Source: Candidatus Saccharicenans sp. (lineage in GTDB: Bacteria; Acidobacteriota; Aminicenantia; Aminicenantales; Saccharicenantaceae). From it: a stretch of DNA of 64,000 bases. The stretch is from assembly GCA_024653215.1 (NCBI GenBank), contig JANLFU010000007.1, forward strand, positions 62,001-126,000. Reading direction: 5' to 3'. Within the stretch, counting starts at the first letter, position 1. The number at the start of each line of letters is the position of its first letter. Both the position numbers and the translations under genes were made by a program. Shown one piece after another: positions 1-64,000 of this stretch. Under the pieces are notes generated by a model. It was not told the DNA's origin, ran no database searches, and was given only the letters and a program-made list of their open reading frames with translations.

Positions 1-38
1 GAAATATCATCGCCAAGTTTTAAGACCACTCTGGCCAT
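1..38 (-). CDS. leuD: 3-isopropylmalate dehydratase-type small subunit, N-terminus only
   Basis: Only the first 12 codons lie in the window. On the minus strand they read MARVVLKLGDDI, which fits the start of LeuD/DmdB-type swivel subunits. An ATG at 38-36 follows a GGAGGC ribosome site. It begins one base after the stop of the large-subunit gene, so the two subunits of the hydro-lyase are translationally coupled. The rest of the protein lies outside the window, so function follows from the partner gene. Confidence 0.75.
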   Translation of the reverse strand, partial: MARVVLKLGDDI

Positions 39-39
39 G

Positions 40-1332
40 TTATTTGCCTCCTTTCCTGGGATCAGTGATATATCCGGTTAGAGCGCTGGCCGCAGCCACG
101 GCCGGCGAGCAGAGGTAAACATCTGCCTTGGGATTACCCATCCGGCCCTTGAAATTGCGGTTGGTGGTGGACAGGGCCACTTCACCGTCGCCCAGGGCTC
201 CCTGGTGGACCCCCAGGCAGCAGCCGCAGCCCGGGTTCATGACGACTGCCCCGGCCCTGACCAGGTCGGCAATGTAGCCCAGCTTCAGGGCCTGCTGGTA
301 GATGCGAAAGGAAGCCGGGAAGACCAGCATCCTGACGCCCCTGGCTATTTTCTTTCCTTTAAGGATTCTGGCGGCTACCGCCAGGTCATCCAGCCGGCCG
401 TTGGTGCAGGAACCGATGACAATCTGGTCCACTTTGACCTTGCCCACCCGGCCGACCGGCTTAACATTATCCACCGTGTGCGGACAGGCCACCATCGGCT
501 CCAGCCTGGAAACATCTATTTCCACGACTTTTTCATATTCGGCATCGGGGTCTGGTCCAAAAATTTCAATTTTACCTTTGACCCTGGCCTCTTCCTTGAG
601 GTAACGCAGGGTTTCTTTATCGGGTGGCACTATTCCGGAAGTGGCCCCGGCTTCGACCGACATGTTGCAGACAGTCAACCGGCCGGAAGTATCCATGTGC
701 TCGATGGCCGGGCCATGGTATTCCAGCACCTTGAAATTGGCCCCCTCGGCCGTGATCAGCCCGATGAGGTACAGGATGAAATCCTTGGGCAGAACGTGGC
801 GCGGAAACCGGCCCCTGGCCACCACCTTGATGGTTCCGGGGACTTCCACGTTGAGCACCTGTCCCAGGGCCCAGACCGAGGCCATCTCCGTGGCCCCGAT
901 GCCGAAACTGAAGGCACCCAGGGCCCCGTGGGAAGTGGTGTGGCTGTCGGTACCCACCACCACCGTCCCCGGCAGGACGTAACCGCTCTCCGGCAGAATC
1001 TGGTGGCAGATACCGCCCTCATCACCCCGGATGTCGTGAAATTTCTTTATCTTCTGGGCAGCCACGAATTCCCGGATTTTCTTCTGGTTGGTGGCCGTCT
1101 TGGAGCTCTCGGCCGGCACCCGGTGGTCCAGGATGATGGCGATCTTATCCGGGTCCCAGACCCGGGGCTTTAAACCCGTATCCTTATAGACTTCCAGAAA
1201 TTGATTGATGACCAGAGCCGCATTCTCGTGCGACATGGCCAGGCTGACCTTAGGCTCAACCACCTGGCCCGCCTTAACCTTCTTCTGGCCGGTAGCCCTG
1301 GCCAGAATCTTTTCCACCATGGTCAGGCCCAT
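40..1332 (-). CDS. leuC: LeuC/homoaconitase-type hydro-lyase, large subunit
   Basis: This 430-residue aconitase-superfamily large subunit is of the short archaeal/anaerobic LeuC type. It carries the substrate/loop signature VVGTDSHTTSHGALGAF and the Fe-S ligands in IGSCTNGR and NPGCGCCLG (about residues 305-370). These enzymes isomerise 2- or 3-hydroxy acids through a [4Fe-4S]-assisted dehydration in the cytosol. AAGGAGGT lies just upstream of the ATG. A small subunit follows directly, and a PEP-mutase-family lyase lies upstream on the same strand. No leuA or leuB is visible, so isopropylmalate is not the only possible substrate: homoaconitate, citramalate or 2,3-dimethylmalate dehydratases have the same architecture. 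Family assignment is firm, substrate is open. Confidence 0.9.
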   Translation of the reverse strand: MGLTMVEKILARATGQKKVKAGQVVEPKVSLAMSHENAALVINQFLEVYKDTGLKPRVWDPDKIAIILDHRVPAESSKTATNQKKIREFVAAQKIKKFHDIRGDEGGICHQILPESGYVLPGTVVVGTDSHTTSHGALGAFSFGIGATEMASVWALGQVLNVEVPGTIKVVARGRFPRHVLPKDFILYLIGLITAEGANFKVLEYHGPAIEHMDTSGRLTVCNMSVEAGATSGIVPPDKETLRYLKEEARVKGKIEIFGPDPDAEYEKVVEIDVSRLEPMVACPHTVDNVKPVGRVGKVKVDQIVIGSCTNGRLDDLAVAARILKGKKIARGVRMLVFPASFRIYQQALKLGYIADLVRAGAVVMNPGCGCCLGVHQGALGDGEVALSTTNRNFKGRMGNPKADVYLCSPAVAAASALTGYITDPRKGGK

Positions 1333-1466
1333 CTTCTAACCTCCTTCCCGGCCGGAGGCCGGGTTGATTAATTTCTCAAGTCCTCAATCTTTGAATATGA
1401 CCTTCAGTTCCGCTTTCTATAAATATGATATTAATTTGCCACCCTTATTATCACCGAACCGGAATT

Positions 1467-2378
1467 CTATTTATACTTGCACTCGAGTTTTTCTTTGGGC
1501 AGGTATTCTTCTTCCAGCTTCCGGTACTCTTTAAGCCCAACAAAGGTGGTAAACTCTTCGAAGCTGGACAGCCACTGGGTCTGGCCGGCCAGGATGCCGG
1601 TCGGGGAATTCTTCAGGGCGGTGAAGAACTCCATCAGGGCCTTGTGCATGACCATGATCGAAGCTACCGGTATGGAAACCCGGCCCACGCCCATTCTGGC
1701 CAGCTCCGGGATGGGAATGAGCTCAGTCTTAACGCCGCTCACGGCGTCCATCAGGTTGACCGACAGCGGGCCCTTGATTTCCTTAATTGCTCTTTCTATG
1801 TCCGCCCGGCTCTTGATGCCGTCTATGAAAGCCAGGTCAGCCCCGGCTTCCAAATACAGGTTGCAGCGCCGGATGGCCTCGTCCAGGCCGGCCACGGCAA
1901 AGACATCCGTCCTGGCATTGATGATGAAATCGGGGTCGAGGCGGTCGCGAACCCTGGCGCAGGCTTTAATCTTTCCGACCATTTCTTCGGCCGGAATGAC
2001 TTCCTTGCCGGCCATGTGGCCACAGCGCTTGGGAAAGACCTGGTCCTCGATATTCAGGCCAGCCGCGCCCATGGTGATGACCCGCTCGGTAACCCAGGCG
2101 GCGTTGATGGCGTTGCCGCCGCCGGTATCGACGTCGGCCATGACCGGGATGTTAACGGCCTGGACAATATTCCAGGTCAGGTCCAGGACATCCTTCATCT
2201 GGACCAGGCCGACATCGGGTTTGGCCAGGAGCGAACCGGCCAGCCCGAAGCCCGAAACCTGGATGGCTTCAAAGCCGCATTTTTCGATGATTTTAGCACT
2301 CAGGGCATCGTGGCAGCCGGGAACCACCACCGCCCGACGTTCCATGATGGCTTTTCTTAAAACCGTTGTCTTTTTCAT
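1467..2378 (-). CDS. Isocitrate lyase/PEP mutase family lyase (methylisocitrate or dimethylmalate lyase-like)
   Basis: This 303-residue TIM-barrel protein belongs to the ICL/PEPM family. It has the Mg-binding segment MADVDTGGG, IEDQVFPKRCGH with the catalytic KRCGH motif, and the NARTD segment. Such enzymes cleave or form C-C bonds next to a carboxylate (2-methylisocitrate lyase, 2,3-dimethylmalate lyase, oxaloacetate decarboxylase). I chose the ATG at 2378 rather than the in-frame TTG one codon earlier, because AAGGAG sits six bases from the ATG. It is co-directional with the LeuC/LeuD-type pair, 134 bases upstream of leuC. In clostridial nicotinate fermentation a LeuCD-like dehydratase and a lyase of this family act in sequence (2,3-dimethylmalate dehydratase and lyase), so a shared pathway is plausible but unproven. 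Confidence 0.85.
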   Translation of the reverse strand: MKKTTVLRKAIMERRAVVVPGCHDALSAKIIEKCGFEAIQVSGFGLAGSLLAKPDVGLVQMKDVLDLTWNIVQAVNIPVMADVDTGGGNAINAAWVTERVITMGAAGLNIEDQVFPKRCGHMAGKEVIPAEEMVGKIKACARVRDRLDPDFIINARTDVFAVAGLDEAIRRCNLYLEAGADLAFIDGIKSRADIERAIKEIKGPLSVNLMDAVSGVKTELIPIPELARMGVGRVSIPVASIMVMHKALMEFFTALKNSPTGILAGQTQWLSSFEEFTTFVGLKEYRKLEEEYLPKEKLECKYK

Positions 2379-2393
2379 CAATTTCTCCTTGGG

Positions 2394-2421
2394 TTGTATA
2401 AAGTTGAAGAATTATTATAAT
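2394..2421 (+). promoter_or_regulatory. Putative sigma70-type promoter for the TipAS-like/MFS genes
   Basis: TTGTAT (2394-2399), a 16-base spacer and a perfect TATAAT (2416-2421) face the TipAS-like gene, whose start lies 37 bases beyond the -10 box. The sequence is AT-rich against a GC-rich background. The -35 box is weak and the assignment rests on sequence alone. Confidence 0.45.
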
Positions 2422-2457
2422 AGGAAAAACTTAAATTTACCACCGGGAGGCGCGGTC

Positions 2458-2820
2458 GTGTCAGAACAGGAAAAAGCGGGCTGGGCGGAAAAGTTTTTCA
2501 GCCCCGAAGAGCTGGGGCAATTGGCCGAAATCGGTCGCCGGTTTAGCCCGGAAGAAATGCAGGCCTACCAGAAAAAATGGACCGACCTTATTTCCGAAAT
2601 AAAAGAAAACCTGGGTCTCTCCCCGGATAGCCCGGAGGCCAGGGACCTCCTCCGCCGCTGGCAGGAATTGCTGGCTGAAGGCTTTGCCGGACACGAAGGC
2701 CTGCTGACCAGAATCGGCCAGGCCTACCAGCAGGGAGCGATTCCCCAGGAGTACTCGGTAATCGGGCCCGAGGTCTGGGCCTTTATTAAAAAAGTACAGG
2801 AAGCCGCGGACTTAAAATAA
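2458..2820 (+). CDS. TipAS-like small helical protein
   Basis: The protein has 120 residues, starting at GTG 2458 behind a GGGAGG ribosome site; the reading frame is open far upstream but that extension has no support. It is all-helical in appearance, with FSPEELGQLAEIGRRFSPEE near the N-terminus and PEARDLLRRWQELLAEGF in the middle. This pattern fits the TipAS domain, which in the MerR-type regulator TipA binds thiopeptide antibiotics. Here it stands alone without a DNA-binding domain. It lies 17 bases before an MFS transporter gene and is probably co-transcribed with it. Ligand and role are unknown. Confidence 0.7.
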   Translation: MSEQEKAGWAEKFFSPEELGQLAEIGRRFSPEEMQAYQKKWTDLISEIKENLGLSPDSPEARDLLRRWQELLAEGFAGHEGLLTRIGQAYQQGAIPQEYSVIGPEVWAFIKKVQEAADLK

Positions 2821-2837
2821 ATCTCCGGAGGAAAAGT

Positions 2838-4178
2838 TTGGCTGCATCCGGCCGGTTAAGTGAATACCTTTTCGGCTGGTTCCGGAAAACCCCCGCCCCG
2901 GCCCGCCGGGCCCTGCTGGCCTCCTGCTTCGGCTGGATGCTGGACTCCTTCGACGTCATGCTCTACGCCCTGGTCCTGGCCCACCTGATGAGCGACCTGT
3001 CGATGTCCAAGCCCACGGCCGGCCTGCTGGGTTCGCTCACCCTGCTGGCTTCGGCTTTCGGCGGAATGATTTTCGGGGTGGTGGCTGACCGGCTGGGAAG
3101 GACGGTAGCTTTGAGGGCCAGCATTCTTATTTATTCTGTCTTCACCTTCATGTGCGGGCTCAGCCAGAACGTCTTCCAGCTCGGGCTATTTCGAGTTTTC
3201 CTGGGCCTGGGAATGGGTGGAGAATGGGCCTCGGGCGCGGCTCTCGTTTCGGAATATTTTCCGTCCGAGCACCGGGGAAAGGCCCTGGGCTTCATGCAGA
3301 GCTTCTGGGCTGTGGGCTATGCCCTGGCCGCGGTGGTAACGGCCGTCATTCTGCCCAGACTCGGCTGGAGGGCGGTTTTCTTCGTGGGCATCCTGCCGGC
3401 ACTGCTGGTTTTCTGGATCAGGTCAAAGGTCGAAGAGCCCGAACTCTGGAAAAAATCCCGCGGGGCTTCGTCTGGGGCATCTGCAACAGAAACGAAAATA
3501 AATAATGAAACCTCGGGCAGCGAATACCCGGGCCAGGACGAATTGCCAATCTCCACAAATAAAGGGCCCGGCCGCCAGCCAGGGCTGGTCTCGGGCCGGC
3601 TTCTTAAAATTACCCTGGCCGTTACCCTGATGAATGCTTTGACCATGTTCGCCTGGTGGGGCTTTAACCTCTGGATCCCGGGCTACCTGTCGCTGGGCCA
3701 GTCCCAGGGTGGTGTCGGGCTAAGCACCGGCCACATGTCCTCCCTGGTCATCTTCATGCAGCTCGGCATGTGGCTGGGCTATCTGACCTTTGGTTATATC
3801 AGCGATTCCCTGGGACGAAAAAAGAGCTATGTCTTTTACCTGCTCTCGGCCAGCCTGCTGGTCTTCCTGTACTCGGTCGCCCGGACACCGCTCCTGCTTT
3901 TCTTCCTGGGGCCGGTGGTGGCCTTTTTCGGAACCGGGTATTTTTCCGGCTTCGGGGCCCTGACCGCCGAGCTCTACCCCACCCGCATCCGGGCCACCCT
4001 CCAGGGAATCACCTACAACAGCGGGCGAATCGTCTCGGCCGTAGCCCCGCTGGCCATAGGTTCGATGGCCCAGCAGAAGGGTTTCCAGGTGGCCTTCTGG
4101 CTGGTCTCGGGAGCTTTCGTCCTGGCCGCACTATCCTGGAGCCTTATCCCGGAGACCAGGGGTCGCGAGCTGGAATAG
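2838..4178 (+). CDS. MFS transporter, metabolite:H+ symporter type
   Basis: The 446-residue integral membrane protein has 12 predicted helices. It shows MFS motifs: DSFDVMLYALVL in helix 1, the ADRLGR loop between helices 2 and 3, GMGGEWASGAALVSEYFP in helix 4, and a second SDSLGRKKS loop in the C-terminal half. This fits the sialic acid/shikimate/aromatic acid symporter branch. The start is TTG 2838 behind GGAGGA. The central cytoplasmic loop (about residues 205-255) is unusually long and Ser/Thr/Gly-rich. The substrate cannot be read from sequence. It follows the TipAS-like gene by 17 bases. Confidence 0.85.
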   Translation: MAASGRLSEYLFGWFRKTPAPARRALLASCFGWMLDSFDVMLYALVLAHLMSDLSMSKPTAGLLGSLTLLASAFGGMIFGVVADRLGRTVALRASILIYSVFTFMCGLSQNVFQLGLFRVFLGLGMGGEWASGAALVSEYFPSEHRGKALGFMQSFWAVGYALAAVVTAVILPRLGWRAVFFVGILPALLVFWIRSKVEEPELWKKSRGASSGASATETKINNETSGSEYPGQDELPISTNKGPGRQPGLVSGRLLKITLAVTLMNALTMFAWWGFNLWIPGYLSLGQSQGGVGLSTGHMSSLVIFMQLGMWLGYLTFGYISDSLGRKKSYVFYLLSASLLVFLYSVARTPLLLFFLGPVVAFFGTGYFSGFGALTAELYPTRIRATLQGITYNSGRIVSAVAPLAIGSMAQQKGFQVAFWLVSGAFVLAALSWSLIPETRGRELE

Positions 4179-4284
4179 AAACGCCCCCCTGAAACCGCGA
4201 TAACCAAGAATAGATCTCAATCGATTCCTTCCCGGAAACCGGGCAGGCTCGAAACCGGCCTCGGTGCCGTCCAGACGAACATTT

Positions 4285-4301
4285 CCTACTAATTTAGTAG
4301 G
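4285..4301. promoter_or_regulatory. 17-base palindrome, possible operator (copy 1)
   Basis: CCTACTAATTTAGTAGG is a perfect palindrome around one central base, followed by a T-run. It is the exact reverse complement of the 17-mer at 38080-38096 ahead of the DUF438 hemerythrin gene. It lies 107 bases after the MFS stop and about 240 bases after the AOR stop, in a convergent gap (4179-4542) with no other recognisable gene. It could be an operator for an unannotated transcript or an AT-rich terminator. Confidence 0.45.
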
Positions 4302-4542
4302 AATTTTTTAAATATTCGACTGCCTCTCCAATAAGGGGTATACCACCACCCGTGGCCCATCTTTTATTTTCTTGAATTAACATTCCCTGATAAATCCCAT
4401 TCCCCCGCTCCAGCCCGGTCCCCTGAGGCCGCAATTCTCACCCGGGCAGAGCATCGGCTGTCCCTTTGACTTAACCTACGATTTAGGCTGGGGACGTTAT
4501 TCAAGCCTGAACGCAGCTTTAAGAACCAACCCGACGGTCAGG

Positions 4543-6501
4543 TCAGTCAATCTCGTAATCTCTTAGGAGCTTATCCGGCACCAGGCCCTCGGCCGTCCAT
4601 TTCTGCTGCAGGTAATAAGCATCAAGAATGGCGTTGTAATAAGCCGGGTCGATGGCCTTTCCGGCCTGGGGGCCGGCGGTCAGGGGTTCGGTGAACTTGG
4701 GCGGGATGAAGGCATCATACTCCCGCCGGCGTCCCTGCTGGTTATTGACATACCTTTCCAGGGAGTAAATCCGCCGCCCGCATTCCTTCAGGCTTTCAGC
4801 CGTGTACTCGATCCCGGTCAGGGCCCGGTACATCTCCAGGAAATCGGGCGAAGTGAAATCCTCGGTGAAAAAGTCGCACAGGCCAAGGGAATCGGTCAGG
4901 GCCTTGCCCAGCTGACTTCCGGCCACGTAGGCGGCCAGGTTCTCGGCCCCGGCCAGGCCACCCTCTTCGGCCTGGATGGTCCAGGCATAGGTATGGTCGC
5001 CGCGGCCGCGGTTGGAGGTGCCGTAGGCGGTGAACATGCCCGGGAAAACCTTGGGCTCAATTCCGGCATAGCCCAGACCGGCGTAGGCGGTGGTCAGACA
5101 GCGGACCAATTCCTCGGGGCTGGCGCTGGCGCTCGATTTCATCAGCTCGTCGGCCAGCAGGTCGGTCGGCCGCCCGAGCAGCAGCCCCAGGTCAGTGCGC
5201 CCGTAAACGATTTGCTCCAGGCAGTTAATCATGCTGGCCGTGTTTCCGAATTCAGGCGCTCCCGGAAAGGGCAGCCAGCCTTTTTCATTTAGCTCCATGG
5301 CCCCGGCCATGACGCTGCCAAAGGTCATGGTGTCTACCCCGTACTCGTTGCAGAGATGGTTCAGGTAGAAAATGCCGTCCCGGTCGGTCAGGCAACAGTT
5401 TATCCACAGGGCGATGGTTTCGAATTCCGGGCGCACCCCCTCGTGGGCATAAGTTCCGCTGCTGACGGCCGCGCTTCGGGTGCACATAATATGACGGCAG
5501 CGGTTGCAGACCTTGTGTTTCCCGGCGATTTCCAGGAAGGCCCCGGTGGAAACCCGCCGGTAGAGTTCCGGGTCAAAGTAGCCCTCGTCAAAGTTATGCC
5601 AGGGCAGGTATCCCCCTTTCTTCCCCAGGTAGCCGCCGTTAAAGGCCCGGTCCAGCCACCAGGTGGTCCCGGTTTCGGGGCGGAAGGAAGCAGTCCAGTT
5701 GGGGTCGTGCACATGGCTGTTGACCGCTTCGTCTATCGCTTTCGACTTTTCCAGGAATTTTTCCCGGTCAAAGAATTCTGGCAGTTGCTTGCCATAAGCG
5801 GTGATGGCCACCAGGTTCTTGGAACCAAAAACCGCACCGGCTCCGCCGCGGCCAAAGTTGCGGTGGTAATCGTTGGTCAGGCAGGCGAAGGCCACCTGGT
5901 TCCAGCCGGCCGGCCCGGCGCAGACGGTGGACGAGCCGGGATGCTTCCGGCCCAGAAAATCTGTAGTTTCCGAGGCCCGGCGCAGCACTCGCCGGCCGTT
6001 AACTTCCTCAAACAGCTCCGGCTCGGCCTCCAGCAACTTAACCTGGCCCTCCGAAACCAGGATGCGGACAGGCTTATCGGCCCGGCCGTCGATGATAAGC
6101 TGGTCAAAGCCGGCTCTCTTCAACATGTTGGGGAAAAGCCCGCCGCAGCTGGAGTGGGTCAGCAGGCCAAATACAGGTGGCCGGTTGCCCAGCCACTCCT
6201 TCCGGGCCGGCGAATAGGTGAAGGGGCTGATAAAAGAACAGGAGCCCCGGCCGGCCGTCGGTATGGCCGTATCATTCAGGGAAGAATTCCCGATGACCAG
6301 TCGGTTGGCCGGGGACAACGGGTCTTTCAGCCAGCCTTTTTCTTTCAGGCGCTGGTAAATCAGGTAAGCCTGGACACCCCGGCCGCCGAGGTAAAGGCGA
6401 TAGAGGTGAGCCGGGGCTTCCTTAATTTCCACGCAGCCTGAACTCAAATCTATAAAGGCCCATTTTCCGGTATAGCCATAGTATTTTTTGGTATCAGTCA
6501 T
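4543..6501 (-). CDS. Aldehyde:ferredoxin oxidoreductase family tungstoenzyme
   Basis: The protein has 652 residues, near the usual AOR length. The N-terminal AOR_N domain (about 1-215) includes the GRGGAGAVFGSKNLVAI pterin segment. The C-terminal domains carry Cys ligands for [4Fe-4S] in VCNRCRHIMCT and later in LGLCDFF. These enzymes oxidise aldehydes to carboxylic acids with ferredoxin, using tungsten bis-pyranopterin in the cytosol. The first cluster motif reads CX2CX4C, one residue longer than the usual CX2CX3C. The ATG at 6501 was chosen because AGGAG sits just ahead of it; a 20-codon upstream extension lacks support. No adjacent tungstate transporter or ferredoxin gene is seen, and the aldehyde is unknown. 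Confidence 0.88.
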   Translation of the reverse strand: MTDTKKYYGYTGKWAFIDLSSGCVEIKEAPAHLYRLYLGGRGVQAYLIYQRLKEKGWLKDPLSPANRLVIGNSSLNDTAIPTAGRGSCSFISPFTYSPARKEWLGNRPPVFGLLTHSSCGGLFPNMLKRAGFDQLIIDGRADKPVRILVSEGQVKLLEAEPELFEEVNGRRVLRRASETTDFLGRKHPGSSTVCAGPAGWNQVAFACLTNDYHRNFGRGGAGAVFGSKNLVAITAYGKQLPEFFDREKFLEKSKAIDEAVNSHVHDPNWTASFRPETGTTWWLDRAFNGGYLGKKGGYLPWHNFDEGYFDPELYRRVSTGAFLEIAGKHKVCNRCRHIMCTRSAAVSSGTYAHEGVRPEFETIALWINCCLTDRDGIFYLNHLCNEYGVDTMTFGSVMAGAMELNEKGWLPFPGAPEFGNTASMINCLEQIVYGRTDLGLLLGRPTDLLADELMKSSASASPEELVRCLTTAYAGLGYAGIEPKVFPGMFTAYGTSNRGRGDHTYAWTIQAEEGGLAGAENLAAYVAGSQLGKALTDSLGLCDFFTEDFTSPDFLEMYRALTGIEYTAESLKECGRRIYSLERYVNNQQGRRREYDAFIPPKFTEPLTAGPQAGKAIDPAYYNAILDAYYLQQKWTAEGLVPDKLLRDYEID

Positions 6502-6678
6502 AATATCTCCTGAGAAAGAAATTAACAGGTTGATTATAAGAAAACTCAACCCGGGCCGCAAACCTTTTGTTCCGGCGCCCTCCCCGCCCGGAAGAGATTT
6601 GGGCCGGGCCCATCAGCCCGATACGGCGGGGGTTAACCTTAACTGACGGCCGTAACGAAAAATTCAAAAAGGCGACTA

Positions 6679-9012
6679 TCAGCTGAGGCCCGCCCGGGTC
6701 CGCCCGGTATAGATCACCGGCCTGGGCTGGTAGACAATCTTGATATCTTTTATTGTTTCGCCTGGCTTGAGGGCAACTCTCAGCGGCAGCTCGGTCTGAA
6801 GCTTGACCCCTCGAGGTAATGTTTCCTCATCCACCAGTATTTCATACTGCCCGGGCAGGATGTTTTCAAAAACAAACCGGCCCTTGGCATCGCTGTAGCA
6901 GGTCAGCTCTTCGGGCTGCAACTGCCTCATCGCTTCCGGCCACTGCTCGATATCCGTGGCTCTGGCCACAACCAGGACATCCTTAAGCGGCTGGTCTTCT
7001 TCATCCAGCAGGCCGTTCTTGTTGACATCCTGAAAAACGGTCCCGGTAACCGTGGCCCCCTCGACCAGGACATACTCCAGCCTGGCCGTCTTTCTCTTTT
7101 CCACCACCAGTACCCGGCGTTCCTGCCCTGACAGGTAATACTCGGCCGGAATCCGGCTTATTTCCAGGTTAACAGAATGGAGGCCCTCTGCTACCCGGCT
7201 GAACACAAACCGGCCCTCGTGGTCGGAACTGGCGCTGCTGCCGTCTTCAAGATAAAAGGTCACTTCGGGAAACGCCCTGTCCCCGGCATCAAAAATTCCG
7301 TTGAGGTTCCGGTCGGAGAAAACCAGCCCTTCTATCCGGCCCAGGCCGGTGAGCACCGGCCCGGTGGTCCGGCCCTGGTAAGACGCCACTTCCCCCCAGT
7401 TAAAACGGCGGTCTATCCTGAGAGTCAACCAGTAATTGGCCGGCTGGGCAGATTGAAGGGGCCAGCTGGCCCGGAAGTCCAGCCTTAGTCGCAGGCCCAG
7501 AGGTAACCAGCGCCCCAGCCCCAGGTATAGCTCGGTTCTTTTTGAAGACTGGCTGACAAAATACCAGGACTTGAGGTCAAGGTAAGAGAGCTCCCCGTAA
7601 AAATCGGTGCCGAATAAAAAGGGAGAATAGGTGGCCAGACGCAGCCTGGTCAGGTCAGAGAGTTTATTTTCCTGGTAATCGTAGTATCGACTGTCTTCGG
7701 CCTCGAGCAACAGGTAGGCACTCCTTAGATAGCTGTATCTCAACCCCAGGTAAAGCGAAGGATAGTTGAAATCGCGCTGGTCGTTGACCCGGTCGTCATA
7801 GTGCTGAAACCGGGCCCGGAGGTAGGGATAGAAACGTCCCAGGTTCTTGGAAAGCTGAAGGTAAAAGCCAGGGCTTATAAACTTCCGGTAATCCTCTCCC
7901 GGATGCCGGGATTCAGCAGCGTTGAGGTCCAGCCTAAGAGTCAGGTCAGGCCAGGGCGGAGTGATGAGGGAAAAACCGGAATTGAGCCGCCAGAAATCGG
8001 TGGTGTTAAGGGCAGCCCGCCGGTCGACGTTATCATGGTAATAATCAACCGAACCGAAAAGGAAGACCCGACGTCGGGTCTGGTAGCGCCAGGAGGCGAA
8101 AAGACCTTCCTGATCGCGGTCATAGGCAAACTCGCTGCTGAGGTTGCGGAAGTCAGCATCCACCCGGCGGTAGTTGACCTCCAGGGACCAGCGTCCGCCC
8201 TGAAGCAGGGGGCCAAAGCGGATCGAGGTTCCGGGGATTTTCACCTGGTCATTCTCCCCGGCCGCCAGGCTGGCCCTGGTGTCCATGACAAACCTGGCCC
8301 GCTCGTTGAAGCGCAGTTCTGATTCTATGAACAGAATATCATTGGTCCTGGTCAGTAATTCGCCACTCCAGCTCCTCTCGTTTTCGCTGTGCACAAAGCC
8401 AAAGCCGAGAAAATACTTTTGTTCGGGTTCAAAACGAGCCATAAAGCCGGTGGCCGTCTGCTCGGTCAGCGAATAGAAATTGCCCAGCAGGCCGGTCAGC
8501 CTGGCCACCTTGCCGCTGAACACCTCCAGGCCGTATTTCCTGTGCTCGAAGCCGGCGCTCACTCCCCTCAGGTAGTTATATGCCGGGTAGTAATTGGTGA
8601 AGCGATAGCCCAGGTTGGTCAACTGCAGGTTATGGTCGCCCAGCCTCAGCTTCCAGGACAGCCGGCCCAGCTGCAAACCCTGCCAGTCCAGGTACCAGTG
8701 CGCCGCCTCCAGGCCGGAGGAGGACAGGCGACCGTCAAACCAGCCGCTCAAGACTCCATAGTTTATAAACTTCTGCCAGAGGTCGAGGTGCATGATATTT
8801 TCGTATTCATTGGCGTAAAAAGGATTGACTTGAGAATAGACACGGCTGCGGTTCCAGTAGGACAGGTTTATATAACCCTGCTGGGAAAACAGGTCAGAAC
8901 TTAAGATGAGAAACGACAGGAATAAGAACAGGATGAGGACCCGGGGCTGACCAGGCAGGCGGAAACGGCCGTCTCTGCCTTCCGCTGCCCGCACCTTGTG
9001 TCTATAACTCAT
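6679..9012 (-). CDS. Usher-like outer-membrane beta-barrel with two SdrD-B-like repeats
   Basis: The 777-residue protein has a hydrophobic signal segment (about 22-43, ending at LFSQQ). Alternating aromatic/charged strands typical of a beta-barrel run to about residue 555. Two SdrD-B/Cna-B-like domains follow (about 558-650 and 652-760), each with an Asp/Asn-rich calcium-loop-like motif (DRNLNGIFDAGD, DVNKNGLLDEED). The stretch around residues 121-155 (KLRLGDHNL ... NYLRGVSAGF) resembles the GD ... RG signature early in fimbrial usher barrels. It is the last gene of a run encoding pilin-like proteins and a chaperone. Best reading: the outer-membrane pore of a divergent chaperone-usher-like secretion system. 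The usual PapC plug and C-terminal domains are not recognisable. It could instead be an unrelated barrel. Confidence 0.6.
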   Translation of the reverse strand: MSYRHKVRAAEGRDGRFRLPGQPRVLILFLFLSFLILSSDLFSQQGYINLSYWNRSRVYSQVNPFYANEYENIMHLDLWQKFINYGVLSGWFDGRLSSSGLEAAHWYLDWQGLQLGRLSWKLRLGDHNLQLTNLGYRFTNYYPAYNYLRGVSAGFEHRKYGLEVFSGKVARLTGLLGNFYSLTEQTATGFMARFEPEQKYFLGFGFVHSENERSWSGELLTRTNDILFIESELRFNERARFVMDTRASLAAGENDQVKIPGTSIRFGPLLQGGRWSLEVNYRRVDADFRNLSSEFAYDRDQEGLFASWRYQTRRRVFLFGSVDYYHDNVDRRAALNTTDFWRLNSGFSLITPPWPDLTLRLDLNAAESRHPGEDYRKFISPGFYLQLSKNLGRFYPYLRARFQHYDDRVNDQRDFNYPSLYLGLRYSYLRSAYLLLEAEDSRYYDYQENKLSDLTRLRLATYSPFLFGTDFYGELSYLDLKSWYFVSQSSKRTELYLGLGRWLPLGLRLRLDFRASWPLQSAQPANYWLTLRIDRRFNWGEVASYQGRTTGPVLTGLGRIEGLVFSDRNLNGIFDAGDRAFPEVTFYLEDGSSASSDHEGRFVFSRVAEGLHSVNLEISRIPAEYYLSGQERRVLVVEKRKTARLEYVLVEGATVTGTVFQDVNKNGLLDEEDQPLKDVLVVARATDIEQWPEAMRQLQPEELTCYSDAKGRFVFENILPGQYEILVDEETLPRGVKLQTELPLRVALKPGETIKDIKIVYQPRPVIYTGRTRAGLS

Positions 9013-9026
9013 TTCCCTTCCGCCAC

Positions 9027-9533
9027 TTAAAGCAGGGAAGCGGTAAAGGTAATAACCTGGGTATATTCCCCGGCCACGTAATCCCAGGAATTCTGGAAAT
9101 AAAAGCTGAGGTCAGCCTCCTTGTTACCCCGGTCCTGGGCCAGGACCAGGTTCTGCCCCGCGGCCAGAACGCCATCTCTAAAAATGTCATTGGGAGTAGC
9201 TCTCCAGGAAATGGTACTGATCGGTATTACCTGGCCACCGGCGCTTACCAGGTTGCCCTCGGCTCTTATGGTCACCTCCCAGCGGCGGTTGGGCGGCCAG
9301 GTGGTGACCTGGATGTGAACCGGGGTGTTAGCCGCGACCACGGGTTCCAGGTCCGGGTCGGCCGCCGGAAAGGTGATGGCTGTGGGGAAAATATTGATGT
9401 TTACGGTCCACTGCTGGGGAGCAACCCGAGAACTCAGTCCGACCGGAGATATGAGGAGCAGGCCCATGGTGCACACGGCCGCGGCCAGAAACCTGGTCGG
9501 CCTGTTCCCCGTAAACAAACGCCCGGACCTCAT
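9027..9533 (-). CDS. Secreted pilin-like protein, fibre locus
   Basis: The 168-residue protein has a signal peptide (hydrophobic about 15-33) and a single Ig-like beta-rich domain. It ends in YVAGEYTQVITFTASLL, which matches the Gly-x-Tyr plus alternating hydrophobic final strand of spore-coat-U/archaic pilin-type subunits. A central segment (VIPISTISWRAT) is shared in pattern with the neighbouring 181- and 173-residue proteins. The gene stops 14 bases before the barrel gene and starts 6 bases after the previous stop, so it is in the same operon. It is probably an exported subunit, perhaps a tip protein. No Cys pair is present. Confidence 0.65.
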   Translation of the reverse strand: MRSGRLFTGNRPTRFLAAAVCTMGLLLISPVGLSSRVAPQQWTVNINIFPTAITFPAADPDLEPVVAANTPVHIQVTTWPPNRRWEVTIRAEGNLVSAGGQVIPISTISWRATPNDIFRDGVLAAGQNLVLAQDRGNKEADLSFYFQNSWDYVAGEYTQVITFTASLL

Positions 9534-9539
9534 GTCGGC

Positions 9540-10085
9540 TCACACACCTTCCACCAGAATGGTGACCGTTGTCCGGTAGGCTCCCGGCGCCATATTCGGG
9601 TCCTCGGCAAAAAAGAAATAGAGATAGCCGGTAAAACTCCCGGGCCCGGTGAACCTGGCCACCAGAGCCGGAGCGGCTTTGCTCAGCTGCCCGCTGTAAA
9701 ATCCGCTACCCTGCGCCTGCCAGCTTATTTTCTCAACCGGGATGGTGTAGCCGGTGGCACTATCCACCAGGTCCGAAGAAACCTGGAACCAGACGTTGGT
9801 GCTGGAACTGTAATCATTGTTGGTCTTGACGGTCAGGTCAAAACGGCCCTCGTTGGCCGGAATGGTCTGGGGAACACCCGTTGAAGAGCTCCGGGTGAAG
9901 GACACCTGGCTGGTGCTTATCTCTATCCTGAAGCGCCTGGCCACCTGAACCGTCACCCCCAGGCTGGCCGTGCTCTGGGCCAGAAGCTGGCCCAAGGTCA
10001 GGCCGGTCCAGGCCAGCAGGAAAAAGCAGATTAGTTTCCGGGTGGCTCCGCGTTTTTTCCGAACCTGGTACTCGGCTCTGCGCAT
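9540..10085 (-). CDS. Secreted pilin-like protein, fibre locus
   Basis: The 181-residue protein has a charged N-terminus and signal segment (about 15-37, ending at LLAQS), then a beta-rich domain. It contains the shared pattern TIPVEKISWQAQGSGFYSG and ends APGAYRTTVTILVEGV, again the pilin-like last strand. GGGAAG precedes the ATG. It lies 15 bases after the chaperone gene on the minus strand. Predicted export and assembly by the neighbouring chaperone and barrel is inference from context and fold-like features, not from a recognised family name. Confidence 0.65.
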   Translation of the reverse strand: MRRAEYQVRKKRGATRKLICFFLLAWTGLTLGQLLAQSTASLGVTVQVARRFRIEISTSQVSFTRSSSTGVPQTIPANEGRFDLTVKTNNDYSSSTNVWFQVSSDLVDSATGYTIPVEKISWQAQGSGFYSGQLSKAAPALVARFTGPGSFTGYLYFFFAEDPNMAPGAYRTTVTILVEGV

Positions 10086-10100
10086 TTTCTTCCCGTTTTA

Positions 10101-10901
10101 TTATTTGACAATGATCTCTTTTTCCATGGCCAGCAGCTCGTCCCGGCCGATATCCAGCCTGACCTCGGCCTTATAATTTCCGGGCGGCAATTTCTCTTTC
10201 AACGGGATGGTCACCCAGCGCTCGCTCTTAGGCAGAACCGGCTCGTCCGGAATTTCCAGGCTCATCACCTTTTTACCCTCAGCCGTGGTCAGGCGAACTT
10301 CGCCCTTCAAGCGGAAATGAGTCCGGCCCGGGTTGTTGAGCTTCAGTTTGACCGCTTGGTCGCCGCCACTTTCGAAAACCAAATCCTCCAGCGAGCCTTC
10401 AATCTGGACCTTCCCGACCAGCACATAGACAGCGGCCACAATTTTCCCGGTGAAGGCCACCTGGCCCAGCCGACCACCCGGGGGCGCTTCCGGCACCTGT
10501 TCAAAAGATATGCCGGCATGGTAGCCACCGGCTTCGGTCTCGGCCGGCACGGATACCGTGAACCTGACAGTTTTCATCTCCCCCGGCTGGAGCCGAAAAT
10601 CAAAGGGATTGACCCTTAGCCAGTCCCGGCAGGAAAAACCGGTCGGCTGATTCCCCAGGAAATGCCGGCTGCCGTCTTCACCGAGCGTCCAGTTTTCGGT
10701 ATAGACTTTCAACCTGACCGGCCGGGGCGAGTTATTCCTGACGTAAATTACCTCGGTCCGCTGGCCACCCGGAGCCACCTTGAGCTCGAATCGAATGGGG
10801 GTGATGCCAAAATAAATCTGGGCCTGCAGCGGAAAATAGGTGACCGCGGTTACTATGACAACCAGCAGAAACTTAAGCGCTCTTCCGAACCGGCCTCTCA
10901 T
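10101..10901 (-). CDS. PapD-like periplasmic pilus chaperone
   Basis: The 266-residue protein has a signal peptide (about 8-28, ending at LQAQ) and a first Ig-like domain with the chaperone pattern ITPIRFELKVAPGGQRTEVIYVRNNSPRPVRLKVY. A second beta-sandwich domain spans roughly 165-266. Pilus chaperones bind subunits in the periplasm and donate a strand until handover to the usher. The strand GEMKTVRFTVSVP (about 107-120) is in the place of the G1 donor strand. AGGAGG lies ahead of the ATG. It sits between pilin-like genes and is preceded by a terminator-like hairpin. Similar Ig domains also occur in non-pilus proteins, so its role partly rests on context. Confidence 0.7.
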   Translation of the reverse strand: MRGRFGRALKFLLVVIVTAVTYFPLQAQIYFGITPIRFELKVAPGGQRTEVIYVRNNSPRPVRLKVYTENWTLGEDGSRHFLGNQPTGFSCRDWLRVNPFDFRLQPGEMKTVRFTVSVPAETEAGGYHAGISFEQVPEAPPGGRLGQVAFTGKIVAAVYVLVGKVQIEGSLEDLVFESGGDQAVKLKLNNPGRTHFRLKGEVRLTTAEGKKVMSLEIPDEPVLPKSERWVTIPLKEKLPPGNYKAEVRLDIGRDELLAMEKEIIVK

Positions 10902-10980
10902 CTTCCGGCCTCCTGCTTTTCCAATTTTCCGGTTCTGGCCAAAACCCTAATCAATTCTATGCAAAGCCTGATTTTCGGTC

Positions 10981-11017
10981 AATAAAATAAAAGGGAGAGA
11001 GTCCGGATCTCTCTCCC
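10981..11017 (-). terminator. Intra-operon terminator-like hairpin
   Basis: On the minus strand GGGAGAGAG (arm 11017-11009) pairs with CTCTCTCCC (arm 11001-10993) around a 7-base loop. A T-rich run TTTTATTTTATT follows. It lies 26 bases after the stop of the 173-residue pilin-like gene and 80 bases before the chaperone start. It probably reduces read-through, so the upstream subunit is made in excess over chaperone and barrel. Confidence 0.75.
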
Positions 11018-11042
11018 CTGACGGGCTGTCTGCGAATTGAAC

Positions 11043-11564
11043 TCAAATCTTGGAAAGAGTATAGGTGGCCGTTATGGAATACGAACCTGGTTCCTGGTTG
11101 ACGTAATCCCTGAGAAAACTGAAATTGAGCTGACCTTCATGCCAGTGGAAAATGCTTCCCGTCCACTGTCCGACCGAGACCGCGGTGCCGGCCAGCAACG
11201 AACCGGCCTGGTAACCGGTGCCGCTAACCGTCCAGCTGACCGTGCTGGCGGGAATGGTGGAATGGAAATCACCGGCCGCAGTAACGGTCAGGCTAAGAGA
11301 AGAAGCCGGAACCATGATGGCAAAGACTCTAACCGCCACCGGGTTTTCGTTGGCCGCTATCTGAACCGTTCCGGGTGTGGCTCCCACGGTAGGAGCAATA
11401 TCGGTAAAGGTTACGGTGTTGGTGCCGATATAAAGGTCGTACCATTCAGCCAGGGTAACCTGAAAGGTAACATCCTTAGACTGCTGAGCCAGCATCGGAT
11501 TTAAAGCCGCAATCAGCAAAAACCCTATCCAAAGACCGAGCATCCTAAAATTCTTTGTTTTCAC
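11043..11564 (-). CDS. Secreted pilin-like protein, probable major subunit
   Basis: The 173-residue protein has a signal peptide (about 7-26, ending at MLAQQ) and a Ser/Thr/Val-rich beta domain with ASTVSWTVSGTGYQAGSL in the middle. It ends EPGSYSITATYTLSKI, the pilin-like final strand. AGGAGG lies upstream of the ATG. It has its own sigma54 promoter match 44 bases upstream and a terminator-like hairpin directly after its stop. This is an arrangement expected for an abundant structural subunit. The sequence has few charged residues and no Cys. Its exact family is not recognised. Confidence 0.7.
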   Translation of the reverse strand: MKTKNFRMLGLWIGFLLIAALNPMLAQQSKDVTFQVTLAEWYDLYIGTNTVTFTDIAPTVGATPGTVQIAANENPVAVRVFAIMVPASSLSLTVTAAGDFHSTIPASTVSWTVSGTGYQAGSLLAGTAVSVGQWTGSIFHWHEGQLNFSFLRDYVNQEPGSYSITATYTLSKI

Positions 11565-11607
11565 TCTCCATTCCTCCTACACTATAATAAATCACAGATT
11601 TTATAAT

Positions 11608-11622
11608 GCAGGAGTTATGCCA
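11608..11622 (-). promoter_or_regulatory. Sigma54 promoter ahead of the probable major subunit
   Basis: Read on the minus strand the sequence is TGGCATAACTCCTGC. It has the invariant GG and GC separated by ten bases and is followed by A. The expected start near 11596 leaves a leader of about 32 bases to the ATG at 11564. The distance matches the other sigma54 site in this locus. Confidence 0.65.
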
Positions 11623-11782
11623 GGTCAAGAGAAAAGGGCGGTAAAATTGTAAGTTGCTTATATTAAATAAATTAAAGATATATTTTCCCGGACTTCACCA
11701 CTGCTGAAATCGGATTTTTGCGCCAAATTATGTCATCAGGCTCTTTTTTCTGTCATTAAACTCCTAAATTTTTTTATAAATT

Positions 11783-12295
11783 TCACATAGCGCTCAGGAT
11801 AAACCTGGCCTTATAGGTATGGCCAGAGCTTCCTTCTGGATCCAGGAAAACCAGGCTCCCTGTTTTAAAACCGTGTCCTTCCCAGACGGCAAAGGTGTTC
11901 TCCTGGCCCACAAGAACCAGCCCTTCTCCTGGAATGTCGCCCTGGCCTCGCCAGATCAAAATGGACTGATTGTCTGGCTCTTCTTCTTCAGAATAAATAA
12001 TTCCTTTTAAGGCAATTGTGTCACCCTCGCTGACCGATAAAAGAGCCCTGACCTGCACGGGCTGACCCAATACGATTTCGGCCTGGCCCAGGGCCTGCAA
12101 GTTACCCGTGTCTGAAAAGGCACCGGAGGCTGACCTTATTTCCAGGACCAACCATTCTTTCAGTTCTAAAGAAAAGGTGGCCCGGGTTGAAGTATCGGCC
12201 TGCAACCAGGCAAAAAACCCGGCAGACAGGCTGAAGGCTATGATCAGGAATAATTTACGCCAGTTGTTTTTTCCATCATCCTTTCTCATGTTCAT
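11783..12295 (-). CDS. Secreted pilin-like protein, first gene of the fibre locus
   Basis: The 170-residue protein has a signal segment (about 14-32, ending at WLQAD). Its mature N-terminus has the pattern RATFSLELKEWLVLEI, similar to the KDVTFQVTLAEWYDLYI of the next protein. It ends GHTYKARFILSAM, a final-strand-like segment. The two likely derive from a common ancestor. The start may be either of two ATGs two codons apart; neither has a strong ribosome site. It is preceded by a perfect sigma54 promoter match and repeated activator-like sites. It is probably a subunit or assembly factor of the fibre. Confidence 0.6.
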   Translation of the reverse strand: MNMRKDDGKNNWRKLFLIIAFSLSAGFFAWLQADTSTRATFSLELKEWLVLEIRSASGAFSDTGNLQALGQAEIVLGQPVQVRALLSVSEGDTIALKGIIYSEEEEPDNQSILIWRGQGDIPGEGLVLVGQENTFAVWEGHGFKTGSLVFLDPEGSSGHTYKARFILSAM

Positions 12296-12338
12296 CTTAC
12301 GCCTTAAATCTCGTCGCTAAATCTTGACCACAAATAAA

Positions 12339-12353
12339 GCAATATATGTGCCA
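12339..12353 (-). promoter_or_regulatory. Sigma54 promoter of the fibre locus
   Basis: On the minus strand the sequence is TGGCACATATATTGC followed by T. It matches the TGGCAC-N5-TTGCW consensus at every position. The predicted start near 12327 gives a 32-base leader to the ATG at 12295. The adjacent gene encodes a sigma54 activator. Confidence 0.88.
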
Positions 12354-12413
12354 GCAGTATTTTTGTTATCTAATTGATATTCAATAAGTTAAAACTGGGG
12401 GCTTCCGGGCCTT

Positions 12414-12514
12414 CTGTCCGTTTTTGTTACACCAGGCTTAATGGCTCTTAAATCTATCTTATTGATTTTCAAAAGGATAGTTTCAAAACTGGCTGCTGTT
12501 CGTTTTCGTTACAC
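12414..12514 (-). repeat. Paired 19-base direct repeat, candidate activator sites
   Basis: CTGTCCGTTTTTGTTACAC (12414-12432) and CTGTTCGTTTTCGTTACAC (12496-12514) differ at two positions and lie 82 bases apart on the same strand. They fall about 90 and 170 bases upstream of the start expected from the sigma54 promoter at 12339. This is the usual range for enhancer sites of NtrC-type activators. Binding by the neighbouring regulator is inferred. Confidence 0.55.
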
Positions 12515-12530
12515 AGATAAGGCAGGTGGC

Positions 12531-13889
12531 TCAGACGTTTAATTTATATTTCTTCAGTTTCCGGTACAGGGCTGGCCTGGTCAGGCCCAGTACCCGGGCC
12601 GCTTTCTGCTTGTTAAACCCGTTGGCCCGCAGCACCTCCAGCAGGTGCTTCTTCTCTATCTCAGAGAGTGATAGGTTGACGTAAGGATAGGGTTTGTCTT
12701 CCATGAGCTCAGTTTCGACCAGGCTGATCATCCTTTCGGGCAGGTGTTGAATATCTATGAAATTATCGGCCGTCAGCATCACCCCTCGCTCAATCACCTT
12801 CTCCAGTTCCCTGATGTTCCCGGGCCAATCATACTCAAACAGAACTTTCTTAACGCGATTGGACAGCCCCCGGACCGATTTTTCAAAACGCTGGTTGTAA
12901 CGGTCAATAAAATGAAGGCACAGGAGCGGAAGATCATCCTTGCGCTTTCTCAGGGGAGGCAGGTTTACCTCGGCGACGTTAATCCGGTGATACAGGTCTT
13001 CCCGGAAATTCCCCTTTTTTACCTCTTCCCTCAGGTTACGATTGGTGGCGCAGATAACCCTGACATCCACCCTGACCGGGCGGTTGCTGCCCAGCGGCTT
13101 GAAGGTTCTCTCCGACAGGAACCTCAGCAACTTGGCCTGGCTGCTTGGTGGAATTTCGCTGATTTCATCAAAAAATATGGTGCCGCCGTCGGCTTCCTTC
13201 AACAACCCGCTCTTGGACCGATCGGCGCCGGTGAAGGCCCCGCGTTCGTACCCGAACACCTCGGATTCAAACAGGGATTCTGGCAGCGTGGTGCAGTCGA
13301 CCACCACCAGTGGCCTGTCTCGCCGGGGACTGAGGCTGTGGATGGCCCGGGCCACCAGCTCTTTTCCGGTCCCGGTTTCGCCGGTTACCAGGACTGTTAT
13401 CTGGTGCCTGGCCAGCCTCTCCACCAGGGCAAATAGTTCCAGCATGGCCGGGTGCCGTCCGACCATTCCTTCAAAAATGTATTTGCTGGCCAGCTCCCTC
13501 TCCAGCTGGTAGGTCTCCCGCCGGACGGCAATTTTCTCTTCCAGCTTTTTCAGGCTTTCATCCAGGGCTTCAGGTCTGGCCGGGAGGCTCAGGTAATCAA
13601 GGGCTCCAGCCTTGATTACTTCGGCCACCCTGGTTTCACTTTCCGATTGCCCCAGGACGATGACTTCCATCAACGGGTCATAACTCTTTATCCTGCGCAG
13701 CCTGGAAAAGGTATCCGATAACCGCCCTTCCCTGACCAGCAGAATCACCCTCGGTTTTTCCTGGTTGATGCGCCTGATAAGGTCCTCTTCCACCCTGGCC
13801 AGGCTCAGCTGGCAGGCCCCAGGAGGCAGAGCCCGGGCAATCTCTCTGGCCACCATATCATCCGAAGAAATGAGTAATATTTTCAACAC
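12531..13889 (-). CDS. Sigma54-dependent activator with a degenerate receiver domain
   Basis: The 452-residue protein has a receiver-like domain (1-120), an AAA+ domain (about 140-375) with Walker A GETGTGKE (170-177), the sigma54-contacting GAFTGA loop (217-222) and Walker B GGTIFFDE, then a Fis-type HTH (NKQKAARVLGLTRPALYRKL). It remodels sigma54 RNA polymerase at distant sites. The acidic pair D10/D11 is kept in the receiver, but the phosphoacceptor position reads LLVREG (Val52 instead of Asp). The conserved Lys before Pro is also missing (YLSLPARP). Activation is therefore probably not by ordinary phosphotransfer, and no kinase gene is adjacent. The start is GTG 13889. It most likely controls the fibre locus downstream of it. 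Confidence 0.9.
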   Translation of the reverse strand: MLKILLISSDDMVAREIARALPPGACQLSLARVEEDLIRRINQEKPRVILLVREGRLSDTFSRLRRIKSYDPLMEVIVLGQSESETRVAEVIKAGALDYLSLPARPEALDESLKKLEEKIAVRRETYQLERELASKYIFEGMVGRHPAMLELFALVERLARHQITVLVTGETGTGKELVARAIHSLSPRRDRPLVVVDCTTLPESLFESEVFGYERGAFTGADRSKSGLLKEADGGTIFFDEISEIPPSSQAKLLRFLSERTFKPLGSNRPVRVDVRVICATNRNLREEVKKGNFREDLYHRINVAEVNLPPLRKRKDDLPLLCLHFIDRYNQRFEKSVRGLSNRVKKVLFEYDWPGNIRELEKVIERGVMLTADNFIDIQHLPERMISLVETELMEDKPYPYVNLSLSEIEKKHLLEVLRANGFNKQKAARVLGLTRPALYRKLKKYKLNV

Positions 13890-14024
13890 GCTTCACCCAA
13901 GGCCAAGACAACTTTTTTCTATTATACCCATGAATTTTTCCTTAATAAAGCATCTTTTCTTTAAGCACGGCTTGGGCTATACTTTTTCTTCAACCTTAAA
14001 TCATAAAACGCATCGGAGGATAGC

Positions 14025-14618
14025 ATGTCTGAAGACCGTTCCGAGCTGATTCTGAACCTGTTCAAGGAAAGCCAGGCCCTGCTCAAAGGCCATTTCAAGC
14101 TCACCTCGGGAAAACATTCCGATACTTACTTCGAAAAAATCAAATTGATCGAGCGGCCGGCGGTCCTGGAAAAAATCATCGACCTGCTGGTAGAAGAAAT
14201 CAAGAAGGACAACCCGGAATTTGATTACGTGGTTTCCCCGGCCTACGGCGGCATCGCCATAGGTTTCCTGACCGCCCTGAAGCTCAACAAGCTCTTTGCC
14301 TTTTCCCAGAGAGTTGAGGAGAAAATGACCGTCCGCTCGGGCTTCGCCGGGCTTCCGGGTCAACGGGCCATAATCGTGGAAGATATCCTGACCACCGGCG
14401 GTTCGGTCCAGGAAGTGCTGGAATGCCTCAAGGCGATGGAGGTTACGGTGGCCGGAATCTACTGCCTGGTCGACCGTAGCGCCGGCCAGGTCCTGATAGA
14501 GGGAAAACCGGTCCGAAGCCTGCTGGCCCTTAAGGTCTCTGCCTACGAGCCCGAGGCCTGTCCCCTCTGCCAGCAGGGACTGCCCCTGGTCAAGCCCGGA
14601 GCCTCTGATAAAAAATGA
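14025..14618 (+). CDS. pyrE: Orotate phosphoribosyltransferase
   Basis: The 197-residue cytosolic enzyme converts orotate and PRPP to OMP in pyrimidine synthesis. It shows the PRPP-binding motif AIIVEDILTTGGSV, the GHFKLTSGKHSDTYFEK N-terminal segment and the AYGGIAIGF loop. GGAGG precedes the ATG at 14025. The last bases overlap the next gene (ATGA), so it is translationally coupled to the Maf-methyltransferase gene. The C-terminus carries a CPLCQ motif seen in the longer PyrE subgroup. pyrB lies 27 kb away. Confidence 0.93.
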   Translation: MSEDRSELILNLFKESQALLKGHFKLTSGKHSDTYFEKIKLIERPAVLEKIIDLLVEEIKKDNPEFDYVVSPAYGGIAIGFLTALKLNKLFAFSQRVEEKMTVRSGFAGLPGQRAIIVEDILTTGGSVQEVLECLKAMEVTVAGIYCLVDRSAGQVLIEGKPVRSLLALKVSAYEPEACPLCQQGLPLVKPGASDKK

Positions 14619-16537
14619 AGGTTGTCCTGGCCTCGGAATCTCCACGGAGAATCAAGTTACTTAAAAGGATAGTCAAATCTTTTCTGGTCATTCCCAGCGG
14701 CCTGGATGAAAACCAGATTGCCGAGAAGGACCCAGCGGTTTTTGCTTTGAAAGCAGCCGAGGCCAAGGCCCGGGCGGTGGCCGCCTCCAACCCCGAAGCC
14801 CTGGTGATTGCCGCCGACACCGTGGTCACCATAGACGGCCTGATACTTGGCAAGCCCGCAGACCGGGCCGAAGCTGAACGGATGCTGGAATTGCTTTCCG
14901 GCCGGACCCATCAGGTGATAACCGCGGTCGTTCTTTACAACCAGCAGGAAGACAGGCTGTTGACGGGCCAGGAAATCAGCCGGGTGACCTTTAAACCTCT
15001 AACCAGGGAAGATATCAGTGCCTACCTCGACCGTAACACCTACCAGGACAAGGCCGGAGCCTACGCCATCCAGGAAATAAAGGACCTGTTCCTGGAGAAG
15101 CTGGAAGGCGACTACAATAACGTGGTTGGCCTGCCGGTCCGACTGCTGCGACGGCTGTTCAACAAGTTCCAGGAAACAAAGGCCAGGGTGGAGATATCCG
15201 GTTTTCTTCTACCGGAAGCGGCTGGACTGGCCAGCAGCCAGGGCCAGACCTTCCAGGTTCCGGGAGCCTATCCGGGCGACCTGGTGGAAATCTCTTACCT
15301 GCCGGCGGGCAAAACAGCCATCAAGGCCCGGCTGCTGGAGATAATCACGCCGGGACCGGCCAGGCAGCAGGCCGCCTGCCCCCATTTCGGTCGTTGCGGC
15401 GGTTGCGCTTTCCAGGACCTGGCCTACCCCGAGCAACTGCGCCAGAAGGAAAACTACCTGTTTGAAGTCTTCAAGCAGCACTTCCCTTCCAGTTACCGCT
15501 ACCTGGAAATTGAAAGAATCCTGCCCTCCCCTGCCCATTATTTTTACCGCAATAAAATGGAATTCTCCTTCGGCCAGTCCGGTGGAGAAATCTTCCTGGG
15601 CCTGCGAGAAAAAACCCGACCCCACCAGGGACACCATAACAAGAGAGTTGTCCCCCTTGAAATCTGCCATCTCAGCACGCCGCTGACCGAAAAAATATTC
15701 CGGGCAGTCTGTCGGCAGGCCTCCAAAACCGGCCTGCCGGTTTTCAACCTGGAAAGCAAGAAGGGTTTTTTCCGCCACCTGGTAATCAGGGAGGGAAAGA
15801 GAACCGGGCAACTGATGCTGCTCCTGGTAACCACCAGCCAGGCCGAATTACCCGCGGAAGAATTCGCCGCGGCCATCCTGGAGGCGGTGCCGGAGCTGGC
15901 CAGCTTCTGGTGGGTGGAAAACGACCGCATTGCCGACGTGGTGGCCTTTGAAAAAACTCACCTGGTCTACGGCCGGGAAGCCATAGAAGAAATGCTTCAG
16001 GGTTTCCGCTTCAGGATTTATCCGGGCTCCTTTTTCCAGACCAACCCCCTGGCGGCCGAAATCGTCTATGCCCTCATCCAGGAAGAAGCCCGCCGGCTGC
16101 GCACCCAATCCGCCCTCGGCTTGTACTGCGGCTCCGGCGCCATAGAAATCTGCCTGTCTAAAGCCGCGACCGAGGTGGTGGGAGTGGACTGGGACCCGGC
16201 CAACATCAGAACGGCCAACGAGAACCTGGCCATTAACCACGTCCAGAACGTCCGGTTCCAGGAGAGCTCGGTGGAGGAAGCCTTACCCGAGATCAGTCGC
16301 GGCAGCTTTGACCTGCTGGTAATCGACCCGCCCCGGGCCGGGCTCAGCCCGAGAAGCCTCAAGCAGATTATCGGGCTCAGGATTCCAGCCCTGATTTACG
16401 TTTCCTGCAACCCGGCCACCCTGGCCCGCGATTTGAAAGTCCTGGTGGATAGCGGCTACAAGGTCAGCCGCTTAACACCGGTCGATTTCTTTCCCCACAC
16501 CGGGCATCTGGAAGTAGTGGCCCACCTCAGCCTCTGA
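14615..16537 (+). CDS. Fusion of Maf nucleotide pyrophosphatase and RlmD/TrmA-type RNA m5U methyltransferase
   Basis: The 640-residue open frame joins two usually separate proteins. Residues 1-190 are a Maf-type NTP pyrophosphatase (MKVVLASESPRR, AADTVV, GDYNNVVGLPV), which removes non-canonical or surplus nucleotides. Residues about 194-640 are a RlmD/RumA-like methyltransferase: TRAM-like segment, [4Fe-4S] motif CPHFGRCGGC, SAM motif LGLYCGSGAIEICL, DPPRAGL and catalytic Cys near 598 (VSCNPATLARDL). No in-frame ribosome site or stop marks a boundary. It overlaps pyrE by four bases. Both halves keep their catalytic motifs, so both should be active. The RNA target, likely 23S rRNA, is inferred. 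Confidence 0.88.
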   Translation: MKVVLASESPRRIKLLKRIVKSFLVIPSGLDENQIAEKDPAVFALKAAEAKARAVAASNPEALVIAADTVVTIDGLILGKPADRAEAERMLELLSGRTHQVITAVVLYNQQEDRLLTGQEISRVTFKPLTREDISAYLDRNTYQDKAGAYAIQEIKDLFLEKLEGDYNNVVGLPVRLLRRLFNKFQETKARVEISGFLLPEAAGLASSQGQTFQVPGAYPGDLVEISYLPAGKTAIKARLLEIITPGPARQQAACPHFGRCGGCAFQDLAYPEQLRQKENYLFEVFKQHFPSSYRYLEIERILPSPAHYFYRNKMEFSFGQSGGEIFLGLREKTRPHQGHHNKRVVPLEICHLSTPLTEKIFRAVCRQASKTGLPVFNLESKKGFFRHLVIREGKRTGQLMLLLVTTSQAELPAEEFAAAILEAVPELASFWWVENDRIADVVAFEKTHLVYGREAIEEMLQGFRFRIYPGSFFQTNPLAAEIVYALIQEEARRLRTQSALGLYCGSGAIEICLSKAATEVVGVDWDPANIRTANENLAINHVQNVRFQESSVEEALPEISRGSFDLLVIDPPRAGLSPRSLKQIIGLRIPALIYVSCNPATLARDLKVLVDSGYKVSRLTPVDFFPHTGHLEVVAHLSL

Positions 16538-16570
16538 GGCCAGCCGGCTGGCCACCCGGGCAGGCTTTTT
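16538..16570 (+). terminator. 16-base perfect palindrome after the fusion gene
   Basis: GGCCAGCCGGCTGGCC (16538-16553) begins right after the stop of the fusion gene. A T-run (16566-16570) lies 12 bases further on, so this is a strong hairpin but an imperfect intrinsic terminator. It separates two convergent genes. Confidence 0.45.
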
Positions 16571-17039
16571 ATTCCTTGGTCTGGGTAGTCAGGAAGATGG
16601 GCAGGGTCATCTGCTTGACCTGGTCCATCAGTTCTTCAATTTCATCAATATGGTTGTCTTCGTCCTGAAGGATCTTTTCCAGCAATTCCCTGGTGGCAAA
16701 ATCACCCACCTCGCCGGCCAGCTTGATGGCGGCGTTGTAAGCCTTGATGGCTTCAAACTCGGCCTTGCGGTCAAACTCCAGCATCTTGGGCACTTCATCA
16801 CCGATGAAAATCTTCTTTAACTCGGAAACGATGGGAATTCCCTCCAGGAACAGGATCCGGCCGATCAGGCTCTCGGCATGCTTCATCTCCTGGATGGCCC
16901 TTTTCTCGATGGTCTTGTGGAGCTTCTCGTAGCCCCAGCTGTCGCACATCTCGGAGTGGACCATGTATTGATTGATGGCCGTCAGTTCGTCAGCCAGCAA
17001 AGAATTCAGGGTCTTGATAAGTTTGGGATCGCCTTTCAT
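16569..17039 (-). CDS. bfr: Bacterioferritin
   Basis: This 156-residue four-helix iron-storage protein stores ferric iron in 24-mers. The ferroxidase ligands fall at E. coli Bfr numbering: E18, E51, H54, E94, E127 and H130. Met52, the axial heme ligand, is also present in IQEMKHAES, so heme binding is expected. The RNA start is supported by AAAGGAGG ahead of the ATG. It is monocistronic and convergent with the Maf-methyltransferase gene. No bacterioferritin-associated ferredoxin gene is adjacent. It likely protects against iron and oxygen stress. Confidence 0.93.
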   Translation of the reverse strand: MKGDPKLIKTLNSLLADELTAINQYMVHSEMCDSWGYEKLHKTIEKRAIQEMKHAESLIGRILFLEGIPIVSELKKIFIGDEVPKMLEFDRKAEFEAIKAYNAAIKLAGEVGDFATRELLEKILQDEDNHIDEIEELMDQVKQMTLPIFLTTQTKE

Positions 17040-17140
17040 CGTAGCCTCCTTTCTCTAAGTTTTTTTATTTTACCTTATTGAACGAAACAAGTAAACAAAT
17101 AGATTTTCCCGACTTTTTCATTTAAAATTAACTCCAGCTT

Positions 17141-18298
17141 ATGATCAAGGCCATACCGGAAGATTTTATAGTCGAGGAGCTGGCCAGCCTGCCGCTGGTC
17201 GAAAGCGGTGAGTTCCGCGTTTACCGGCTGACCAAGAAAAACTGGACCACCCCCGACCTGATGCGCTTCCTGGCCAAGACCCTGTCCATTTCTCCCAAGG
17301 CCCTGGCCTATGGCGGAAAGAAGGACAAGCACGGGGTTACCACCCAGCACATCACCATCCGCAGCCAGAAGGATTTTAGCCGGGAAGACAAGAATTTCTC
17401 GCTCCAGGCCATCGGTTTCATGCGCAAGCCGATGAGCCCCTCGCTCATCCAGGGAAACAGGTTCCGCATCACCATCCGGAACTTAAGAGAACTGGAGCCA
17501 GTCCTGGACAACCTGGAAGAAGTCCGGCAATTTGGCTTTCCCAATTTTTTTGACGACCAGCGTTTCCGCGGCACCAATCCCCAGCTCGGATTTTTTGCCG
17601 ACCGGGTGCTGCGGGGCCATTATAATGGTGCCCTGCAGATTTTCCTCCAATCCCAGAACCAGGTCAGCAACAACAAAGAAAACCGGGAAAGGGTGGCCCG
17701 GATCATGGAAAACTGGCGCAACTGGGAAAAGTGCCTGGAACTGGCCAAGGGGCTAACTGAAAAGAGAATTTTCCGAACACTGCTGCTGCGGCCCGATGAT
17801 TTCCTGGCCGCCCTGGAGAAGATACCCCGCGAAGAAATCGCCATGGCCTATGCTGCCTTTGGCTCATACCTGTGGAACGAGCTGCTGCGCCGGCTCCTGA
17901 AAGAATTGATTACCGACTTGCATGAGGTTAAGGCCGAATCGGGTCTGTTCTATTTCTGGAAAACTCTGGACCAGCCCGTTTTTAGCTACCTTCAAGACCT
18001 CAAGCTGCCCACCCCCTCGGCCAAGATGCAGTTTCCCGACGAACGCAGCCGCAACCTCTACCTTAAAATCCTGGAAGAAAACAATTTGAGGTTTGCTTCC
18101 TTCCGCACCCGGGCCCTAAGCCGGGTTTTTTTCCGCTCCTTCCAGAGAAAGGTGCTGCTGTTCCCGGAAGGCCTGGAAATTGTTGACCGGAAAGAAGACG
18201 AGCTTCACCCCGGGAAAAAGGCCCTGGTCCTCTCCTTCAGCCTGCCCCGGGGAGCCTTTGCCACCATGCTGGTTAAAAGAATTCTCATTGAAGCCTGA
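17141..18298 (+). CDS. truD: tRNA pseudouridine synthase D
   Basis: The 385-residue protein has the TruD catalytic segment AYGGKKDKHGVTTQH with the catalytic Asp, the FxNFFDDQRFRG-like motif (FPNFFDDQRFRGTNPQLG) and the N-terminal PEDFIVEE motif. It makes pseudouridine 13 in tRNA-Glu in the cytosol. Length and motif order are normal. No strong ribosome site precedes the ATG at 17141. It runs with ispD, which starts 40 bases after its stop. Confidence 0.93.
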   Translation: MIKAIPEDFIVEELASLPLVESGEFRVYRLTKKNWTTPDLMRFLAKTLSISPKALAYGGKKDKHGVTTQHITIRSQKDFSREDKNFSLQAIGFMRKPMSPSLIQGNRFRITIRNLRELEPVLDNLEEVRQFGFPNFFDDQRFRGTNPQLGFFADRVLRGHYNGALQIFLQSQNQVSNNKENRERVARIMENWRNWEKCLELAKGLTEKRIFRTLLLRPDDFLAALEKIPREEIAMAYAAFGSYLWNELLRRLLKELITDLHEVKAESGLFYFWKTLDQPVFSYLQDLKLPTPSAKMQFPDERSRNLYLKILEENNLRFASFRTRALSRVFFRSFQRKVLLFPEGLEIVDRKEDELHPGKKALVLSFSLPRGAFATMLVKRILIEA

Positions 18299-18338
18299 GT
18301 CTAAATTTATGTTAAATTAACCAGAGGATAACCGCGTC

Positions 18339-19013
18339 ATGAAAACAACCGCTATCATCCTCGGAGGAGGCCGTGGGACCAGGCTGGGCTTCACCGTCCC
18401 CAAGCAATTTGCCCGGCTTGGAGGCCGACCGCTCTTTGATTATTCGGTCGAAAAATTCTCGGCGCTTAAGGTGGACCAGATCGTGGCCGTCCTGGTTGAA
18501 GATTACAAGAACTATTACCAGCCGCATCCGGCCATAGCTATTACCGCCCCGGCCGGCGAGAGCCGGCAGCAATCGGTGCTAAACGGCCTCGCGGCCTGCC
18601 CCAATGATACCGACCTGGTCGTCATCCACGACTCGGCCCGGCCTTTCTTTCCGCTCAGGGCCCTGGAAGAGGGGCTGAAATTACTGGGAGAAAACAGGTA
18701 CGACGGCCTGGCCCTGGCGATTCCATCCACCGACACCCTGGTTGAAATCGAGGCCGGCCGGGTGGTGGACTTTCCGGACAGAAGCAAAATTTACAGGATG
18801 CAGACCCCGCAGCTGTTTCGCTTCCAGTCTATAAGAGAGGCCTACGAAAGATTGCGGGGACGGGAATTCACCGATGACCTGTCGCTGGCCTGGGCCGCCG
18901 GGCTGAGATGCGGTCTCCTGGAAGGCAGCCAGCTGAATTTCAAGATCACCACCGAGACTGACTGGCTACTGGCCGAGAGTCTCCTGAACTCAGGCGGGCT
19001 GGAGCTTGTTTAA
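18339..19013 (+). CDS. ispD: 2-C-methyl-D-erythritol 4-phosphate cytidylyltransferase
   Basis: The 224-residue enzyme transfers CMP to methylerythritol phosphate in the non-mevalonate isoprenoid pathway. Motifs: the CTP loop LGGGRGTRLG with PKQFARLGGRP, the AGESRQQSVLNGL segment, IHDSARPF and the TPQLF segment. AGAGGAT lies upstream of the ATG. Its last 24 bases overlap, tail to tail, the last bases of the CDP-alcohol phosphotransferase gene on the other strand. No ispF is fused or adjacent. Confidence 0.92.
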   Translation: MKTTAIILGGGRGTRLGFTVPKQFARLGGRPLFDYSVEKFSALKVDQIVAVLVEDYKNYYQPHPAIAITAPAGESRQQSVLNGLAACPNDTDLVVIHDSARPFFPLRALEEGLKLLGENRYDGLALAIPSTDTLVEIEAGRVVDFPDRSKIYRMQTPQLFRFQSIREAYERLRGREFTDDLSLAWAAGLRCGLLEGSQLNFKITTETDWLLAESLLNSGGLELV

Positions 19014-20315
19014 GGCCTTCTTTCTAAGCTGCCGCCGTGACCAGCTGCCGAAATAGACCGCTTCCAGGAAGGCAAAAAACGAAACCATGATCGCCAGCAA
19101 CCTGGCTCCCCCCAGGGCAATCAGGACAAAGGCCAGGGTGGTGAAAAAGTCCCTCCGGTAGATGAAGGCAATTCTGGAGGCCAGCCGGTCAGCCCAGGTC
19201 TGAAAATCGGGGTCGTGGATGCTGGTTTCTATTTCCCGGGCGATGGGTACTATGTTAAAGCCGATACCGGCTCTCCGGGCGTAATGGATCATCTGCAGGT
19301 AAAAGCCGACCATCGACAGCCAGCCGAAAGCACCGACGTACAGCCAGGCCTCACTGGAGGTCCCCCGGTAAAGCCCCAGGGGCAGCGCGGTGAAAAAGGT
19401 TACATATAAGAAAGCATCGGCCGAGATATCAAAAATTGTGCCGAACCGCGAAACCCGGCAGGTCAACCTGGCATTTTCACCGTCGCAGCAGTCTATGACC
19501 GAGGCCACCAGGAATAGAAAGGAACCCAGGGCCATGGAGCCATATCGTCCCTTTAAAATCAGGTAGACGCTGAGCAGTTCAACGGCCAGGACGATCAGGC
19601 TGATCTGGTTGGGAGTCAGGCCCCACCTGATCAGATGCCGGGTCAACCTGAGGGAAATCGGGCGGAACCAGACCCGGGTGATGTAGCCGTCCACGGGTTT
19701 TCGCCCGGTTTCCAGAAGAAGTTTTTCGGCCTGGCGGGCCTCTCCCGGGCCATCAATTCTTACGGCAAAGGGACAATCAACCTCAAGACTGCCAGTAGAA
19801 ATAGAGTCCCCGGGTTTTTCCAGCCCGTCTGACCCGGTGCCTGTAGAACTCATTAGGGCCGGCAGAAGGTTGCCGATTCTTTCCCGGTTAACCAAAAAGG
19901 CCCCGACCCGGCCGGACCGTCCGCCGGCAGAAGAACCATTCGGGTTGACGAGAATCAGGTCTTGGCCGGGCTCCTGGCCACTAGCCCGGACAATAGACGT
20001 AAAAAAATCAGGGTGCACCACCAGCTTATCTTCCAGGACCAGGACATGCGAATTGCCGTTCTTTTCAGAGCCAGCCTGCGGGATATTTTCTGGCGTCCAG
20101 ATAGCCAGCTCCATCTTTTCCGGGCTGAACCTCCGGTCTGAACGGAGTTTTTCCAGGACCTGACGGGCCAGACCGGGTTGTTCTGAATACAGCCAGAATT
20201 TTCGCAGCCCGGCCTTCTGGCCATAAAGAATCAGCCTTTCCAGCAGGCTCAGTCCCAGGATCCTGGTCTGGCCTTCCCGGCTCAGCAGGACTATTGTTTC
20301 TTCCATTGCTTTCAC
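18990..20315 (-). CDS. CDP-alcohol phosphotransferase with divergent N-terminal nucleotidyltransferase-like domain (copy 2)
   Basis: The 441-residue protein has a C-terminal CDP-AP membrane domain (about 225-430, several helices) with the complete motif DCCDGENAR-x8-G-x3-D-x3-D. It transfers a phospho-alcohol from a CDP-activated donor. The N-terminal half (about 1-215) keeps the outline of a nucleotidyltransferase (VLVLEDKLVVHPDFF) but lacks the GGG/AAGxGxRL nucleotide loop. It is a paralogue of the 435-residue protein at 21139-22446. The start is GTG 20315 or ATG 20306. It follows a nucleotidyltransferase gene by 143 bases. The product may be an inositol-phosphate-type lipid or solute; the alcohol is not determined. 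Confidence 0.82.
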   Translation of the reverse strand: MKAMEETIVLLSREGQTRILGLSLLERLILYGQKAGLRKFWLYSEQPGLARQVLEKLRSDRRFSPEKMELAIWTPENIPQAGSEKNGNSHVLVLEDKLVVHPDFFTSIVRASGQEPGQDLILVNPNGSSAGGRSGRVGAFLVNRERIGNLLPALMSSTGTGSDGLEKPGDSISTGSLEVDCPFAVRIDGPGEARQAEKLLLETGRKPVDGYITRVWFRPISLRLTRHLIRWGLTPNQISLIVLAVELLSVYLILKGRYGSMALGSFLFLVASVIDCCDGENARLTCRVSRFGTIFDISADAFLYVTFFTALPLGLYRGTSSEAWLYVGAFGWLSMVGFYLQMIHYARRAGIGFNIVPIAREIETSIHDPDFQTWADRLASRIAFIYRRDFFTTLAFVLIALGGARLLAIMVSFFAFLEAVYFGSWSRRQLRKKALNKLQPA

Positions 20316-20458
20316 TGTTTATAAGGCCATATGCCTGAAAAATAAGTGTTTCTTTTATCACAATGCTGCCCGAAATTCAACCAAAGGCGGGAAATTTGCC
20401 GGCAGAGGAACCTAGCCGGGCCTCTTGCCTGGAGCCCTGGCCCGGGGTTTGACCCGGG

Positions 20459-21142
20459 CTATCTGCCAGAGGCCAGGTAAGCCCTGACCCGCTCCAGGTC
20501 CTCGGGAAAATCTACTTCGTGGCAGAATAGCCCGTCGGAGGGCACAGCTAAGAACCGGCCTTTTTCCTGAACGATGTAATTTTCTATCGCTTTTTCAAAA
20601 TAGTCGTTGTCGCCCACCAGTTCCAGGTGCCTTCTCAGGGGCTCAAGGTCGGCCCGGGCGACCAGGTTGATACCCAGGGCCTCGCCCTCGGCCGACTCCA
20701 CCTGCTTGGAAATTTCTGTAATAAAACCGGCCCCGTCGGTTCTGTATTTCACCTCTTCCGGGCCGCATCTCTTGTCATCGACCAAAACGCAGGAACACCC
20801 GGCAGAGAGCATCTTCGGGATTATCCCCCGGTCAAAAATCACATCCCCGTTTATCCAGAGCACGTCCTCGTCCAGCCGGCTCAGGCCCTTGAGCAGGCTC
20901 TTGCTGGTATTGGTGACGGCAAACCTCTCGTTAAAGGTATAGGTCAGCTCGGGGTGCCTGGCCACAATCAATTCTTTCCTGAAACCGACCACCACCAGAA
21001 TGTTTTCCACGGGAATAAAGGGTTTGAGGTTTTCCACCTGGTAATCGATTATGGTTCGCCGGTCGTCGACCGGGACCATGGCCTTGGGTAAGTCCAGGCC
21101 GAGCCTGGTTCCCCGTCCGGCGGCCAGAATGACTGCTTTCAC
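20459..21142 (-). CDS. Sugar/alcohol-phosphate nucleotidyltransferase (pair 2)
   Basis: The 227-residue GT-A-fold enzyme has the nucleotide loop VILAAGRGTRLG with PKAMVPV, and the metal-binding segment WINGDVIFD. It should activate a phosphorylated alcohol or sugar with CTP or a related nucleotide. The start is GTG 21142, overlapping the previous stop in a GTGA arrangement, so it is coupled to the upstream CDP-alcohol phosphotransferase. It probably supplies a CDP-activated substrate for one or both phosphotransferases of this cluster. Which nucleotide and substrate are used is unknown. A GC-rich hairpin (CCCGGG pair) lies just after its stop. Confidence 0.85.
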   Translation of the reverse strand: MKAVILAAGRGTRLGLDLPKAMVPVDDRRTIIDYQVENLKPFIPVENILVVVGFRKELIVARHPELTYTFNERFAVTNTSKSLLKGLSRLDEDVLWINGDVIFDRGIIPKMLSAGCSCVLVDDKRCGPEEVKYRTDGAGFITEISKQVESAEGEALGINLVARADLEPLRRHLELVGDNDYFEKAIENYIVQEKGRFLAVPSDGLFCHEVDFPEDLERVRAYLASGR

Positions 21143-22446
21143 TGAAGTTCTCCTTTTCTCTGCGCTTCAGGATTCATTTTTCTCCGGGAATAGAAATAAA
21201 AATAAAGGGCTTCCAGGAAGGCCATCACCGCCGCCAGGACCATGGCCGGCCGGGCCAGTCCGGCCACTATCAAAATAAAAGCGGCGGTTGAAAAAAAATC
21301 GCGGCGGTAGATAAAGGCCAGGCTGGCCGCCAGGCGGTCAATAGCCGTCTGAAACTGGGGCAGGTTCCGGCTGGCTTCAACTTCTTTGACCACAGCCACG
21401 ATATTATAACCGAGTCCAGTCTTCCTGGCATAGTTAATGAGCTGCAGGTAAAAGGTCACCATGGAGGCCAGGGCAAAGGCTCCAAGGTAGAGCCAGATTT
21501 TTTCACCGTAAGTCCGGTAAAGCCCGACCGGCAGGGCCACAAAAAACGAAACAAAGGTTACGGCGTCAGCGGTGATATCCAGGGCCTGTCCGGTCCTGGT
21601 CATCCTGTAGGTCAGGCGGGCGTTTTCCCCGTCGCAGCCATCTATTATTGAAGCCAGTTCGAAGAGTATTCCCCCCGGTACCAGTAACTGCTGGCCGTAG
21701 CCCACAAAAAATACACTCAGAAGACCCACAGCAAAGGTTATAATGCTCTGGGCTATGGGGTGGATATTAAGATAAAGAAAATATTTTGTCAGAAACAGGG
21801 AAATCCGTCGGTTTATCAACCTGGCCACCAGCCCGTCCTGGGGCTTGCGGGCGGTCTGAAGCAACAACTTCCGGGCCCGGATAAAACTTTTTCTATCTTT
21901 CACGGCCACGGCAAATCCGGCCAGCCATACTACAGAGGCTTCACCCTTCTCGGTCCCGACCTCAATTTCGCCAATGGCTTTGCCCGCCAACAGCTGGCTT
22001 AAAACCAGATTACCCCCGGCCCCGGAGCGAACCACCAGCAGCCCGGAACAGGGTTGATGGTGACCCGCCTTGTCCTGAAGTTCTATCCTGACCAAGGGCC
22101 GGTCCAGGCCTTCAAGGTTTTCCGCCAGCCTGAAAAAGATAGTTGGGTCAAGGACCAGGTTATCTTCAATGAACAAAAGAGAATCATCCCTGGACGGAGC
22201 CTGCAACTCGCTCCCGAGCAAATCCTGACTTAAAACCTTGAAACGGATATTCCGGTCAAGCACTCTCCGGTCAGAGGAAAGTTCAAAGACGGCCTTTTGC
22301 GCTTCGGCCCTGTCGGGGTGAAAAAGCCAGAACTCGCCCCACCCGGCCTGGCTGGCATTCAAGATCAGGCGTTGCCTCAGGGTAAGGCCCAGCATTTTTT
22401 TCTGCCCGGCCTGAGTTAGAATTAGTACTGCTTTTCTGCCTGACAT
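21139..22446 (-). CDS. CDP-alcohol phosphotransferase with divergent N-terminal nucleotidyltransferase-like domain (copy 1)
   Basis: The 435-residue protein has a C-terminal CDP-AP domain with the full motif IDGCDGENAR-x8-G-x3-D-x3-D, as in DIPP synthase and phosphatidylinositol-phosphate synthases. Its N-terminal ~210 residues resemble a nucleotidyltransferase in layout (LLFIEDNLVLDP; KDRKSFIRARKLLLQT before the membrane domain). The nucleotide loop is degenerate (LILTQAGQKKMLG). Bifunctional IPCT/DIPPS enzymes of hyperthermophiles have the same order of domains with an intact loop. I chose the ATG at 22446 behind GGAGGA over an upstream in-frame ATG. It lies 63 bases after an IPCT-like gene, which may supply the lost activity. 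Confidence 0.83.
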   Translation of the reverse strand: MSGRKAVLILTQAGQKKMLGLTLRQRLILNASQAGWGEFWLFHPDRAEAQKAVFELSSDRRVLDRNIRFKVLSQDLLGSELQAPSRDDSLLFIEDNLVLDPTIFFRLAENLEGLDRPLVRIELQDKAGHHQPCSGLLVVRSGAGGNLVLSQLLAGKAIGEIEVGTEKGEASVVWLAGFAVAVKDRKSFIRARKLLLQTARKPQDGLVARLINRRISLFLTKYFLYLNIHPIAQSIITFAVGLLSVFFVGYGQQLLVPGGILFELASIIDGCDGENARLTYRMTRTGQALDITADAVTFVSFFVALPVGLYRTYGEKIWLYLGAFALASMVTFYLQLINYARKTGLGYNIVAVVKEVEASRNLPQFQTAIDRLAASLAFIYRRDFFSTAAFILIVAGLARPAMVLAAVMAFLEALYFYFYSRRKMNPEAQRKGELQ

Positions 22447-22509
22447 TTTTCCTCCGCTGGCTTGCTTAAGGCTCCGGAAGCCCTGCTGGCTGCCGGACAA
22501 ACCGAAAAT

Positions 22510-23238
22510 TTAATACCAGTCAACTCCAGTCTTCAGGAAACTTTCGGCCCTGTCCAGGGCCTTCGGGTCGTCAACATCAATCCAGAATCTGCCGCCGATA
22601 TCTGCGGCCCTGGCCTGGCCCCGGGCCGCCAGGATTCTAACTCCCGCGGACAGGCTGAAATCCCCGGCCCTCTTCTGGCTTTCCTCCAAGGCTTCAAACA
22701 GCACCGGCTGGCAGAGAAAAACACCCGTGTCAAAGGCATTGTAGTCCTCAAGACCCTTGCCGATATTTTTGATCTTTCCGTTTTCGACCTTGACCCGGGT
22801 CACGTCATTCAGGTCAGCATACGGGTGATTCTTAACCCGGGAATCAACGGCCAGAATAATTTCATCCTGCTTAAGCTCCGCCCGCTGCAGGAGGTCCAAT
22901 ATAGCCGGGTCAAAAATGTGGTCGGACATCAGCAGGAAGAAAGGCTCTTTGATGAGCGGCCTGGCCCTGACAACGGACAGTCCGTTTTCCTTCTGCCACT
23001 GGTCGTTGTAAAGCAGGGTCAGGCTTACTTCACCGGGTGGGAAAGCAGTCCTGAGATGTTCTTCCAGCCTTTCCCGGTTATGACCGGTAACTACTATCAC
23101 CTCTTTAATCCCCGTCTTCTGCAGCCCACCGATGACCCAGTCGATGAGCGGCTGCCGGCAGACCGGAAGCAGCGGCTTTGAGGCGCACAGGCCCGATAGC
23201 CTCTGGCCCTGGCCGGCAGCGATGATCAGGGCTTTCAA
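22510..23238 (-). CDS. Nucleotidyltransferase resembling inositol-1-phosphate cytidylyltransferase (pair 1)
   Basis: The 242-residue GT-A enzyme has the loop LIIAAGQGQRLSG, a metal-binding MSDHIFDP segment, the NDQWQKENGLSV segment and a late WIDVDDPKALDRAE segment. The SDH and MDVD/IDVD patterns match the IPCT domain of archaeal and Thermotoga IPCT/DIPPS proteins as I remember them. It should form CDP-inositol or a similar CDP-alcohol. It is the first gene of a four-gene minus-strand run followed by a phosphotransferase. The ATG start lies behind AAGGAGAAC. Substrate specificity is inferred only. Confidence 0.8.
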   Translation of the reverse strand: MKALIIAAGQGQRLSGLCASKPLLPVCRQPLIDWVIGGLQKTGIKEVIVVTGHNRERLEEHLRTAFPPGEVSLTLLYNDQWQKENGLSVVRARPLIKEPFFLLMSDHIFDPAILDLLQRAELKQDEIILAVDSRVKNHPYADLNDVTRVKVENGKIKNIGKGLEDYNAFDTGVFLCQPVLFEALEESQKRAGDFSLSAGVRILAARGQARAADIGGRFWIDVDDPKALDRAESFLKTGVDWY

Positions 23239-23363
23239 GTCCGTTCTCCTTATTCTAACTCTGCGTTTGCAGAAGTGCTGTCAGGTTAGCTAATTCTAAT
23301 TTAAGAGAAAAGCCTTGTCCAGAGATATATAATCTGGCTCGCCCTGTAGTGGCACTGAAACCT

Positions 23364-24164
23364 TCAGTCCAGCGGGCGGTACTCGAGGTAATCTTCTTCT
23401 ACCAGCCTTCGGATGGACTTAAAGAGAAAGCGACCATATATTTTCATTTTAATCTTTCTCATGACCAGCCTCTCCTGCCAGAGGTCGAGGTCCACTTCCA
23501 GCAGGAATTCGCGGACAAAGGCCGGCGCCTTGACCGGTGTAATCTCAACCCGTCGCAGGTCGTATGAGTCCCGGCTGATGAAAAAAAGACCTTCAAAGAG
23601 AAAGTCCTTCTTCTCCCTGGCCCTGGCCTCCACCAGGTAGACCGGGTGGCCGTTGACCTCGGATTCGCCTTTCAGCCGAAAATCATAGCGGCTTCTGTTC
23701 TTATCGCTAAAGGGAATCAGGTCCTCCAGTCGGAGGGTCAGCCCGGAGTCAGGCTGGCGGTCTGAGGCCTCGGCTTTTTCTCTCTCTTCTCTCACTCTGT
23801 TCAGCCTTTCCAGTCTCTGCTGGCGGTACTTTTCGGTTATATCCCTGGTTCGACCCTTCTCTATTTCAACAGCTTCCAGGATGTCTTCGTCCACCAGGCC
23901 ACCGTCAAACTTCATCCACTTGGTAACCCGCCTCACCTTCTCCGTTTGCCAGTGACGGTCAACACTGGCCTGGGAAGAGACCACCAGGGCCTGCCAGCGG
24001 CCGAAGTCCGGGTAGGAAGTCAACCTCTGGTAGGCTCTCTCCACGACCTGGTCAACCGACAATTCAGGCGTGGTTTGTGCCCGAAGAACCAGGGCGAGGC
24101 CCAGGAGAAACAAAAGGCCCGTCAACTTTTTACACGCTGGAGAGAATTGTTTATTGTTTATCAC
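23364..24164 (-). CDS. LolA-like outer-membrane lipoprotein sorting family protein
   Basis: The 266-residue exported protein has a signal segment (KLTGLLFLLGLALVLRAQTT). A LolA/LolB-like half-barrel domain follows with a Tyr/Trp-rich body (GHPVYLVEARAREKKDFLFEGLFFISRDSYDLRRVEI). A charged coiled segment (about residues 105-135) interrupts it. Such proteins bind lipids or lipoproteins in the periplasm. I placed the start at GTG 24164, seven bases after AGGTGG, because that puts the signal peptide at the N-terminus; the frame is open 31 codons further upstream. A 49-base repeat covers this start region. Exact function is unknown. Confidence 0.6.
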   Translation of the reverse strand: MINNKQFSPACKKLTGLLFLLGLALVLRAQTTPELSVDQVVERAYQRLTSYPDFGRWQALVVSSQASVDRHWQTEKVRRVTKWMKFDGGLVDEDILEAVEIEKGRTRDITEKYRQQRLERLNRVREEREKAEASDRQPDSGLTLRLEDLIPFSDKNRSRYDFRLKGESEVNGHPVYLVEARAREKKDFLFEGLFFISRDSYDLRRVEITPVKAPAFVREFLLEVDLDLWQERLVMRKIKMKIYGRFLFKSIRRLVEEDYLEYRPLD

Positions 24165-24266
24165 CAAAAACCACCTCGGCCAAACTTTTAACGGGGCAAC
24201 TGCCTTCAAACCGGGGGGAATTGTGGGTTGTTGATCATCAAATACCACCCCGGACAAGCTTTCGAC
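24144..24266 (-). repeat. Imperfect 49-base direct repeat over the LolA-like start region
   Basis: Units 24144-24192 and 24218-24266 align without gaps at 38 of 49 positions, 74 bases apart. The first unit holds the ribosome site and GTG start of the LolA-like gene; the second repeats the same layout upstream with GGGGTGG and a downstream ATGAT. It looks like an old tandem duplication of a leader. Confidence 0.55.
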
Positions 24267-24695
24267 TGACTGTCCTGGCCCGGATCTATCAGTTCATTAT
24301 ACCAGATAAGCAGAAGGCTCCTAATAAAAGACCTGGGCCAGAAATCTGGCGGCGAAAAAAATATCGGCCGACAACCGGTCGCCGGCCCGTGGCCCCGATC
24401 CCGCCTCCCCTAACTGCCCGGAACATTTCCAACCCGGCCAGCGATAAGATATTTTCAGGAGAAAAGCAGCCAGGGCAAAATAGCCAAGACCCGGCCAGGA
24501 CTCGCCTTGACCCAATCACTATCAAGGCCACCAGGCCGCGAAGAGGCTTTTCCCCGGGAACAAGGGTAAATAAAACACCCGGGTGCTGGCTCCGCTTTAC
24601 TGCTTCTTCCTCGCTCTTGCTTTTAAAACCAAATTAAAGTATCTAATAGAAAGGATATTCAGCCCAAGCCGATGAAAAAAAGGAGGGTTAATTCC
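24267..24695. other. Non-coding gap between divergent genes
   Basis: I see no convincing gene here. Short open frames on both strands lack ribosome sites and conserved motifs. Only the ribosome site AGGAGGG for the next gene, near the right edge, is recognisable. Confidence 0.5.
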
Positions 24696-25349
24696 ATGAA
24701 AAAGAACCGGCGCTGGCTGCTTTTTATAACTGCCTTTTTACTGGTAAGCGGCCTGGTGACCTCTCCACTCCGGGCCCAGTTTCATTTCGGCGCCAAGGGC
24801 GGGTTAACCCTGGGCCAGCTCAAATCAGTTCCCGAGACTTTCCTGGAAGGCTTTCCCTGGAAGACCAAGAGAGGCTGGGTTGGCGGCGTTTTTGCCAGCT
24901 TTGAGTTCCTGCCGGGCGTATCCATCCAGCCGGAGGTGCTCTACATTCAGAAAGGAGCCCGCCTGGTGGACCCGGAATACGATTTCCAGGCCCGTTTCAA
25001 CTTCGATTACTTTGAAGTTCCTGTCCTGTTAAAAATAAACCTGTCCCTGGAAGGGGCGGCGGCTGTCCCGTCCATTTTCCTCGGCCCGTTTTTTGGTTTC
25101 AACCAGAAGGCCACCATTGTCATGGTTGACCCTTACAGCAAGGAAACTGAAGACATCAAGTCGGACGTCCAGAAAGCGGAATACGGAATTACGTTCGGGC
25201 TCATGTTTACCCAGAAGTGGGGACCGGGGTATTTTTCCGTAGATGCCCGTTACGACCTGGGCCTGACCAACATCCTGAAACCGGGCGTGGAGTGGATGCA
25301 AAGCATCAAGACCCGGACCTGGGTGTTCATGATTGGTTACTCGTACTGA
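24696..25349 (+). CDS. Small outer-membrane beta-barrel (PorT/OMP_b-brl type)
   Basis: The 217-residue exported protein has a signal peptide (about 1-27, ending at SPLRAQ), then alternating strands such as HFGAKGGLTLGQL, IQPEVLYIQKGARL and FDYFEVPVLLKI. It ends in an aromatic residue (MIGYSY). This is the PorT-like eight-strand barrel family. The second ATG (24696) was chosen because AGGAGGG sits nine bases ahead; an ATG eight codons earlier has no such site. It stands alone, with no partner gene. A pore or an adhesion role cannot be told from sequence. Confidence 0.8.
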   Translation: MKKNRRWLLFITAFLLVSGLVTSPLRAQFHFGAKGGLTLGQLKSVPETFLEGFPWKTKRGWVGGVFASFEFLPGVSIQPEVLYIQKGARLVDPEYDFQARFNFDYFEVPVLLKINLSLEGAAAVPSIFLGPFFGFNQKATIVMVDPYSKETEDIKSDVQKAEYGITFGLMFTQKWGPGYFSVDARYDLGLTNILKPGVEWMQSIKTRTWVFMIGYSY

Positions 25350-25680
25350 CCGGGTGTCATTCTCTATCAATATCCCCGGTCGACGGCCCGTGGGCAAAAC
25401 TTTCTGAATATGCGGCAATAAAAAGCGTCCTGACGGGATTTTTTCGTTTTCTGTTTTCTTACACTTGACACCTCAATCTTTCCCGTCCCTGACACTGTCA
25501 ATATCAAGGAAAATCTTAAAAGCTTTAGGGTCGGGTCATCCTTTTTTCCTTAAATGTTCTTTGGGCAAGGGTTCCCCACCTGCCCGGCCCCTATCCCTAT
25601 CCTTGGACAAAGGTCACGCCGCTTCCATATACCACACCATAGACTGGATCACATGTTTTAACCGGAAAGAAGGCCCCGAA
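25350..25680. other. Non-coding gap
   Basis: I see no gene. A short stem (CGTC-CT-GACG, 25427-25436) followed by T6 about 90 bases after the barrel stop may be a weak terminator. Confidence 0.4.
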
Positions 25681-25710
25681 TTGACAGCCCGCGGGGCTTT
25701 ATAGTAGATA
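25681..25710 (+). promoter_or_regulatory. Putative sigma70-type promoter of the thiamine genes
   Basis: Perfect TTGACA (25681-25686), an 18-base spacer and TAGATA (25705-25710) predict a start near 25717. This is two bases before the first stem of the TPP riboswitch. Confidence 0.6.
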
Positions 25711-25718
25711 AGATATGT

Positions 25719-25808
25719 TCTGTCAGGGGTGCCTTCGGCATCTTCAAACGAAGGCTGAGAGCAAACCCTCAGAACCTGAACTGGGTAATGCCAGCGTAGG
25801 GAGACAGA
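25719..25808 (+). ncRNA. TPP riboswitch (THI element)
   Basis: P1 is formed by TCTGTC and GACAGA at the two ends. The conserved parts are in order: CAGGGGTGCC, GGCTGAGAG, ACCCTCAGAACCTGA and CTGGGTAATGCCAGCGTAGGGA. It binds thiamine pyrophosphate and lowers expression of thiM. There is no T-run after it. A downstream GCCTC could pair with GAGGC beside the AGGAGG of thiM, which suggests translational control, an inference. Confidence 0.95.
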
Positions 25809-25871
25809 GTCTTCAGGGTCCAGAACTCAGCCTCACCGGACAGAATCAACCTGGCTCAGGAGGTAGAGGCC

Positions 25872-26672
25872 ATGTTTTCAGCTCAGACCGTCATCCGGGA
25901 CCTGGAAAACATCCGTCGCCGGGCCCCGCTCGTTCATAACATCACCAACTTCGTGGTCATGAACCTGACGGCCAACGCCCTGCTGTCGATTGGCGCCTCG
26001 CCGGTCATGGCTCACGCCGTGGAAGAGGTGGAGGAAATGGTCGGCCTGGCTTCGGCCCTGGTCATAAACATAGGCACCCTCAGCCGGCACTGGGTGGAGG
26101 CCATGGGCAGGGCCATCCGGGCGGCCGAAAAGAAAAAAATTCCGGTGGTGCTGGACCCGGTGGGAGCCGGGGCCACTTCCTTCAGGACGGCCACGGCCCG
26201 CCAGCTTCTGGAGTCGGGACCGGTGGCCATCATTCGCGGCAATGGTTCTGAAATCCTGGCCCTGGTGAATTCAGGAACCAGAACCAAGGGTGTCGATAGC
26301 CTGGAGGGCCCGGAAGCGGCGGTCGAGGCCGGGCGGCAACTTTCCCACCAGTATGGCTGCGCGGTCAGCATCAGCGGCCCGACTGACATAGTGGTGAGGA
26401 ACGGAGAAACCATCAGGGTCGAGAATGGCCATCCGCTGATGCCCCGGGTTACCGGCCTGGGCTGCACCGCCTCGGCCCTGACCGGAGCCTTTGCCGCCGT
26501 GAATCCTGACAGCCTGGAAGCGGCCGCCGGGGCCATGGCCGTCATGGGCATCTGCGGGGAACTGGCCGCCGGGCAGGCCCGGGGACCGGCCAGCTTTGAA
26601 CTTCATTTCCTGGACTGGCTGCATCTTATCGGCGAAAAAGAAATAAAAGAAAGGTTGAAAATTATTCTCTGA
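25872..26672 (+). CDS. thiM: Hydroxyethylthiazole kinase
   Basis: The 266-residue ribokinase-like enzyme phosphorylates 4-methyl-5-hydroxyethylthiazole salvaged from outside. Motifs: HNITNFVVMNLTANALLSIGASPVM at the N-terminus, VVLDPVGAGAT, IRGNGSEI, and the GLGCTASALTGAF anion hole near residue 200. AGGAGG lies eight bases before the ATG. It is under the TPP riboswitch and probably co-expressed with thiE and thiL downstream, although gaps of about 200 bases separate them. Confidence 0.95.
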   Translation: MFSAQTVIRDLENIRRRAPLVHNITNFVVMNLTANALLSIGASPVMAHAVEEVEEMVGLASALVINIGTLSRHWVEAMGRAIRAAEKKKIPVVLDPVGAGATSFRTATARQLLESGPVAIIRGNGSEILALVNSGTRTKGVDSLEGPEAAVEAGRQLSHQYGCAVSISGPTDIVVRNGETIRVENGHPLMPRVTGLGCTASALTGAFAAVNPDSLEAAAGAMAVMGICGELAAGQARGPASFELHFLDWLHLIGEKEIKERLKIIL

Positions 26673-26897
26673 GAAAAACGGGAGCTTTTTATAAACGGTA
26701 AAAAGCGTGGGAGAAAATTTGGCCAGCAACTTAAAATGCATAGAGGGACATGACTTGTATTTCATTTCCGGATACCCGTTCCACCAGGTGCATCCAGGTC
26801 ATAATAAGTCAGGCCCGGAGACTGGAAAGCCCCTGGCTCCTGGAAAAGATTCCGGGACAGAATAATAATTTGTGGTTAAGGGCGGTAGGAATAATAT

Positions 26898-27575
26898 ATG
26901 GCAGTCACAGCAAAATCTGATCAGCTCAGGAAGCCAGCCAGGCCGGTTGACCTGAGCCTTTACCTGGTCACCGACCGCCGCCTGGCCGGAAATCGTCCTC
27001 TGACCGAGGTGGTAAGACAGGCCGTGGCTGGAGGGGTAACTGTCGTCCAGCTCAGAGAAAAAGACTGTTCGTCGCGGGAATACCTGGAGCTGGCCCTGGA
27101 GCTGAAAAAGATTCTGCCGCCCCGAATCCCCCTGCTAATAAACGACCGGCTGGACTTGGCCCTGGCCGCCGGAGCGGATGGGGTCCATCTGGGACAGAAC
27201 GACCTTCCGGCCAAAATTGCCAGGAAATATCTCGGTCCCCGGGCCATCATCGGGCTCTCGGTGGAAAACCTGGAACAGTTAGAGGCGGCCAAAAACCTGC
27301 CGGTTGATTACCTGGCCATCAGCCCGGTCTTTTCCACGCCCACCAAGACTGACACCGGCCCGGCCTGGGGCCTGGAAGGGCTGGCCCGGGCCCGGAAGTT
27401 GACTGCCCTGCCGCTGGTGGCCATAGGCGGAATTAACGAGCAAAATGCGGTCGAGGTGATCAGGGCCGGGGCTGACGGCCTGGCCGTCGTCTCGGCCATC
27501 TGTGCTGCAGCCCACCCCGAACGGGCCGCCCGGAGGCTGCGGGCCCTGATAGATGAAGCCAGGCGGGTAAAGTAA
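26898..27575 (+). CDS. thiE: Thiamine-phosphate synthase
   Basis: The 225-residue TIM barrel joins HMP pyrophosphate and thiazole phosphate to thiamine phosphate. It shows YLVTDR, VVQLREKD, INDRLDLALAAGADGVHLGQ, SPVFSTPTKTD and AIGGINEQN, all at expected spacing. An N-terminal extension of about 18 residues precedes the barrel. GTAGGA precedes the ATG. The 225-base gap before it holds no gene. No thiD or thiC is present in the window to supply HMP pyrophosphate. Confidence 0.95.
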   Translation: MAVTAKSDQLRKPARPVDLSLYLVTDRRLAGNRPLTEVVRQAVAGGVTVVQLREKDCSSREYLELALELKKILPPRIPLLINDRLDLALAAGADGVHLGQNDLPAKIARKYLGPRAIIGLSVENLEQLEAAKNLPVDYLAISPVFSTPTKTDTGPAWGLEGLARARKLTALPLVAIGGINEQNAVEVIRAGADGLAVVSAICAAAHPERAARRLRALIDEARRVK

Positions 27576-27778
27576 AATATGAGAGCGGTCAAGGGCCCCT
27601 GGTCAAATTTTAAGGCCGGGGAATGACCGAGAAATGAAACCTAGCCAGTACGGAAGGGGAAGAAAAGCAAATTAAGAAGAAATAAAGTAAATTATGAAGA
27701 TCACGCGCAATGCCAGCAGAGGAAGAATCATGATGATGCATACTCAGAGCGGCCGGCAACCCGGCGCTGGAGAATAAT

Positions 27779-28813
27779 ATGCAAAACGGAAAAAAACTGA
27801 GAATTGAAGACCTGGGCGAGTTCGGTTTTATCGCCCGCTTCTCGCGCCATTTCCTGAAAAAGCTACCTCCCGGAGTGCTGGGTATAGGAGATGACTGCGC
27901 CGTCATTCCCTGGAAAGGCCGGAAGAAGCTCCTGGTAACCACCGACCTGCTGATCGACGGAGTCCATTTCCTGAAAGACAGGATTTCTGCCCTCGACCTT
28001 GGCTACAAGTCACTGGCCGTAAACCTGAGCGACATCGCGGCCATGGGAGGGAATCCGCGCTGGGCTTTTTTATCGATAGCCATTCCGGCTGAAACCGAAA
28101 TCGCCTGGCTGGATGAATTTTTCCGGGGCTGGAGGCAACTGGCCAGAAGAACCGGGGTCGATCTCCTGGGTGGAGACACCACCAAATCCAGGGGTGGCCT
28201 GGTCCTCAACGTGGTCATCCTGGGAGAAGCCGATGGAAAGCACCTCAGGTACCGTTCCTCTGCCCGGCCGGGTGATATTGTGGCGGTCACCGGCAACCTG
28301 GGAGACTCCGAGGGCGGCCTCAGGCTGATTCTCAAGGGGGAAGAGAAAGGCAGGATAAAACCCGAGGAAAAATACCTCATCCGGCGTCACTACCGACCGC
28401 GGCCCCATCTCGAGGAAGGCCGGTTTCTGGCCGGGCAGCCCGAGGTCCGGGCCATGATGGATGTTTCCGACGGAATCGACTCCGACCTGAGAAGGATAAT
28501 GGAACGTTCGGACTGCGGAGTGAGGGTTTTCCTGGAGCAGCTTCCGATTTCGCCGGCCCTCAAGAAATGCGCCAGCCGCTACCACTGGAACCTGGATGAA
28601 GTGGCGGTAGCCGGAGGCGAGGATTACTGCCTGCTGCTGACGGTCGCCCCGGAAAAATTCACCGGCCTGGCCGAGAAATTCTTCCGCCGCTTCGGGCGCC
28701 CACTGCCGGCCATCGGCCAGATTGCCGGTGAAAAAAACCGGCTGCGTTACTTTCGGGACGGCCACCAGGTTGAGCTTAAAAAATCCGGATACGATCATTT
28801 CAGGACCGAGTGA
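27779..28813 (+). CDS. thiL: Thiamine-monophosphate kinase
   Basis: The 344-residue PurM-like kinase phosphorylates TMP to TPP. Motifs: GIGDDCAVIP, TTDLLIDGVHF, GYKSLAVNLSDIAAMGG, LLGGDTTKS and the late AGGEDYCLLLTV. Length is normal. CTGGAG lies upstream of the ATG. It completes a salvage route thiM-thiE-thiL whose product TPP is the riboswitch ligand. Confidence 0.95.
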   Translation: MQNGKKLRIEDLGEFGFIARFSRHFLKKLPPGVLGIGDDCAVIPWKGRKKLLVTTDLLIDGVHFLKDRISALDLGYKSLAVNLSDIAAMGGNPRWAFLSIAIPAETEIAWLDEFFRGWRQLARRTGVDLLGGDTTKSRGGLVLNVVILGEADGKHLRYRSSARPGDIVAVTGNLGDSEGGLRLILKGEEKGRIKPEEKYLIRRHYRPRPHLEEGRFLAGQPEVRAMMDVSDGIDSDLRRIMERSDCGVRVFLEQLPISPALKKCASRYHWNLDEVAVAGGEDYCLLLTVAPEKFTGLAEKFFRRFGRPLPAIGQIAGEKNRLRYFRDGHQVELKKSGYDHFRTE

Positions 28814-28945
28814 AGTCACCTGTTTCGCCTTTACTGATAACGCTACCCTGATTTCAGCAAGACGAAGGCCAGGTTGACCTGGCTCTGGCTCATCCCTGCG
28901 GTCTGATAGTCCTGGAACTAATTTCCAATGCCCTGAAACAAGCCT

Positions 28946-31630
28946 TCAACGGGAGTTCCCCAGGTTGATGGCCAGGTTCTTCCTGACACTGGCCGGAAGC
29001 GAGGAGATTCCTTTTATTTCTTTCCAGGCAGCGGTGCCCGGCTCGCCGCAGCGGATGGTATAACTGCCGGCCCGGAAGACCGGCGGGCGGAACTCGGTGC
29101 CCTTGATCCTCAGGGTGTAAACCACCTCTGTGGATTTTTCATCCACCACCTGGACCACCGGGTCGGAGATTCCGCGGAACTGAAGAAGCGGCAGGTAGGC
29201 CACGGGCTGTCGTCCGTCGTTTTCCAGTTGACTGAAAGACACCGGCCAGCCCGGGTAGGACTTGTACTGAGCCTCTGGAGAATTTTCAGGACGCACCAGA
29301 CAATCCAGCATAACCCGTCGTTCATTGCGGTCAAAAATGACCAGGCCGTAACCAGAAGAGCCCCTCCCCGCCTGGGCTGTTTCCCCTTCAAAGGGGTTAG
29401 TTACCACTTCCAGACTGAATTTATTCCCGAAAGCATCTTCGAAATCACCGGTGGCTTCCGGCACTTTTTTTAAAGGAGACCTGGTAGCTGGCTTTGGCAT
29501 CCAGCGAACAGCCGGACCGGCCACAATTGGTGGCGGCACGAAGGCCCAACCCGCATCGCCCGGCTTTCCCAGTCCGTAATGGAGGGCAGCCGGCGGTCCG
29601 CCGGACCCGGCCAGGTGTGGAGCAAAGGCCTTCCGGAGTATGCTAAGAGCTTCATCCCGGGCCGGCTTCGGCCAGCCACCGCTCATAAAATCACCTACCG
29701 GCCGGTCATCTGTGGGATAGTCGCCGGGCTTAAGCGGCTGTAGCTGCCACAGGGCTTCATCGCCCAGCCTGCCTTCTGGCATAGTGAGCAAAGATACCCA
29801 GAGTGACTGGGTAAGCAACGCTTTCATCCAGACTCCGTCCGACCAGTCTTCGGCCCACTTCCTCAGGAGCTTCAACTGGGCCGACCCCAGGAGTTGAGCC
29901 TGTTTTGGAGTGCCCTGTTTTTTCAGGTCAAACTCGCTGTTCCAGGCCCAGCCATTTCTGATTTGGGCCTCCGGCAGAAGCGGAGCGGGTGCAGACTTAA
30001 ACACCCGGTCACAGACCACGGCCAGGCTCAGGCCGCCATATCGAATTTCCCGGAAATAAGGATCTTCGTCTTTTCCTGAACTCGGCTGGCCTTCAACTTC
30101 AGGCAGGTGGGAAATCTGGGTGGCCAGCACCAGGTCAACGAATTCCCCCGGCATCAGGAAACCACCGCTGTCCTGGGCGGCCACCGGGTCGGGGTAATCT
30201 TCTGCTCTTATTAGCCGGCCATTCTCACCCCAGAGCTTGGCCTGGAAAAAATCCCGGGCATCGGGCATGACCACGGTCGGCCTGTCTTTGAGAAGCCCGG
30301 AAAAAGCCCAGCCGAAAAGGAGCCATTGCCTGAGGTATTCCCGGCGCGCTTCTTCCGGCGTAAACTTTTCCCGCCAGAAAGAGGCCGGGCGTCCGAAGAC
30401 CTGGTTACCGGCAAAAAACAGCAGGTCCGGGTTCTGCTTTTTCAGGACCGAGACCAGGCCGTAGTGCGGATAGCCTTCTTCCTGGTGGTTGCTAAGGACA
30501 GCCAGCACCAGCCGGTCCTGGTCCCGGGGTTCTTTTCTTACTATTCCGATGGGATTATGGGCAAATTCCGGCCCGGCTTCCTGACCTTCCAGCCTGACCC
30601 GGAATTCATGGTCACGGCTGGAATCCCAGCCGGCCACCCTGAACCTGGCCAGCCAGGAATTTAGGTCGACCGGGGCTGCGGCCACCTGGACCCAGCGGCC
30701 ATCTTCGCTTATTTCCAGAACCGCTCTGGTTTCAGAAGTCAGACAGCCCGGTACCATCTGGGCGGTTAAAGTCAGCTTATCCCGGCTGAGAGTATAAAGC
30801 GTAAAGGCCACGGGGCCCAGGGCCCTTTCCGGATGCGCCTCGAACAGGTTACCGCTTATGTCCAGGTCCAGCCAGCGGCTGGCGGCCATTCCCTCCCCGG
30901 GGCGGACTTCAGGCAGGCTGGAGACCAGGGCCAGCCCGCCGGCAATCTCATCAGCCGACAGATGAGTCTCTTCCAGCTCGTCGAGAATTTCCCCGGCCTC
31001 AGGTTCAACCACCATCAGCCTGACCGACGATTGAGAGCCGGAACTTCCCAGGTTCAGCCTCAGTTCCAGGCCCTTGCGCAGGGCTCTCTTCAGCTCTTCC
31101 TGTTTTTCCTCTGAACTGACGCTTTCCAGCTCTCCTATGAACAGCAACCCGTCGGTGGTCAGGCCTGCTTCCAGGCCCTGACCGCTGACCGCGGCTTCCC
31201 TGAAATCGCCACCCGGGCTCTTTATCCCGAGCCTGAGTGCGACGAAGTTCCGGGCCCTGGCCCTGGCCGGAAGCTCGGGGACGGACACCCTGACCGAAAT
31301 TTCCAGGAGGCCGGAACCTGCGGTTATTTCTCCGGTCAACAGATAAAGGTAACGGTTGGCCGCCGCTCCCAGGCATTCAACAGAGCCCTGATTAAGTCTC
31401 CAGTCTTCCAGGCGCTGGGCATAGAAATCCGGGCCAACCCAGGGCCGGTTCAGGTTTTGCGGCCAGTCAGGCCTGAACTGCCCGGCTACGAGTGGGCTTA
31501 AGGTCAGAACAAAAAGAAACCAGCCAACCAGGCCAAAACGAAGAAGCAGCCCAGAATCAAGTCCGGGCCCGCCTATAGAAAAACAGCATTCGCGGATCTG
31601 GTTTCTAAGAATTTTTTTCGGCATCGCCAT
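28946..31630 (-). CDS. PhoD-like metallophosphatase-fold protein with lost metal ligands
   Basis: The 894-residue exported protein has a signal/anchor (about 29-50). A beta-rich N-terminal region (about 60-370) is followed by a PhoD-like domain (about 375-730) and a C-terminal beta domain. Family landmarks are clear: VLSNHQEEGYPHYGLVSVL, PDLLFFAGNQVFG, PTVVMPDARDFFQAKLWGE, CDRVFKSAP. PhoD-type enzymes have GDQ where this has GNQ, and DDHD where this has DARD. The late GDxH segment is replaced by GSGGPP before the ALHYGL motif. The active site therefore seems dismantled while the fold is kept. A binding or structural role outside the inner membrane is likely. AGAGAAGAG precedes the ATG. Confidence 0.75.
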   Translation of the reverse strand: MAMPKKILRNQIRECCFSIGGPGLDSGLLLRFGLVGWFLFVLTLSPLVAGQFRPDWPQNLNRPWVGPDFYAQRLEDWRLNQGSVECLGAAANRYLYLLTGEITAGSGLLEISVRVSVPELPARARARNFVALRLGIKSPGGDFREAAVSGQGLEAGLTTDGLLFIGELESVSSEEKQEELKRALRKGLELRLNLGSSGSQSSVRLMVVEPEAGEILDELEETHLSADEIAGGLALVSSLPEVRPGEGMAASRWLDLDISGNLFEAHPERALGPVAFTLYTLSRDKLTLTAQMVPGCLTSETRAVLEISEDGRWVQVAAAPVDLNSWLARFRVAGWDSSRDHEFRVRLEGQEAGPEFAHNPIGIVRKEPRDQDRLVLAVLSNHQEEGYPHYGLVSVLKKQNPDLLFFAGNQVFGRPASFWREKFTPEEARREYLRQWLLFGWAFSGLLKDRPTVVMPDARDFFQAKLWGENGRLIRAEDYPDPVAAQDSGGFLMPGEFVDLVLATQISHLPEVEGQPSSGKDEDPYFREIRYGGLSLAVVCDRVFKSAPAPLLPEAQIRNGWAWNSEFDLKKQGTPKQAQLLGSAQLKLLRKWAEDWSDGVWMKALLTQSLWVSLLTMPEGRLGDEALWQLQPLKPGDYPTDDRPVGDFMSGGWPKPARDEALSILRKAFAPHLAGSGGPPAALHYGLGKPGDAGWAFVPPPIVAGPAVRWMPKPATRSPLKKVPEATGDFEDAFGNKFSLEVVTNPFEGETAQAGRGSSGYGLVIFDRNERRVMLDCLVRPENSPEAQYKSYPGWPVSFSQLENDGRQPVAYLPLLQFRGISDPVVQVVDEKSTEVVYTLRIKGTEFRPPVFRAGSYTIRCGEPGTAAWKEIKGISSLPASVRKNLAINLGNSR

Positions 31631-31869
31631 CTCTTCTCTGACTTAATATTCTTTGACCGGATATTCTTTCCGCCTTCTACGGTGGCCAGTCGAGGATTTT
31701 CTTCCGGTCGATGCTCTCATTTCGTCCGGAGCCAGCTAAACCCATTATGACCTGGGCCCAGCCATGGAAATTTTACCGCTTCGCGGCTCCGCTTCCAACT
31801 CCGCCACTGCCCAGCCTGGATATCAATTTTCAGGATGAAAGCTTTTTTGGCTCCAGCCTGCCGCTGGAC

Positions 31870-32805
31870 TCAGCTCACGCCGGCCAGGGCAATCAGGGCC
31901 CGCATCAGCTTGAAGCCTTCCAGGTAGTCCTGGGAGGTAAAGGTCAGGGTCCTCGGAGCCGGTCGCCTTACGCCCGGAATCAGGACACCCAGCTCGGCCT
32001 GCTGGCTGTTGTGCAGGTTGATTTCAAATTGGTAGGGTGGCTGGAGCTTATAGGCCTGGAAACCCTTCAGCGAATTGAGAGCTTTCCGGGCCCCATCCCT
32101 AAAATCAGCCAGCACCTTATCCCGGGCATAGTTTCTGGCGGCCAGGCGGTTGACGGCTTCCTTGACCGGGACCACCACCAGCGATTGGCCCAGGAGCTCC
32201 CGGGCCTGGCGGCAGGTCTCGGTATCGCCGGTCAGCATGACCACCGGAACGTTGAAGTAGCCGGCGATGGCGGCGTTAATACCCAGCTCCGGCATTTCGA
32301 TTCCATTTATCCTGATGGAATAGATGGCGGCCCCGGAGATGGTGTGGTCCAGGATGGCCGGGGCCGAACCGGCCCGGGCATGGTAGCCGACAAAGATGCA
32401 GGCGGCGAAACTAAAATCCAGGCCTTCCATCATGGACATGGGCTTGGGAGAGCCGGAGATCAGCACCGCCCTGGGGTCGAGCTCGCTGGCGATGATGTTG
32501 CGCATGCTGCCGTGGGAATCGTTGACCACCACCTCGGTGGCCCCGGCCTCGAACAGGCCCTGCACCACGGCGTTGGTGTCCTGCACCATCCACTTCCGGG
32601 CCAGCTGGTACTCGGGCGAATCAGAAGAGCACTGGTTGCCGTGAACCACTCCCCAGATGCCCTCCATGTCGACCGAGATGAAGACCTTGAGGGGCGGGCG
32701 GGGAGCAGCCGCCGCCTTGCCCTGGGCCAGGGATTGGCCCCAGAAAACCAGGATTGATAGCAATAAGCACGGTACCAGTAAAAACCGGGCTGCTCTAATT
32801 TTCAT
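31870..32805 (-). CDS. M55-family D-aminopeptidase (DppA-like), exported
   Basis: The 311-residue protein has a signal peptide (about 1-27). The M55 domain starts at VFISVDMEGIWGV, with zinc-ligand segments SVDMEG, NDSHGS, FVGYHA and GDTE, as in Bacillus DppA, a D-Ala-D-Ala peptidase of decameric form. The ATG at 32805 follows AAAGGAGGAGGAG; an open frame 15 codons upstream is not used. Export is unusual relative to cytosolic DppA and suggests peptidoglycan-peptide turnover in the periplasm. It is monocistronic; the PhoD-like gene is 239 bases downstream. Confidence 0.9.
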   Translation of the reverse strand: MKIRAARFLLVPCLLLSILVFWGQSLAQGKAAAAPRPPLKVFISVDMEGIWGVVHGNQCSSDSPEYQLARKWMVQDTNAVVQGLFEAGATEVVVNDSHGSMRNIIASELDPRAVLISGSPKPMSMMEGLDFSFAACIFVGYHARAGSAPAILDHTISGAAIYSIRINGIEMPELGINAAIAGYFNVPVVMLTGDTETCRQARELLGQSLVVVPVKEAVNRLAARNYARDKVLADFRDGARKALNSLKGFQAYKLQPPYQFEINLHNSQQAELGVLIPGVRRPAPRTLTFTSQDYLEGFKLMRALIALAGVS

Positions 32806-33491
32806 CTCCTCCTCCTTTAATAAAAATCCCATTTGCGTCTTGTCCAACAATGCCGCCTAATCTTTCTGCGCCCTCCGGCCAAGACCTTATCAAGCATAAC
32901 GTTTTAATAAGAGGAAATATTATGATGCCTCGTTCTCCTGAATCAAATCGCGGACATTTTTATACACCAGCTTCTCCTGAACTAAATCGCGAACTATTGG
33001 GCATTTTATTCACTATCCTTATCAAATCACAAATATTCTTATACATCCACAAGATGTTTCTCTCCTACATCAAGCGAAAAAAACTTTGCCTACTACTGAT
33101 TTTTTCAAGCTGTCTCTTCAATTATTATCCACCATTCCCGGGTCAAATAAAATCGCCCTGCTTCCAGGTCCCGAAAAAGGCAGGGCCGGGTCAATTCGGC
33201 GCCGGCCGTCTGAAGAACATTAATTGAATAAACTGACAGCCGGAGCCCTGGAGTGCTCCTTAGCCCGCCAGCTTAAGCCTCAATAAATGGCTGGCTTCAC
33301 CCCTGGTGGCAGCGGCCAGAGCCCTGGTAATGGGAAAGAATCAGCCAGCCATCAATGTTGATCGCTGGAAACCCAGCTTTTACGTCTATCATATTTTTCG
33401 GTTAATTTCTTTGCTGCCGTCCAGCCCCATAAAATCTTTTAGACCTCCGGGTGTCTTCTGCTATAATCTTGGCGGAGATAAATCTTATAAA
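32806..33491. other. AT-rich intergenic region
   Basis: The base composition is more AT-rich than its surroundings. It holds two near-identical 28-base units (32933-32960 and 32971-32998) beginning TTCTCCTGAA, inside a doubtful small gene listed separately. I see nothing else. Confidence 0.4.
32922..33227 (+). CDS. Doubtful small hydrophobic protein
   Basis: This is a 101-codon open frame starting ATGATG behind GAGGAAATATT. The translation has a duplicated peptide (SPESNRG and SPELNRE) and a strongly hydrophobic Leu/Ile/Phe-rich middle that could span a membrane. I recognise no family. The low GC and repeat content could equally be non-coding. Confidence 0.22.
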   Translation: MMPRSPESNRGHFYTPASPELNRELLGILFTILIKSQIFLYIHKMFLSYIKRKKLCLLLIFSSCLFNYYPPFPGQIKSPCFQVPKKAGPGQFGAGRLKNIN

Positions 33492-33707
33492 ATGAGCGGA
33501 CTGGCCATAATCCTGGCCCTGGTATTTTCCCCGGTGGCGGCCCTGTCCGCCTATCTCATCACCTATGCCGAGTACAAGAAGCATTTCCCGGATGACCTGA
33601 AAAGGGCCAGGAAGCTGTCCCTGAATTTTGCCCTCAGCACCATGGTCTTTTTCATCATCCTGATCATCCTGGCTTTCCTGGTGCTTGACCATCTCTTGCC
33701 CAAATGA
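33492..33707 (+). CDS. Small two-helix membrane protein
   Basis: The 71-residue protein has two membrane helices (about 3-23 and 45-68) and a charged middle (EYKKHFPDDLKRARKLS). It overlaps the glycosyltransferase start by four bases (ATGA), so it is translationally coupled. That position suggests it helps anchor or serve the glycosyltransferase. Family not recognised. Confidence 0.6.
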   Translation: MSGLAIILALVFSPVAALSAYLITYAEYKKHFPDDLKRARKLSLNFALSTMVFFIILIILAFLVLDHLLPK

Positions 33708-34447
33708 AGATAACCAACAACATTTACCTCTCGGTCGTGGTACCGGCCTACAACGAAGAACAGAGAATCGGCTTCAGCCTGTTCCGTATCAAAGAATACC
33801 TCAACAGCAGGAGCCTCAGCGCCGAAATCATCCTGGTGGACGACGGCAGCACTGACCGGACGGCCGAGGTGGCCGGCGAAATCATGAAGGACTTCCCTGC
33901 CTTCAGGCTGGTAACGCTCCCGGTTAACCGGGGCAAGGGAGCGGCGGTCCGGGCCGGGGTGCTTCAGGCCCGGGGCGAGCTGGTCCTTTTTACCGACGCC
34001 GACCTGTCCACCCCGATCGAAGAGCTGGAAAAATTTCTGCCCCTGATGAGAGAAGGTTATGACGTGGTCATCGGCTGCCGGGCCCTGCCCGAATCGGTGA
34101 TAAAGCAAAGACAAGGCTGGTTGCGCGAACGCCTGGGGAAGTGTTTCAACCTGCTGGTCAGGCTGCTGGTGCTCAAGGGATACAGGGATACCCAGTGTGG
34201 CTTCAAGCTTTTCCGGAAGGAAGCGGCCCGGGAAATTTTTTTCCGGCTGGAGACGGAAGGCTTTGCCTTTGACGTCGAAGCGTTGCTCCTGGCCCGGAAG
34301 CTCGGCTACAGAATTGCCCAGGTGCCGGTGGTCTGGGTCAACCACCCCCAGTCCCGGGTCCGCCTGGTGCGCGGCTCCCTTGGAATGCTGATTGAGCTGT
34401 TAAAGATAAGAAAAAAGAAAAAGGGGGACACGCTCTCGTGTCCCTGA
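33704..34447 (+). CDS. Family 2 glycosyltransferase, dolichyl/polyprenyl-phosphate sugar synthase type
   Basis: The 247-residue GT-A enzyme has VVPAYNEEQRI, ILVDDGSTDRT, NRGKGAAVRAGV, the metal motif FTDADLSTP and the TQCGFKLF segment typical of dolichyl-phosphate beta-glucosyltransferase-like proteins. It would transfer a sugar from a nucleotide donor to a polyprenyl phosphate on the cytoplasmic face. No transmembrane helix lies in its own chain, so the coupled small membrane protein may provide attachment. The last residues KKKKGDTLSCP derive from a GGGGACAC-type stem-loop inserted at the 3' end. Confidence 0.85.
   Translation: MKITNNIYLSVVVPAYNEEQRIGFSLFRIKEYLNSRSLSAEIILVDDGSTDRTAEVAGEIMKDFPAFRLVTLPVNRGKGAAVRAGVLQARGELVLFTDADLSTPIEELEKFLPLMREGYDVVIGCRALPESVIKQRQGWLRERLGKCFNLLVRLLVLKGYRDTQCGFKLFRKEAAREIFFRLETEGFAFDVEALLLARKLGYRIAQVPVVWVNHPQSRVRLVRGSLGMLIELLKIRKKKKGDTLSCP
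34423..34444 (+). repeat. REP-type stem-loop at a gene end
   Basis: GGGACACG and CGTGTCCC pair around CTCT. The element supplies the last codons of the glycosyltransferase gene. It is a far outlier of the GGGGACAC family that clusters at 53.5-59.1 kb. Confidence 0.6.
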
Positions 34448-34637
34448 CTTTCCGTCTGACCGGCCGGTAGACAGGCCCAAACATCTTTACACCAGATTTC
34501 TTATAACCTATGACCCGATTGAATATCTCAAATAAAACTTTGATTTCAAAGTCTTTGGGACGGCTATCCGTTAATAAAAGAATTGTTCAAAAACCCCAGG
34601 GCCAACTTCTTCTGCCAGAAATTGACAGAACGTATTT

Positions 34638-35162
34638 TTATCGCCGTCTTGATTTGTTCTTGTTGCAACCTTTCCGTGATTCTATCCGGGCAGGCCCGTT
34701 TATTTTTTGCTTCCTTTTTCCCTCACTGAGAATTTCTTCCAGCAAGCGGCCGGCCTCCTCCACGTAACCGCTGCAAAATTTTTCAAAGAGATTGTTCTGG
34801 CTGGCCAGTTCCAGCCCCTGCGGCGTTTTCAGGCTGCAGCCGATAAGGTCGGTACAGTTAATCGACCCAAACTTTTCCGTAAACTGCCGGCAGAACTTCT
34901 GGGCCAGCTCGTAGGTCAGTTCCTTGGCCGCCCTGTCTTCAGCCCGGGTGCGTCCAAAATGAAGTCCGATGACCAGCAGCGCCCCGGTCACCGCCCCGCA
35001 GGTCAAGCCCAGGTGGGACATTCCCCCGCCCATAACCTGGGAGAGCTTGAGAGCTGTCTCCTCCTCCAGGCCAGCCTCAACCGCGAACGGCGTGAAGACC
35101 GCCTGGGAACAGCTGAACCCTTCCTGAAATAATTTCCTGGCCCTGGTCACTCTGTCTGACAT
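34638..35162 (-). CDS. C_GCAxxG_C_C family redox-type protein
   Basis: The 174-residue protein shows the family pattern: early Cys in GFSCSQAV, the LTCGAVTGALLVIG segment (CGAxxG), then NCTDLIGC and a late FCSGYVEEA Cys. These conserved Cys suggest metal or redox function, but the family has no established role. AAAGGAG precedes the ATG. The C-terminal ~25 residues are Lys/Arg-rich and may be an appendage. It stands alone and is typical of anaerobes. Confidence 0.88.
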   Translation of the reverse strand: MSDRVTRARKLFQEGFSCSQAVFTPFAVEAGLEEETALKLSQVMGGGMSHLGLTCGAVTGALLVIGLHFGRTRAEDRAAKELTYELAQKFCRQFTEKFGSINCTDLIGCSLKTPQGLELASQNNLFEKFCSGYVEEAGRLLEEILSEGKRKQKINGPARIESRKGCNKNKSRRR

Positions 35163-35574
35163 CTGATTTCTCCTTTCACTTCCCGCCGGCAGAATTTAAC
35201 TTCACTAAATTTCACGGATAGAAAATATTATGCCAACCCCGCAGGAGGCGTCAACCATGCCAGAAGAGGCGGGTTTCATTAGCCTTATCGGGAATCTTAA
35301 CGGGTTTAAGCCAACGCGGCCAGTATTATCATAACCATAGCTCGTCCCAATCGCCCGTCTCGGCTATGACCTGTCCTTTCGGTTCAAAGCGCCAGGAGAA
35401 AAAATTGAACTTACAGTAATCGCTTAAAGTGAGAGTTAATACCAAACCTAGTGGCCAGCTGGCTGGCCTTCGGTCCGACCAGATTCTTGAGGACATCTAA
35501 TTGGATACGTAATTAGATTGACAGCCTGACGACGGCAGTATATTTTAGAGCCAAAATGAGAATACGAGGCAGAC
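35163..35574. other. Non-coding gap between divergent genes
   Basis: I see no gene. GAGGCAG just before 35575 is the probable ribosome site of the next gene. Confidence 0.4.
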
Positions 35575-36270
35575 ATGGCTAAAAACAGAAGGAATGGGCG
35601 TTATTCAAGAAACCCGGTCAAGTTTCCCCTGGCCCTGGCCATCACCCTGCTGCTTGTTTTCCTGGCCTCTGGGACCACCGATTGCCGGCAGGAAGTACCA
35701 CGCCCCGAGAACTGGGCCTCGCCAGTTCAGGTTGAAGGTGTCCCCAACCTGCATAAAGTCTCAGACCTGCTCTACCGCTGCGCCCAGCCGACTGCGGCCG
35801 GGTTCAAAGAACTGGAAAAACTGGGCATCAGGACCGTGGTCAACCTCCGCAGCGAGCACTCGGACCAGAAGATGATAGCGGGCACCAACCTCAAGTATTA
35901 CGAAATCCCGTCCAAGGCCACCCGGGTCCAGGAAGCCGACCTGTTGAAATTCCTTCAGATCGTTACCAACCCGGAGGAAGGGCCCTATGCGGTTCACTGC
36001 CATCACGGAGCCGACCGGGCCGGACTGTTCGTGGCCGTTTATCGAATCGTGGTGCAGGGCTGGTCAAAAGAGGAAGCGATAAGGGAGATGCAGAAGGGCG
36101 GTTTCGGTTTTCATAACACCTACACCAACATCGTCAAATACCTTCAGACCTTTGACCCGGAAAAATTCCGCCGGGCCCTGAACCTGGATAAGACCAGCCC
36201 AGCCCAAAAAATATCCATTTCCCGTTTCTTGCTTTCGATAAGACCTGAAGGCTCGCCTCTTCCTGGCTGA
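35575..36270 (+). CDS. Exported protein tyrosine/dual-specificity phosphatase-like protein
   Basis: The 231-residue protein has a basic N-terminus plus hydrophobic segment (about 16-36), then a DSP-like domain with VHCHHGADRAG as the CX5R catalytic loop and IRTVVNLRSEHSD upstream. Residues fit the bacterial plant-and-fungi-atypical (PFA-DSP/DUF442-like) group. An exported location suggests phosphate or phosphoinositide ester hydrolysis outside the cytosol. This is of interest because the window also holds inositol-type phosphotransferases, but no direct link is shown. Substrate unknown. Confidence 0.8.
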   Translation: MAKNRRNGRYSRNPVKFPLALAITLLLVFLASGTTDCRQEVPRPENWASPVQVEGVPNLHKVSDLLYRCAQPTAAGFKELEKLGIRTVVNLRSEHSDQKMIAGTNLKYYEIPSKATRVQEADLLKFLQIVTNPEEGPYAVHCHHGADRAGLFVAVYRIVVQGWSKEEAIREMQKGGFGFHNTYTNIVKYLQTFDPEKFRRALNLDKTSPAQKISISRFLLSIRPEGSPLPG

Positions 36271-36443
36271 CCCTCTCTCCAGAAAAAATGATCCTGTACG
36301 CCAAGTCGCTATAATTCTATGCAAGATGGGAGGCTGATTGAGACTGCCAGCTTAACCGGGATTCTGAAAATTCTTAACCCGCTCCGGTGTGCAAGATAGT
36401 TGCCGCCTGAACCAACCCACCGGAAAAGCGGCCAGACCTTCTT

Positions 36444-38015
36444 TTATTCCCAGTCCAGCAATCTTTTCTCACCCTTCAGCGCCCTGATGGCCGTCACCTC
36501 CTGGCTGACTTCCAGGCAACCGCGGTAGCGGCCGTCGTCGTCGCGGACGGCAAAATAGCGGATGTGGATAAAACGGCCGTGCATTTCAATCCAGAACTCG
36601 GCCACGTCCCTTTCGCCTTTCCTGAAGGCATCCAGGATGCGGTTGACGATGTGAACGCTCTTGGGCGGGTGGCAGTTCTGGACCTTACGGCCGATAACGC
36701 CCGGGCTCCTGGGAAAGATGCGGTCAGGAGTATCCGAATAATAGATGACCGTATCGTTCTCGTCGACAAAGCTGATGTCCACCGGAAGATGGGTCAGCAT
36801 CAGGTCAACCTGCTCGGCACTCAGCCGACCGGTCCTCAGGTCGAGAAGCGTCTGCACCCGCCTCGGTTGTGGGCCCGAAGCTCCGGCCGCAGCCGCCGTT
36901 GGCTCCGGAGTACTCTCCCCCGCCCCGGCCGGACGGCCGTAGCCGGCATAACCACCGCCGCCAGAAAGATCTCCCACGGTTTCAACCGCGGGCTTCCAGC
37001 CGGTACCGGGCTGCACCCAGGCATAGCCGATCTCCTCTTCACCTCGCTTGACCCGGGCCCAGTCTTCCTCTTGCAGGACTTCCAGGCTCAACGGGAACAG
37101 AATCTTCTCTTCCTTGTAGACCATGTCCTGGATCATCTGCAATACCTGGCCGGTCCTGACCGCCAGGCGGCTGGCTTGCTCCGCGGTCTGAATCTTCTGC
37201 TCGAGCTGGCGCCTCAGGCCCTTGAGTTCCTTTCTTATGTCATCATGGATGGCCCACATGACCTTGGTCGGGCCGGTCACCCCACGAGCTTCAAGCAGCG
37301 GGAAAAGCTGGTTTTCTTTTTTCAGGTAATGCTTTTCTATTTCCGCCAGCCCGGACAGCAACTGTCGAAGTTCCTCCAGGTTGCTCTCCACCTCGGCTTC
37401 GGCCGTTTCGCGGGGAATTCGCTCCAGTAACAACTTGATTTCGGCCAGCAGTTTTTCCAGGGCCCGGTTTTCGGCCATCAGGGTGTGAACCGGGTGTCCT
37501 GGCGGCGCTTCCGGCGATTTCTGCTCCTCCAGCGCCTCCTCAAAAATTTTAACGTGCAGGTCACACAGTTTCTTGACCTCCTCTTCCGGGATGCCCTCGT
37601 CGATCACCTGCTGTTCCAGCCGGGCGATTTCATCGGCTCCAACGTCCTTGATCAGGTCCGCGAATTGTCTCTTGAGTTCCTCGACCGGCTCTCCCCGGTG
37701 AAGCCTTTTGATTATCTGTTTCAGGGCTTCGGCCCTGGCCCGGTCGAAGGGCTGGCCGGCGGCCGCGCTTCCGGTTTCGCTCCCGGGCTGGCCGCTTTTC
37801 TCCCTGATTTCCCGCTCTATCCCGGCTATCAGCTCAGGGAGGGGGATTTTCCCTTCTTCCGACACCTGCTTGAGAGTGGCCAGCCGGGCCACGGTCTTGC
37901 GCAAGAGCGGGTTCTTTAATTTCTCAAAATCGGGCGATAGCCCGACCAGAAAGTCAAGCAGAAATGGATATTCCTTGAGAAGCGAATAAAGGCTGGTCTT
38001 TTCGTTGAGTTCCAT
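36444..38015 (-). CDS. DUF1858-DUF438-hemerythrin-PAS protein
   Basis: The 523-residue cytosolic protein has a DUF1858 N-terminus (about 1-70), DUF438 (about 85-160) and a HHE hemerythrin domain (about 165-310) with HPVHTLMAENRALE and EKHYLKKENQLFPLLE. A Gly/Pro/Ala linker follows, then a PAS domain (about 390-515) with the family motif NCHPPKSVHIV. Hemerythrins bind O2 or NO at a di-iron centre, so the protein probably senses or scavenges them. GGAGG precedes the ATG at 38015. A perfect 17-base palindrome lies 65 bases upstream and is likely its operator. Confidence 0.9.
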   Translation of the reverse strand: MELNEKTSLYSLLKEYPFLLDFLVGLSPDFEKLKNPLLRKTVARLATLKQVSEEGKIPLPELIAGIEREIREKSGQPGSETGSAAAGQPFDRARAEALKQIIKRLHRGEPVEELKRQFADLIKDVGADEIARLEQQVIDEGIPEEEVKKLCDLHVKIFEEALEEQKSPEAPPGHPVHTLMAENRALEKLLAEIKLLLERIPRETAEAEVESNLEELRQLLSGLAEIEKHYLKKENQLFPLLEARGVTGPTKVMWAIHDDIRKELKGLRRQLEQKIQTAEQASRLAVRTGQVLQMIQDMVYKEEKILFPLSLEVLQEEDWARVKRGEEEIGYAWVQPGTGWKPAVETVGDLSGGGGYAGYGRPAGAGESTPEPTAAAAGASGPQPRRVQTLLDLRTGRLSAEQVDLMLTHLPVDISFVDENDTVIYYSDTPDRIFPRSPGVIGRKVQNCHPPKSVHIVNRILDAFRKGERDVAEFWIEMHGRFIHIRYFAVRDDDGRYRGCLEVSQEVTAIRALKGEKRLLDWE

Positions 38016-38079
38016 GGTCGTCCTCCAGTCACCCGGCCGGCCCAATCCCGGTTATCCGGACGCGGGGCTCAATTTAATT

Positions 38080-38096
38080 CCTACTAAATTAGTAGG
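38080..38096 (-). promoter_or_regulatory. 17-base palindromic operator (copy 2)
   Basis: CCTACTAAATTAGTAGG lies 65 bases upstream of the DUF438 hemerythrin start, within an AT-rich segment suitable for a promoter. An exact reverse-complement copy is at 4285-4301. Rrf2-type redox/NO regulators favour short AT-centred palindromes like this, but no such regulator gene is in the window. Confidence 0.55.
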
Positions 38097-38750
38097 ATTT
38101 ATGATAACATAAAAGGCCAGCAGCAACAACCGGAAAATTTCATAGAACCTGCCCTCCCGCGGTGCCCGGCTTCCCGTGACCTTCCATATTTCCTATTCCT
38201 TCCCAGATTAATTTTTTCCCTCGCCTATCCTTTCTCGGCCTTCTCCCCTGGCCGGCCCTGCTCCCGACCAAGATTATACTTCAGCCAAGGAATGCCAGAC
38301 CAGGAAAAATTGAAGATTAAAGCTTGCCCTGTCATTCGCCTTCCATCTTCCTTCCTCATCAGGAAAGTGAGCTGACCGGCTCGACTGCGCGGGTATAGTC
38401 TGTCGGCAATGGGGTTGGCTTGACAATGCAGTGAACCTGGGCCAGCCTCCTGTGGGCAGGCCAGCCCGGTCATCTTCTTCCGCAGAACAAACTCTTGATA
38501 CCTCTCTAACTCATTCCATATCCCGACCAGGCGTCTTCTGGTTTATGATGATACCCTGCTTAACGACTGGGATAGGTTATTGAAGAGATGGCAGGAATAT
38601 ATCCTCAGCTACTTCAATCAAAGACCGGCAATACCCATACCGGTGGCCTACAGACTGAAACGAAGCGGATCAAGAAGCAGAGGCGCCGGATGGTTGACTT
38701 CAGCCCCGGTTTTTGGGTAAAGATAGAGCCGGCAAAGAAAGGAGTCAACC
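38097..38750. other. Non-coding gap
   Basis: I see no supported gene in this stretch. Short open frames lack ribosome sites. AAAGGAG at 38738-38744 is the ribosome site for the RidA-like gene. Confidence 0.4.
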
Positions 38751-39246
38751 ATGAAATCAACCCGTCTGGCTGTCATCCTGGTCCTGGTGGTGGCCGGCTT
38801 TTTCCTGTTCACGGCCGGCTGGCTGAAGTCCACCGTTAAAAAACTTGAGGCTTCCGCCCAGCAGAAGCCCCTGGTTGAATACCTGAGCTCGCCCCGAGCG
38901 CAGCAACGCCCCGTTCTCCGAGGCGGTCAGGGTGGGCAACCTGCTGTTTCTTTCGGGACAGCTCGGGCGCGACCCGCAGACCGGAAAACTGGCCGAGGGC
39001 GGCATCGAGGCCGAAACCAGGCAGTGCCTGGACAACATCAAGAGAACGCTGGAAAAATATGGCTCCTCGCTGGACAGGGTGGTCAAGGCCACGGTCATGC
39101 TGGCCGATATCGGGGAATGGGCCAGGATGAACTCGGTCTACACCACCTATTTCACCAGGAACAAGCCGGCCCGCAGCGCCTTCGGGGTAAGCGGCCTGGC
39201 CGGCGGGGCCAGGGTGGAGATTGAAGTCATAGCCCTGGTTGAATAG
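38751..39246 (+). pseudogene. Membrane-anchored RidA-family protein broken by a +1 frameshift
   Basis: The first 47 codons from ATG 38751 (ribosome site AAAGGAG) encode a membrane anchor (LAVILVLVVAGFFLFTAG) and the start of a RidA domain. At a CCCC run (38892-38895) the frame is lost. Dropping one C restores PERSNAPFSEAVRVGNLLFLSGQLG and the whole RidA domain to the stop at 39246, including the late KPARSAFGVSGLAGGARVE. RidA deaminates reactive enamines/imines. The second part could be made from GTG 38932 without the first strand. The cause may be a sequencing error, a real mutation or programmed slippage. Confidence 0.75.
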
Positions 39247-39577
39247 CTTCTCGATTTCAGGTAACGAAGACCTGTCCCGGGCTACAATCATTCTGACCGG
39301 TCTACCCGATATACCCGAAGCCGCAGGCAAAAGTAATAGTACTCTCGACCGAGCGGAAAAGACTCTTGAATCTAAACAAGAGAAGGAGGGAGTTAAGGGG
39401 AAAAACAGGTTATTCTGCTTAACAGTCCCGAATGAGCGGAACCGACTTAGCCAGATCCCGCCTACTACATTGCGAAAGAAGTTTCCAATAAGTCCCACCC
39501 CGGCGAATCAACCTTCAGCCGCCAGGAAAGTCAACTTTAATTAATGAGGATATTTTACGCGCCCAAGAGACTGGATA
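39247..39577. other. Non-coding gap
   Basis: I see no supported gene here. Confidence 0.35.
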
Positions 39578-39670
39578 ACCAGAAATAAAAAAGCCAGGCA
39601 ACTTACTCTGGCCGGCTCCAGGTGCCTGACACCCGGCTCCGGCTTCCAGTTCGCTGCCTGGCTTCTGGTT
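39578..39670 (-). terminator. Long branched terminator of the RRM gene
   Basis: On the minus strand AGCCAGGCA (39663-39655) pairs with TGCCTGGCT (39600-39592) and a T-rich run follows. The loop contains further GC-rich helices including GGTGTCAGGCACC. An outer AACCAGAA/TTCTGGTT pair closes the element. It begins 34 bases after the RRM stop. Confidence 0.7.
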
Positions 39671-39703
39671 GCGCTAAGCTACTAACTTATCTTTTAGACT
39701 CGA

Positions 39704-40012
39704 TTAATAGCGGCGTCCACCGGCCGGTCCGCGTCCACGTCCGCCGCCGAAACCGGTGCGGGGCTTGTCAGTCCGCGGCCTGGCTTCGTTGACGGTGGCG
39801 GTGCGGCCCTTCAGGCTCTTGCCGTTCAGGCTGTTGATGGCAGCCTGGGCTTCTTCCTGGTTGGGCATTTCCACGAAGCCGAAGCCCCGTGATTCACCGG
39901 TGTAGCGATCCTTGATGATGGAAGCGCTGTTGACCGTTCCGAAAGCTTCAAAAGTTTCCTTCAGTTCGCTTTCGGTGAGGTCCCTGGAAAGGTTTCCTAC
40001 GTAGATGTTCAT
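39704..40012 (-). CDS. Single-RRM RNA-binding protein
   Basis: The 102-residue protein has one RRM (1-80) with RNP2 IYVGNL and RNP1 RGFGFVEM, then a Gly/Arg-rich tail (GFGGGRGRGPAGGRRY). This is the same plan as cyanobacterial Rbp and other bacterial glycine-rich RRM proteins, which bind RNA and are often cold-induced. AAAGGAGAGA precedes the ATG. A structured leader with a 10-bp perfect stem lies immediately upstream and a strong terminator downstream, so it is a monocistronic and probably post-transcriptionally controlled gene. Confidence 0.93.
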   Translation of the reverse strand: MNIYVGNLSRDLTESELKETFEAFGTVNSASIIKDRYTGESRGFGFVEMPNQEEAQAAINSLNGKSLKGRTATVNEARPRTDKPRTGFGGGRGRGPAGGRRY

Positions 40013-40040
40013 AACATCTCTCCTTTAATAAAATTTTCCG

Positions 40041-40093
40041 TTATAAAGGAGAGAGTTATGACCGATAAGGGCCCGTGCCCTCGTCCTTTATAA
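40041..40093 (-). promoter_or_regulatory. Stem-loop leader of the RRM gene
   Basis: TTATAAAGGA (40041-40050) and TCCTTTATAA (40084-40093) are perfect inverse complements enclosing an inner AGGGC-CCGT-GCCCT stem. The element sits 29 bases upstream of the RRM start on the transcribed strand. The stem arm contains an AAGGA that repeats the gene's ribosome site, so alternative pairing could control translation. Thermometer or autoregulation are possibilities. Confidence 0.5.
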
Positions 40094-40405
40094 TCGAGCA
40101 AATAGATTATAGCACACAAATCAAGAAAAATCCTGTTTTTGGCCAAAATAATTAAAAATATTCTGATCAGAATAACAGGGGGAAAGCAGCTATATGAGGG
40201 AAATTTTCATAAAGCTGGAGGCTCTTTCGTTCTTTTTTAGCAGGCACCTATCGGCCTGGCTCAATCCGCAAACACCCTGTTCACCCTGGCCGGTTTGCCA
40301 CGATGGTTCAAAAAGTTTATGCTATTTTCAGGATGTCTTAATTAAGCTTGTTATGTGCGATACCAAAACGCGAATTAAGGTTACCAGAGGAAGAGGAGGA
40401 GGAAG
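40094..40405. other. Non-coding gap between divergent genes
   Basis: No gene seen. Presumably it contains promoters for the RRM and MEMO genes; GAGGAGGAAG at 40396-40405 is the ribosome site of the latter. Confidence 0.4.
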
Positions 40406-41527
40406 ATGAAAACCATAAACAACAGGATTTTCCTTATTCTCGCTTTACCGGTCCTGCTCATACTCCTTTTGGCATTGATCCTGGTGAGCGGTCAGCTGGC
40501 CGGCTCACAGAAACCGCCCCAGGAACAGCCAAATAAAATCCGCCCCGTCCGCGACGACGTCGGCTTCTGCTGGAACCCCGAGAGCATGAAAATCCTGGTT
40601 GATTATCTTGCTGCCCAGGAAAAAGAACACTTCAAGTCTGAGGGCCTGGTGGCAGCCATCTCCCCGCACGATGATTACCTTTACGCCGGGCGGCTCTACT
40701 ACCCGCTTTTCAATCTCATCAGGGCCAGGGAAGCAGTGATTTTCGGGGTGACCCACGGCACCGTCCGCAATGAAATCAAGGGTTTGGACAGCCTGCTCAT
40801 CCTGGATGATTACGAACTCTGGCCGGGGGTACTGAAACCGGTGGAAATCTCTCCGCTCCGGTCATACCTCAAAAAACGCCTTAAACCTGAATACCTCACG
40901 GTCAACAACCGGGCCCACGAGCTGGAGCATTCCATAGAAGCCCTCATTCCATTCCTGCAATACTTTAACCCGGACATAAAAATCACGCCCATCATGGTGG
41001 CCCCGATGCCACTGGATAAGATGAAAGAAATCTCGGAGAACCTGGCCGGGGTCATCGCCGCTTACCTGAAGGAAAACAGGCTGCAACCCGGACGCGATAT
41101 CTTTTTCCTGATCTCGGCCGACGGCAACCATTACGGAAAAGATTTCAACAACCTGGCCTTTGGCGAGGGGCAGGAAGCCTGGGAAAAGGCCCTGGCCTTC
41201 GACCGGAATCTGATAAATAGCTACCTGACGGGTCGGGTTACGGAGAAAAAAGTGGCCGGCCTGACCGGGGAACTCTGGGGCCAGACCTACCTGGACTACA
41301 AGAGCTCTTACTGGTGCGGCAAGTACTCAATTCCCTTCGGGCTTCTGACCGTGCAAAAAGTGATGAGAAGAAGCACCGGCCGCAATGTTCGAGGTAAGCT
41401 GATCCGCTTTTCCGATACTTATAGCGAGGGTGTTCTTCCACTGAAGAAAATCGGACTGGGTACCACCGCTCCCTTTTCCCTGCGCCACTGGGTCAGCTTC
41501 TGCTCCATCGCCTACTACCTTGACTGA
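40406..41527 (+). CDS. amrB: AmmeMemoRadiSam system protein B (MEMO-like), membrane-anchored
   Basis: The 373-residue protein has an N-terminal membrane helix (about 7-29). A MEMO domain follows with SPHDDYLYAG, VIFGVTHG, ELEHSIEALIPFLQYF, ISADGNHYG, which corresponds to the extradiol-dioxygenase-like His/Asp/Cys site. In most genomes MEMO is encoded beside AMMECR1 and a radical SAM protein; neither is here. The signal-like anchor is unusual for a normally cytosolic family and suggests a periplasmic form. GAGGAGGAAG precedes the ATG. Function of the family is poorly known. Confidence 0.85.
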   Translation: MKTINNRIFLILALPVLLILLLALILVSGQLAGSQKPPQEQPNKIRPVRDDVGFCWNPESMKILVDYLAAQEKEHFKSEGLVAAISPHDDYLYAGRLYYPLFNLIRAREAVIFGVTHGTVRNEIKGLDSLLILDDYELWPGVLKPVEISPLRSYLKKRLKPEYLTVNNRAHELEHSIEALIPFLQYFNPDIKITPIMVAPMPLDKMKEISENLAGVIAAYLKENRLQPGRDIFFLISADGNHYGKDFNNLAFGEGQEAWEKALAFDRNLINSYLTGRVTEKKVAGLTGELWGQTYLDYKSSYWCGKYSIPFGLLTVQKVMRRSTGRNVRGKLIRFSDTYSEGVLPLKKIGLGTTAPFSLRHWVSFCSIAYYLD

Positions 41528-41533
41528 AATTGG

Positions 41534-41591
41534 GGACAACCGTGTGCGCGCTCGGTCACGCTCCCTGGCTCCATTTTTTGACCGGTTGTCC
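41534..41591 (+). repeat. Inverted repeat after the MEMO gene
   Basis: GGACAACCG (41534-41542) and CGGTTGTCC (41583-41591) pair perfectly across a 40-base loop containing a T-run. A diverged relative of the GGGGACAC stem-loops or a terminator-like element are both possible. The half-site CGTGTCCCCC is at 41786-41795. Confidence 0.4.
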
Positions 41592-41799
41592 GTTTGATCC
41601 GGGAGCGAATCGCAGATTATTAGAATCAACACCGTCTGCAAACAGGGTCGCTAATTCAGAAGGAATACCATCGTTTCACAATTGGTAACGCCGGCTGGCT
41701 TTAACAAAATGGGCGATAAATTCTACATAAAAATTTTTCTCGAAGCTACCAGCTCACCGATTCTGAAAAATAGGGAAACGAGTATCGTGTCCCCCGTTT

Positions 41800-42780
41800 T
41801 CAGGCCTTGCCCAGGACCATGGCCAGCAGGGCCATCCTGACGTACAGCCCGTACTCCATCTGCCGGAAATAGGCGGCCCTAGGGTCTTTATCCACGTCCA
41901 TGGCGATTTCGTTCACCCTGGGCAGGGGGTGCATGACGATCATTTTTTCCTTGGCCTTTTCCATGGTCTTGGCGCTGATGACATAGGCATCCTTGACCTT
42001 TTCGTACTCTTCCAGGTTTTCGAATCTTTCCCTCTGCACCCTGGTCACGTACAGGACGTCGGTTTCTGGGAGGACTTTATCCAGGACGGTGTATTCCTTC
42101 TGCGGCAGGCCCTTTTCCTCAACTTCCTCGATTACATCCCGGGGCATGCGCAGCACCTCGGGTGAAACGTAATTGAGCTTGATATTCTTGAACCGGGTCA
42201 GCAACCTGGCCAGCGAATGGACGGTCCGGCCATACTTCAGGTCGCCCAGCATGGTCACGGTCAGGTCGTCCAGCCGGCCCAGCTCTTCCCGGATGGTAAA
42301 AACATCCAGCAGGGCCTGGGTCGGATGCTCCCCCACCCCGTCGCCGGCATTGATCACCGGCTTGCCGGCGTACTGGGCGGCCAGGGCGGCCGAGCCCACC
42401 TCAGGGTGCCTGATGACAATGACGTCGGCATAGGCGGCCAGGGTCCTCACCGTGTCGGGCAGGCTTTCACCTTTGGCCACCGAAGAGTATCGCACCTCGC
42501 TGATGGGGATGACCGCTCCGCCCAGCCGCTGCATGGCGGCCATGAAGGAGGCAAAGGTCCTGGTCGACGGTTCGTAGAACAGGTTGGCCAGGATTTTTCC
42601 TTTCAGCAGGTCAAAGGTTCCGATCCTCTCGACCATCACCCGCATCTCGTGGGCCACGCTGAAGATGTATTCCAGGTCGGCCCTGGTGAACTGCTTCACC
42701 GATAGAATATCCTTGCCGTACCAGGGAGCGGTCTGCTGGTCGCCGAAGGGCAGGTAAGGGCTTTTTGGCTTGGTGGGCAT
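41800..42780 (-). CDS. pyrB: Aspartate carbamoyltransferase catalytic chain
   Basis: The 326-residue enzyme joins carbamoyl phosphate and aspartate in pyrimidine synthesis. Motifs: [12 protein letters not shown], the [16 protein letters not shown]-like segment ([12 protein letters not shown]), [14 protein letters not shown] and the HPLPRVNEI loop. No pyrI regulatory chain gene lies next to it. TAAGGAG precedes the ATG. The N-terminus has a 25-residue extension before the ACT core. Together with pyrE it shows de novo pyrimidine synthesis. Confidence 0.95.
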
Positions 42781-42920
42781 GCTGACTCCTTATTTATCCT
42801 CTCAGGATTTCGATTTTTCCTTTAATATATTTATCCGCCCGCAGCCTGTCAACCTAAGGCTGCCCAATCCTTATGACCATTCTGATTGAGATCGGACGAA
42901 TTAAACACAGGAAATATCAC

Positions 42921-44165
42921 TCATAGATATTTTCCCCAGTCAGCCTGCTGAAACTCAAGCTCAAAGACCAGGCCCCGGTGGATAACCGCGGCTGAAGCCC
43001 GTTCTTTGTCGCGGGCCCGGCGGCTATATCTTATGACCAGGAGACAGGCCTTGCGCACCACGCTGAGGCTGGCAATTCCCGCTCCGACACTGCCCGGGCC
43101 AGACTTTTCCGGCCTGATCATTCCGTCCTGAATCTGGCGAACCATCCGGGCCAGCTCAGCCCCTCGGCCTATACCCGCGCCTTCTTGATCATGGTAAGGC
43201 CCAGGGCCCGAACCGGCCAGGCTGTCTGACCAATCCTCCCCGGCCCGATTCACGCTGGCATCGTGGCTGCTGCTAATTTTTACAACTCCGTCGGCCACAA
43301 GCGGACTGACCTCCTTCAGCCTGACCGCGGCCAGTGGCCCCTTAACTCCGGCAGTTGTTACCAGGATATCGGTTTTGCCGGCTATTGCGGCTATTTTTTC
43401 ATTCTCCCGCTCATCCCTTCCCACCACTATCAACCCGTCGGGCTCGAAAAACACCCGGCCGGTTTTTATCAGTTCAATGTCCCCGGGCCACAGCTTTCCC
43501 CGCCATTTCATCAACTGCCTGGCCCGGGCAGCAAAGCCCGGGTCGGTCAGAAGGCAACCCCCGGCCGGCGTGGGATATTCTTTAAGCCCGTACCTCTCGG
43601 CCAGCTCCAGCTGCTTCTTCCTGTAACGACCGAAGATATCAAGAAGCCGGTTGCGGTCGACCAGCCCTTTTTCTTCCGGGATGGTGGCTGGCAACAACCT
43701 GGCCGAAAGGGGTCTTAGCACCAGCCCCTTTATTCCCGAAAGCTTTTCCACCAGCCCCAGGGCCTGGCGATTCTGCGACTTCGGTCTTTCCCCCACCACC
43801 TCTCCCGTGGCCACGAAATCAGCCTGGTATCTCTCAAGAAGTTCCCCCGCTATCCTTACCATCTGCCCGTGGCAATCGATGCAGGGATTTAGCTGCCGGC
43901 CGTAGCCGTACCTGGGATTTTCCACGATTTCTATCTGTTCCGGGCTGATATCAACCAACACCAGCGGCCAGCCCAGTTCCCCGGCCAACCGGATGGCTTG
44001 GCCTGCCCCGAAAAACTGGCTGCGAAAAGTCAGGGCCACTATTTCCACATCCTGCTCTTCCAGCAACTTTCCGGCCAGGATGCTGTCCAGCCCGCCGGAA
44101 AACAGCAAGAGGGCCCTGGCTTTCTTCCTTTTCTCTTCAGGTTTTTTGATCTCAAAAATTTCCAT
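42921..44165 (-). CDS. PP-loop (ThiI/MnmA-type) RNA thiolation-like protein
   Basis: The 414-residue protein begins with a PP-loop ATP pyrophosphatase motif ALLLFSGGLDSIL, as in tRNA sulfur-transfer enzymes. LNPCIDCHGQMVRIA gives a CxxC pair. A middle segment (YPTPAGGCLLTDPGFAARARQL) fits the 4-thiouridine/COG0482-related PP-loop proteins of thermophiles and anaerobes. The C-terminal ~160 residues have VVKISSSHDASVNRAG and resemble a DUF814/NFACT-R-like domain. It would activate a uridine by adenylation. Exact tRNA position is unknown. The last ~40 residues are unusually divergent. Confidence 0.75.
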   Translation of the reverse strand: MEIFEIKKPEEKRKKARALLLFSGGLDSILAGKLLEEQDVEIVALTFRSQFFGAGQAIRLAGELGWPLVLVDISPEQIEIVENPRYGYGRQLNPCIDCHGQMVRIAGELLERYQADFVATGEVVGERPKSQNRQALGLVEKLSGIKGLVLRPLSARLLPATIPEEKGLVDRNRLLDIFGRYRKKQLELAERYGLKEYPTPAGGCLLTDPGFAARARQLMKWRGKLWPGDIELIKTGRVFFEPDGLIVVGRDERENEKIAAIAGKTDILVTTAGVKGPLAAVRLKEVSPLVADGVVKISSSHDASVNRAGEDWSDSLAGSGPGPYHDQEGAGIGRGAELARMVRQIQDGMIRPEKSGPGSVGAGIASLSVVRKACLLVIRYSRRARDKERASAAVIHRGLVFELEFQQADWGKYL

Positions 44166-44554
44166 GAAAACTTAAATCGCTTCAGGATATTGAGGATCCA
44201 GGCCCGTGCTCGGATCATTCCTGAGCTTCTGGCCTGGCCGCCTTAATGATAGCAGAAAGTAATGGAGGGAATAAGCCAGGATTATATTCGCTCCACAACA
44301 AGCTGCTTCTTTCCACCTGCCCCGGGAACTCAACGAATCGAGAAGACCGACTCTCCACGCTTATATAATCTGTCCTGTCCGGCCAGACCGGACCTCATCC
44401 CCGCAAGCAAACACGGAGAATGTACTTCTTCTCATCCAACCTGTGGATGACCCTGGACCTAACTAACCCGGCAGGAAAATTATCCGCCTGAAATAGCTTT
44501 TCTGATCAACAAAAACAAACCAGGGATTATTTGCTTTCAGTATTTTATTTAATT
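44166..44554. other. Non-coding gap
   Basis: No supported gene seen. The only open frames are short and without ribosome sites. Confidence 0.35.
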
Positions 44555-45349
44555 TTATATACCGGCCCTTTTCCTGACCCAGCTGCGCCTGGACAGCCAC
44601 TGCACCAGGCTGAAAGTCCAGGGACAGCGCATCAGGAAAGCAATTATTCTATTCCGGCATCCCGGGATGACGATGACCTTGTTGCCGCCCAGGGACCGCA
44701 GGGAAATCCTGACCACCCGGTCAGCCTTCATCCATAAGAACCCGGGAATTACTTCCTTTTTCATCCCGGCCACCTGGTGAAACTCGGTATGGGTCAGGCC
44801 CGGGCAAAGGGCCTGAATTTTAATCCCCTTGCCCTGGAGTTCATTCTGGAGGTTAACCGAGAACATGGCCAGGAAGGCCTTGGTGGAGCTATACATGGCC
44901 CCGGAAAACGGGCTGAAAGCGGCCACCGAGGAAACGTTGATAACCGCACCCCTGCCCCTCTTGATCATGGCCGGCAGGGCAGCCCGGGTCAGCACGGCCG
45001 GGGCCGTTACGTGGACCCGGATCATCTGCTCGGCTTCTCCCGTTTCGTCCTTATAGAACCTGCTTTTCCCCCCGAAGCCGGCGTTGTTAATTAGCAGGTC
45101 CAGGTCCTCGGTCTGCCTGATTTTCTCGGCCAGGCTGTTTATATCATAGTCCCGGCTCAGGTCAGCCGCGAAAACCTCTACCGATACTCCATATTTCTCG
45201 GTCAGCTCTGAGGCCAGGTTCTCCAGCCGGTCTTTCCTCCGGGCCACCAGAATCAGGTTGGTGCCGTTCGCGGCCAGTTGCCGGGCATATTCTTCACCCA
45301 GCCCGGCCGAAGACCCGGTTATCAAAGCCTTTCCAAATACTGTCTTCAT
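44555..45349 (-). CDS. Short-chain dehydrogenase/reductase
   Basis: The 264-residue classical SDR has cofactor motif TGSSAGLG, NADP-type VARRKDRLE, NNAGFGG, the catalytic Ser in INVSSVAAF and YSSTK (YxxxK). The tail resembles the DltE/YqjQ-like group, with ALCPGLTHTEFHQVAG. NAD(P)-dependent oxidation or reduction of an unknown alcohol or ketone in the cytosol is expected. No neighbours give a clue. Confidence 0.9.
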   Translation of the reverse strand: MKTVFGKALITGSSAGLGEEYARQLAANGTNLILVARRKDRLENLASELTEKYGVSVEVFAADLSRDYDINSLAEKIRQTEDLDLLINNAGFGGKSRFYKDETGEAEQMIRVHVTAPAVLTRAALPAMIKRGRGAVINVSSVAAFSPFSGAMYSSTKAFLAMFSVNLQNELQGKGIKIQALCPGLTHTEFHQVAGMKKEVIPGFLWMKADRVVRISLRSLGGNKVIVIPGCRNRIIAFLMRCPWTFSLVQWLSRRSWVRKRAGI

Positions 45350-46124
45350 CTTTCGCCACTCCGCCTTTCACAAAATTATTTTTTATATGATAGCAAAACG
45401 CCGTAGAAAATCTTAGCCGGCCTGCCAATTTCCTTCGCTGTGGCTAAGATCCTTCCCGGAGAGCCTGACTTATAGGGATTTTTGTCGACTTTCTTCACAT
45501 CCGATCTTATTCCTGCCAATCCTGCCAATATAAATCCACCCGCCCCATTATCTGGCAAGTTTTCCAATGACCTCCTCTATTAAGAACCCTGGCCCCTGCC
45601 ACCTGACCGAAGTCTTTTGCAGTCAAACTTCCCATGAAGCCCCCGACAGGATAGCTGAACAACACTCCTAAAGGCTAAATTATATCTCCGCCGCAGTCGG
45701 GGCAAACTTACTTTCCGAAGAATTCCCGGAACTTTGCCGCGGTATCACTGACGAAACACTCCAGCCTGGCCGGGACATTGTCCTGGTATAAAGATCCGGC
45801 CTGTATCAAGACACGTGAGCTTAGTCCATAAGCTCTTAGCAATGAAGGAAGCTCAACAAGAAAAAGAAAAAGGGCGGAACTCCAGGCTCCGGACTTTCAC
45901 TCGCCACGCAGGACCTTTTCCTGTTAAATGCAGGAACCTTCTGGCCAGACAGATAAATTGTGCAACAGACTGGCAACAGAGTTCTACAAAGGACGAAAAA
46001 CCTATTCCAGAAATCTGGGGGCCAGCAAGGCCGGCGAGCAGCCCGCTCTGGTGCTCGCCTGATACACAAGAAGTGCCGGCAACCGGCTTCTGCTGAATAG
46101 ACTAACCAGGGCTTCGCCCGCCGC
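45350..46124. other. Long non-coding gap
   Basis: This is 775 bases between two minus-strand genes. Small open frames occur on both strands (for example 45376-45567 and 45836-46069), but none has a ribosome site or a recognisable motif. Confidence 0.4.
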
Positions 46125-46511
46125 TCAACCCCTCTTCTTCAGGGTTTCCAGGATTTCAGAGAGCAGCTTGACCTCGGCCGAGGGCTCGGGAGCCGGAGCG
46201 GCCGCGGCTTCCTGGGCTTTCTTCTTATCCCGTAATTCCTGGATCTTTTTCATCGGGACCACGATGGCAAAATAGATAACCGCGGCCACGATCAGGAAGT
46301 TGACCACGGCATTGATGAACTTGCCCAGGGCCACCGGACCCAGGAAGATTCCCGAAAAGTCTGGCTTTCCGAAAATAGCCCCGATGAGGGGAGTCAGCAC
46401 ATCCCCGACCATGGAGTTGACAATCTGGCTGAAGGCGGCGCCGATGATAACGGCCACAGCCAGGTCAACCACGTTGCCGCGCATGATAAATTCTTTGAAC
46501 CCTTTGAGCAT
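46125..46511 (-). CDS. mscL: Large-conductance mechanosensitive channel
   Basis: The 128-residue protein has the MscL signature MLKGFKEFIMRGNVVDLAVAVIIGAAF in its N-terminal amphipathic helix and first membrane helix. The second helix (about 60-87, FINAVVNFLIVAAVIYFAIVV) and the charged C-terminal bundle with EVKLLSEILETL follow. A short Ala/Pro-rich stretch lies before the bundle. It is a pentameric osmotic safety valve in the inner membrane. AAAGGAGG precedes the ATG. Confidence 0.96.
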   Translation of the reverse strand: MLKGFKEFIMRGNVVDLAVAVIIGAAFSQIVNSMVGDVLTPLIGAIFGKPDFSGIFLGPVALGKFINAVVNFLIVAAVIYFAIVVPMKKIQELRDKKKAQEAAAAPAPEPSAEVKLLSEILETLKKRG

Positions 46512-47089
46512 TAAGGCCTCCTTTCTGGTAGCTTGATTATATTCAATTTAAATTAAGAATTGAAGAAAATATTTTCTGGCTCCGTCTCCCCGTTCTCTGG
46601 CCAGGCTCAATCCTGAAAAATATCTTTCTTCTACCCCGGCTCTCCCCTATCTTAAGCCCTTGTAATTTGATTTTTTCGCCTAAAATTTCCAGGGCGTTGT
46701 CGCCGGTCAATTCCCTCCCTAAAGCCTCAATTTATAAGGAGTTTCTACCAACCGGGCCCCCCTTGCACCAGACTTTCAGCTGATGGGCCACTCCTTCCTT
46801 GACAGCCCATCTTCAGAGTGTTAATTTTAAGCCGGCCATCATGAGAACAGTCTGTTTCAGGCAGGTCAGATCCCTTTTATCTTTTCCCGATGATAGAGAT
46901 AACAGTCCCGAACTGCCCCAAGCCTCTGGCCCAGACCTGCTGCGAGTCAGACGGGAAGGTCGCAACCAGGTCAGGGCTGCCGGAAAAGATTAAGAGGTAA
47001 CATGAAACCCGGTCCCGGACTGAGGAAAATCTTGCTACCGAATCCCGGGCCAGGAGTCCAGGGCTCCGACTAAATGAAGTGAGGCCAAA
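46512..47089. other. Non-coding gap between divergent genes
   Basis: No supported gene seen in these 578 bases. Confidence 0.4.
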
Positions 47090-50000
47090 ATGAGAAGCTT
47101 TCAGACTCTATGGCCAAAATGGCAAAAACGGCTGCAAAGCCCGCTGTACCTTATTTCTTTTCTTCTGATCATCATCATACTGGTGGCCGGACTGTCCCTT
47201 CGGCACAACCAGGAAAAAGAAGTTAAAAGAATTACCTACCAGCAACTGTCCTCCATTGCCGAAATGAAAGCCGCTGACATCAGGCAATGGCTGGATGAGA
47301 GAAAGGGCGATACCCTGGTCATGACCGACAGTCCCTTTTTCACTTCCGGCCTGCTGGAGTTTCTCAAAAAGCCCACCCCTGAAAACACAGAAAAGATCAA
47401 GGACCGCCTGGCCCTGGCCGCCAAGACCTACGGCTACGCCAGGATAATGATTCTTAACGAAAAAAGAGAACCGGTAATCAGCTACGGAGGGATACCGCCG
47501 GCCAGGCTGACAGACATTCTTCTGCAGGATTTGAAGCGGGCCGAGCAATACGGGACCGTGGTCAATTCCGACCTTCATGCTCACCAGGACGAAGGTCTTA
47601 TTCATATTGATTTTATCAGTCCAATCGTCAGCGCCGGAAACCAGAAAAAGCAGGTCGAGGCCTTTGTGGTCTTAACCGTGGACGCTAAGGACTTCCTTTT
47701 CCCGCTGATACAGACCTGGCCTTTCCACTCCACCACCGCCGAGACCGCCCTGGTAAAAAGGGAGGGCGAGGAAGTAGTTTTTCTAAACGAGCTCCGGCAC
47801 CGCAGAGAAACGGCCCTGCAACTGCGCTTTCCTCTCAGCCGTAAGGAAATCCCGGCGGTCAGGGCGGCCCTGGGGGAGTACGGCGAATTCGAGGGGGTGG
47901 ATTACCGCGGACAGAAAGTGATGTCCTACCTGGCCCCCGTACCCAACACCTGCTGGTCCATCGTTTCCAAAATAGACAAGGCAGAAGCGCTATCCGGCTG
48001 GTACAAACGCTCCACCCTTATTATCCTGTTCATGATATCACTGATCATCGTCCAGTTAACCCTGACCGAGCTCTTCTGGCAACGGCGGGAGAAGGTGAAT
48101 TTCCAGCGCCTGTACGAGGCCGAGGCCAGGGCCAGGGAAACCGAGCAGATGTTCCAGGTCCTGAGCGATTCGGCCATGGCCGGCGTTTACCTGGTCCAGG
48201 ACGGGGTTTTCAAGTATGTCAACCGGGCCCTGGCCGATATGTTCGGTTATAAGCAGGAAGAGCTTATCGGCAAACTGGGCAACCTGGAACTGACTCACCC
48301 CGAAGACCGGGCCATGGTCCGGGAATATAACCGGCGGCGGTTGAGCGGTGAAGTGACTTCACTCCGTTTCGAATTCCGGGGGTTGCGCAAGGATGGCTCT
48401 TTCTTCTACTGCGAGGCCCACGGGAGTACCACGGTCTATAGAGGCCGGAAAGCGATTATCGGCACCCTGATTGATATCACCGACCGGGTGGAACTTATCC
48501 AGGAACTGCTGGCCCGGGAAGCTGAAATCAGGGCCACCCTTTATAGCATCGGTGATGGTGTGATTTCCACGGATTCCAGGGGAAATATCCTGGTGATGAA
48601 CCCGGTGGCAGAAAAACTCACCGGCTGGAAAGAGAGCGAGGCCAGGGGCCGACCGGTCCAGGAAGTCTTCAAGATTATAAATGAATTCACCAGGGAACCG
48701 GCCGAAAACCCGGTGGAGCGGGTCTTGCAAGAAGGTATCATAATTGGCCTGGCCAACCACAGCGTCCTGATCTCAAAAGATGGACGTGAATTTCCGGTGG
48801 CCGATAGCGGCGCTCCCATCATAGATCCCGGAGGAGAGAATATCGGTGTCATCCTGGTCTTCAGGGACCAGACAGCGGAGAGAGAAGCTCAGAACCAGAT
48901 CCTGAAAGCCCGAGAAGAGCTCAGGGAAAAGAACCGCTTCCTGGAAAATCTGATGGCCAACCTGCCGGGCATGGTCTACCGGTGTCAGAACGACCGTCAG
49001 TGGACGATGGAATACATAGCCGGCACCTGCCAGGAAATCACGGGCTATGAACCGGAAGACCTGATCAATAACAGAAAAATTTCCTACAGCCAGTTGATTG
49101 TGCCGGAGCACAGAGAATACCTGTGGAAAAAATGGCAGAGGGTCCTGGCCCAAAGAGGAGTGTTCGAGGACGAATACCAGATCAGGACCGCGGACGGTCG
49201 CACAAGATGGGTCTGGGAAAGGGGCTCCGGCGTTTTTGACAGGTCGGGGAACCTGGTCTGCCTTGAGGGTTTCATTTCTGACATAACCGAGAAGAAAAGG
49301 GCCGAAGAAGAACTGGTCAGGAGCGAGCGGGAAAAATCGGCCATTTTTGCCACCATTTCCGAACATATCCTGTACCAGGCCCCGGACCATACCATCGTCT
49401 GGGCCAACCGCGCGGCCGCTGAATCCCTCGGAATGAAGCCCGAAGAACTGGTCGGACATAAGTGTTATGAACTCTGGCATCAAAGGCAAAGCCCCTGTGA
49501 AATCTGCCCGGTGGCTCAGGCCCGGGAAACAGGCGAACCGGATAAAAAGGAGGTCCAGTCACCGGACGGCCGCTGGTGGGATATCAGCGGTTATCCCATG
49601 AAAGACGAGGCCGGCAGAACCGTCGGGATGATTGAGGTCACCTCAGAAATAACGGCCCGCAAAAAGGCCGAGCAGGCCCTGAAAGAAAGTGAGACCAGAT
49701 ACCGGGCGCTATTCGAGGCGGCCAACGACGCTATTTTTCTCATGGACAAAGACATTTTCATAGACTGTAACCCCAAAACAGAAGAGATTTTCGGCTGTTC
49801 GCGCCATAACATAATCGGCCAGCCTCCATACAATTTTTCCCCTGAGAAACAACCCGATGGCCGTGATTCCAGGGAAAAGGCCCTGGAAAAAATCGAGCAG
49901 GTGCTGAAGGGAAAACCCCAGTTCTTTGAGTGGCTCCACTGCCGGTGCGATGGCACTCCTTTCTACGCCGAGGTCAGCCTGAATTTAATAGAAATTGGTG

Positions 50001-51067
50001 GAAAACAACTCATCCAGGCCATAGTCCGGGATATTGACCGCCGCAAAAAAATGGAACAGGCCTTGAGGGAAAGCGAGGCCAGGTTCAGGCGGCTGGCCGA
50101 GAACGCCAGGGACCTGATTTACAGGTACCGGTTTTCACCCGAAAGGGGCTTTGATTACGTGAGCCCTGCGGCCACTCCTATTACTGGCTACACACCGGAA
50201 GAACACTACGCTGACCCGGACCTGGGATTCAAGCTGGTGCTGGAGGAAGACCGACAGCTTCTGGAAAACGTGGCCGCCGGCAGGATCTCCGAGCCAGTGG
50301 TCCTGCGCTGGCGAAAAAAGGACGGCTCGATCATCTGGACGGAGCAGATCAACGTTCCCATCTACGATGAATCGGGCCACCTGGTGGCCATTGAAGGAAT
50401 CGCCCGGGACATTACCGAAAGAAAACAGGCCGAGGAGGCCTTGAGGCAATCATTGCGGGAAAAGGAAATCCTGATCAGGGAAATCCATCACCGGGTTAAA
50501 AACAACATGCAGGTAATCAGCAGCATCCTGAACCTGCAATCCGCCCTGCTCGATGACCCCAGGGCCAAGGCCGCCTTCAAGGAATGCCAGTACCGCATCA
50601 GGTCCATGGCCATGGTCCATGAACGTCTTTACCGGGCTAAAGACCTGACCAGCATAGATTTTTCCGACTACCTCAACAACATGGCCAGGAATATTTTCCT
50701 CGACCAGCAGGTCAAACCCGAACAGGTCAAGCTGCACGTCGACATTCAACCAGTCAACCTGAATATCAATACCGCCGTGCCGCTGGGCCTGATAATGAAC
50801 GAGCTCATTACCAACGCCTTCAAACATGCCTTTCCCTCGGGACGCAAAGGAAACCTATGGATTAAACTGAAGAAGAAGGGAGAAAAGCGGGCCGAGCTGG
50901 TGGTCAAGGACGACGGGGTGGGATTGCCACAAGGCATGGATTTCCAAAAAGCAGAATCCCTGGGCCTGGTTATGATTAACACCCTGGTGGACCAGATAGA
51001 AGGCAAACTGGAACTGGTCCGCGGAAAGAGCGGCGGGACCGAGTTCAGGCTGACTTTCCCCTGCTGA
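47090..51067 (+). CDS. Multi-PAS membrane sensor histidine kinase (HisKA_2 type)
   Basis: The 1325-residue protein has a membrane helix (about 19-36), an extracytoplasmic cache-like sensor domain (about 40-300) and a second helix (about 307-327). Six PAS domains follow, roughly at 355-470, 485-600, 620-745, 755-870, 880-990 and 1000-1120. The dimerisation domain is HisKA_2 with [20 protein letters not shown] and phospho-acceptor His near 1133. It ends in an ATPase domain ([20 protein letters not shown]). The fourth PAS carries a Cys group ([19 protein letters not shown]) that may bind metal or respond to redox. No response regulator gene lies nearby. It is far longer than usual for the family. 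Confidence 0.92.
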
Positions 51068-51646
51068 AGCAGACCGGGAGCCGGAACGGGAAGACATTGA
51101 ATTAAGAAGCAGGGCTTAATCCGAAAAGATTTATAAACAAATTTCGGTCCAGCAGCCTAGATTCCGATTCTTCGGTTGACCTCAAGAGGCCCATCATAAG
51201 ATTCGGAAACGAACCCGGATTATAACCGGGAGCTGAAGGCAGATTTTATACTTAATTTGACAGAAGCGGGGCAGCCGGGAAATAGATATCGGGTTGTACC
51301 AGGGGTTCTCAAGCTGGTTGGGCCAACGACTCCTGGCCGGCCGGCAGCCGAATCAGAAATTATGGAAGCGTAGGTTTCAAGTAAAGGCCCGTGGGGCCTC
51401 GATCGCTCAATCAGGCAATTATATTAAGGTTTTCGTCTATAAATTACATTCACCCCAAGCCAGCTCAGACCTCAAGGAAACCGGGAGAAAGAACGCGGCC
51501 TGATTATTAGAATTTATGGGGTGTATAATGGAAGAAATGTCGGAGATTTGCGTCAAAAATATCGATGTGTGTTTTTTTATACCTTTTCTATCGTTTGTCG
51601 CCCCCGAACGCCAATATTCACCCTTTATAAATCAATGGAGGTTTAC
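51068..51646. other. Non-coding gap
   Basis: No supported gene seen. The AT-rich segment at 51550-51640 probably includes the peptidase promoter, and TGGAGG at 51635-51640 is its ribosome site. Confidence 0.4.
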
Positions 51647-53503
51647 ATGAGAAAGCGACTGTTACCAATCCTGCTGGTAATGGCGGTTTTGCTGGCTTTT
51701 TCCTTCTCCCTGGCCCAGATGCCGCCGCAGCAGCAGATGAAGCCGGAAGAGGTGAAGAGAGCCCTCAACCTGGTTTCCAAGACGGAACCGGTTCCCGAGA
51801 AGTATAAGGTGGGCTTCGAGTCCATCACTCCCCGGGATACCCTGTCCATGCTGAACTACCTGGCCTCGGACTGGATGGAAGGAAGGGAGACCGCCAGCCG
51901 CGGTTACGCCATGGCTGCGGATTATGTCGTCTCCCTTTTTAAGATGTGGGGAGTCAAGCCGGGCGGAGATTTGCCCAGGGCCGATGTCAACATCGCCAGG
52001 GCCATGGCCGGGCAGAGTTCCAGGCAGGCCATGTCAATGGAGCGCAGCTACTTCCAGGAATTCACCCTGAAGGAAATCACCGACAGCCGGGCTTCGGTCA
52101 AGATCGAAGTGACCAGGGCCGGTTTCACCAAAGCCAGGACCTTTGAAAGCGGTGTCGATTTCATGAGCACCCTGTCTTCCGATGAAGACCTGAGCGGCCC
52201 GGTGGTCTTTGCCGGATATGGCATCAAAGAACCGGCCGCGGGCTGGGACGAGCTGAAGGGACTGAACCTGAAGGATAAGATCGTGCTGGTGCTGAGCGAG
52301 GCCCCTGGCAAAGATGACCCGAAATCTCCGTTCAACAAGACCAAGGAACTCAAGGAAAAATATTTTCCTCAGGCCCAGGCCATGCAGATGATGTTCATGA
52401 GAAGGGGTGGCCGGGGTTTCAACAAGCTGGAAGAAATTTACAAGCAGTCGCCGGCCGCGGTACTGGTGGTTCAGAACACCGGGAAGGATACGGACATTTA
52501 CAACATGCTGACGGCAGCCCAGAACCGGCGCCAGAATGACGAAAGGCCAATCATCAACCGGCCCCGGAGCAGGATGGTCATCCCCGGAGCCCGCGACTCC
52601 ATGGCCGGCATGATGGGCGGAAGCAACGTGCCCACCCTGACCATAACCAGGGAAATGGCCAACCTCATCCTGGAAAACAGCGGGAAGACGATCGACGAAT
52701 TGAAGCAGGTCATAGAGAGCACCTACAAGCCTGCTTCCCGGGAGCTGCCCGGAGTCAGGGTCAGCCTCAATTCCACGGTGAAAGCCAACCTGGTCAGGAC
52801 CATGAATGTCATCGGGTACATTGAGGGCTCGGACCCGAAGCTCAAGGATGAATACTTCGTGCTCGGGGCGCATTTCGACCACCTGGGCATGTGGGAAGAT
52901 TACATTTTTAACGGGTCGGATGATAACGCTTCGGGTTCGGTGGGCGTGATCGCCATCGCCAGGGCCATGGCCCTCAATCCCGTCAAGCCAAAGAGGAGTA
53001 TCGTCTTCTGCCTGTGGACCGGCGAGGAAAAGGGTTTGCTGGGAAGCAGGTACTATGTGCAGAACCCGACCTTCCCCATGGAAAAGACGGTCGGCTACCT
53101 GAATTACGATATGATCAGCCGGCCTTACGACGAACAGACTTTCGCCCGCTATGCCAACATGTTCAAGGTGCAGGGGGTGGAAGACCTGGTCAAGCAGATC
53201 CGGCCGGCCTATTTTGTTACGGTCAACGCCACCAAGGATTCAGGCTTCTACGAGATCCAGCAGGAGATGAATAAGTACGTCGGGCTGGACCTGTTCATCA
53301 GGGAACCGGAGCTGGGCCAGGGCGGCGGAGGTTCGGACCACTCCTCGTTTGCCGCGGTCAAGAAACCGTATGTTTATTACATGACGGCCATGCACCCCGA
53401 TTATCACCTGACCGGTGATAGCCCGGACAAGGCCTCGGGCGAGCTTCTCAGCCGGGTGATCAAGCTGGGTTACCTCAGCGTCTTCGCCTTCTCCGACAAA
53501 TAA
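51647..53503 (+). CDS. Exported M28-family zinc aminopeptidase with PA-like domain
   Basis: The 618-residue protein has a signal peptide (about 1-22, LLPILLVMAVLLAFSFSLAQM). A PA-like insert is followed by a M28 catalytic domain. Zn ligands and catalytic residues lie in LGAHFDHLG (His), GSDDNASGS (Asp), WTGEEKGLLGS (Glu-Glu), NYDMIS (Asp) and GSDHSSFAAV (His). It would remove amino acids from peptides outside the cell or in the periplasm. ATG 51647 with GGAGG was chosen; a 42-codon upstream open frame is unsupported. A 32-base perfect palindrome follows the stop by 8 bases. Confidence 0.93.
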   Translation: MRKRLLPILLVMAVLLAFSFSLAQMPPQQQMKPEEVKRALNLVSKTEPVPEKYKVGFESITPRDTLSMLNYLASDWMEGRETASRGYAMAADYVVSLFKMWGVKPGGDLPRADVNIARAMAGQSSRQAMSMERSYFQEFTLKEITDSRASVKIEVTRAGFTKARTFESGVDFMSTLSSDEDLSGPVVFAGYGIKEPAAGWDELKGLNLKDKIVLVLSEAPGKDDPKSPFNKTKELKEKYFPQAQAMQMMFMRRGGRGFNKLEEIYKQSPAAVLVVQNTGKDTDIYNMLTAAQNRRQNDERPIINRPRSRMVIPGARDSMAGMMGGSNVPTLTITREMANLILENSGKTIDELKQVIESTYKPASRELPGVRVSLNSTVKANLVRTMNVIGYIEGSDPKLKDEYFVLGAHFDHLGMWEDYIFNGSDDNASGSVGVIAIARAMALNPVKPKRSIVFCLWTGEEKGLLGSRYYVQNPTFPMEKTVGYLNYDMISRPYDEQTFARYANMFKVQGVEDLVKQIRPAYFVTVNATKDSGFYEIQQEMNKYVGLDLFIREPELGQGGGGSDHSSFAAVKKPYVYYMTAMHPDYHLTGDSPDKASGELLSRVIKLGYLSVFAFSDK

Positions 53504-53511
53504 CAACAGAT

Positions 53512-53543
53512 AAAGAGGGGACACCTGCAGGTGTCCCCTCTTT
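53512..53543 (+). repeat. REP-type stem-loop R1 (perfect 32-base palindrome)
   Basis: A perfect palindrome with core GGGGACACCTGCAGGTGT and CCCC, flanked by AAAGA and TCTTT, lies right after the M28 stop. It can also serve as its terminator. Confidence 0.8.
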
Positions 53544-53586
53544 TCACCTTTTTGGTTGTTTTCTCTGCCTTAAAACCTATGCCTAG

Positions 53587-53616
53587 AAACGGGGACACTT
53601 ACAGGTGTCCCCGTTT
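53587..53616 (+). repeat. REP-type stem-loop R2
   Basis: The arms AAACGGGGACAC and GTGTCCCCGTTT enclose TTACAG. This copy is followed by a long T-rich run and sits just downstream of the transposase stop. Confidence 0.8.
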
Positions 53617-53659
53617 TTCCTTCTTTTTTTCTTTATTGCTGCTATCAGTCTTTTCCGCC

Positions 53660-54352
53660 CTATAGCAGATAGCCAGATTGGGAATCTGCAGTGTCCCCTT
53701 CTTTTCCCCTCGTTTGATTTCGCCAGCTCAACCTTATTCCAAGCTCTGCTTCAAGTCTTTTTATAAAAGTCTCGCTTCCCAGTGGCACTCCGTTCCCGTT
53801 ACTCTGTCTAAAGGTTTTCAGGTCATGCTCGCATTCCGTTTCACCTAAATAACTCTTCCAATCTTCCACACTATAGGCCAGAGGTATCGGACTCAACAGA
53901 CCATCATTAATATTTAATGCATGAGATCTGGCACTTGACCACTTATAATCTTCAGCACGATTAACAAGTCCAGCCCTAACCGGATTGCGTTCGATATATC
54001 GCATGCACCGGTAAAGATATGTTTCATCCATTGGATAGGAAATAAAACGCCCCTGCCAGAGATGCCCCTTCCAATTGTTCCTGATGTTGATAAGAAGGGT
54101 ATATTTTTTATGGGTTTCAGAAATAGCCCTTCTCAGACTCGCAGCATCTTCAGGAACGGCGATCATATGAACATGATTATCCATAAGGCAATAACACCAG
54201 ATCTTTACTCTTTCAAGACGGGATTTATGGTTCAAGATTTCTAGATAGAGTTGTTTGTCATCATCCGTGAAAAAAACATTTTGATTCCTATTCCCGCGCT
54301 GGATAATATGATGTGGGGCGTTTGGAAATATTATCCTTTTTATCCTTGGCAT
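53660..54352 (-). CDS. REP-associated tyrosine transposase (RAYT, Y1_Tnp family)
   Basis: The 230-residue protein has Y1_Tnp features: HHIIQRGNRNQNVFF at the N-terminus, the HUH-type metal pair in MDNHVHMIAV, KGHLWQGRFIS, and YLYRCMRYIERNPVRAGL with the catalytic Tyr region. RAYTs nick and join single-stranded REP hairpins and help spread them. This gene is surrounded by GGGGACAC stem-loops on both sides (53512-53616 and 54412-54506). Its last residues (GDTADSQSGYLL) are encoded by a half-element. No strong ribosome site is visible. It lacks the pair of inverted termini of a full IS200/IS605 element, so it looks like a resident RAYT rather than an IS. Confidence 0.88.
   Translation of the reverse strand: MPRIKRIIFPNAPHHIIQRGNRNQNVFFTDDDKQLYLEILNHKSRLERVKIWCYCLMDNHVHMIAVPEDAASLRRAISETHKKYTLLINIRNNWKGHLWQGRFISYPMDETYLYRCMRYIERNPVRAGLVNRAEDYKWSSARSHALNINDGLLSPIPLAYSVEDWKSYLGETECEHDLKTFRQSNGNGVPLGSETFIKRLEAELGIRLSWRNQTRGKEGDTADSQSGYLL
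53686..53700 (-). repeat. Half REP element inside the transposase 3' end
   Basis: CTGCAGTGTCCCCTT matches one arm of the family but has no partner arm. It is part of the transposase coding sequence. Confidence 0.5.
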
Positions 54353-54411
54353 AACACATAATAAGACGCAAGAAACTTGTTTTATTTATCAAAGTCATAG
54401 AATTTTCTTTT

Positions 54412-54433
54412 GGGGACAGCTGCAGGTGTCCCC
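54412..54433 (+). repeat. REP-type stem-loop R3
   Basis: GGGGACAGCTGCAGGTGT followed by CCCC. The first arm has one change (ACAG). It lies 60 bases upstream of the transposase start. Confidence 0.75.
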
Positions 54434-54484
54434 GGATTCAGGACAGAATTCTAAGGGGAAGTGACAATAAAAAAAGGTAAAAAT

Positions 54485-54506
54485 GGGGACACTTGCAGGT
54501 GTCCCC
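54485..54506 (+). repeat. REP-type stem-loop R4
   Basis: GGGGACACTTGCAGGTGT followed by CCCC. It lies 15 bases beyond the stop of the DUF5916 gene and could end its transcript. Confidence 0.78.
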
Positions 54507-54520
54507 TCTTTTACCCCTGT

Positions 54521-57247
54521 TTAGAGGTTGAAGCGGTAGGAGAATTTCACCAGGAAGATGTTGTCGCCGGGGGCGGTGAACAGGTTGCCCAGGTCTCGCC
54601 ACAGCGAGAGTTGCCCCGGGTAGCTGAAATCGGCTCGGTTCTGGGTCCAGACCAGGTACAGCAGCGACCCCGGTCGGTACTCCCACCTCAGCACCACCGT
54701 GCCCCGCATCGACTTGTAGTTAAAGTCCGGGTTATAGATATAAAATGCAGCCGCCGGCCCGTCTCCGTCCGGGTCGACCAGGTATCGACCGTCCTCTTCG
54801 CTGATGGTTGAACCGCCCTCCCCGAACACCAGGTAATCATAGGCCCTGGGACGGTTGAGCTGCTTGAACCGGTCGTACTTGCCCACGGCTATGAACGGTT
54901 GAAGGTAGGCCTGCAGGCTGAGCGTCGGGGTAAAAATCCAGTTGATCCTGATTTCGCTGGCCACGATCTTCTGGTCGATGCGCCCGAAAATGTAGCGCGC
55001 ACCGAAAGTCTCGGTCATCAGCGCATCCGTCACTTTCCTCACCCACTGGGTTTCGTTCCTGGAAAAGCTGACCATCGGCCCGACCGACAGGCTCAGATTG
55101 GTCCTTGGCTTCCAGCGCACCGAAAAATCGGCCATCCATTCGCTGGCATCGTTATGGGCCCACTGGTAGGATACGCTTCCCTGCAGAACTACCGGTTGCC
55201 TGGAATCGCTGTTCACAAACAGCTGGTTCATTACTCCGTAAGGTGACAGGGCCAGAGGTCCGCCGCGCGTCAGGCGGTTGCTCAGGGCCTCGGGCACATA
55301 GATCAGGGTATACTCGAAATTCCACCAGTTTTTCAGCACGCCCTGAAAACTCGTGGCCAGGCAATTGAAGGTGCGATTCCCGCCGAAATCATACTGGACC
55401 GACCCGCCCAAAATAGCGGTCCACTCCCGAAATATCTTTCCCGGCCTGGTCCACTGGTATCCATAGAGCCCCATGATATCCACCACATCCGAGCCTGAAC
55501 TCTGGAAGCCAACATCGTTGGGGTCAAATCCCGGAGACAGGGCACCGGCCGACAGCAGGAACAGGTGATGGCCCTGCTGCTTGGCCAGCTTGAATTGTCC
55601 GGCCCAGCCGTTCAGGCTGGTGGCCTCCGGGTTGAGGCTGACATGAGTGGCATCAGGTCTCTGGAAATAGTGCATGGATGACTGCTGCAGGCGGTAGATA
55701 TCATCCTGACTACCCTGGATGAACGTCCCGCCCAGCCAGCCGCCGACCACCCAGGTCCTCTTCTTATCCAGGAAAGACCAGCCGTCCATGGCCAGGCTGA
55801 AAGCCCGCCTGTTGAGAATGGCCGCAAGGATTTCGGTGTCGAGGTCTCTGACCACAGCCGTGGCCATGAAGCCAATCCCATGCTGACCATCTTTGATCTC
55901 TTTCTGGGCCCTCAGGACACCGTAATAGGAGAGTGGCTCGACTTCATCCTTATACCGCTCTTCGAGGTCATCGACCGTGGCGAATTCACGGGCCGTGACC
56001 GCGCTGATAAGGCCAACGTTCCAGCCCGAACCAATTTTCCCGGTCAGCTTGAAAGCTCCCAGGATGGTGGTCCTGTCCGGTAAATTTGAGTAGCCCTCAT
56101 GCACCGGGTATCCCTGGGGTGCCCGTCCTATCCTCCGGCTGTAAAAAAATCTCGGGTTCGGCCAGTTGATGTTAGCGTTCACATAAACGCCACCCCGGCC
56201 GAAATGGTTGAACATCGATGCCCCCTCGATGAAGAACGGCCTCTTTTCCTGGTAATAGGTTTCGTAGGCGCTCAGGTTGATGACCGCGGGGTCAACTTCA
56301 ACCTGGCCGAAATCAGGGTTAATGCTGACATCAAGGTTGAGGTTGCTCTTCAGCCCGACCTTCAGGTCAAAGCCGGCATTGCCCAGGTATTTGTGTCCGG
56401 TCTCGAAAGGATTGCCCGGTTCAGCCGGGCGAAACTGGGCCTGTCCCACCGAATAGGGATAGAGCTCCACCCGCCGGCCCGGGTTGATACTCTCGATTCC
56501 CTCCAGCCTGGCGAAGCGGGAGACATGGGCGCTATCTTCTTTCGGCACCCAGGCAAAGGACACCCTTTCCTGCTTGCGTTTGATGGTGCGCTTGAAATTA
56601 ACACCCCAGGTATAAGTCTCTTTCCGCGGGAAACGCAGCTGGTTGAAGGGAATTTTCATTTCCAGCGTCCAGCCATCAGCCACCCGGGCCACTTTTGCCT
56701 CCCAGATTCCGTCCCAGGTTTCATCCTCGCTGATATCGTTGAAAAGGACTTCATCCACAATTGACCCGGAAGGATTAACGCCGAACAGGAACCCGCTGCG
56801 CCGATCAAAATACGGATCCACCGCAAAGAAAAACCAGTCTGACTCCACGAAAGAATCGCGGCGGCCCAGCAGGCCGACTATCCCTTTCGGATCCGAATCG
56901 TGACAGTAAGCAGCCACGTAGAGGTTGGCTTCGTCATAGGCCACCCAGGCTTCGGTCTTCTCCGTAGCCGGGGCCCCGTCGACCGGGTCGCGCTGAAGAA
57001 AATCGCTGACCGGTTCATTTTTCTTCCAGACCTCTTCTTCCAGCAGGCCGTCAAGTCTGATAGGCTCCTTCAGCCGTATGGCTCTGACCAACTTCTGTTC
57101 CTGGGCCTTTTTCAGGGCTTCCTTATCGATATCGGCGGATTTTGCCGGTGGCTTGTTTCCGGTGGCAGCCCTTAAACCCGAAAGGCCCAAAAGAGTAAAC
57201 AGGATTAAAACCACTACCGTGGACAGGATAACTGCTTTTTTTGTCAT
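54521..57247 (-). CDS. DUF5916 protein: CBM9-like domain plus outer-membrane beta-barrel
   Basis: The 908-residue exported protein has a signal peptide (about 8-28, VVLILFTLLGLSGLRAA). A carbohydrate-binding family 9-like domain spans about 55-240 (IRLDGLLEEEVWKK, AYDEANLYVAAYCHDSD, WTLEMKIPFNQLRF). A long beta-barrel region to the C-terminus ends LVKFSYRFNL, and contains FGQVEVDPAVINLSAYETYYQEKRPFF, the DUF5916 signature. It is probably an outer-membrane protein. I prefer ATG 57247 with AAGGA upstream to the ATG seven codons earlier. Two REP stem-loops lie upstream and one directly downstream. Role unknown; related proteins sit near TonB systems and peptidases in other genomes. Confidence 0.87.
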   Translation of the reverse strand: MTKKAVILSTVVVLILFTLLGLSGLRAATGNKPPAKSADIDKEALKKAQEQKLVRAIRLKEPIRLDGLLEEEVWKKNEPVSDFLQRDPVDGAPATEKTEAWVAYDEANLYVAAYCHDSDPKGIVGLLGRRDSFVESDWFFFAVDPYFDRRSGFLFGVNPSGSIVDEVLFNDISEDETWDGIWEAKVARVADGWTLEMKIPFNQLRFPRKETYTWGVNFKRTIKRKQERVSFAWVPKEDSAHVSRFARLEGIESINPGRRVELYPYSVGQAQFRPAEPGNPFETGHKYLGNAGFDLKVGLKSNLNLDVSINPDFGQVEVDPAVINLSAYETYYQEKRPFFIEGASMFNHFGRGGVYVNANINWPNPRFFYSRRIGRAPQGYPVHEGYSNLPDRTTILGAFKLTGKIGSGWNVGLISAVTAREFATVDDLEERYKDEVEPLSYYGVLRAQKEIKDGQHGIGFMATAVVRDLDTEILAAILNRRAFSLAMDGWSFLDKKRTWVVGGWLGGTFIQGSQDDIYRLQQSSMHYFQRPDATHVSLNPEATSLNGWAGQFKLAKQQGHHLFLLSAGALSPGFDPNDVGFQSSGSDVVDIMGLYGYQWTRPGKIFREWTAILGGSVQYDFGGNRTFNCLATSFQGVLKNWWNFEYTLIYVPEALSNRLTRGGPLALSPYGVMNQLFVNSDSRQPVVLQGSVSYQWAHNDASEWMADFSVRWKPRTNLSLSVGPMVSFSRNETQWVRKVTDALMTETFGARYIFGRIDQKIVASEIRINWIFTPTLSLQAYLQPFIAVGKYDRFKQLNRPRAYDYLVFGEGGSTISEEDGRYLVDPDGDGPAAAFYIYNPDFNYKSMRGTVVLRWEYRPGSLLYLVWTQNRADFSYPGQLSLWRDLGNLFTAPGDNIFLVKFSYRFNL

Positions 57248-57349
57248 GTTAACCACATTCCTTCGCATAATGTTTCGAGCTCAACCTTTCCAGGCATCAA
57301 CCCTATAAACGAAAATGGCGCCGTTAAAGTTCACCCGGCGAAGGAAAAA

Positions 57350-57371
57350 GGGGACACTTTAAGGTGTCCCC
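57350..57371 (+). repeat. REP-type stem-loop R5
   Basis: GGGGACACTTTAAGGTGT followed by CCCC, in the gap between the DUF5916 and diguanylate cyclase genes. Confidence 0.78.
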
Positions 57372-57422
57372 GAATCTTGAGCCTGATTTCTTGGGGAAAA
57401 ATCGGCCCGCCCCCAGCAAAAA

Positions 57423-57444
57423 GGGGACACCTGAAGGTGTCCCC
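57423..57444 (+). repeat. REP-type stem-loop R6
   Basis: GGGGACACCTGAAGGTGT followed by CCCC. It is 73 bases from R5. Confidence 0.78.
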
Positions 57445-57505
57445 ATTTCTTATAGAAGGACGTTCCTAAGTCGTTGTAAATGAAAAATATAACTGGCAGG
57501 AAAAT

Positions 57506-57527
57506 GGGGACACTTGAAGGTGTCCCC
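57506..57527 (+). repeat. REP-type stem-loop R7
   Basis: GGGGACACTTGAAGGTGT followed by CCCC. It lies five bases after the stop of the diguanylate cyclase gene and 83 bases from R6. Confidence 0.78.
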
Positions 57528-57531
57528 TGTT

Positions 57532-58902
57532 TCAGCCGCTGATCACGGTGCGGTTCCGGCCGGTTTCCTTTGCCTTGTAAAGCCCGGAATCTGCCTGGTG
57601 AATCAGGCTGGCCAGGTCGCTCACCTTGTCAGACGGGAAACTGGCCACGCCGGCACTGAAGGTGACCTTAAAATCAAAGGCTCCGTACTGCAGGCGCATG
57701 GTTTCGACTGCAGCCCTTAATTTCTCCATTATCTGGTAAGCATCAACGGCCGAAGCCCCGTTGAAGACCAGCAGGAATTCTTCTCCGCCGAACCTGATGA
57801 CCAAATCGGAAACCCTTATATTATGGGTGAAGACTCCGGCCAGGGTTTTCAGGACAAAGTCTCCAGCCTGGTGTCCGTAGGTATCGTTTATCTTCTTGAA
57901 ATAATCGATGTCCACCATGGCCACGGACAGGGGCATCCGGTAACGCTTCGAACGCTCAAATTCTTCGTTGAGGCGCCTCAACCCGAACCTGCGGTTGAGG
58001 ACCCCGGTCAGCTCATCAATGGCCGCCATCACCTCCAGCCTCTTCATGATCAGGGCGTTGTAGATAAAGGGAGTGGCCTGAACTATAAAATTCCTGGCTT
58101 CCAGAGTGGTGAAATCATGCTTGAAGGGCTCCCTGGAAACCAGTCCGCACACCCCGACCTCCTCATTCTGGTACTTGAGTGGAATGAGGGCTATGTTCCT
58201 GGGATCAAGCTGACCCACCCCGATGTCCAGATGAACGGCATCACCTTCTATACCTGAAACCACCAGTGGCTTACCCTGCTTCAAGAGTTCGTGCCAGAAA
58301 TTATCATCAATCTGCTCCTTATTGATGTCAACAGATTGGCTTCGGACCAGACGGAACTCCCCTCTTTCCAGGACCAGGAGGAAGCTCCCCTGGCCGCCGA
58401 AGTAGTCGCTGAAGGTATCCAGCACCACCGCGGCCACGTCCTCTAGTTTCAGGCTTCGCTTCAACTTATCCAGGAAGTTATCAGTGGTCCTCTCCACCTC
58501 GACAAAATTGGCCACCGAGGCAATCAGGTTATTGAAATCACCGGAAATCGTGCCCAGAATATCGGCCGAGGAAGCCTCCACGTAACAGTCTTCGGCGCGG
58601 CATTTTTCCGAAGAGGCCGGGTCGGCCCGGTAGGCTTCGAGCTTGGCCTGAAAGAGTCCCATCCTGGCCGACAGCCCTGAAAGAAACCGGTGGACCACAC
58701 CACGAAAAATTAAATAGTTGCACAGGCCCACGATCAGTCCGGCCAGGATGCACATCGAAAAAAATAGCGGCGTCAATACCCTACCGGCCGGAAGTTTCAG
58801 CAGCCAGAGGGTAAAGAAAGGAAAGATTATCCCCATCAGCAGTCCAAAGCCCAGCATAAAAATGAGCTGGTCTCTAACCACGCTTCCGGTTATGCTCTTC
58901 AT
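57532..58902 (-). CDS. Membrane-bound GAF-GGDEF diguanylate cyclase
   Basis: The 456-residue protein has two membrane helices (about 13-35 and 43-65), a linker, a GAF-like sensor region (about 135-285) and a GGDEF domain (about 290-456). The active-site motif is GGEEF in RFGGEEFLLV, and RVSD five residues before it is the RxxD inhibitory site. It would make c-di-GMP from two GTP and be product-inhibited. A Cys pair (EKCRAEDC) lies in the linker. The ATG at 58902 follows GGAGGGAGG; an upstream extension is unsupported. No c-di-GMP effector or fibre-control gene lies nearby. REP elements flank both ends. Confidence 0.92.
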   Translation of the reverse strand: MKSITGSVVRDQLIFMLGFGLLMGIIFPFFTLWLLKLPAGRVLTPLFFSMCILAGLIVGLCNYLIFRGVVHRFLSGLSARMGLFQAKLEAYRADPASSEKCRAEDCYVEASSADILGTISGDFNNLIASVANFVEVERTTDNFLDKLKRSLKLEDVAAVVLDTFSDYFGGQGSFLLVLERGEFRLVRSQSVDINKEQIDDNFWHELLKQGKPLVVSGIEGDAVHLDIGVGQLDPRNIALIPLKYQNEEVGVCGLVSREPFKHDFTTLEARNFIVQATPFIYNALIMKRLEVMAAIDELTGVLNRRFGLRRLNEEFERSKRYRMPLSVAMVDIDYFKKINDTYGHQAGDFVLKTLAGVFTHNIRVSDLVIRFGGEEFLLVFNGASAVDAYQIMEKLRAAVETMRLQYGAFDFKVTFSAGVASFPSDKVSDLASLIHQADSGLYKAKETGRNRTVISG

Positions 58903-58964
58903 GCCTCCCTCCCCAAACGGCCTGATATCTACCTTCCCGATTATAATATAAAAAAGCAAAAAAA

Positions 58965-58987
58965 GGGGGCACCGTTAGGTGTCCCCC
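58965..58987 (+). repeat. REP-type stem-loop R8
   Basis: GGGGGCACCGTTAGGTGT followed by CCCCC. The arm has a single change and the element sits in the promoter region of the diguanylate cyclase gene. Confidence 0.7.
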
Positions 58988-59048
58988 TTTCTTCTCTCGG
59001 TGCTATTTTAATGTGTTGTAATTAATACATTTACGAGGACGGAAAAAA

Positions 59049-59069
59049 GGGACACTGTAAGGTCTCCCC
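59049..59069 (+). repeat. REP-type stem-loop R9, degenerate
   Basis: GGGACACTGTAAGGTCTCCCC is the most diverged copy, with mismatches in both arms. Confidence 0.6.
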
Positions 59070-59076
59070 ATTTATG

Positions 59077-59103
59077 TGGTCCGACCCTTTGGGGCTCGGA
59101 CCA
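59077..59103. repeat. Inverted repeat downstream of the PHP gene
   Basis: TGGTCCGA and TCGGACCA pair perfectly (8 bases) across an 11-base loop. It is 70 bases after the PHP gene stop with no T-run on either strand, so terminator function is uncertain. Confidence 0.5.
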
Positions 59104-59172
59104 CGGTCAGGAAAAAGGGGGGTTAAAAGATGGTGACTTCTATCAAGACAAAAATCATATCAACCCCTGAAT

Positions 59173-60366
59173 CTACAGGGCTAAATTCAATTCCTGCTGG
59201 ATGCGGCTGGCCAGCATGTTTTGCTTTCTCAGGTAAAGCCTGGCCGGCACTCCTGTCGATGAAACTAACCTGGCTAAGAATTTCGTTACCTCTCGCTTGA
59301 CCGCCAGCACATCTTCCCTTCCGCCCGACAGCGTTTCGATCACGGCATCAGCCAGGGCATTGCCGGTTTCCATTCTCAACCCCTCCTTGCCCATGACCCA
59401 TCTCCGGTTATCCATCAGCATCTCCAGCCGATTCCGGATTTCGTTCTTGATCCGGTGATAGGTCAGGTCTTCGGTCACCAGCCTGGAATTCCCCTGCTTT
59501 ATAGACTCAAAAAATTCCCTGAAGTTCTCTCCCCGGGCCACCGTAAAAATTCTTCCCACATCCCCGGTGTGAGAATCAGTTCCGGCCACCACACCCTTGC
59601 TCTTCACCGCCGCCAGCTCCAGCACCATCCTGTTCAATTTACCGATCCGCCCCAGGTTGTATTCAAGAACCGGGAACACATCAGCCAGCTCCACCACCGC
59701 CGCCGCACTCAGCTTCTCACCGGGTTCATGCCAGAAGGGATGGTTGAAGGTGAAGGGCAGGTTCTCCGCTTCCAGGTACTCAACCAGCATCTCAATATCC
59801 CCCGCCACCCTGGCAATTTTCTCGATTTCTTCAAACTGCTGACGGCTCAGTAAATAGACATTTATATGAACCGTATGGCCAACTCTTTTCCTGTCCAGCA
59901 CCTTAACTTCTACTCCGGTGACCACTCCTTCCCTCGTCCAGCCAACACGGTTGTAGGCCTCCATGGTGTCATGGTCGGTGAAACACACAAAACTCATCCC
60001 CCGGGCCCTGGCCTTCTCGTAAAGCACCAGCGGGTCAAATTCTCTAGTCGGCACGACGTCATACGAATAGAAGGTGTGAAGGTGCAGGTCAGCCGCTCTC
60101 CAGCCCTCCTTACTCAGGTTGGCAGCCTCTTCCCGGCTGATTATTCGACTGCTTCTACCGGTTGCTTTAAGATCTTTCTTTCCTTGCTCGACCATACAGC
60201 GCCTGGCTTCCGTCGAACTGCCAGGTTCGAGGTCGGAATTCAAACTGAACAGGCTCACGCCTCCCCTCCCCTGTCGCTCGGCTGATTCCGGTTGCTTGAG
60301 TTTTTCAGTTTCTTTCTCCATCTTTACTCTCATTTTCTTTCTCATTTCATTTGCTTTATCCAACAT
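59173..60366 (-). CDS. PHP-domain phosphoesterase-like protein
   Basis: The ~397-residue protein has a charged N-terminal region of about 80 residues, followed by a PHP domain. Metal-binding motifs are ADLHLHTFYSYD, VCFTDHDT, FTFNHPFWHEPG and AGTDSHTGD. PHP proteins hydrolyse phosphoesters with two or three metal ions; polymerase-associated, histidinol-phosphatase and RNase-type uses are known. The C-terminal 100 residues are helical. The start is unsure: ATG 60366 was chosen, but ATGs at the MRKK and MEKE codons are possible. It stands alone. Confidence 0.82.
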   Translation of the reverse strand: MLDKANEMRKKMRVKMEKETEKLKQPESAERQGRGGVSLFSLNSDLEPGSSTEARRCMVEQGKKDLKATGRSSRIISREEAANLSKEGWRAADLHLHTFYSYDVVPTREFDPLVLYEKARARGMSFVCFTDHDTMEAYNRVGWTREGVVTGVEVKVLDRKRVGHTVHINVYLLSRQQFEEIEKIARVAGDIEMLVEYLEAENLPFTFNHPFWHEPGEKLSAAAVVELADVFPVLEYNLGRIGKLNRMVLELAAVKSKGVVAGTDSHTGDVGRIFTVARGENFREFFESIKQGNSRLVTEDLTYHRIKNEIRNRLEMLMDNRRWVMGKEGLRMETGNALADAVIETLSGGREDVLAVKREVTKFLARLVSSTGVPARLYLRKQNMLASRIQQELNLAL

Positions 60367-60654
60367 GAGAGTAGCACACCACAATTAATAAAAGGGGTAG
60401 GTCAGGTTAAATTTCTGTTAAGAGGGGCTAACCATAGAATCCAGCCCAAAAATAGCGCCCCGACCATATAAGAAAACTAGTTGGGGGCTGATCCGGGTGA
60501 TATCAAAGCAACTTGATATCAAATTAATTTGAAGGGTCTGGCCTGCTTCCCCTGTCCGCCCGACTCCTATAGCCCTTAACTGATAAATTTTTATTTAATA
60601 AGCCGCCGCCTGATACAACTCGTATTCTTAACTTAGATTTCCTATGTTTCCAAA

Positions 60655-61032
60655 CTAATGACAGTGATGCCCGTGGTCGCAGCCTTCGGTCAGCTCCTTT
60701 AGCCTTTTTTCCCGGTAAGCAACCAGGACTTCCTGAACCGTATCCCCTTCTGCTTTGAGCACTGTAACCCCGGCTTCGGCCATCGAGGCCAGGCCCCGTG
60801 GTCCCATCCCGTAAACGATCAGGATATCAGGCCTTTCGCTGAGGATGTTCTCATGGGCATGACCACGGCCGCCGAAGTGTTCATCAAAATTGGCTATGGT
60901 CTTGATGTCCGCAATTTCACCACGTTCATCAATTTCTACCAGGGCGAAGTAGGGAGCCCGGCCAAAATGCCCGGCCAGCCTGGAGCCCAATCCCCGCTGG
61001 TCCTCGACCGCCATGATAATTTTCTTGGTCAT
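60655..61032 (-). CDS. NifX/NafY-like iron-molybdenum-cofactor-binding family protein
   Basis: The 125-residue protein of the dinitrogenase FeMo-co-binding family (Di-Nase_FeMo-co, MTH1175 type) has RLAGHFGRAPYFALVEI near the N-terminus, a HFGGRGHAHENIL segment and a GPRGLASM segment. The C-terminus is His-rich (GCDHGHHCH), and may bind metal. No nif genes are nearby. Such stand-alone relatives are common in anaerobes and have unknown cargo. ATG 61032 with GGAGG was chosen over an in-frame upstream ATG. It is divergent from the DUF134 gene and shares the same operator. Confidence 0.9.
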   Translation of the reverse strand: MTKKIIMAVEDQRGLGSRLAGHFGRAPYFALVEIDERGEIADIKTIANFDEHFGGRGHAHENILSERPDILIVYGMGPRGLASMAEAGVTVLKAEGDTVQEVLVAYREKRLKELTEGCDHGHHCH

Positions 61033-61060
61033 CAGAAACCTCCAGCCATATTTCATTTTT

Positions 61061-61089
61061 ATATTATGAACATATGCTCATAATGTCAA
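61061..61089 (-). promoter_or_regulatory. Promoter of the NifX-like gene with embedded operator
   Basis: On the minus strand TTGACA (61089-61084), a 17-base spacer and TAATAT (61066-61061). The predicted start gives a leader of about 22 bases. The 20-base operator spans the whole spacer and the edge of the -10 box. Confidence 0.75.
61064..61083. promoter_or_regulatory. Operator copy A of the DUF134/NifX-like regulon
   Basis: TTATGAACATATGCTCATAA is a palindrome apart from one pair of positions. It is identical to copy B, 87 bases away, and coincides with the spacer of a core promoter, so a protein bound here would block transcription. Confidence 0.7.
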
Positions 61090-61142
61090 TAGCCCTGGCC
61101 TACTAATTACCAAAGCTAACCGGTCAGGTATCATTAAGGGAC

Positions 61143-61171
61143 TTGACAAGTTATGAACATATGCTCATAAT
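61143..61171 (+). promoter_or_regulatory. Promoter of the DUF134 operon with embedded operator
   Basis: TTGACA (61143-61148), a 17-base spacer and CATAAT (61166-61171) face the DUF134 gene, whose start lies 50 bases on. Operator copy B occupies the spacer and first -10 bases. Confidence 0.75.
61151..61170. promoter_or_regulatory. Operator copy B of the DUF134/NifX-like regulon
   Basis: This is an identical copy of the 20-base sequence at 61064-61083, in the same orientation, placed inside the divergent promoter. The DUF134 protein encoded next to it is the natural candidate for the binder, but that is inference. Confidence 0.7.
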
Positions 61172-61220
61172 ATACCTGAGCTGAGAATTGAACTTACTTA
61201 GCGACCTGAGGTAGACGTCA

Positions 61221-61604
61221 ATGCCCAGACCTTTTTGCCGACGACGCATTGGCTGGCAGCCCGGTAATGTTCGCTTTTTTCCTGAAGGGGCCGGCCCCGG
61301 GTCACCCGAACCAATCACTCTGAACCTGGATGAGCTCGAAGCCATTCGCCTGGCCGACCTGGAGGGCCTTTACCAGGAGCAGGCTGCCGAAAAGATGGGC
61401 GTCTCCCGCCCCACCTTTGCCCGTATCCTGGAATCGGGGCGTCATAAAGTAGCCGAAGCCCTGGTTCACGGCCGGGGCCTGTTGATCGGAGGCGGCCCGG
61501 TTGAAGTGCATCCATCAGCGGCTGGGCCTGGCCCCTGTGCCACCTGGCCCGGTCGCAGACATGGTCGCTGCGGCCTCCGTCGCCGCTTCTTAAAGGAGGA
61601 TTAA
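61221..61604 (+). CDS. DUF134 family protein, probable DNA-binding regulator
   Basis: The 127-residue protein starts MPRPFCRRRIGWQPG and has the DUF134 pattern LNLDELEAIRLADLEGLYQEQAAEKMGVSRPTFARIL, where the last part reads as a sigma-type helix-turn-helix. A Cys/His/Arg-rich C-terminus follows (GPCATWPGRRHGRCGL). The family is predicted to bind DNA and often lies beside NifX-like genes. Here it is the first gene of a small operon with a divergent NifX-like gene, and its promoter has an operator. Metal sensing by its Cys residues is a reasonable guess. Confidence 0.88.
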   Translation: MPRPFCRRRIGWQPGNVRFFPEGAGPGSPEPITLNLDELEAIRLADLEGLYQEQAAEKMGVSRPTFARILESGRHKVAEALVHGRGLLIGGGPVEVHPSAAGPGPCATWPGRRHGRCGLRRRFLKED

Positions 61605-61605
61605 G

Positions 61606-61815
61606 ATGAACGAGAGAAGCCATAACCATCATCCTGGACGTCACGGACTTGGACCGGGCGGCTATTGTGTTTGCCCTAAATGCGGTCACCGTCAGGAACA
61701 CCGGGCAGGAATACCCTGCCTGGAGGAACGCTGTCCGAAATGCGGCACGGCCCTGGTGCGCGAGGGCTCGGAACATGACCGGATGATTAAAGAAAAAATC
61801 AAAGATAAAAAATAA
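61606..61815 (+). CDS. Small CxxC-rich zinc-ribbon-like protein
   Basis: The 69-residue protein has two Cys pairs (CVCPKCGH and RCPKCGT), forming a rubredoxin/zinc-ribbon-like knuckle, and a His-rich N-terminus. AAAGGAGG overlaps the end of DUF134, whose stop is one base before its ATG, so expression is coupled. The tail is Lys-rich. Probably binds Zn or Fe; the precise role is unknown. Confidence 0.8.
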   Translation: MNERSHNHHPGRHGLGPGGYCVCPKCGHRQEHRAGIPCLEERCPKCGTALVREGSEHDRMIKEKIKDKK

Positions 61816-62041
61816 AAAAGATAAAAAACATTTAAATGCTCATAAAGAGATGGTTTTATGAATATGAAATTGATTATCTGCCAGACGGAAATAGTGTAAT
61901 TTCTGACGCACCGCGTCCACGACTGGATTGTTACGATCAAGTGCTTTTTTTAACCAGAGATTCAAGAAATGCGTTCCCGGACCCGGCAGGCTGCCATTAT
62001 CTGTCGGGAAAATTAATTGGAAATAAACAGGAGGTTTAACC
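61816..62041. other. Gap within the DUF134 operon with operator half-sites
   Basis: No recognised gene. A short open frame (61836-62039) has no ribosome site. ATGCTCATAA (61836-61845) matches one arm of the operator and TTATGAATATGA nearby (61856-61867) resembles the other. The AGGAGG at 62030-62035 serves the next gene. Confidence 0.35.
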
Positions 62042-62416
62042 ATGAGAAGATATGCCGTTAGATTCTTCGGGCGAGGTCAAGGCCAGGGATATGGCCCGGG
62101 CTTTGGCCGCGGTTGGTGCCATGACTGGGCGGGGCAGGTTAATATGCCTGAAGGTTATGACTATCTCGGTCCATGCCGGTGCGGGTTTGGTCCTAATGCT
62201 TACTGGCAGGATAAGGAAACAGGCCGCCTCTTCCGGGGTTTTCCAGGTCGCGGAGGCTGGTTCAGACCCGGATATTCATGGACAGGTCGGCAGCCCTCCG
62301 AAGAAGACCTGAAAGCAGAGCTCGACTGGCTCAGGCAGGAAAAAGAAGACCTGGAAGCAAGAATCAAGAATCTGGAGGGGGCGCTCAAAGAAGAAGAAAC
62401 AGGCCAGAATAAATAA
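62042..62416 (+). CDS. DUF5320-like protein
   Basis: The 124-residue protein has a Gly/Arg/Phe-rich first half (FFGRGQGQGYGPGFGRGW) and a Cys pair (GPCRCGFGP). A coiled-coil C-terminus follows (about 80-120, EEDLKAELDWLRQEKEDLEARI). This arrangement fits the DUF5320 proteins commonly found next to NifX-like and DUF134 genes in anaerobes. Function unknown; metal binding and self-association are plausible. CAGGAGG precedes the ATG. Confidence 0.75.
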   Translation: MRRYAVRFFGRGQGQGYGPGFGRGWCHDWAGQVNMPEGYDYLGPCRCGFGPNAYWQDKETGRLFRGFPGRGGWFRPGYSWTGRQPSEEDLKAELDWLRQEKEDLEARIKNLEGALKEEETGQNK

Positions 62417-62604
62417 TTTAACTAAAATGAATCGTGTCAAATTAAGGCAGAGGTGAATCAGTTAAAAGCTTTCTTCTTGGATCCTATTATTAATTGCTAT
62501 ACGGGCCGGCAAGAAGCCATTTCCCTTTGAGACATCACCCTTCTCAGGCCAAGCAGGTTCAGATGGAGAAAGCCATTTTATAAAATATTAAAAAGGAGCC
62601 CGGC

Positions 62605-63048
62605 ATGAAAAAAATTGGAATCATCATCTGTGGCCGTTACCAGTCCTGTGGCGGCGGCAAGTGCTTCCGCTCCGTCCGGGAGCGGGTTGGAGCCTTTGCC
62701 CGCTATCCCAAGGATGAACAGGTTGAAGTGGTTGGCTATTCCCACTGTGGAGGCTGTCCTGGCGGCAATGTGGAATACGTACCCGAAGAAATGATTAAAA
62801 ATGGAGCTGAAGCCATTCACCTGGCCACCGGCCTGGTCGTGGGCTATCCTCCCTGCCCCTACATCCGCCAGTTCAAGGAGTTCATCGAAAAGCGCTACCG
62901 GATTCCCGTGGTCATCGGAACCCACCCCATCCCCCTGAAGTATTTGAAAATGCACGAGCAGCTCCCCTTCTGGAAAGAAATGCGAATGGAAGAACTGGCC
63001 GGCGACCTGATGAAGGAAGACCGGCAGATAATGGAAGCTTATAACTGA
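62605..63048 (+). CDS. CGGC-domain protein
   Basis: The 147-residue protein of the CGGC family has GIIICGRYQSCGGGKCFRSVRE at the start, SHCGGCPGGNVEY and YPPCPYIRQF with further Cys. It likely binds a metal or iron-sulfur cluster. The family is typical of anaerobic bacteria and archaea and has no assigned reaction. AGGAGC precedes the ATG. It ends the DUF134 set, 188 bases after the DUF5320-like gene. Confidence 0.88.
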   Translation: MKKIGIIICGRYQSCGGGKCFRSVRERVGAFARYPKDEQVEVVGYSHCGGCPGGNVEYVPEEMIKNGAEAIHLATGLVVGYPPCPYIRQFKEFIEKRYRIPVVIGTHPIPLKYLKMHEQLPFWKEMRMEELAGDLMKEDRQIMEAYN

Positions 63049-63145
63049 ATCTCATAGCTATGAAAGCAGTGGTCTGGGCCGCCGCCCCGCTCGCTGGATT
63101 AAGACCCCAGACCCCGGCTCAGGTTCTAAAGACCGGTACTATAGT

Positions 63146-63160
63146 CTTATGAACATAGCT
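63146..63160 (+). promoter_or_regulatory. Partial operator match upstream of the polyferredoxin gene
   Basis: CTTATGAACATAGCT keeps the left half of the 20-base operator; the right half is lost. The site is about 180 bases upstream of the next gene. It may be a weak or decayed binding site. Confidence 0.3.
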
Positions 63161-63328
63161 TGGCGTTAAAACCTGGCCGACCGGTAGAAACCTGTTCAGG
63201 CTGGCCGAGAAGGCTCAATCCACCTGCTCTTTTGAGCCATAATCTAACTTGCCATTTTCTTTTGATTTTAATAAGCTAACTGCTGAATTTTTTGAATTCC
63301 AACGACAGATGAATTGAAAAGGGAGAAC

Positions 63329-64000
63329 ATGACGGCAAAAAAAACCTACGTCACAGTTTTTTTAACGGTACTGGTGATTTGGCTGAGCCTGGCTCTTCTG
63401 GTCACAGCCCAGGAGCAACAGTCAGGGCCCCAGGCCACTCTTCAGGAATCTGGAGCCGGCCAGCACCAGGAGTTGGGTCAGCTAAGACCTCAGGGAACGG
63501 GAGCGGGTCAGGGTCCCGGTCAGGGTCCTGGCCTCAGACAGGGACAGGGACTCAGGCAGGGCCAGGGGCCGGCCGCCGGGCCCAATTTCTTTGATTTTCT
63601 CCTGCGCCCCAAGTTCATCACCATGCTGGTAATCGCCGCCGTGGCCCTGGTGCTGCTGCTGACCAAAAGGATGAACAGCCGGTTGAAGATTCTAATCCTG
63701 GCCGTTTCTACCTTTCTTTACGGTATCTCGGCCAACCTCGGCCTTAAAGTCTTCTCCGGTTTTTCCATGCACCCCTCACCCATCTGCGCCGCCACCAAGT
63801 CCATCCTCTACGGTTTCAGGATGCCGATGATCGTCACCCTGGCCGTGATTATCTTCCTGACACTGGTGGGCCCCAAGCTGTTCTGCAGCTATGTCTGTCC
63901 GGTAGGAGCCATTCAGGAATTGATAGCCATGCTGGCCGATAAGCTCAAGATCCGGAGACGCAAACCCTCGTTCCGCCTGAGCCAGACAGTTCGGGTGCTG
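63329..64000 (+). CDS. NapH/CcoG-like membrane polyferredoxin, 5' part
   Basis: 224 codons are present and the gene runs off the window. It has an N-terminal membrane helix (VFLTVLVIWLSLALLVTAQ), then a Gln/Gly-rich low-complexity linker of about 60 residues. Further helices (ITMLVIAAVALVLLLTK, ILAVSTFLYGISANLGL, IVTLAVIIFLTLVG) precede the cysteine motif LFCSYVCPVGAIQEL. This is the pattern of NapH/NosR/RnfC-associated 4Fe-4S membrane proteins that carry electrons across the inner membrane. GGGAGA precedes ATG 63329. The repeats of Gln-Gly suggest an extracytoplasmic flexible tether. Partners would lie beyond the edge. Confidence 0.85.
   Translation, partial: MTAKKTYVTVFLTVLVIWLSLALLVTAQEQQSGPQATLQESGAGQHQELGQLRPQGTGAGQGPGQGPGLRQGQGLRQGQGPAAGPNFFDFLLRPKFITMLVIAAVALVLLLTKRMNSRLKILILAVSTFLYGISANLGLKVFSGFSMHPSPICAATKSILYGFRMPMIVTLAVIIFLTLVGPKLFCSYVCPVGAIQELIAMLADKLKIRRRKPSFRLSQTVRVL

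What the first reader, a model, noticed from the sequence alone, without database searches (positions are those of the whole stretch)
18990..23238. Two tandem pairs of nucleotidyltransferase and CDP-alcohol phosphotransferase with dead-looking N-terminal domains
Each phosphotransferase has a degenerate nucleotidyltransferase domain lacking the nucleotide loop, and each pair has a separate intact nucleotidyltransferase. The layout copies IPCT/DIPPS, here split and duplicated. It may make an inositol-phosphate-type solute or lipid head group in a mesophile-like genome.
Basis: partly seen in the sequence, partly recalled or inferred. Interest (0 to 1): 0.65.

Follow-up and report, generated by a model that had tools for sequence, protein, structure and literature searches.

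The report
Split inositol-phosphate enzymes with pseudo-nucleotidyltransferase domains
A deep-branching bacterium carries two adjacent two-gene sets that activate a small phosphate compound with CTP and pass it on with a membrane enzyme whose first half is a burnt-out copy of the activating enzyme; one set very probably makes CDP-inositol and points to an undescribed inositol-containing product at the membrane.

Summary
Four co-directional genes (minus strand) read NT2-CAP2-NT1-CAP1: two intact nucleotidyltransferases (NT) and two CDP-alcohol phosphotransferases (CAP) with intact DxxDGxxAR...GxxxDxxxD motifs. Each CAP's first ~200 residues have the nucleotidyltransferase fold without the nucleotide loop. 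That domain is a decayed IPCT domain: a relative retains 29% identity to the IPCT half of a fused IPCT/DIPPS (E 2e-22). A solved protein, A. fulgidus AF2299, already has this architecture and is the best structural match. NT2 looks like an inositol-1-phosphate cytidylyltransferase: AfIPCT is its best solved match; in related Aminicenantes it sits in an operon MIPS-NT2-flippase-CAP; in the sister genus a homologue is fused to the flippase, beside MIPS. But the CAPs lack the acceptor residues of DIPPS, AF2299 and PIP synthase, so a di-inositol-phosphate solute is not supported; flippase linkage favours a membrane or envelope product. The pairs are not equivalent: NT1 is not IPCT-like (nearest LicC/PntC); its substrate is unknown. 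Every Ca. Saccharicenans genome searched has exactly one of CAP2 or an unlinked CAP3; one CAP3 genome keeps a CAP2 fossil. Pair 1 marks one clade. New variant of a known kind.

The parts
22510..23238 (-). NT2: IPCT-like nucleotidyltransferase, 242 aa, active-site motifs intact (AAGQGQR, SKP, SDHIFD, FWIDVDD)
   Evidence: (best solved match AfIPCT 2xme, E 4e-18)
21139..22446 (-). CAP2: pseudo-nucleotidyltransferase domain (residues 1-~200) + CDP-alcohol phosphotransferase, 435 aa from the conserved ATG
20459..21142 (-). NT1: second nucleotidyltransferase, LicC/PntC-like, 227 aa, GTG start overlapping the CAP2 stop by 4 bases; substrate unknown
18990..20306 (-). CAP1: paralogue of CAP2 (about 40% identical) with the same two-domain build, 438 aa
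23293..23321 (-). possible sigma-70-type promoter (TGGACA-17-TAGAAT) upstream of NT2; consensus match only
   Evidence: 10 of 12 consensus positions; 5 promoter-like sites found in the region against 1.8 expected

Best explanation
NT2-CAP2 is a split, re-purposed IPCT/DIPPS-type system. Inositol-1-phosphate from the genome's MIPS is activated by NT2 with CTP to CDP-inositol. CAP2, anchored by six predicted membrane helices, transfers the inositol-phosphate from CDP-inositol to an acceptor that is not inositol-1-phosphate, most likely a membrane or envelope acceptor whose product is handled by an HpnL/MprF-type (LPG_synthase_TM) flippase-like protein. The CAP N-domain is a retired IPCT domain: it lacks the CTP-binding loop, and it is kept as a structural element packed on the membrane domain as in AF2299, possibly as a docking site for the free NT. 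CAP1-NT1 is a paralogous pair in one clade of the genus, using the same chemistry with another phosphorylated donor activated by NT1. Shown: domain identities, decay of the N-domain, conservation, gene linkages, absence of DIPPS acceptor residues. Inferred: substrates of NT2 and CAP2, the direction of transfer, docking, the membrane product, and everything about the NT1 substrate.
For: NT2: best solved-structure match AfIPCT (4e-18) then IPCT/DIPPS 4mnd; NF041135 over its IPCT half, 137 bits; keeps the columns shared with IPCT domains of fused IPCT/DIPPS that adjoin MIPS (L096/L098/L099 MIPS neighbours). Linkage: L087 operon MIPS - NT2 relative (51%) - flippase - CAP with pseudo-domain (L088 has the same NT-CAP spacing); sister genus g4 has an NT2-like domain (53-54%) fused to the same flippase, beside a MIPS 65% identical to the window genome's; CAP3 loci are flippase-CAP-glycosyltransferase and the window genome keeps that flippase, 62% identical, without CAP3. 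NT2 in 18 of 19 genus genomes; CAP2 or CAP3, never both, in all 19; CAP2 relic in a CAP3 genome. N-domain decay. Structure. Missing DIPPS acceptor residues.
Against: No biochemistry. NT families of this kind switch substrates easily: CpgD, whose top structural match was an IPCT, uses phosphoglycerate (PMC12275187). Six membrane helices is the build described for CDP-APs with soluble acceptors (PMC4634129), which argues for a soluble product. In the window genome MIPS and the flippase are not linked to these genes. The CAP tree has weak deep support and long branches.
Confidence: 0.55

Rival explanations
1. The pairs are a split IPCT/DIPPS and make the compatible solute di-myo-inositol phosphate (or a mixed inositol phosphodiester) in the cytoplasm.
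For: NT2 is IPCT-like; the CAP descends from the fused architecture; MIPS and inositol monophosphatase-family genes are in the genome; six-helix CAP architecture fits a soluble acceptor (PMC4634129).
Against: All CAPs lack the Arg after the last catalytic Asp and the conserved Lys at the end of TM4 that IPCT/DIPPS and AF2299 have, and the second Arg of RDxR, and they carry an extra segment of about 25-30 residues there. Flippase linkage and fusion are not expected for a cytoplasmic solute.
Confidence: 0.17
2. The CAPs are ordinary CDP-diacylglycerol-dependent phospholipid synthases, and the NT genes act in unrelated pathways.
For: CDP-AP signature and six helices; PIP synthases are among the structural matches.
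Against: Conserved operon with an NT in every two-pair genome; CAPs are closer in sequence and structure to AF2299 and IPCT/DIPPS than to PIP synthases; PgsA-, PssA- and PIPS-like enzymes exist elsewhere in the genome.
Confidence: 0.08
3. NT2 and CAP2 act on another polyol phosphate (for example glycerol phosphate or glycerate phosphate), and inositol is a red herring of homology.
For: AF2299, the closest solved relative in architecture, has a CDP-glycerol donor site (PMC4634129); IPCT-like folds serve phosphocholine, phosphoglutamine and phosphoglycerate (PMC12275187).
Against: Direct MIPS linkage of NT2 relatives in two lineages and MIPS in nearly all genomes that carry NT2.
Confidence: 0.18
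4. Pair 1 is a phosphonate (aminoethylphosphonate) tailoring module, as in Nitrospirota.
For: In Nitrospirota L094/L097, CAPs of the same build sit with phosphonopyruvate decarboxylase-like genes, AEP transaminase, an NT1-like gene and a flippase. CAP1 shares the IDCCDGE motif with them.
Against: No aminotransferase beside NT1. The only PEP-mutase-family hit above cut-off in the window genome is methylisocitrate-lyase-like. NT1 has Asn98 where Tde-PntC has the amine-contacting Glu104 (PMC6697681).
Confidence: 0.07

Closest known systems
AF2299 of Archaeoglobus fulgidus (PDB 4o6m/4o6n/4q7c)
   Same: Same two-domain build: cytidylyltransferase-like N-domain with LGLxLRxR at its start, then a six-helix CDP-AP; best structural match of both CAPs over ~325 residues.
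   Different: AF2299 keeps Arg after the last catalytic Asp, a DK motif and RDFR near the acceptor site, which the CAPs lack apart from the RD pair; its donor is given as CDP-glycerol (PMC4634129). Its gene neighbourhood was not examined here.
Bifunctional IPCT/DIPPS (PDB 4mnd; NCBIfam NF041135)
   Same: NT2 matches the IPCT half over its whole length; CAPs match the DIPPS half; the fused form exists in another family of the same order and, elsewhere, beside MIPS.
   Different: Functions split over two genes; IPCT half of the CAP is dead; DIPPS acceptor motif missing; all scores far below the NF041135 cut-off of 580 bits.
Bacteroides vulgatus-type putative inositol-lipid cluster (MIPS, NTP transferase, CDP-AP, HAD; PMC9246714)
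   Same: Same logic: an NTP transferase proposed to make CDP-inositol for a CDP-AP that makes an inositol lipid.
LicC / PntC cytidylyltransferases (PDB 1jyk, 6pd1)
   Same: Among the best solved-structure matches of NT1.
   Different: Similarity is weak and mostly to the N-terminal part; the acidic residue that contacts the amine in PntC is Asn in NT1.
GMPPA (of the GMPPA/GMPPB complex) and eIF2B subunits
   Same: Nucleotidyltransferase-fold relatives among the best N-domain matches. From general knowledge, GMPPA is a catalytically inactive paralogue that partners an active one, an analogy for CAP-NT docking.
   Different: Soluble, unrelated pathways; analogy only.

Membership tests
CDP-alcohol phosphotransferase (class I, PF01066) | DxxDGxxAR(x8)GxxxDxxxD signature and six-helix fold | tested here: met
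   Signature exact in CAP1 and CAP2; PF01066 above cut-off; fold match to AF2299, 4mnd, PIP synthases
AF2299-like (pseudo-cytidylyltransferase + CDP-AP) | N-terminal cytidylyltransferase-like domain without nucleotide loop fused to CDP-AP | tested here: met
AF2299-like (pseudo-cytidylyltransferase + CDP-AP) | AF2299 acceptor-site residues (LDR, DK, RDFR) | tested here: not met
Bifunctional IPCT/DIPPS (NF041135) | Intact IPCT and DIPPS domains in one protein, above the curated cut-off | tested here: not met
   Best scores 67-137 bits against 580 for CAP1, CAP2 and NT2; functions split over two genes
[quoted passage not shown]
   RD is kept (RRDFF), the rest is not
IPCT (CTP:inositol-1-phosphate cytidylyltransferase), NT2 | NTase signature GxGxR...K, metal Asps, and columns shared with MIPS-linked IPCT domains | tested here: met
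IPCT (CTP:inositol-1-phosphate cytidylyltransferase), NT2 | Activity with CTP and inositol-1-phosphate | not testable with these tools
   needs assay
IPCT, NT1 | IPCT-specific columns (KENGLSV, SDHIFD, DTGIF, FWIDVDD) | tested here: not met
   NT1 has TNTSKSL, NGDVIFD, LGINLV, FCHEVDF
PntC / LicC, NT1 | Acidic residue contacting the amine (Tde-PntC Glu104; equivalent to Spn-LicC Asp105) | tested here: not met
   Asn98 aligns with Glu104 (roles from PMC6697681)
PIP / PGP / PS synthases | Closest relationship to PgsA, PssA or PIPS clades | tested here: inconclusive
   CAP1/CAP2/CAP3 lie apart from the window genome's PgsA- and PssA-like enzymes and from L114_PIPS, but deep branches are weak and long

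The most novel reading that the evidence does not exclude
A family of split donor-activation systems in which the phosphotransferase keeps a dead copy of the cytidylyltransferase as a docking platform for whichever live cytidylyltransferase supplies the CDP-alcohol (inositol in pair 2, aminoethylphosphonate in Nitrospirota, an unknown polyol in pair 1), and which builds a flippase-exported inositol-phosphate lipid or envelope decoration via CDP-inositol rather than CDP-diacylglycerol.
Probability: 0.25. Interest if true: 0.72.

Novelty: new variant of a known kind. Interest (0 to 1): 0.5.

Why it matters
Inositol lipids are reported as relatively rare in bacteria (PMC9246714), and a CDP-inositol route to a membrane product has been proposed there but not shown. 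These operons give a compact test: one cytidylyltransferase, one phosphotransferase, one flippase-like protein, in a phylum known mainly from metagenomes. They also show a fused enzyme resolving into two genes while keeping a dead domain, with live-dead intermediates in the database.

Tried and rejected
Phosphonate reading for pair 1: PEP-mutase family search found only a methylisocitrate-lyase-like gene above cut-off. NT1 relatives in 297 genomes of the phylum: strong hits only in the genus, plus weak hits in three other genomes; the neighbourhoods looked at (L134, L136) gave a CDP-AP or an aminotransferase but no clear substrate. Inositol monophosphatase search: present but uninformative, since it is found in all controls. 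The AF2299, 4mnd and first IPCT/DIPPS papers are not in the library; statements about AF2299 rest on PMC4634129. Literature on inositol in Aminicenantes: nothing useful. Timing of the pair-1 duplication: the NT2 tree puts all two-pair genomes in one clade (100/100) while the CAP tree places CAP1 outside all CAP2 (90/86); early duplication with losses and late duplication with fast divergence are not separated.

Full report
What is there. The window lies in a genome of Candidatus Saccharicenans (Aminicenantia): the nearest named relative, Ca. S. subterraneus, carries CAP2 at 89% identity (taxonomy). Four genes on the minus strand form NT2 (22510-23238), CAP2 (21139-22446 from the conserved ATG), NT1 (20459-21142) and CAP1 (18990-20306). 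NT1 overlaps the CAP2 stop by four bases. IspD and TruD-like genes lie on the other strand on one side and a LolA-like gene on the other.

The N-terminal domain. Pfam sees only the CDP-AP domain in the CAPs. A profile of 14 CAP N-domains matches a profile of NT2 and IPCT domains with probability 98.4. The alignment begins just after the nucleotide loop: AAGxGxR...K of the live enzymes is replaced by sequences such as LTQAGQKKMLGLTLRQR. The CAP of L087 is an intermediate, 29% identical over 232 residues to the IPCT half of the fused enzyme in L099 (E 2e-22). AlphaFold models (mean pLDDT 81.4 and 79.0) give a nucleotidyltransferase-fold N-domain and a helical membrane domain; the best structural matches are AF2299 (Z 26.4 and 20.8) and IPCT/DIPPS 4mnd (Z 25.4 and 19.3), with many nucleotidyltransferases matching the N-domain alone at Z about 13-15.5. 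AF2299 is described as having an N-terminal cytidylyltransferase-like domain (PMC4634129), so the architecture is known.

NT2 and inositol. NT2's best solved match is the A. fulgidus IPCT. In L087 the order is MIPS - NT2 relative - LPG_synthase_TM protein - CAP with pseudo-domain, with almost no gaps. In the sister genus g4, an NT2-like domain (53-54%) is fused to the flippase-like domain (46.8% and 44.9% identical to the L087 protein), next to a MIPS 65% identical to the window genome's. Fused IPCT/DIPPS genes in other lineages adjoin MIPS. In the window genome MIPS is elsewhere (C33), beside a PIPS-like CDP-AP, and a likely orthologue (62%) of the CAP3-linked flippase is on C11. So inositol-phosphate supply and the flippase are present but unlinked.

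Reciprocal CAPs. In 19 genus genomes (window genome plus 18), nine have CAP2+CAP1, three CAP2 only, seven a divergent CAP3 (about 34% identical to CAP2; one of the seven is a fragment at a contig end), and none has both CAP2 and CAP3. NT2 is found in 18, the exception being an 82%-complete genome. In the CAP3 genomes where the NT2 locus was read, NT2 stands without a CAP at the IspD/TruD site, and in one of them a CAP2 relic (22 residues, 86% identical, over the catalytic motif) remains between IspD and NT2. Where read in full, CAP3 follows the flippase and precedes a glycosyltransferase. On the NT2 tree the CAP3 label needs three changes (2-3 in bootstraps), so replacement probably happened more than once, though one origin is not ruled out. 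The simplest reading is that CAP2 and CAP3 fill the same role as NT2's partner; simple loss is also possible for the relic.

Acceptor site. In the alignment the fused IPCT/DIPPS proteins, AfDIPPS and AF2299 have Arg directly after the last catalytic Asp, a shared TM4 motif of the type (S/A)YT, mostly with a Lys or His/Tyr two to three residues on, and RDxR near the start of TM5. All CAP1, CAP2, CAP3 and L087 sequences lack these, except the RD pair, and carry an extra segment after TM4. PMC4634129 assigns inositol-phosphate recognition in PIP synthase to two Arg residues, R153 and R191; that these fall in the same area is my inference from the alignment. Hence a DIPPS reaction is unlikely, and the acceptor is open. 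Six helices argue for a soluble acceptor by the rule in PMC4634129; the flippase linkage argues for a membrane product. I weigh the linkage more, without certainty.

Pair 1. CAP1 and CAP2 are sisters in the CAP tree (96/98) and all two-pair genomes form one clade on the NT2 tree. NT1 is highly conserved (82-98%), more so than NT2 (66-88% in the same genomes), but is not IPCT-like; its nearest solved relatives are LicC and PntC among other sugar nucleotidyltransferases. Asn98 at the PntC Glu104 position speaks against an amine substrate. Nitrospirota show that CAPs of this build can sit in aminoethylphosphonate-type clusters, but no such genes flank pair 1. Its substrate is unknown.

Verdict. 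Confirmed observation; interpretation partly right. The single most useful correction is that pair 2 is the inositol-type unit with independent genomic support, pair 1 has a different specificity, and the DIPPS reaction itself is disfavoured.

Noticed in passing
L094 2404-8011, L097 2197-7693: Nitrospirota clusters: phosphonopyruvate/sulfopyruvate decarboxylase-like genes, AEP transaminase, nucleotidyltransferase, CDP-AP with pseudo-NTase-like N-domain, LPG_synthase_TM protein; looks like a phosphonate tailoring pathway.
   Followed up: partly
L114 5364-7238, L115 3792-5639: IPCT-like domain fused to an LPG_synthase_TM (flippase-like) domain in one protein (open frames of 616-625 aa), beside MIPS, in the sister genus.
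   Followed up: partly
L100 5260-7584, L101 4459-6894: Triple fusions IPCT-like - CDP-AP - HAD hydrolase in a Thermoanaerobacterales and an Acidimicrobiales MAG.
   Followed up: no
L029 10678-11331, L096 6686-7294, L098 4226-4810: A DUF4202 (HD-like) gene directly follows fused IPCT/DIPPS genes in three lineages; possible unrecognised step of that pathway.
   Followed up: no
L002 7972-8673 (-): PIPS-like CDP-AP beside the window genome's MIPS has DxxDGxxAT instead of DxxDGxxAR, a change in the usually invariant signature.
   Followed up: no
L035 5266-5370: Relic of the CAP2 catalytic motif between IspD and NT2 in a genome that carries CAP3 elsewhere.
   Followed up: yes
window 1470-2411 (-) and 43-1335 (-): Methylisocitrate-lyase-like gene (below the equivalog cut-offs) next to an aconitase / 3-isopropylmalate dehydratase large-subunit family gene.
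   Followed up: no
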